DNA of 14,201 nt. Origin: Pseudoxanthomonas sp. Lineage in GTDB: Bacteria > Pseudomonadota > Gammaproteobacteria > Xanthomonadales > Xanthomonadaceae. Positions 1 through 14,201 of this stretch are shown here, one piece after another. How positions within the stretch are numbered: the first letter of the stretch is position 1; every line of letters begins with the position of its first letter. The DNA is taken from the NCBI GenBank assembly GCA_026785795.1, contig JAJAZJ010000007.1:1-14201 (forward strand). Reading direction: 5' to 3'. Below the pieces are notes generated by a model. The model saw only the letters and a program-made list of their open reading frames with translations, made no database searches and was not told where the DNA came from. The position numbers and the translations under genes are program-made.

Positions 1-914
1 CGTTTGCCCGCGGGCTGGGGCAGGTGCTGGACAAGCTGAGCGGCGACCGCAACGCCATGGGCCGCCCCGGCGTGGCCGCCGAACTGGCCAATGCCAGGGA
101 CTACGTTGCCGGATACGACTATCGTCAGGACCAGGGCACGTCGCCGAGCGGGGCGCCTACTTTCCGGCCCACCCTAGTGATTCGATTCACGCCGGACAAG
201 GTCAACGGGCTGATGGCCGACCTTGGCCTGCCGGTATGGCCGCAGCCGCGGCCCAAGCCGGTGGTGTGGCTGGCGATCGACGATGGCAGTGGTCCGCGAC
301 TGGTAGGACTGGGCCAGGCCAACGCAGCCCGGCCGCTGCTGAACCGTGCGGTGGAGCGTGGTTTCAGCCTGGGCCTGCCGGCCGGCAACGCGGCCGAGCA
401 GGCCTTAGCTGGCGCCATCTGGCGCCAGGACACGGCCGCGGTCGCGCGCGCTTCGTCCCGCTACCAACCGCCAATGCAGCTGGTGGGCAAGCTGTACCGC
501 GGCAAGGGCGGTTGGGTGGGTGATTGGGTGTTCGTGGATGCTGGCAAGGTGCTTTCCAAATGGTCCAGCAGCAATGCCGATGCGCGCGGAGCCATGGTCG
601 CGGGCGCCGATGGCGCGGCCGGTGCGCTGATCAAACGCTATGCCCGCCGCGGCACGGCGACTGCAGGCGGCGCTGCGGGCACCTATCGGATCGTGTTCCG
701 GGGCATCAACAGCACCGAGGACTACCTGCGCCTGTCCGCCGCACTGCAGGCCACCCGGGTGGTGAGCAAGATCACCCCGGCACGCGCCGAGGGCGACATG
801 CTTGAACTCGACCTGGAACTGCTGTCCGGCCTATCCGGCCTGAGGCGTACCCTGGGCGACGACAGCCCATTCACCGGTGGCGAAGGCGAGCCACCCGTGT
901 TCCAGCTGAAATGA
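1..914 (+). CDS. DUF2066 domain-containing protein (5' end cut by window edge)
   Basis: The reading frame is open from base 3 (FARGLGQVLDKLSG...) to the TGA at 912-914, giving 303 visible residues. The GTG at 24 is therefore probably an internal valine, and the true start and any signal peptide lie left of the window. The segment RDYVAGYDYRQ, then LVIRFTPDKVNGLMADLGLPVW and KPVVWLAIDDG, resembles DUF2066 proteins, which are usually exported and have no established biochemical role. The C-terminal part (YRIVFRGINSTEDYLRLSAAL) looks like a small repeated alpha/beta domain. The next gene starts 7 bases after the stop, so it is very likely the first or an early gene of an operon with the permease and hda. 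Family assignment is by recall of pattern; the function is unknown. Confidence 0.8.
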   Translation, partial: FARGLGQVLDKLSGDRNAMGRPGVAAELANARDYVAGYDYRQDQGTSPSGAPTFRPTLVIRFTPDKVNGLMADLGLPVWPQPRPKPVVWLAIDDGSGPRLVGLGQANAARPLLNRAVERGFSLGLPAGNAAEQALAGAIWRQDTAAVARASSRYQPPMQLVGKLYRGKGGWVGDWVFVDAGKVLSKWSSSNADARGAMVAGADGAAGALIKRYARRGTATAGGAAGTYRIVFRGINSTEDYLRLSAALQATRVVSKITPARAEGDMLELDLELLSGLSGLRRTLGDDSPFTGGEGEPPVFQLK

Positions 915-921
915 GCCGGCC

Positions 922-2085
922 ATGACCGAAAACCCCGAGTTCGAGATCGCCCGTTTCCTGAAGCGCGTGCAATGGGCGGCGGTTTTGGCCGCCGTCTTCT
1001 GGCTGGTGTGGCTGCTGGCGCCGGTGCTCACCCCGTTCGCGTTCGCCGCGCTGCTGGCCTGGCTGGGCGATCCCTGGGTAGACCGGCTGCAGCTTGCCGG
1101 CCGCTCCCGCAACGTCGCCGTGGTCATCGTGTTCACCCTGATGGCGCTGTTGGTCGGGCTGGTGCTGGTGATCATGGTGCCGCTGATCGAAAGCCAGGTC
1201 TCCACCCTGGTGGAGGCTGTTCCCACTTACCGCCTTTGGTTCACGGACGTGGCGATCCCGTGGGTGGAGTCACGCACCGGCCTGGAGCTGGCCATCTGGC
1301 TGGAGCTGGATTACTGGGTCAAGATGATGGGCGGCCATTGGGAAAGTGCGGGCGGGATCGCCGCAGCCACGCTCGGGTACGTATCGCGCTCGGGCTTTGC
1401 GCTGGCCGCCTTCGCCGCCAACCTCGTGCTGATCCCGGTGATCACGTTCTTCTTCCTGCGTGACTGGGACGCCATCCTCGAGCGGGTGGCGTCGATGGTG
1501 CCGCGTGACCACATCCAGGTGGTCAGCCGGCTGGCGGCAGAATCCAGCGAGGTGCTGGGCGGCTTCTTCAGGGGCCAGTTCCTGGTCATGATCATCCTGG
1601 GCGTGCTGTACGGCGCGGGCCTGTGGGCGGTGGGCGTGGACCTGGGACTGCTGATCGGCCTGATTGCCGGCCTGCTCACCTTCGTTCCCTACCTGGGCCC
1701 GGCCAGCGGCCTGGTCCTGGGCGTGCTGGCGGCCTTGATGCAATTCGGCGACTGGAAGCACGTGCTGGCGGTACTCGCGGTCTTCGGCGTGGGGCAGCTG
1801 ATTGAAAGCTACTGGCTGACCCCCAAGCTGGTTGGCACGCGCATCGGCCTGCATCCAGTGGCGGTGATCTTCGCGGTGTTGGCCGGCGGCAAGCTGTTTG
1901 GCTTCCTGGGCATGCTGCTGGCGCTACCGCTGGCCGCCGTGGTCAACGTGCTGCTGCGCTACGCACACGAACGCTACCGCGAGAGCCAGCTTTACGCAGG
2001 GCATGGGAGCCCCATCGTATTGGATCCCCACGCCGACAAGAACGTGCTTTCCGATATCCCGACGAAAGATCCCGCCGCGAAGTGA
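922..2085 (+). CDS. AI-2E family transporter (PerM/TqsA-type permease)
   Basis: This is a 387-residue polytopic inner-membrane protein. Hydrophobic stretches lie near residues 18-48, 64-89, 155-177, 218-275 (probably two spans), 280-297 and 310-342, with a less hydrophobic periplasmic-type region at about 90-150. The C-terminal block ESYWLTPKLVG (295-305) followed by IGLHPVAVIFAVLAGG and GFLGMLLALPLAAV is the hallmark of the AI-2E/PerM/UPF0118 family. Members include the AI-2 exporter TqsA and Na+(Li+)/H+ antiporters, so the substrate cannot be named. It starts 7 bases after the DUF2066 stop with no strong Shine-Dalgarno, which suggests translational coupling. Its stop overlaps the hda start by four bases. 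Length and motifs are complete. Confidence 0.9.
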   Translation: MTENPEFEIARFLKRVQWAAVLAAVFWLVWLLAPVLTPFAFAALLAWLGDPWVDRLQLAGRSRNVAVVIVFTLMALLVGLVLVIMVPLIESQVSTLVEAVPTYRLWFTDVAIPWVESRTGLELAIWLELDYWVKMMGGHWESAGGIAAATLGYVSRSGFALAAFAANLVLIPVITFFFLRDWDAILERVASMVPRDHIQVVSRLAAESSEVLGGFFRGQFLVMIILGVLYGAGLWAVGVDLGLLIGLIAGLLTFVPYLGPASGLVLGVLAALMQFGDWKHVLAVLAVFGVGQLIESYWLTPKLVGTRIGLHPVAVIFAVLAGGKLFGFLGMLLALPLAAVVNVLLRYAHERYRESQLYAGHGSPIVLDPHADKNVLSDIPTKDPAAK

Positions 2086-2774
2086 GCGTTCCCCAATTGC
2101 CGCTGGCGTTGCGCTATCCGCCGGATCAGCGGCTGGACAGCTACCTAGAAGCTCCCCCGGGACTGCTTGCGCAGCTGGATGCGCTGGCCCGATCACCGGC
2201 AGGGTGGGTGTACCTGGCCGGTGCAAGCGGCAGCGGCAAGACCCACCTCTGCCTTGCCGTATGCGCGGCCACCGAGCAGGCGGGTCGCCGGGCCGGCTAC
2301 CTGCCGCTGGCCACGGCGCGGGGCCGGCTGGGCGAAGCGCTGCATGCACTGGAAGGCAATGACCTGGTCGCGCTGGACGGCCTGGAGCATATCGCCGGCC
2401 AGGTTGAGGACGAGGTGGCGCTGTTCGACTTCCACAACCGCGCCCGCAGCGCTGGATCGAACCTGCTGTATGCGGCCACCGAAATGCCGGACGCGCTTGG
2501 CCTGCAGTTGCCCGACCTGCGCTCGCGCCTGTCCCAGTGCATCCGCATCGGGCTTGCCACGGTGGATGATGCAGGCAGGCGCGGGATCCTGAGCGCACGC
2601 GCGCAGCGCCGTGGGCTGGTGCTGGAGGATGCGGCGATGGACTGGATGCTGACCCGTACCGGCCGTGACCTGGGCAGCCTGCTCCAGCTGCTGGACAAGC
2701 TGGACCGCGAATCGCTGGCCGCGCAGCGACGGGTCACGGTACCGTTCCTGAAGCAGGTCATTGCACGCCCCTAG
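2082..2774 (+). CDS. hda: DnaA regulatory inactivator Hda
   Basis: This is a 230-residue AAA+ protein. In the family, Hda binds the DNA-loaded sliding clamp and stimulates hydrolysis of ATP on DnaA, limiting re-initiation of replication. The N-terminus carries QLPLAL (5-10), matching the clamp-binding peptide of Hda. Walker A is GASGSGKT (47-54), Walker B is LVALDGLE (95-102), and a sensor-2-like GRDLGSL helix lies near the C-terminus. There is no DnaA domain IV, which separates it from DnaA. The start is GTG at 2082, which overlaps the permease stop in a GTGA arrangement; this supports that start and translational coupling. It converges on murU with only 15 bases between the stops and no obvious terminator there. 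Confidence 0.92.
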   Translation: MSVPQLPLALRYPPDQRLDSYLEAPPGLLAQLDALARSPAGWVYLAGASGSGKTHLCLAVCAATEQAGRRAGYLPLATARGRLGEALHALEGNDLVALDGLEHIAGQVEDEVALFDFHNRARSAGSNLLYAATEMPDALGLQLPDLRSRLSQCIRIGLATVDDAGRRGILSARAQRRGLVLEDAAMDWMLTRTGRDLGSLLQLLDKLDRESLAAQRRVTVPFLKQVIARP

Positions 2775-2789
2775 CCCGATCCGCGGCAG

Positions 2790-3494
2790 CTAAGGCTGGG
2801 GAAGCTGCTGGTCCAGTTCGGCCAGGCGCGCTGGCGTGCCCACATCGGTCCAGCGGCCGTGGTGGTGCACTCCGCTGACCTGGTTCCGATCCATCGCCGC
2901 ACGCAGCAGTGGGGCCAGCTTGAAGCGCGGCGGTGATGCATCCGCGCCGGCGGCATTTCCGATGCAATCGCGCCAACCCTCCAGCAGGCCTGGGCGGTAT
3001 ACGCCAATTCCCGCGAAGGTCAGCTTCGAGGCGCCCTGTGAGTGCACGCCGCCTTTTGGGTCCAGATGGAAGTCACCTTCCAAGTTGTGTTCGGGGTTGT
3101 CCACCATCACCAGGTGCGCGTCGCCCGCAGGTTGTGCCGGAAGTTGCGTGAAATCGAAATCGGTCCAGATATCGCCATTCACCGCGATAAAGGCGTCCGT
3201 GCCCAGCAGCTCCAGGGCATGCAGCATGCCGCCGCCGGTTTCCAGGGGTGTTGGCCCTTCGTACGAATAGGCCAAGGTCAGCCCCCAGCGGCTGCCTTCG
3301 CCCAGCGCGCGCGGGAATTCCCCCGCCAGCCAGCTGCTGTTGATGACCACCTTGCGGACACCCAGCGCCGCCAGCTTTTCCAGGTGCCAGACGATCAGCG
3401 GCTTGCCGCCGACCGGCAGCAAGGGTTTGGGCGTGTGGTCGGTCAGGGGACGCATGCGCTCCCCCAACCCGGCCGCGAAGATCAGTGCGTGCAT
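2790..3494 (-). CDS. murU: N-acetylmuramate alpha-1-phosphate uridylyltransferase MurU
   Basis: This is a 234-residue nucleotidyltransferase. MurU converts MurNAc-1-phosphate and UTP to UDP-MurNAc in the cytoplasmic peptidoglycan recycling pathway that bypasses de novo MurA/MurB synthesis. The N-terminus has the nucleotide-binding signature GLGERMRPLT (9-18) followed by PKPLLPV, then ETGGG (85-89), the metal-site NGD (106-108), and GRWTDVGT near the C-terminus. These closely resemble Pseudomonas MurU as I recall it. I chose the ATG at 3494 because family members begin right at the beta strand before GLGERM; the 29 extra codons of the longer open frame cross the ManC ribosome-binding site and start codon. 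The usual partner kinase AmgK is not adjacent here. A glucose- or mannose-1-phosphate nucleotidyltransferase is the main alternative. Confidence 0.85.
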   Translation of the reverse strand: MHALIFAAGLGERMRPLTDHTPKPLLPVGGKPLIVWHLEKLAALGVRKVVINSSWLAGEFPRALGEGSRWGLTLAYSYEGPTPLETGGGMLHALELLGTDAFIAVNGDIWTDFDFTQLPAQPAGDAHLVMVDNPEHNLEGDFHLDPKGGVHSQGASKLTFAGIGVYRPGLLEGWRDCIGNAAGADASPPRFKLAPLLRAAMDRNQVSGVHHHGRWTDVGTPARLAELDQQLPQP

Positions 3495-3504
3495 GCCCAC
3501 AGGG

Positions 3505-3510
3505 TAAACT
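3505..3510 (+). promoter_or_regulatory. Possible -10 element for manC in the murU/manC divergent spacer
   Basis: The 43-base spacer contains GGGTAAACT, with TAAACT sharing four of six bases with TATAAT, about 27 bases before the manC ATG. The GGG-TA layout resembles the GGGTAGAAT boxes before the HutD-family and M20 genes in this window. No -35 match is seen at normal spacing. This is weak evidence. Confidence 0.25.
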
Positions 3511-3537
3511 GGCCGGCAGGCAACTTGCGAGGACTCC

Positions 3538-4944
3538 ATGGCACATCTGCAGCCGATTCTGTTATCCGGTGGTTCCGGCACGCGACTTTGGCCGCTGTCG
3601 CGTGAAGCTTATCCCAAGCAGTTCCTGCCGCTGGCCGGTGACGACACCATGCTCCAGGCGACCTGGAAGCGGGTGGCGCCGCTGGCGACTGCCGCGCCTA
3701 TCGTGGTCGCCAACGAAGAACACCGCTTCCTGGTGGCCGAGCAGCTGCGGCAGATCGGCGCGCCGACCCCGGCGATCCTGCTGGAGCCGGTGGGGCGCAA
3801 CACCGCGCCTGCGATTGCGGCGGCGGCGCTGCATGCCGCTGCCGATGGCCAGGATCCGCTGCTGCTGGTACTGCCGTCCGACCACGTGGTCCGCGACGAG
3901 GAGGCTTTCCGGCTCGCGGTGCTTGCTGCCTGTGCGGCCGCGGAATCCGGGGCGCTGGTGACTTTCGGCATCGTCCCCGATGCGCCTGAAACCGGGTTTG
4001 GCTACATCCAGGCCGAAACTGGCAATGGCCTGCGCCCGGTCCTGCGCTTCGTGGAGAAGCCCGATGCCGAAGATGCCCGGTCCTATCTGGCCGCAGGTGG
4101 CTACTACTGGAACAGCGGCATGTTCCTGTTCCGCGCCAGCCGTTACCTGCAGGAGCTGCGCGAATATCGGCCCGACATCCTGGCGGCGGTCACCGCGGCG
4201 CTGGGCGCAGCGCAGCGCGACGGTGATTTCATCCGCCTGGACCGGGCCGCCTTCAGCGCCAGCCCGTCGGACTCCATCGACTATGCGGTGATGGAAAGTA
4301 CCGGGCATGCGATGGTCCTGCCGGTGGATATTGGCTGGAGTGATGTGGGCAGCTGGTCTGCGCTGTGGGAAGTCGCCGAGCGCGACGCCAACGGCAATGC
4401 CCACCACGGCGACGTGATCGCGGTGGATACCCGCAACAGCTATGCGTATGCGCAGCGCCTGGTGGCGCTGGTGGGCGTGGACGACATGGTGGTGGTGGAA
4501 ACCGACGACGCAATCCTGGTGGCGCGCAAGGACCGGGTGCAGGACGTCAAGCAGGTGGTGGCGCAACTCAAGCAGAGCGAGCGTAGCCAGGCGGTGCTGC
4601 ACCGCGAGGTGCATCGTCCGTGGGGCAGCTACGATTCAGTGGACGTTGGCCCACGCCACCAGGTGAAGCGGATCAAGGTCAAGCCTGGCGCGCAGCTGTC
4701 GCTGCAGTCGCACCAGCACCGCGCCGAACACTGGATCGTGGTCAGCGGGGTAGCCAGGGTCACGCGTAACAACGATGTGTTCGAGCTGTTCGAAAACCAG
4801 TCCACCTATATTCCCATCGGCGCCAAGCACCGCCTGGAGAATCCCGGAACCCAGATGCTGGAACTGGTGGAGGTGCAGTCAGGCGACTATTTGGGCGAGG
4901 ACGATATCGTGCGTTACTCGGACATCTATGGGCGCAGTGATTGA
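3538..4944 (+). CDS. manC: Bifunctional mannose-1-phosphate guanylyltransferase / mannose-6-phosphate isomerase (ManC/XanB type)
   Basis: This 468-residue cytoplasmic enzyme, full length for the type II PMI-GMP family, makes GDP-mannose from fructose-6-phosphate-derived mannose phosphates. GDP-mannose feeds exopolysaccharide and LPS sugars; in Xanthomonas the orthologue is XanB. The N-terminal guanylyltransferase domain has SGGSGTRLWPLSR (10-22), YPKQFLPL, and the sugar-phosphate signature FVEKP (171-175). The C-terminal cupin isomerase domain begins around PWGSYDSVD (361) and carries LQSHQHRAEHWIVV from 389, with Gln390, His392 and Glu397/His398 in the usual metal-site context. The ATG at 3538 is preceded by GAGGA four bases upstream. 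It is transcribed divergently from murU and ends in a strong terminator. The phosphomannomutase partner xanA is not in the window. Confidence 0.93.
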   Translation: MAHLQPILLSGGSGTRLWPLSREAYPKQFLPLAGDDTMLQATWKRVAPLATAAPIVVANEEHRFLVAEQLRQIGAPTPAILLEPVGRNTAPAIAAAALHAAADGQDPLLLVLPSDHVVRDEEAFRLAVLAACAAAESGALVTFGIVPDAPETGFGYIQAETGNGLRPVLRFVEKPDAEDARSYLAAGGYYWNSGMFLFRASRYLQELREYRPDILAAVTAALGAAQRDGDFIRLDRAAFSASPSDSIDYAVMESTGHAMVLPVDIGWSDVGSWSALWEVAERDANGNAHHGDVIAVDTRNSYAYAQRLVALVGVDDMVVVETDDAILVARKDRVQDVKQVVAQLKQSERSQAVLHREVHRPWGSYDSVDVGPRHQVKRIKVKPGAQLSLQSHQHRAEHWIVVSGVARVTRNNDVFELFENQSTYIPIGAKHRLENPGTQMLELVEVQSGDYLGEDDIVRYSDIYGRSD

Positions 4945-4970
4945 GTCCGGCCAGGACGGCCACGGCCAGC

Positions 4971-5004
4971 AAGCAAAACGCCCGCATCAGCGGGCGTTTT
5001 GCTT
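4971..5004. terminator. Bidirectional Rho-independent terminator between manC and the GlsB-family gene
   Basis: A perfect 15-base-pair inverted repeat runs AAGCAAAACGCCCGC (4971-4985), loop ATCA, then GCGGGCGTTTTGCTT (4990-5004). The GC core is followed by TTTT on both strands, so it can stop transcription from manC (+) and from the convergent small membrane-protein gene (-). It begins 26 bases after the manC stop. Confidence 0.93.
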
Positions 5005-5021
5005 GAAGCGCATGTGCCAGG

Positions 5022-5312
5022 TCAGCGCGGCGGAAGTGTGTGTCGCTTCTTGCCGCGGAACAGGCCAGCCACGAACAGGACCACGACGGCGCCGATCAGT
5101 GCGCCGAAGAAACCCGCTGCCTCGCCCGGTTCGTACCAGCCCAGTGACTGGCCCGCCCAGCTGGCCAGCGCTGCGCCGCCGATGCCAAGCAGGATGGTCA
5201 GGAAGAAGCCCATGCTGTCCTTGCCCGGCTTCAACAGGCGTGCCAGCACGCCGACGATCAAGCCAATGAAGATGATGTAGAGCCAACTGGTGCTGCCTAA
5301 CAGACTTTCCAT
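5022..5312 (-). CDS. GlsB/YeaQ/YmgE family stress-response membrane protein
   Basis: This is a 96-residue inner-membrane protein with three hydrophobic, glycine-rich segments, near residues 9-27 (LYIIFIGLIVGVLARLL), 34-53 (GFFLTILLGIGGAALASW) and 65-86 (AAGFFGALIGAVVVLFVAGL). It ends in a short basic tail (RGKKRHTLPPR). This pattern is typical of the family once called transglycosylase-associated proteins; no enzymatic activity is established and members are often induced by general stress. The ATG at 5312 has GGAG at 5319-5322 with six bases of spacing. It lies 62 bases downstream of the M20 peptidase on the same strand and stops just before the shared bidirectional terminator. Confidence 0.88.
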   Translation of the reverse strand: MESLLGSTSWLYIIFIGLIVGVLARLLKPGKDSMGFFLTILLGIGGAALASWAGQSLGWYEPGEAAGFFGALIGAVVVLFVAGLFRGKKRHTLPPR

Positions 5313-5374
5313 TGCACGCTCCGCTTGGGTGGTTGACCGCGCAAAGCCTAACAGGCCTCCGCGCAGCTGTCAGG

Positions 5375-6865
5375 TCAGCAGCAGCCATGTTCCCCGTGCT
5401 GTTGGCCGCCGGCGACCGCAGCCACGCCCACGGTGTCGCCACGCACGCTGGCGGCATGGTGGTCGGCGATGACCTTGGCCACGCAGGCGGTCACTTTCTT
5501 GCCCATCCCGATGTGCAGGAACTCATTCGGGCCGTGTGCATTGGAATGCGGGCCCAGCACGCCGGTGATCATGAATTGGGCGCCCGGGAATTTCTCGCCC
5601 AGCATGCCCATGAACGGGATGGTGCCACCTTCGCCCATGTACATGGCAGGCTTGCCGAACGCCGCCAGCGACGCGTCCTCGATGGAGGCCGTCAGCCACG
5701 GCGACTGGCTGGGTGCGTTCCAGCCGCTGGAAGCCTTCTCCAGGTCCATCTCCACCTGTGCGCCATAGGGCGGGTCGTGCAGCAGCAGTTCCTTGAGTAT
5801 CTCGCCACCACGTTTGCCATCCAGGGTTGGCGGAAGCCTCAGGGACAGCTTCAGCGAAGTTTGTGGCCGGAGCACGTTGCCGGCTGATCCCAGCGGCGGC
5901 AGGCCGTCGGCACCGGTCACCGACAGCGCCGGGCGCCAGGTGCGGTTGAGCACCAGTTCGACCAGGTCGTCGCCCATCGGCTGCATTGCGGGCAGGAATG
6001 GGAACTTGGCGTACACCTCGTTCCCCAGCACGCTTGCGACCTTGGTGGCCTGCTCGCGGCGCTCTACCGGGATTTCGACGAACAGCGCCTCGGACTTGAT
6101 CCTGCCGGTGGCTTCATCCTCAAGCCGTGAGAGCAGCTGGCGGATGATGCGGAAGCTGGAAGGCACGATGCCCGAGGCATCGCCGGAGTGCACGCCTTCG
6201 GACAGCACCTTCACGGTGAAATTGCCGCCGGCCATGCCGCGCAGCGAGGTGGTGCACCACAGCTGCTCATAGTTGCCGCAGCCCGAGTCAAGGCACACCA
6301 CCAGCGATGGCTTGCCGATGCGTTCGGCCAGATGGTCCACGTAGGCGGGCAGGTCATAGCTGCCGGATTCCTCGCAGGCCTCGATCAGCACCACGCAGCG
6401 CGCGTGCGCGACACCCTGCTGCTGCAGGGCCTGGATAGCCGCCAGTGAGCCATAGATTGCGTAGCCATCGTCCGCGCCGCCACGTCCGTACAGCTTGCCG
6501 TCGCGGATCACCGGTTCCCACGGGCCCAGTTCGCTGTCCCAGCCGGTCATCTCCGGCTGCTTGTCCAGGTGGCCATAGAGCAGCACGGTGTCGGCGCCGG
6601 TTTCCGGGCCGCTGGCGGGGATCTCGATAATGATCAGCGGGGTGCGTCCTTCCAGCCGCACCACCTCCAGCTGCATCCCGGGAATGGGCTGCCGTTGCGC
6701 CCACGAGGCCATCAGCGTGACCGCCTGCTCCATGTAGCCATTGGCCACCCAGTCCTTGTCGAACATGGGCGACTTGTTGGGGATGCGTATGTATTCCACC
6801 AGTTGCGGAACGATCTCGTCATCCCACAGCTGGCCCACGAACTGGTCTACCCGGTTGTTGTCCAT
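5375..6865 (-). CDS. M20 family metallopeptidase (dipeptidase-like)
   Basis: This is a 496-residue zinc-dependent exopeptidase of the M20/ArgE/CNDP type, probably cytoplasmic since no signal peptide is visible. All expected residues are present: YGHLD with His99 and Asp101, GGADD with bridging Asp132, EES with Glu165/Glu166 (general base and metal ligand), Asp193 in CLDSG, and His444 in AHGPNE. The lid/dimerisation domain lies between about 205 and 390. The exact peptide substrate cannot be read from sequence. I chose the ATG at 6865, which has GAGG five bases upstream. The longer frame's ATG at 6895 falls inside a TAGAAT promoter-like box. The last 20 or so residues form a Gly/Ala/His-rich tail ending HGEHGCC beyond the catalytic fold, which looks unusual. 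Confidence 0.88.
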   Translation of the reverse strand: MDNNRVDQFVGQLWDDEIVPQLVEYIRIPNKSPMFDKDWVANGYMEQAVTLMASWAQRQPIPGMQLEVVRLEGRTPLIIIEIPASGPETGADTVLLYGHLDKQPEMTGWDSELGPWEPVIRDGKLYGRGGADDGYAIYGSLAAIQALQQQGVAHARCVVLIEACEESGSYDLPAYVDHLAERIGKPSLVVCLDSGCGNYEQLWCTTSLRGMAGGNFTVKVLSEGVHSGDASGIVPSSFRIIRQLLSRLEDEATGRIKSEALFVEIPVERREQATKVASVLGNEVYAKFPFLPAMQPMGDDLVELVLNRTWRPALSVTGADGLPPLGSAGNVLRPQTSLKLSLRLPPTLDGKRGGEILKELLLHDPPYGAQVEMDLEKASSGWNAPSQSPWLTASIEDASLAAFGKPAMYMGEGGTIPFMGMLGEKFPGAQFMITGVLGPHSNAHGPNEFLHIGMGKKVTACVAKVIADHHAASVRGDTVGVAAVAGGQQHGEHGCC

Positions 6866-6893
6866 CCTCGCCTCGTCAATCCTCGATGGTCCC

Positions 6894-6899
6894 ATTCTA
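6894..6899 (-). promoter_or_regulatory. Possible -10 element for the M20 peptidase gene
   Basis: On the minus strand the sequence reads GGGGGTAGAATGGG, with TAGAAT matching TATAAT at five of six bases. It sits 28 bases upstream of the ATG at 6865, so transcription would begin shortly before the ribosome-binding site. The -35 position holds no good TTGACA match. Confidence 0.4.
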
Positions 6900-6951
6900 C
6901 CCCCGGGCCCGTTGCCGGCACGTCACGCGCCCCGGCAGACCAAGGACAACG

Positions 6952-6967
6952 GTAGGAAATTCCCTAC
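6952..6967. promoter_or_regulatory. 16-base near-perfect palindrome in the M20/comEA-like divergent region
   Basis: GTAGGAAATTCCCTAC pairs with its own reverse complement at seven of eight positions, around a central AATT. It lies in the 246-base gap between the two divergent genes, 144 bases before the ComEA-type ATG. Palindromes of this size commonly bind dimeric regulators; the outline resembles sites of NarL/LuxR-type response regulators (for example RcsB boxes), but this is inference. The rest of the gap (6900-7098) shows no other convincing element. Confidence 0.35.
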
Positions 6968-7111
6968 ACGGCATCGGGGTGTGCACCGGCAGCGCGACCG
7001 GGGCTTGCACGATAGTTTGGATGCGTGCCCTGGCGAAGACTGTCCACACCGGCGGACGGACAGGTTCCGGACCCCGGCAAACCAAAACCCATCGCCACAA
7101 GGAGAGTTGCC

Positions 7112-7471
7112 ATGAAATCGATCGCCATCATTCTCAAATCCCTCGCCCTGACGCTGCTGCTGGCGTCTGCCGCCCATGCCGCCGACAAGGTAAACATCAA
7201 TACCGCCGACGCGGCCGCGCTGGACACCGTGTTGATCAACGTAGGCCCGGCCAAGGCCCAGGCCATCGTGGAATACCGTACCGCCAATGGCCTGTTCAAG
7301 AGCGCCGAGGAACTTGCCATGGTCAAAGGCATTGGCCTGAAGACCGTGGAGAAGAACCGCGACCGCATCGAAGTGGGCCGTTCTGCGCCGGTGCAGAAGC
7401 CAGCAACGCAAGCCAGTGCCACCGCGACCAAGGCCGCAGCGACCAAAGCCAAGCCGGTAGTGACTCGCTGA
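7112..7471 (+). CDS. ComEA-family helix-hairpin-helix protein, exported
   Basis: This is a 119-residue protein. Residues 1-23 form a clear Sec signal peptide (MKSIAIILKSLALTLLLASA ending AHA, cut before ADK). Residues 26-86 are the ComEA-type double helix-hairpin-helix DNA-binding domain: VNINTADAAAL, NVGPAKAQAIVEYR, then MVKGIGLKTVEKNRDRI. The tail (about 89-119) is rich in Ala, Thr and Lys. In other bacteria ComEA binds incoming DNA in the periplasm during transformation; short stand-alone versions like this are common in Xanthomonadaceae and a competence role is not proven. The ATG at 7112 has an excellent AAGGAGAG (7099-7106), which rules out the longer in-frame start at 7025. Its 3' side runs straight into the GGA-rich structured region, with no terminator before 7652. 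Confidence 0.88.
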   Translation: MKSIAIILKSLALTLLLASAAHAADKVNINTADAAALDTVLINVGPAKAQAIVEYRTANGLFKSAEELAMVKGIGLKTVEKNRDRIEVGRSAPVQKPATQASATATKAAATKAKPVVTR

Positions 7472-7526
7472 ACCAGCACCTCGCGCACCCGCAGCGTGCA
7501 GGATGCATGCCCCGGGAGTGCTGGGA

Positions 7527-7618
7527 GGCAGGAAGCCAGGCGAGAAACGCCTGGATGCTGAAAGGGACGTAGCCTTGCGCCGGGCAACCACCGGCCAATG
7601 ACAGGGCAGGAAGCCAGG
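7527..7618 (+). repeat. Two copies of a 14-base direct repeat inside the candidate RNA
   Basis: GGCAGGAAGCCAGG occurs exactly at 7527-7540 and at 7605-7618, 78 bases apart. Each copy can fold as a GGC/GCC hairpin displaying AGGAA, close to the CsrA/RsmA consensus. The flanks differ, so this is not a longer duplication. Confidence 0.9.
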
Positions 7619-7651
7619 AACCAATGGCCGGACGCCGAACAGGGAAGTCAC

Positions 7652-7695
7652 CATCGCCCGGACTGCACAGGATGTGCGGCCGGGCGATGTTTCTT
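7652..7695 (+). terminator. Rho-independent terminator after the candidate RNA
   Basis: Outer stem CATCGCCCGG (7652-7661) pairs perfectly with CCGGGCGATG (7680-7689). An inner stem GCACA/TGTGC closes a GGA loop (7665-7677), with a small ACT/GG internal loop between them. TTTCTT follows at 7690-7695. The U-rich side is on the + strand, so it ends transcription from the ComEA-type gene or the small RNA before the HutD-family gene. Confidence 0.85.
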
Positions 7696-7704
7696 GCGGC
7701 CGGG

Positions 7705-7710
7705 TAGAAT
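7705..7710 (+). promoter_or_regulatory. Possible -10 element for the HutD-family gene
   Basis: CGGGTAGAATTTCC contains TAGAAT (five of six to TATAAT), ten bases past the terminator T-run and 29 bases before the ATG at 7740. This gives the gene its own promoter, insulated from upstream. No good -35 hexamer is seen, because that position falls in the terminator stem. Confidence 0.4.
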
Positions 7711-7739
7711 TTCCAGCCAGGCAGCGCCGCAGGAAAGCC

Positions 7740-8339
7740 ATGTCCCCGTGTCCATGGGTGATACCCGCCAACGAATACCGCCGTGAGCGCTGGCTCAACC
7801 AGGCCGGCTGGACCCGCCAGATCCTGCGCTTTCCCGATACGGAAGACTGGGACTGGCGCCTGTCCATCGCGGAGATCGAGCAGGACGCGCCGTTCTCGAG
7901 CTATCCGGGGATCGAGCGTGAACTTGTGCTGTTGCGCGGCAACGGCCTGCGCCTTTGCTTTGATGATGGACAGTGCGAAACCCTGCTGCCGCCACATGAC
8001 CGGATCCGGTTCGGCGGCGAACGCGCGCTGCGCGGCGAGCTGCTGGACGGGCCGACGCATGACTTCAACCTGATGTGGCGGCCGGAGCGCGTACAGGCGC
8101 AACTGCTGCATCGCCCGCTGGTGGGGCCCATGCTTTTCTTCACCGAACCGGGCACCACCTGGGCCGTGCACCTGATCGCCGGACAGGCGGAGTTTGATCG
8201 AAAGTCGAACCTGCCTGCGCTGTGGGCCGGCGACACGGCGGTACTGGTCGCTGGCGAGGGCCGCCAACGCTACGCGCTGGAAGGTGGCGGCGAAGCGCTG
8301 CTGATCCGCTTGCGCACAGTTGCGAGCATTGTCGACTGA
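7740..8339 (+). CDS. HutD/Ves family protein
   Basis: This is a 199-residue protein with the double-stranded beta-helix (cupin-like) pattern of HutD. IPANEYRRERWLNQAGWTRQI near the N-terminus, DWDWRLSIAEIEQDAPFSSYPG, ERELVLLRGNGLRL and GPTHDFNLM are recognisable family blocks. HutD in pseudomonads modulates histidine-utilisation (hut) operons, possibly by sensing urocanate or a related ligand; the E. coli homologue Ves is cold-responsive. No hut gene lies nearby, so the role here is open. The ATG at 7740 has AGGAAAG at 7731-7737; the open frame extends upstream to 7674, but that part overlaps the terminator and promoter and is not coding. It converges on the TonB receptor gene. Confidence 0.82.
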   Translation: MSPCPWVIPANEYRRERWLNQAGWTRQILRFPDTEDWDWRLSIAEIEQDAPFSSYPGIERELVLLRGNGLRLCFDDGQCETLLPPHDRIRFGGERALRGELLDGPTHDFNLMWRPERVQAQLLHRPLVGPMLFFTEPGTTWAVHLIAGQAEFDRKSNLPALWAGDTAVLVAGEGRQRYALEGGGEALLIRLRTVASIVD

Positions 8340-8464
8340 ATCAGGTGCGTCACTATCGCCACGGCCATTGCCATGGTCGATGCGGCCAGCAGGCTGACGA
8401 TCATCTGTTCCAGCCTGTGCGCGTACGCCCGCGTCCACCGGCAAGACTGGCCAAGGGGCAGCAT
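8270..8464 (-). CDS. Doubtful small open frame with one hydrophobic segment
   Basis: A 64-codon minus-strand frame fills most of the 155-base gap between the HutD-family gene and the TonB receptor gene, then runs about 70 bases antisense into the former. Residues 21-44 (MIVSLLAASTMAMAVAIVTH...) form a plausible membrane helix after a short basic start, and small membrane proteins do follow siderophore receptors in some bacteria. There is no ribosome-binding site before the ATG and I recognise no family. It may be noise; apart from this frame the gap shows nothing I can name, including no clear terminator. Confidence 0.2.
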   Translation of the reverse strand: MLPLGQSCRWTRAYAHRLEQMIVSLLAASTMAMAVAIVTHLIQSTMLATVRKRISSASPPPSSA

Positions 8465-8494
8465 TCGCGGTGCGAAGTCACTGTTTTATCGCGA

Positions 8495-10702
8495 TCAGAA
8501 GTTCAGGTTCAGGCTCAGGTACGCACTGCGCGGCGCACCTGGCGTGATGTTGTTGTCATTGTGCGCCGACGGGAAGTAGTGCTTATCCAGCAGATTCTCG
8601 ACGTTGAGCTGCGCCTGGATGCGTTCACTGTAACGGTAGTACAGCGCGCCATCCCAGCGCGTATAGCTTTTCAAGGTAACTGCATTGCTGATGCTGGCGA
8701 AGGATCTATCACGGTAGATCGCCCCCAGCCCCAGTCCCCAGCGCGGCGAGAAATCGTAGCGGTTCCACAGCCCCACGGAGTGCCTTGGCGTCTGCGACAG
8801 CACGCGGCCGGCCGGCGTGCTGCCCACGGTTTGCGTCGTCCTGCCGTCCTGGTAGGCATAGCTTCCGATCACCTGCCAAGCCTCGCTGACTTTGCCCGCA
8901 AGCGACAGTTCAACGCCTTCTACGCGCTGGCTGTCGCCATCCAGCAGGACCAGACGGCTGGGGTCGATCGGGTCGACGACAGCGGCATTGCTGCGATCCA
9001 GCCGGTAGACCGCGGCACTGGCGGCCAGGTCAGTCCCCAGTTCCCACTTCACGCCGATTTCCCGGTTTTTGAACTCCTCCGGCTTGATCGCCCGGGTGTT
9101 GAACGCAAGCGAGGACAGCTGCTCACCAGAACGCGGCAGATAGGTGACGCCATAGCTGGCGTACAGCGCCAGGTTATCGGCCGGCTTGTACACCACCCCG
9201 GCGCGCGGCGACCACAGCTTGTCGGATGAAGACAGCTCGCGTTTTGCTGCGTCTACGCCATTGCGCAGATCGGTGAAATCGACATCGAACTGGTCGTAGC
9301 GCACACCCACGATCGCCTGCCAGTGCGGTGAGAATTCAATCTGGTCCTGCAGGTACAGGGCCGCGACCTTGGTTAGCCCGCTGTTGCGCGCGTCGCCGCT
9401 GCCGTTGCTGCTGTTGTTTTGATAGGTTACCGGCACCGAAACGTTCGGGCTGCCCAGCGGCACAAGGCAGCTGCTGGCGCTGCTGCCGGCCAGGCAGGGT
9501 GAGGCGGTTGCTGTCGCGAAAAGCCCGGACTGCCGCCGGCTGCTGTTGTTCTGCCGACCCAACTCCACGCCGGTCATGAACTTGTGTTCCACTGCCCCGG
9601 TGTTGACTGAAAAGATCAGATCGGTCTGGTTGAACAGATTTTCGCGAACGGTCGCGTTGTCATATGCGCTCAGCGCAACCTGGTCCCCACCTGGCGCCGG
9701 GATGACGCTACCCGGGTAGACATTCTGGTAGAACTTGTCGTAGTCGGCATAGCGCGTGCGGTTGCGCAGCACCACGCCCTCGCCGAAGTCCTGCTCTATC
9801 AGCGCACTGAATGAGTTCACCTCGGCCCAGGTGTAGCTGCCTTCTGGGTCGCCGAAGAATGTGGAGCGGTCGGTATCGACCGGATAGCGGGTACCCCCTA
9901 CTGCATTCGGAATGCTGGGGATGCCGCGATCAGCGGTACGCTCATCGCGAAAATACTCGTAGCCCACGGTGATGCGCGAACTCTCGCCTGTACGGATCGC
10001 CAGGGTCGGGTTGATGCCCTTCCGATGGAGTTCGAAGCCGTCGCGGAAGCTCTCCGAATCTTCGTAGGCGCCGGTGACGCGGAAGGCCGCAGCCTCATTA
10101 AGCGGTTGGCCGATGTCGGCAATCAGCCGCCGCTTGTCCCATGAGCCCAACTGCAGGCCAATCGCGCGCGTGCTGCCCCATTCGGCGACTTTGCTGACCC
10201 GGTTGAGCAGGCCGCCGGGGCTGCCGCGGCCAAAAATCATCGCATTCGGGCCCTTGAATGCCTCGATGCGCTCGATGTTGTACGTGTCGCGGAAATACTG
10301 CACGTCGTCGCGCATGCCATCGACGAAAAGATCGGCGGTGGAGCTATTGCCGCGGAACACCAGGCCGTCGCGATTGCCTTCGCCCTGGGTGATGCCAATG
10401 CCAGGCACGTAGCGGACCGCATCGGCCATGTTCTGGATGGCCTGGTCGCGAATCTGCTGCTGCGAGACCACCGTAATCGACTGCGGTACATCCAGCAGGG
10501 GGGTATCGGTGCGCGTGGCAGTGCTGCTGCGCCGGGCGTCGTAGCCTTCGGGCCGAACGCCAGTGACCAGGAGGGTGTCGAATTCAATGGCTTCTTTCTC
10601 GCCGACAGAAGCTTCGGCTGCGGCCCAAGCCGGCGCGGCGGAGAGCGCCAGGACAATTGCCAGGGTCAGTGGGCTGACGGCGGAGGGCAGGACACTGGAC
10701 AT
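8495..10702 (-). CDS. TonB-dependent siderophore receptor (catecholate, Fiu-like)
   Basis: This is a 735-residue outer-membrane receptor for ferric siderophore uptake, energised by TonB-ExbBD. A signal-type segment (12-27, SPLTLAIVLALSAAPAWA) precedes a TonB box-like DTLLVT (42-47). The plug domain follows (DVPQSITVVSQQQIRDQ, NMADAVRYVPGI, FVDGMRDD, GRGSPGGLLNRVSK), then a 22-strand barrel with repeated aromatic ends. The C-terminal block NVENLLDKHYFPSAHNDNNI with GAPRSAYLSLNLNF ends in the expected terminal Phe, and the AHNDNN-PGAPR motif points to the Fiu/catecholate subgroup; the ligand is inferred. The signal n-region lacks Lys or Arg, which is odd. A Fur box and -10/-35 elements sit 53-81 bases upstream. 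It follows the suf-linked genes on the same strand. Confidence 0.9.
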   Translation of the reverse strand: MSSVLPSAVSPLTLAIVLALSAAPAWAAAEASVGEKEAIEFDTLLVTGVRPEGYDARRSSTATRTDTPLLDVPQSITVVSQQQIRDQAIQNMADAVRYVPGIGITQGEGNRDGLVFRGNSSTADLFVDGMRDDVQYFRDTYNIERIEAFKGPNAMIFGRGSPGGLLNRVSKVAEWGSTRAIGLQLGSWDKRRLIADIGQPLNEAAAFRVTGAYEDSESFRDGFELHRKGINPTLAIRTGESSRITVGYEYFRDERTADRGIPSIPNAVGGTRYPVDTDRSTFFGDPEGSYTWAEVNSFSALIEQDFGEGVVLRNRTRYADYDKFYQNVYPGSVIPAPGGDQVALSAYDNATVRENLFNQTDLIFSVNTGAVEHKFMTGVELGRQNNSSRRQSGLFATATASPCLAGSSASSCLVPLGSPNVSVPVTYQNNSSNGSGDARNSGLTKVAALYLQDQIEFSPHWQAIVGVRYDQFDVDFTDLRNGVDAAKRELSSSDKLWSPRAGVVYKPADNLALYASYGVTYLPRSGEQLSSLAFNTRAIKPEEFKNREIGVKWELGTDLAASAAVYRLDRSNAAVVDPIDPSRLVLLDGDSQRVEGVELSLAGKVSEAWQVIGSYAYQDGRTTQTVGSTPAGRVLSQTPRHSVGLWNRYDFSPRWGLGLGAIYRDRSFASISNAVTLKSYTRWDGALYYRYSERIQAQLNVENLLDKHYFPSAHNDNNITPGAPRSAYLSLNLNF

Positions 10703-10754
10703 TACGGGTTCCCGGATTAGATTGGCGAACGGCAGCCGCAGCCGTCTATCAACA

Positions 10755-10783
10755 ATGCTAATGAGAATGATTCGTAATTACAA
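10755..10783 (-). promoter_or_regulatory. Sigma-70-type promoter of the siderophore receptor
   Basis: On the minus strand TTGTAA (10778-10783) and TAGCAT (10755-10760) are separated by exactly 17 bases. Each matches consensus at four of six positions. The Fur-like site covers the spacer side of the -10, as expected for iron repression. Confidence 0.5.
10757..10775. promoter_or_regulatory. Fur box
   Basis: GCTAATGAGAATGATTCGT agrees with the 19-base Fur consensus GATAATGATAATCATTATC at 13 positions, including AATGA, GAAT-type and ATT hexamer cores. It overlaps the -10 of the receptor promoter. Iron-bound Fur would block transcription of the receptor. Confidence 0.75.
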
Positions 10784-10806
10784 GAGGCAACGCGGAGAAT
10801 TCGCCC

Positions 10807-11139
10807 CTAGTCGCGGTCATCCCGGGTCCAGATGGCCTCGTGCTTCAGCTTGACCGGGAACTTGGGTACCCCCGTGTAGGCCGGCGCACACAGCGGACTG
10901 CCGTCGCGGATGTCGAAGCGGGCGCCATGCAGGACGCACTCGATGCTCGCGCTGGCCGGGTCAAACCCGCCTGCGGACAGCTCGAAGTCCTCGTGGCTGC
11001 ACTTGTCCTCCAGCGCGTAATAGGTGCCGTCGTGGTTGAAGACCACGATGGGCACGCTGCTGACCTCGTCCCAGGCCGTCTTCATTTCGCCAGGCAGCAG
11101 TTCACTGCTGGCGCAGACGAAGGTCCAGTGCTCACTCAT
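10807..11139 (-). CDS. Rieske [2Fe-2S] ferredoxin (non-heme oxygenase ferredoxin type)
   Basis: This 110-residue soluble protein is essentially one Rieske domain. The cluster ligands are Cys47-x-His49 (KCSHEDFELSAG) and Cys68-x2-His71 (CVLHGARFD), followed by the conserved Gly/Pro region GSPLCAPAYTGVPKFPVK. Such small proteins pass electrons to ring-hydroxylating oxygenases, but no oxygenase is nearby. Its position after sufS suggests a role in, or as a client of, Fe-S cluster assembly; this is inference from context. The ATG at 11139 overlaps the GNAT stop in an ATGA arrangement, so translation is probably coupled; no independent Shine-Dalgarno is visible. No terminator is seen before the siderophore receptor promoter. 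Confidence 0.9.
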   Translation of the reverse strand: MSEHWTFVCASSELLPGEMKTAWDEVSSVPIVVFNHDGTYYALEDKCSHEDFELSAGGFDPASASIECVLHGARFDIRDGSPLCAPAYTGVPKFPVKLKHEAIWTRDDRD

Positions 11140-11702
11140 GTCGGGGTCTGTTTCAGGAAGGGCGGCGTGTGAAATGATTTCTCAAGCACCTCGAAGCGCA
11201 GGTCGTCACGCCTGGGGATTCCATAGCGCTCGTCCCCGTAGGGAAACGGCCTGGTGATGCCGGTACGGCGGTAACCGCGGCGCTCGTAGAAGGCGATCAG
11301 TTCGCTGCGCAGGTCGATCACGGTCATGCACATCCGCGGCAGCTGCCATTCTTCACTCGCCACGCGCTCCGCCTCGGCCAGCAGGCGCTTGCCTACACCG
11401 CTGCCCTGCAGTTCCGGCCTGACCGAGAACATGCCGAAATAGCCGGCGCCGTTCTCCTGCGACACATGTGCGCAAGCCACCATCGAACCATTCCGTTCGG
11501 CTATCAGGATGCGGCTGTGCGGGCGCGCGATGTCCTGCCCAAGGACCTCTGGATCGATGCGCTGGCCGTCCAGCAGGTCGGCCTCGGTGGTCCAGCCCTG
11601 CCTGCTGACCTCGCCGCGGTAGGCGGAAGTCACCAGTGCAACCAGTGGGTTGATGTCTTCGAGTGTGGCGTCGCGAAAGTCAAGCGGATCCATGGACTTC
11701 AT
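11136..11702 (-). CDS. GNAT family N-acetyltransferase
   Basis: This 188-residue protein has a single GNAT fold. FRDATLEDINPLVALVTSAYR is the N-terminal strand-helix, ILIAERNGSMVACAHV and GYFGMFSVRPELQGSGVGKRLL give strand 4 and the acetyl-CoA pyrophosphate loop (Q-G-S-G-V-G), and ELIAFYERRGYRRTG is the C-terminal helix motif. The acceptor substrate cannot be predicted. The start may be ATG 11702 or ATG 11693; neither has a strong ribosome-binding site. It sits 62 bases after sufS on the same strand, with a stem-loop in the gap, and its stop overlaps the Rieske start. It is probably co-transcribed with the suf genes, though a private promoter cannot be excluded. Confidence 0.85.
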   Translation of the reverse strand: MKSMDPLDFRDATLEDINPLVALVTSAYRGEVSRQGWTTEADLLDGQRIDPEVLGQDIARPHSRILIAERNGSMVACAHVSQENGAGYFGMFSVRPELQGSGVGKRLLAEAERVASEEWQLPRMCMTVIDLRSELIAFYERRGYRRTGITRPFPYGDERYGIPRRDDLRFEVLEKSFHTPPFLKQTPT

Positions 11703-11733
11703 GTTACGGAAAACCCGATGGTCGCGACAGCCG

Positions 11734-11755
11734 CGCGTTCGGTCTGGCGAACGCG
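11734..11755 (-). other. Intercistronic stem-loop between sufS and the GNAT gene
   Basis: CGCGTTCG (11734-11741) and CGAACGCG (11748-11755) form a perfect 8-base-pair stem around a 6-base loop, nine bases past the sufS stop. No T-run follows on the minus strand, so it is not a canonical terminator. It may act as an mRNA-stability element or a weak attenuator. Confidence 0.5.
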
Positions 11756-11764
11756 AGGTTCTGC

Positions 11765-13015
11765 TCAGGCAAGCAGCCGGCGCGCCTTGTTTAACGCCGC
11801 GATGAAACCCTCTACTTCCTCATGGGTGTTGTAGAACGCCAGCGAAGCGCGGCAGGTGGCCGCTACGCCCAAGGACTGCAGCAGCGGGTGCGCGCAGTGC
11901 TGTCCGGAGCGGATTGCCACGCCCTCCAGGTCAAGCAGGGTGGCCAGGTCGTGCGCGTGCGCACCCTGGATCAGGAACGAGATGACCGCCGCCTTGCCGG
12001 GCGCCTGGCCGAAGATACGCAGTCCCTCTATTTTCTCTAGCTCCTCGGTGGCGTGCGCCAGCAGCTCGCCCTCGCGCGCTTCCACCTGCGCCATGCCGAT
12101 GGACTGCAGGTAGTCGACGGCGGCGCCAAGGCCCACGAATCCCGCGATATTGGGCGTGCCAGCCTCGAACTTGTGCGGCCCCTCGTTGAACACGGTGCCT
12201 TCGAAGCTGACTTCCTTGATCATGTCGCCGCCTCCCACGAAGGGCGGCATCGCCTGCAGGTGTTCGCGCCGCGCCCACAGCGCTCCCGTGCCGGTGGGCC
12301 CACACATCTTGTGGCCGGTGACCGCGTAGAAGTCGCAGCCGATCGCAGTAATGTCCAACGACCGGTGCGGCGCGGCCTGGGAGCCATCCACCACGCTGAC
12401 AATGCCGCGCTTGCGCGCTTCCTGGCAAATCTCGCGCACCGGGTTCACCGTGCCCAGCACGTTGGACACGTGGGCAAGGGCGAGCAACTTCACGTCGGCA
12501 GTCATTGCTGCATACAGGCCGGCCAGGTCGAGGCTGCCGTCAGGCGCAAGCTCGGCGACCTTGATACGGGCGCCAGTGTGCTCGGCCACCAGCTGCCACG
12601 GCACGATATTGGCGTGGTGCTCCATGCGCGAGACCAGGATGGTGTCGCCGGCTTTCAGGCGCGGCAGCGCCCAAGAGTAAGCCACCAGGTTGATGGCGAA
12701 CGTGGTGCCGCTGCACAGCACCAGTTCGTCGGCGCGCACGTTGAGGAAGCGGGCCAGCTTGCTGCGCGCGCCTTCGTAGGCATCGGTGGCCTCGGTGCCG
12801 AGGGTATGCACGGTGCGGCTGACATTGGCGTTGTGCCGCCGGTAGAAATCGTCCACGGCTTCGATGACGCAGGCAGGCTTCTGGCTGGTGTTGGCGCTGT
12901 CCAGGTAGATCAGCGGCTTGCCCTGGATTTCCCGCGTGAGTATCGGGAAGTCGGCCCGGACGGCCGCCCAGTCCGGCCCTGGACACACCGGTAGCTTGGC
13001 TTCTGCGCTATGCAT
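11765..13015 (-). CDS. sufS: SufS cysteine desulfurase (class II)
   Basis: This 416-residue PLP enzyme takes sulfur from L-cysteine to form a persulfide and alanine, feeding the SUF Fe-S assembly machinery in the cytoplasm. RADFPILTREIQGKPLIYLDSAN is the typical N-terminus and RMEHHANIVPWQ carries the cofactor-stacking His. Lys236 in VTGHKMCGPTGTG holds PLP, and catalytic Cys374 lies in RSGQHCAHPL, the short-loop form that distinguishes SufS from IscS. The ATG at 13015 follows the sufD stop by two bases, which fixes the start and indicates coupling. The length is normal for the family; a sulfur acceptor (SufE or SufU) is not in the window. Confidence 0.95.
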   Translation of the reverse strand: MHSAEAKLPVCPGPDWAAVRADFPILTREIQGKPLIYLDSANTSQKPACVIEAVDDFYRRHNANVSRTVHTLGTEATDAYEGARSKLARFLNVRADELVLCSGTTFAINLVAYSWALPRLKAGDTILVSRMEHHANIVPWQLVAEHTGARIKVAELAPDGSLDLAGLYAAMTADVKLLALAHVSNVLGTVNPVREICQEARKRGIVSVVDGSQAAPHRSLDITAIGCDFYAVTGHKMCGPTGTGALWARREHLQAMPPFVGGGDMIKEVSFEGTVFNEGPHKFEAGTPNIAGFVGLGAAVDYLQSIGMAQVEAREGELLAHATEELEKIEGLRIFGQAPGKAAVISFLIQGAHAHDLATLLDLEGVAIRSGQHCAHPLLQSLGVAATCRASLAFYNTHEEVEGFIAALNKARRLLA

Positions 13016-13017
13016 GC

Positions 13018-14201
13018 TCAGGCAATCCCTGCGTTGGCCAGCGCGCCGTCCAGCTGGGTGGTGAGCATCGCGGCCAGCTGGCTATTGCCCACGCTGTCCA
13101 GCGGCTCGCGGCAGAAAGCGCCGGTCAGCAGCTGCTGGGCCAGGTGTTCAGGAAGTCCGCGCGAGCGCAGGTAGAACAGGGCGTTGGCATCCAGCCTGCC
13201 CACCGTCGCCCCGTGGGCAGCCTTGACTTCATCGGCATGGATCTCCAGCACCGGCTGGGTGTCGATTTCGGCGCCTTCGGACAGCAGCAGGTTCTTGTTG
13301 GACAACATGGCATCGCTGCCATCGGCGCCCGGACGGATGAGGATGCCGCCATGGAACACCGCGCGTCCGCGCCCCGTGCCCAGCCCACGCCAGGTGAGCT
13401 CGCAAGAGGTATCGCGGGCAATGTGCTCAATGCCCAGCCGCGTATCCACGTGGCGCCTGCCGCTTGCCATCAGCACGCCGCTGGCGATCAGTCGGGCGTG
13501 GTCGCCTTCGAGGCGCACGTTCAGTTCATGACGCGACAGGGCCGCGCCGAGCTCCAGGTCTACCCGTCGGTACACCGCATCGCGTCCCAGCACCGCATCG
13601 GTACGCAGGAAACTGGTGGCGCGTTCGCTTTCCTGCTGCAGGCGGGCATGCTCCAGCACCGCACCATGCGCCAGATGGACCTGGGTCAGCGCGTTGGCCA
13701 GATGCGCATGCGGCCCGGCGGCAAGGTGATGCTCGACCACGCACAGGCGCGCGCCTTCGCGAAGTTCGATCAAGTTGCGAAGATGCCAGGCGCGATCGGT
13801 GGCGTCTTCCGCGCCGATGAAGACCAGATGCAGCGGTGTTTCGCTGCCTGCGCCGGCCTCCGCACGCAGAACCACGCCTTCATTGCTGAGTGCCGCGTTG
13901 AGCCGGGCGAATGTTTCGTCATGGCGTTCGAAGCGGCGGGCAAGGAATCGGGCCGAATCACTGCCTGCTGCCAGCACTTCGGAAAGCAGCTGCAGGCTGA
14001 CGCCGTTCGGCAACGGTTCGGTGCTGGATAAGGACGGCGAATAATGCCCATTGACGAAAACAACTCTGGGCGCAGGTATGTCCACGAGAAGTTCGCGTGC
14101 TGGTTCCGGAGCCTTGTCAACGGCAGCGAAGCTGCGACGCTCCAGCGCACGCAGCGAGGTGTACTTCCATGCCTCGCTGCGCGGTCCGGGCAGGCCGTCG
14201 C
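13018..14201 (-). CDS. sufD: SufD, Fe-S cluster assembly scaffold subunit (5' end cut by window edge)
   Basis: The frame is open from the stop at 13018-13020 to the right edge, giving 393 visible residues. The apparent GTG start at 14085 is internal, because the typical SufD N-terminal block GLPGPRSEAWKYTSLRALERR continues upstream of it. SufD pairs with SufB and the ATPase SufC to assemble Fe-S clusters. The right-handed beta-helix core and the C-terminal signature (LEIHADEVKAAHGATVGRLD, then ALFYLRSRGLPEHLAQQLL) are clear. The His of the AHG triplet corresponds to the essential His360 of E. coli SufD as I recall it, but the nearby Cys358 position is Ala (codon 13219-13221). sufC and sufB would be expected just outside the window. 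Confidence 0.93.
   Translation of the reverse strand, partial: DGLPGPRSEAWKYTSLRALERRSFAAVDKAPEPARELLVDIPAPRVVFVNGHYSPSLSSTEPLPNGVSLQLLSEVLAAGSDSARFLARRFERHDETFARLNAALSNEGVVLRAEAGAGSETPLHLVFIGAEDATDRAWHLRNLIELREGARLCVVEHHLAAGPHAHLANALTQVHLAHGAVLEHARLQQESERATSFLRTDAVLGRDAVYRRVDLELGAALSRHELNVRLEGDHARLIASGVLMASGRRHVDTRLGIEHIARDTSCELTWRGLGTGRGRAVFHGGILIRPGADGSDAMLSNKNLLLSEGAEIDTQPVLEIHADEVKAAHGATVGRLDANALFYLRSRGLPEHLAQQLLTGAFCREPLDSVGNSQLAAMLTTQLDGALANAGIA

Follow-up and report, generated by a model that had tools for sequence, protein, structure and literature searches.

CsrB and CsrC, as well as RsmX, RsmY and RsmZ, are RNAs whose repeated GGA loops titrate CsrA, and RsmV and RsmW are encoded at loci that differ from the comEA 3′-UTR. 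The latter two, from Pseudomonas aeruginosa, are named in the RsmU report as further CsrA/RsmA-binding sRNAs outside the classical families (PMC7694677). The closest described system is RsmU (sRX061) of Xanthomonas campestris pv. campestris, an sRNA of the comEA 3′-UTR for which RsmA binding was demonstrated experimentally (PMC7694677). According to the same report, RsmU has no promoter of its own and is cut out of the comEA mRNA, giving forms of about 120 and 80 nt, and deletion of the comEA promoter abolishes it. Overexpressed RsmU partly reproduces the phenotype of the rsmA mutant; no difference from the wild type in virulence, HR or swarming was reported for a strain without it. In the rsmA mutant, RsmU is undetectable and the comEA mRNA is less stable, and deletion of the comEA 3′-UTR lowers the level of comEA mRNA only slightly (PMC7694677). 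When all four predicted GGA motifs were changed to AAU, RsmA binding persisted, with a smaller complex, and the overexpression phenotype stayed intact (PMC7694677). Since the AAU mutant still binds RsmA, a mechanism that depends on GGA alone is not entirely established, even for X. campestris. The BLAST search of Tang et al. found RsmU in Xanthomonas and in no other bacteria (PMC7694677), and no report of RsmU outside Xanthomonas was found in the titles and abstract openings of the open-licence literature.

The window analyzed here is a stretch of 14,201 nt that constitutes a whole contig (C7) of a draft assembly of Pseudoxanthomonas sp. (G000; 2.0 Mb, 359 contigs). Its sequence, together with conservation, covariation and distribution, makes it highly probable that the region 7472–7695 is the Pseudoxanthomonas form of RsmU, a candidate CsrA-sequestering sRNA derived from comEA mRNA. 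The original prediction of a CsrA/RsmA-sequestering RNA at this place is supported by the position, conservation and covariation of the region and by its correspondence to RsmU. The accompanying view that a location behind a ComEA-type gene would be new does not hold, as this is the published place of RsmU (PMC7694677). The kind of RNA and its place were already known from RsmU, and the new elements are the different genus, the longer, duplicated form and the recurrence across much of the family.

Similarly to RsmU, the region of the window, which is known from sequence alone, occupies the comEA 3′-UTR on the same strand, ends with a Rho-independent terminator and contains GGA hairpins. Three of the surveyed loci (L033, L039 and L040) have a 40-nt terminator 104–143 nt after the comEA stop, within about 1 base of the published RsmU geometry, from which we infer that they belong to Xanthomonas. 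These RsmU-like loci and the window have in common the module sequence, in which the ACARGGANGU motif immediately precedes the terminator. The stretch between the stop codon and the last base of the terminator stem, however, measures 218 nt in the window and 143 in L039. The window contains two tandem units with 12 GGA, whereas L039 has 7 GGA (Tang et al. count four motifs in RsmU), and the terminator loop carries GGA in the window and AGTGAC in L039. Moreover, the window comes from Pseudoxanthomonas, while RsmU was published from Xanthomonas. The likeness to CsrB/CsrC and RsmX/RsmY/RsmZ consists of the repeated loop GGA, the terminator and the presumed titration of CsrA; unlike these RNAs, the region has no Rfam match, is attached to comEA and has no own promoter that could be seen.

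GGA content and predicted structure of the comEA 3′-UTR

The region 7472–7695 (+) lies between comEA, the stop of which is at 7471, and a HutD-family gene. The comEA gene (7112–7471, +) encodes a helix-hairpin-helix protein of 119 aa matched over cut-off by PF12836 (71 bits) and TIGR00426 (72.7 bits); against the full-length model TIGR01259 it reached 66 of 152 bits, which is under the cut-off. The divergent neighbor is a gene of an M20-family peptidase (5375–6895, −; PF01546 over cut-off). On the other side, hutD (7740–8339, +; PF05962, 172 bits) follows on the same strand as comEA, 50 bases past the terminator stem, with a possible −10 box of its own, TAGAAT, read by eye at 7705–7710. Farther along the window, the genes at 10807–14085 (−) were read by eye as SufD, SufS, a GNAT acetyltransferase and a Rieske-type ferredoxin.

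The candidate RsmU-type sRNA, located relative to comEA as RsmU is (PMC7694677), contains 12 GGA triplets and no TCC. The triplets start at 7501, 7515, 7524, 7531, 7553, 7565, 7609, 7617, 7630, 7643, 7660 and 7670, thus spanning 172 bases, in agreement with the twelve GGA in about 170 noncoding bases of the original prediction. Dinucleotide shuffles of 7472–7695 gave a mean of 6.2 GGA (sd 1.8), and at least 12 were reached in 13 of 5000. Equal-length windows with 12 GGA were absent from the rest of the contig (0 of 1352, both strands) and from the flanks of 17 Pseudoxanthomonas loci (0 of 9500), where the largest count was 11. GGA-loop hairpins with stems of at least 4 numbered 5, compared with 1.2 expected (as many in 4 of 1000 shuffles), and those with stems of at least 5 numbered 2, compared with 0.4 expected (as many in 80 of 1000).

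The four GGA hairpins originally proposed, at 7494–7510, 7527–7537, 7605–7615 and 7665–7677, were all found in place, and the exact 14-base repeat proposed with them is GGCAGGAAGCCAGG, present at 7527 and 7605. The first hairpin (7494–7510, +) has 7 pairs and a loop drawn as 3 nt; across 17 Pseudoxanthomonas UTRs, 5 of 6 pairs changed on both sides and 82% of cells were paired, and the GGA was kept in 15 of the 16 others. The hairpins 7527–7537 and 7605–7615 have 3-pair stems, each weak alone, and the former is replaced by other pairings when the entire region is folded computationally, while the hairpin 7665–7677 is part of the terminator. The region folds more stably than its own shuffles (z −5.2 for 7472–7700 and z −4.6 for 7494–7695).

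The search of Rfam, one of the checks suggested with the original prediction, gave no family match in 7472–7695 even at E 5, the CsrB, CsrC, RsmX, RsmY and RsmZ families included. A match to rsmX of 24.2 bits, far under the cut-off of 56, is situated elsewhere in the window (4924–5000). The intergenic stretch 4971–5004 matched several Rfam families weakly on both strands and is probably a two-way terminator.

The Rho-independent terminator with a GGA loop, which had been predicted to end the stretch, was found at 7652–7695 (+), with an apical loop region ACAGGAUGU carrying GGA at 7670–7672. Judged by sequence, its stem (7652–7689) includes a 10-pair outer stem and is followed by a modest T tract, TTTCTT. 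A simple terminator scan did not list 7652–7695, probably because its loops were limited to 3–8. Another suggested check, covariance over aligned orthologous regions, showed that the terminator stems covary among 44 units, with 11 of 14 pairs changed on both sides. On each of the five measures, none of 500 shuffles matched this covariation, which also exceeded every slid version of the structure, in a test in which kinship among sequences can by itself beat shuffles without structure. The GGA of the apical loop is present in 34 of the 44 units while the stem changes, and is absent in the other 10, which include L033, L037, L039 and L041.

Tandem units and distribution of the module

Within the 3′-UTR, the 14-base repeat marks two units. 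Unit 1 (7527–7604, +) comprises the GGCAGGAAGCC hairpin at 7527–7537, the GGA at 7553 and the motif AAAGGGACGT at 7561–7570, and has no outer terminator stem, whereas unit 2 (7605–7695, +) comprises the hairpins 7605–7615 and 7625–7637, the motif ACAGGGAAGT at 7639–7648 and the terminator. The likeness between the two units of the window was equaled by none of 300 shuffles, which was also the case in 13 of 17 UTRs overall. The exceptions were P. yeongjuensis, P. mexicana and P. wuyuanensis, in which 1, 2 and 7 of the 300 shuffles, respectively, did equally well, and P. gei, in which 90 of 300 reached the observed likeness and the tandem test thus failed. Because both units were positioned by means of the motif, this likeness is partly built in; the 14-base repeat is not part of the motif. 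Most Pseudoxanthomonas comEA 3′-UTRs contain two tandem units.

The conservation of the GGA triplets was followed in an alignment (A2) of the window with 16 of 17 records named Pseudoxanthomonas, from which L058 was left out for having no module and L063 for not being named Pseudoxanthomonas. In the 16 other UTRs, the GGA at 7531, 7565 and 7643 were kept in all 16 (the constancy of 7643 being affected by the motif-based selection of units), those at 7501 and 7553 in 15, and that at 7609 in 12. The remaining ones were kept less often, namely 7670 in 10, 7630 in 9, 7660 in 4, and 7515, 7524 and 7617 in none. Outside the terminator, GGA triplets were retained in 62% of cells, compared with 18% for other triplets, and 1 of 10000 random sets was as high. 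The conserved GGA triplets outlast their surroundings; the three triplets absent from all relatives and those kept in 4 and 9 of them count against the prediction. Covariation of the whole structure across the 17 UTRs exceeded all 500 shuffles on three of five measures and was reached by 2 shuffles on another, while the pair-types measure was reached by 92 of 500 and is not beyond chance. The 3-pair hairpins say little here, because they hardly vary across the 17 UTRs.

The survey comprised 110 comEA loci (80 named and 30 others), of which 72 had the motif and the stem. The module common to the window and to L033, L039 and L040 consists of a GGC-AGGA-GCC hairpin, ACARGGANGT and a terminator on a CGCCCGG stem. 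The alignment A1, made of 44 of 64 units, was the source of the covariance model R1 of this 3′ module; the invariance of the motif ACANGGANGT in A1 proves nothing, since the motif helped to pick the 44 units. The model matched unit 2 of the window, which is among the 44 model sequences, at 7612–7695 (68.9 bits, E 1.6e-21), and gave no separate match to unit 1 of the window. At E 0.01, however, it matched unit 1 alone in 15 of 17 named Pseudoxanthomonas loci. The genomes of L033, L039 and L040 scored 78.4 bits compared with 68.9 in the window, and all but L040 are in the model.

In 200 sampled genomes of the order, which were searched with stricter filters at the loss of some weak matches, R1 reached at least 35 bits in 29 of 36 family genomes and in none of the 164 others, among which the best score was 27.8 bits. 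In 28 of the 29 cases, the match lay 40–250 nt 3′ of a comEA match and on the comEA strand; in the remaining one, the module is present but no comEA was found. Fifteen of the 29 positive genomes are outside the model, with G176, G186 and G096 close to modeled ones and nine others (G063, G075, G082, G103, G116, G121, G166, G131 and G233) not chosen with the model at all. Seven of the 15 belong to the genus g22 (L177–L183), the 3′-UTRs of which are 271–274 nt long and contain 12–13 GGA and 0–1 TCC. Among the named loci, R1 was found behind comEA at E up to 1e-6 in 51 of 80 (32 of them in the model), the carriers being Pseudoxanthomonas, Lysobacter, Luteimonas, Vulcaniibacterium and family members with no genus name; the ten Thermomonas loci gave no match at E 0.01. 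Additional R1 matches elsewhere in the genomes were weak (up to 33.8 bits) and were rejected as second copies. Plain BLAST with 7470–7760 matched 23 of the 36 other Pseudoxanthomonas genomes and none of 24 genomes from outside the genus; this stop at the genus border may explain why the Xanthomonas BLAST search ended at its own genus.

For the comparison of loci with and without the module, L027, L028, L029 and L034 were removed because their contigs duplicate named loci, which left a table of 106 loci, in which L044 was counted as module-less, its stem being a chance one. GGA outnumbered TCC in 65 of 65 module loci (580 vs 100; L053, L055, L068 and L088 were left out for odd stem placement), and the first 140 nt of 36 module-less loci contained 132 GGA vs 78 TCC. 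Downstream hutD was found in 60 of 69 module loci, the other 9 having no match within the available stretch, and the M20 and hutD neighbors are both kept in 29 of 37 module-less loci. In one lineage (G089, lineage g23; L176 1855–2148), the M20 peptidase gene is separated by 185 bp from the module (39.8 bits), behind which lies hutD, with a degenerate palindrome-like stretch seen by eye upstream of the module. As this genome gave no ComEA match at E 0.001, the RNA can outlive its host gene.

CsrA and the interpretation of the region

A gene for the presumed partner, CsrA, was detected in 37 of 38 Pseudoxanthomonas genomes. All 20 additional family genomes that were checked encode it too, irrespective of the presence of the module. 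That CsrA occurs in clades lacking the module speaks against the CsrA-sequestering reading. In the own genome of the window (G000), csrA was not found; the contig at G000:C73:128-2320 ends inside alaS, and in a relative csrA comes after alaS. The missing csrA is therefore probably due to an assembly gap, with alaS cut at the contig end and csrA expected next.

A different function of the same binding is an action in cis, in which CsrA on the 3′-UTR would mainly stabilize or process the comEA mRNA, the titration of CsrA being a by-product. The Xanthomonas findings in the RsmU report are double-edged in this respect: the lower stability of comEA mRNA in the absence of RsmA, the loss of RsmU from the rsmA mutant and the wild-type behavior of the RsmU-less strain in the traits tested agree with an action in cis, but the comEA mRNA decreases only slightly after deletion of the 3′-UTR and an excess of RsmU imitates the rsmA mutant in part (PMC7694677). 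Together with the module kept in G089 next to no detectable comEA, the latter points make this reading unlikely. It is far less probable still that the conserved GGA and G-runs serve for pairing with a different sRNA, for example sX13, and not as sites for CsrA. The ComEA-related XCV3096 is upregulated in the sX13 mutant of X. campestris pv. vesicatoria (PMC3771888), and several relatives (e.g., L033, L039 and L072) have GGGGG between the GGA hairpins, which could pair with the C-rich loops of sX13. However, RsmA binding to the Xanthomonas RNA was directly shown (PMC7694677), unit 1 of the window has no GGGGG run, and GGA in loops fits CsrA better than pairing through G-runs.

The GGA triplets might also be incidental to a conserved terminator in purine-rich, GC-rich sequence, and the ease with which 3-pair hairpins arise at 66% GC, the 13 of 5000 shuffles that attain 12 GGA and the excess of GGA over TCC also in module-less loci are in line with such an origin. 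This is nevertheless very improbable in view of the GGA excess in every one of the 65 module loci, the greater persistence of the triplets than of their surroundings and the loop GGA retained in most units despite stem change. The position of hutD, which follows on the same strand in most module loci, would suit a leader or attenuator of that gene, but the 9 module loci with no downstream hutD match, the module-less loci in which both neighbors are kept and the TAGAAT box past the terminator render this the most improbable of the readings.

As the Pseudoxanthomonas form of RsmU, the region would function in the following way. The comEA mRNA would run to the terminator at 7652–7695, and an RNase would free the 3′-UTR, as was shown for RsmU in Xanthomonas, releasing a GGA-rich RNA with a maximum length of about 200 nt, the amount of which would be set by the comEA promoter. 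Its GGA hairpins and ACARGGANGU motifs may bind CsrA dimers and draw CsrA off its mRNA targets, RsmA binding having been shown for the Xanthomonas RNA. In this genus, the RNA would carry the unit twice in tandem, with the outer terminator stem lost from the first copy and retained in the second. If this locus indeed acts as a CsrA antagonist in Pseudoxanthomonas, Lysobacter, Luteimonas, Vulcaniibacterium and g22, the family possesses a counterpart of CsrB of its own, so far described in one genus.

The palindrome upstream of comEA

Upstream of comEA, at 6951–6968 and assigned to neither strand, there is a palindrome, GGTAGG-N6-CCTACA, which is the only exact match to KGTAGG-N6-CCTACM in the own draft genome and a candidate operator of comEA-rsmU. 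GATAGT at 7011–7016 (+), read by eye, is a possible −10 box of comEA, with a GATA-like box at a similar distance in many relatives, and with this box the palindrome would sit near −63. The palindrome also adjoins ATTCTA at 6894, which could be the −10 box of the divergent M20 gene. Between 7000 and 8200, a range that does not include the palindrome, a strict sigma-70 scan detected no promoter. In E. coli, UvrY binds an 18-bp site before csrB and csrC with the consensus TGTAAG-N6-CTTACA, and Xanthomonas and Pseudoxanthomonas genomes are among the BarA/UvrY matches missed by the survey of the paper reporting this (PMC4682653). The window palindrome agrees with this E. coli consensus at 9 of 12 fixed positions, and the TGTAGG-N6-CCTACA of relatives at 10 of 12.

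With slack allowed, the palindrome lies 146–255 nt before the start of the ComEA protein match and occurs in 54 of 69 module loci vs 4 of 37 others (Fisher p 1.5e-11, for a plain table in which kinship is ignored). A test of independent pairs, on a quick tree of the M20 neighbor from 75 loci with 9 module changes and 7 palindrome changes, had no more than 4 pairs with branch support and did not favor gain or loss of the two together; co-evolution of the palindrome and the module is therefore not claimed. The palindrome was also rejected as the mark of a broad regulon, having 0–4 matches per Pseudoxanthomonas genome, approximately as many as the reversed control pattern.

With regard to the possible regulator, the best matches to NF007018 (cut-off 280 bits) scored 202–219 bits in 20 other Pseudoxanthomonas genomes and 189–224 bits in 20 other family genomes, while the best match of the own genome (165.6 bits) is cut at a contig end; the cut-off was passed by 0 of 21 and 0 of 20 genomes, respectively. 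The palindrome may place the locus under the control of a NarL/FixJ-type response regulator, perhaps a GacA/UvrY-like protein, which is speculative, and binding of 6951–6968 by the GacA/UvrY-like protein of the genus is a guess. The conserved palindrome offers a concrete candidate for the upstream site. A broader proposal, which we consider possible but rather doubtful, is that comEA-rsmU represents the principal CsrA-antagonist locus, of ancestral origin, in most Xanthomonadaceae (Lysobacteraceae), combining a competence gene and a global regulator in one transcript. Its promoter with the GacA/UvrY-type operator (KGTAGG-N6-CCTACM) would supply the connection from a GacA-like regulator to CsrA that is otherwise missing in the family. 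The number of GGA units would be adjusted through tandem duplication in Pseudoxanthomonas or through lengthening in g22, and one lineage would have lost comEA while keeping the promoter region and the sRNA.

Other copies of the palindrome were also observed. In five Pseudoxanthomonas genomes, a GacA/UvrY-like response regulator gene (L219 3258–3953, −) is situated 2.6–4.5 kb from another copy; this nearness probably reflects one inherited arrangement and is not counted as evidence. A second copy, at L219 6513–6760 and also in L190, L198, L200, L203, L205 and L208, lies between genes read by eye as PEP-mutase-like and trehalose-6-phosphate synthase-like. It precedes by about 70 bp a non-coding stretch with a terminator-like end hairpin, a candidate sRNA, and Rfam gave no match in L219 or L220. 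A third palindrome site, in L189 and L204, is located near a TesA-like esterase gene and a short ORF, both named by eye.
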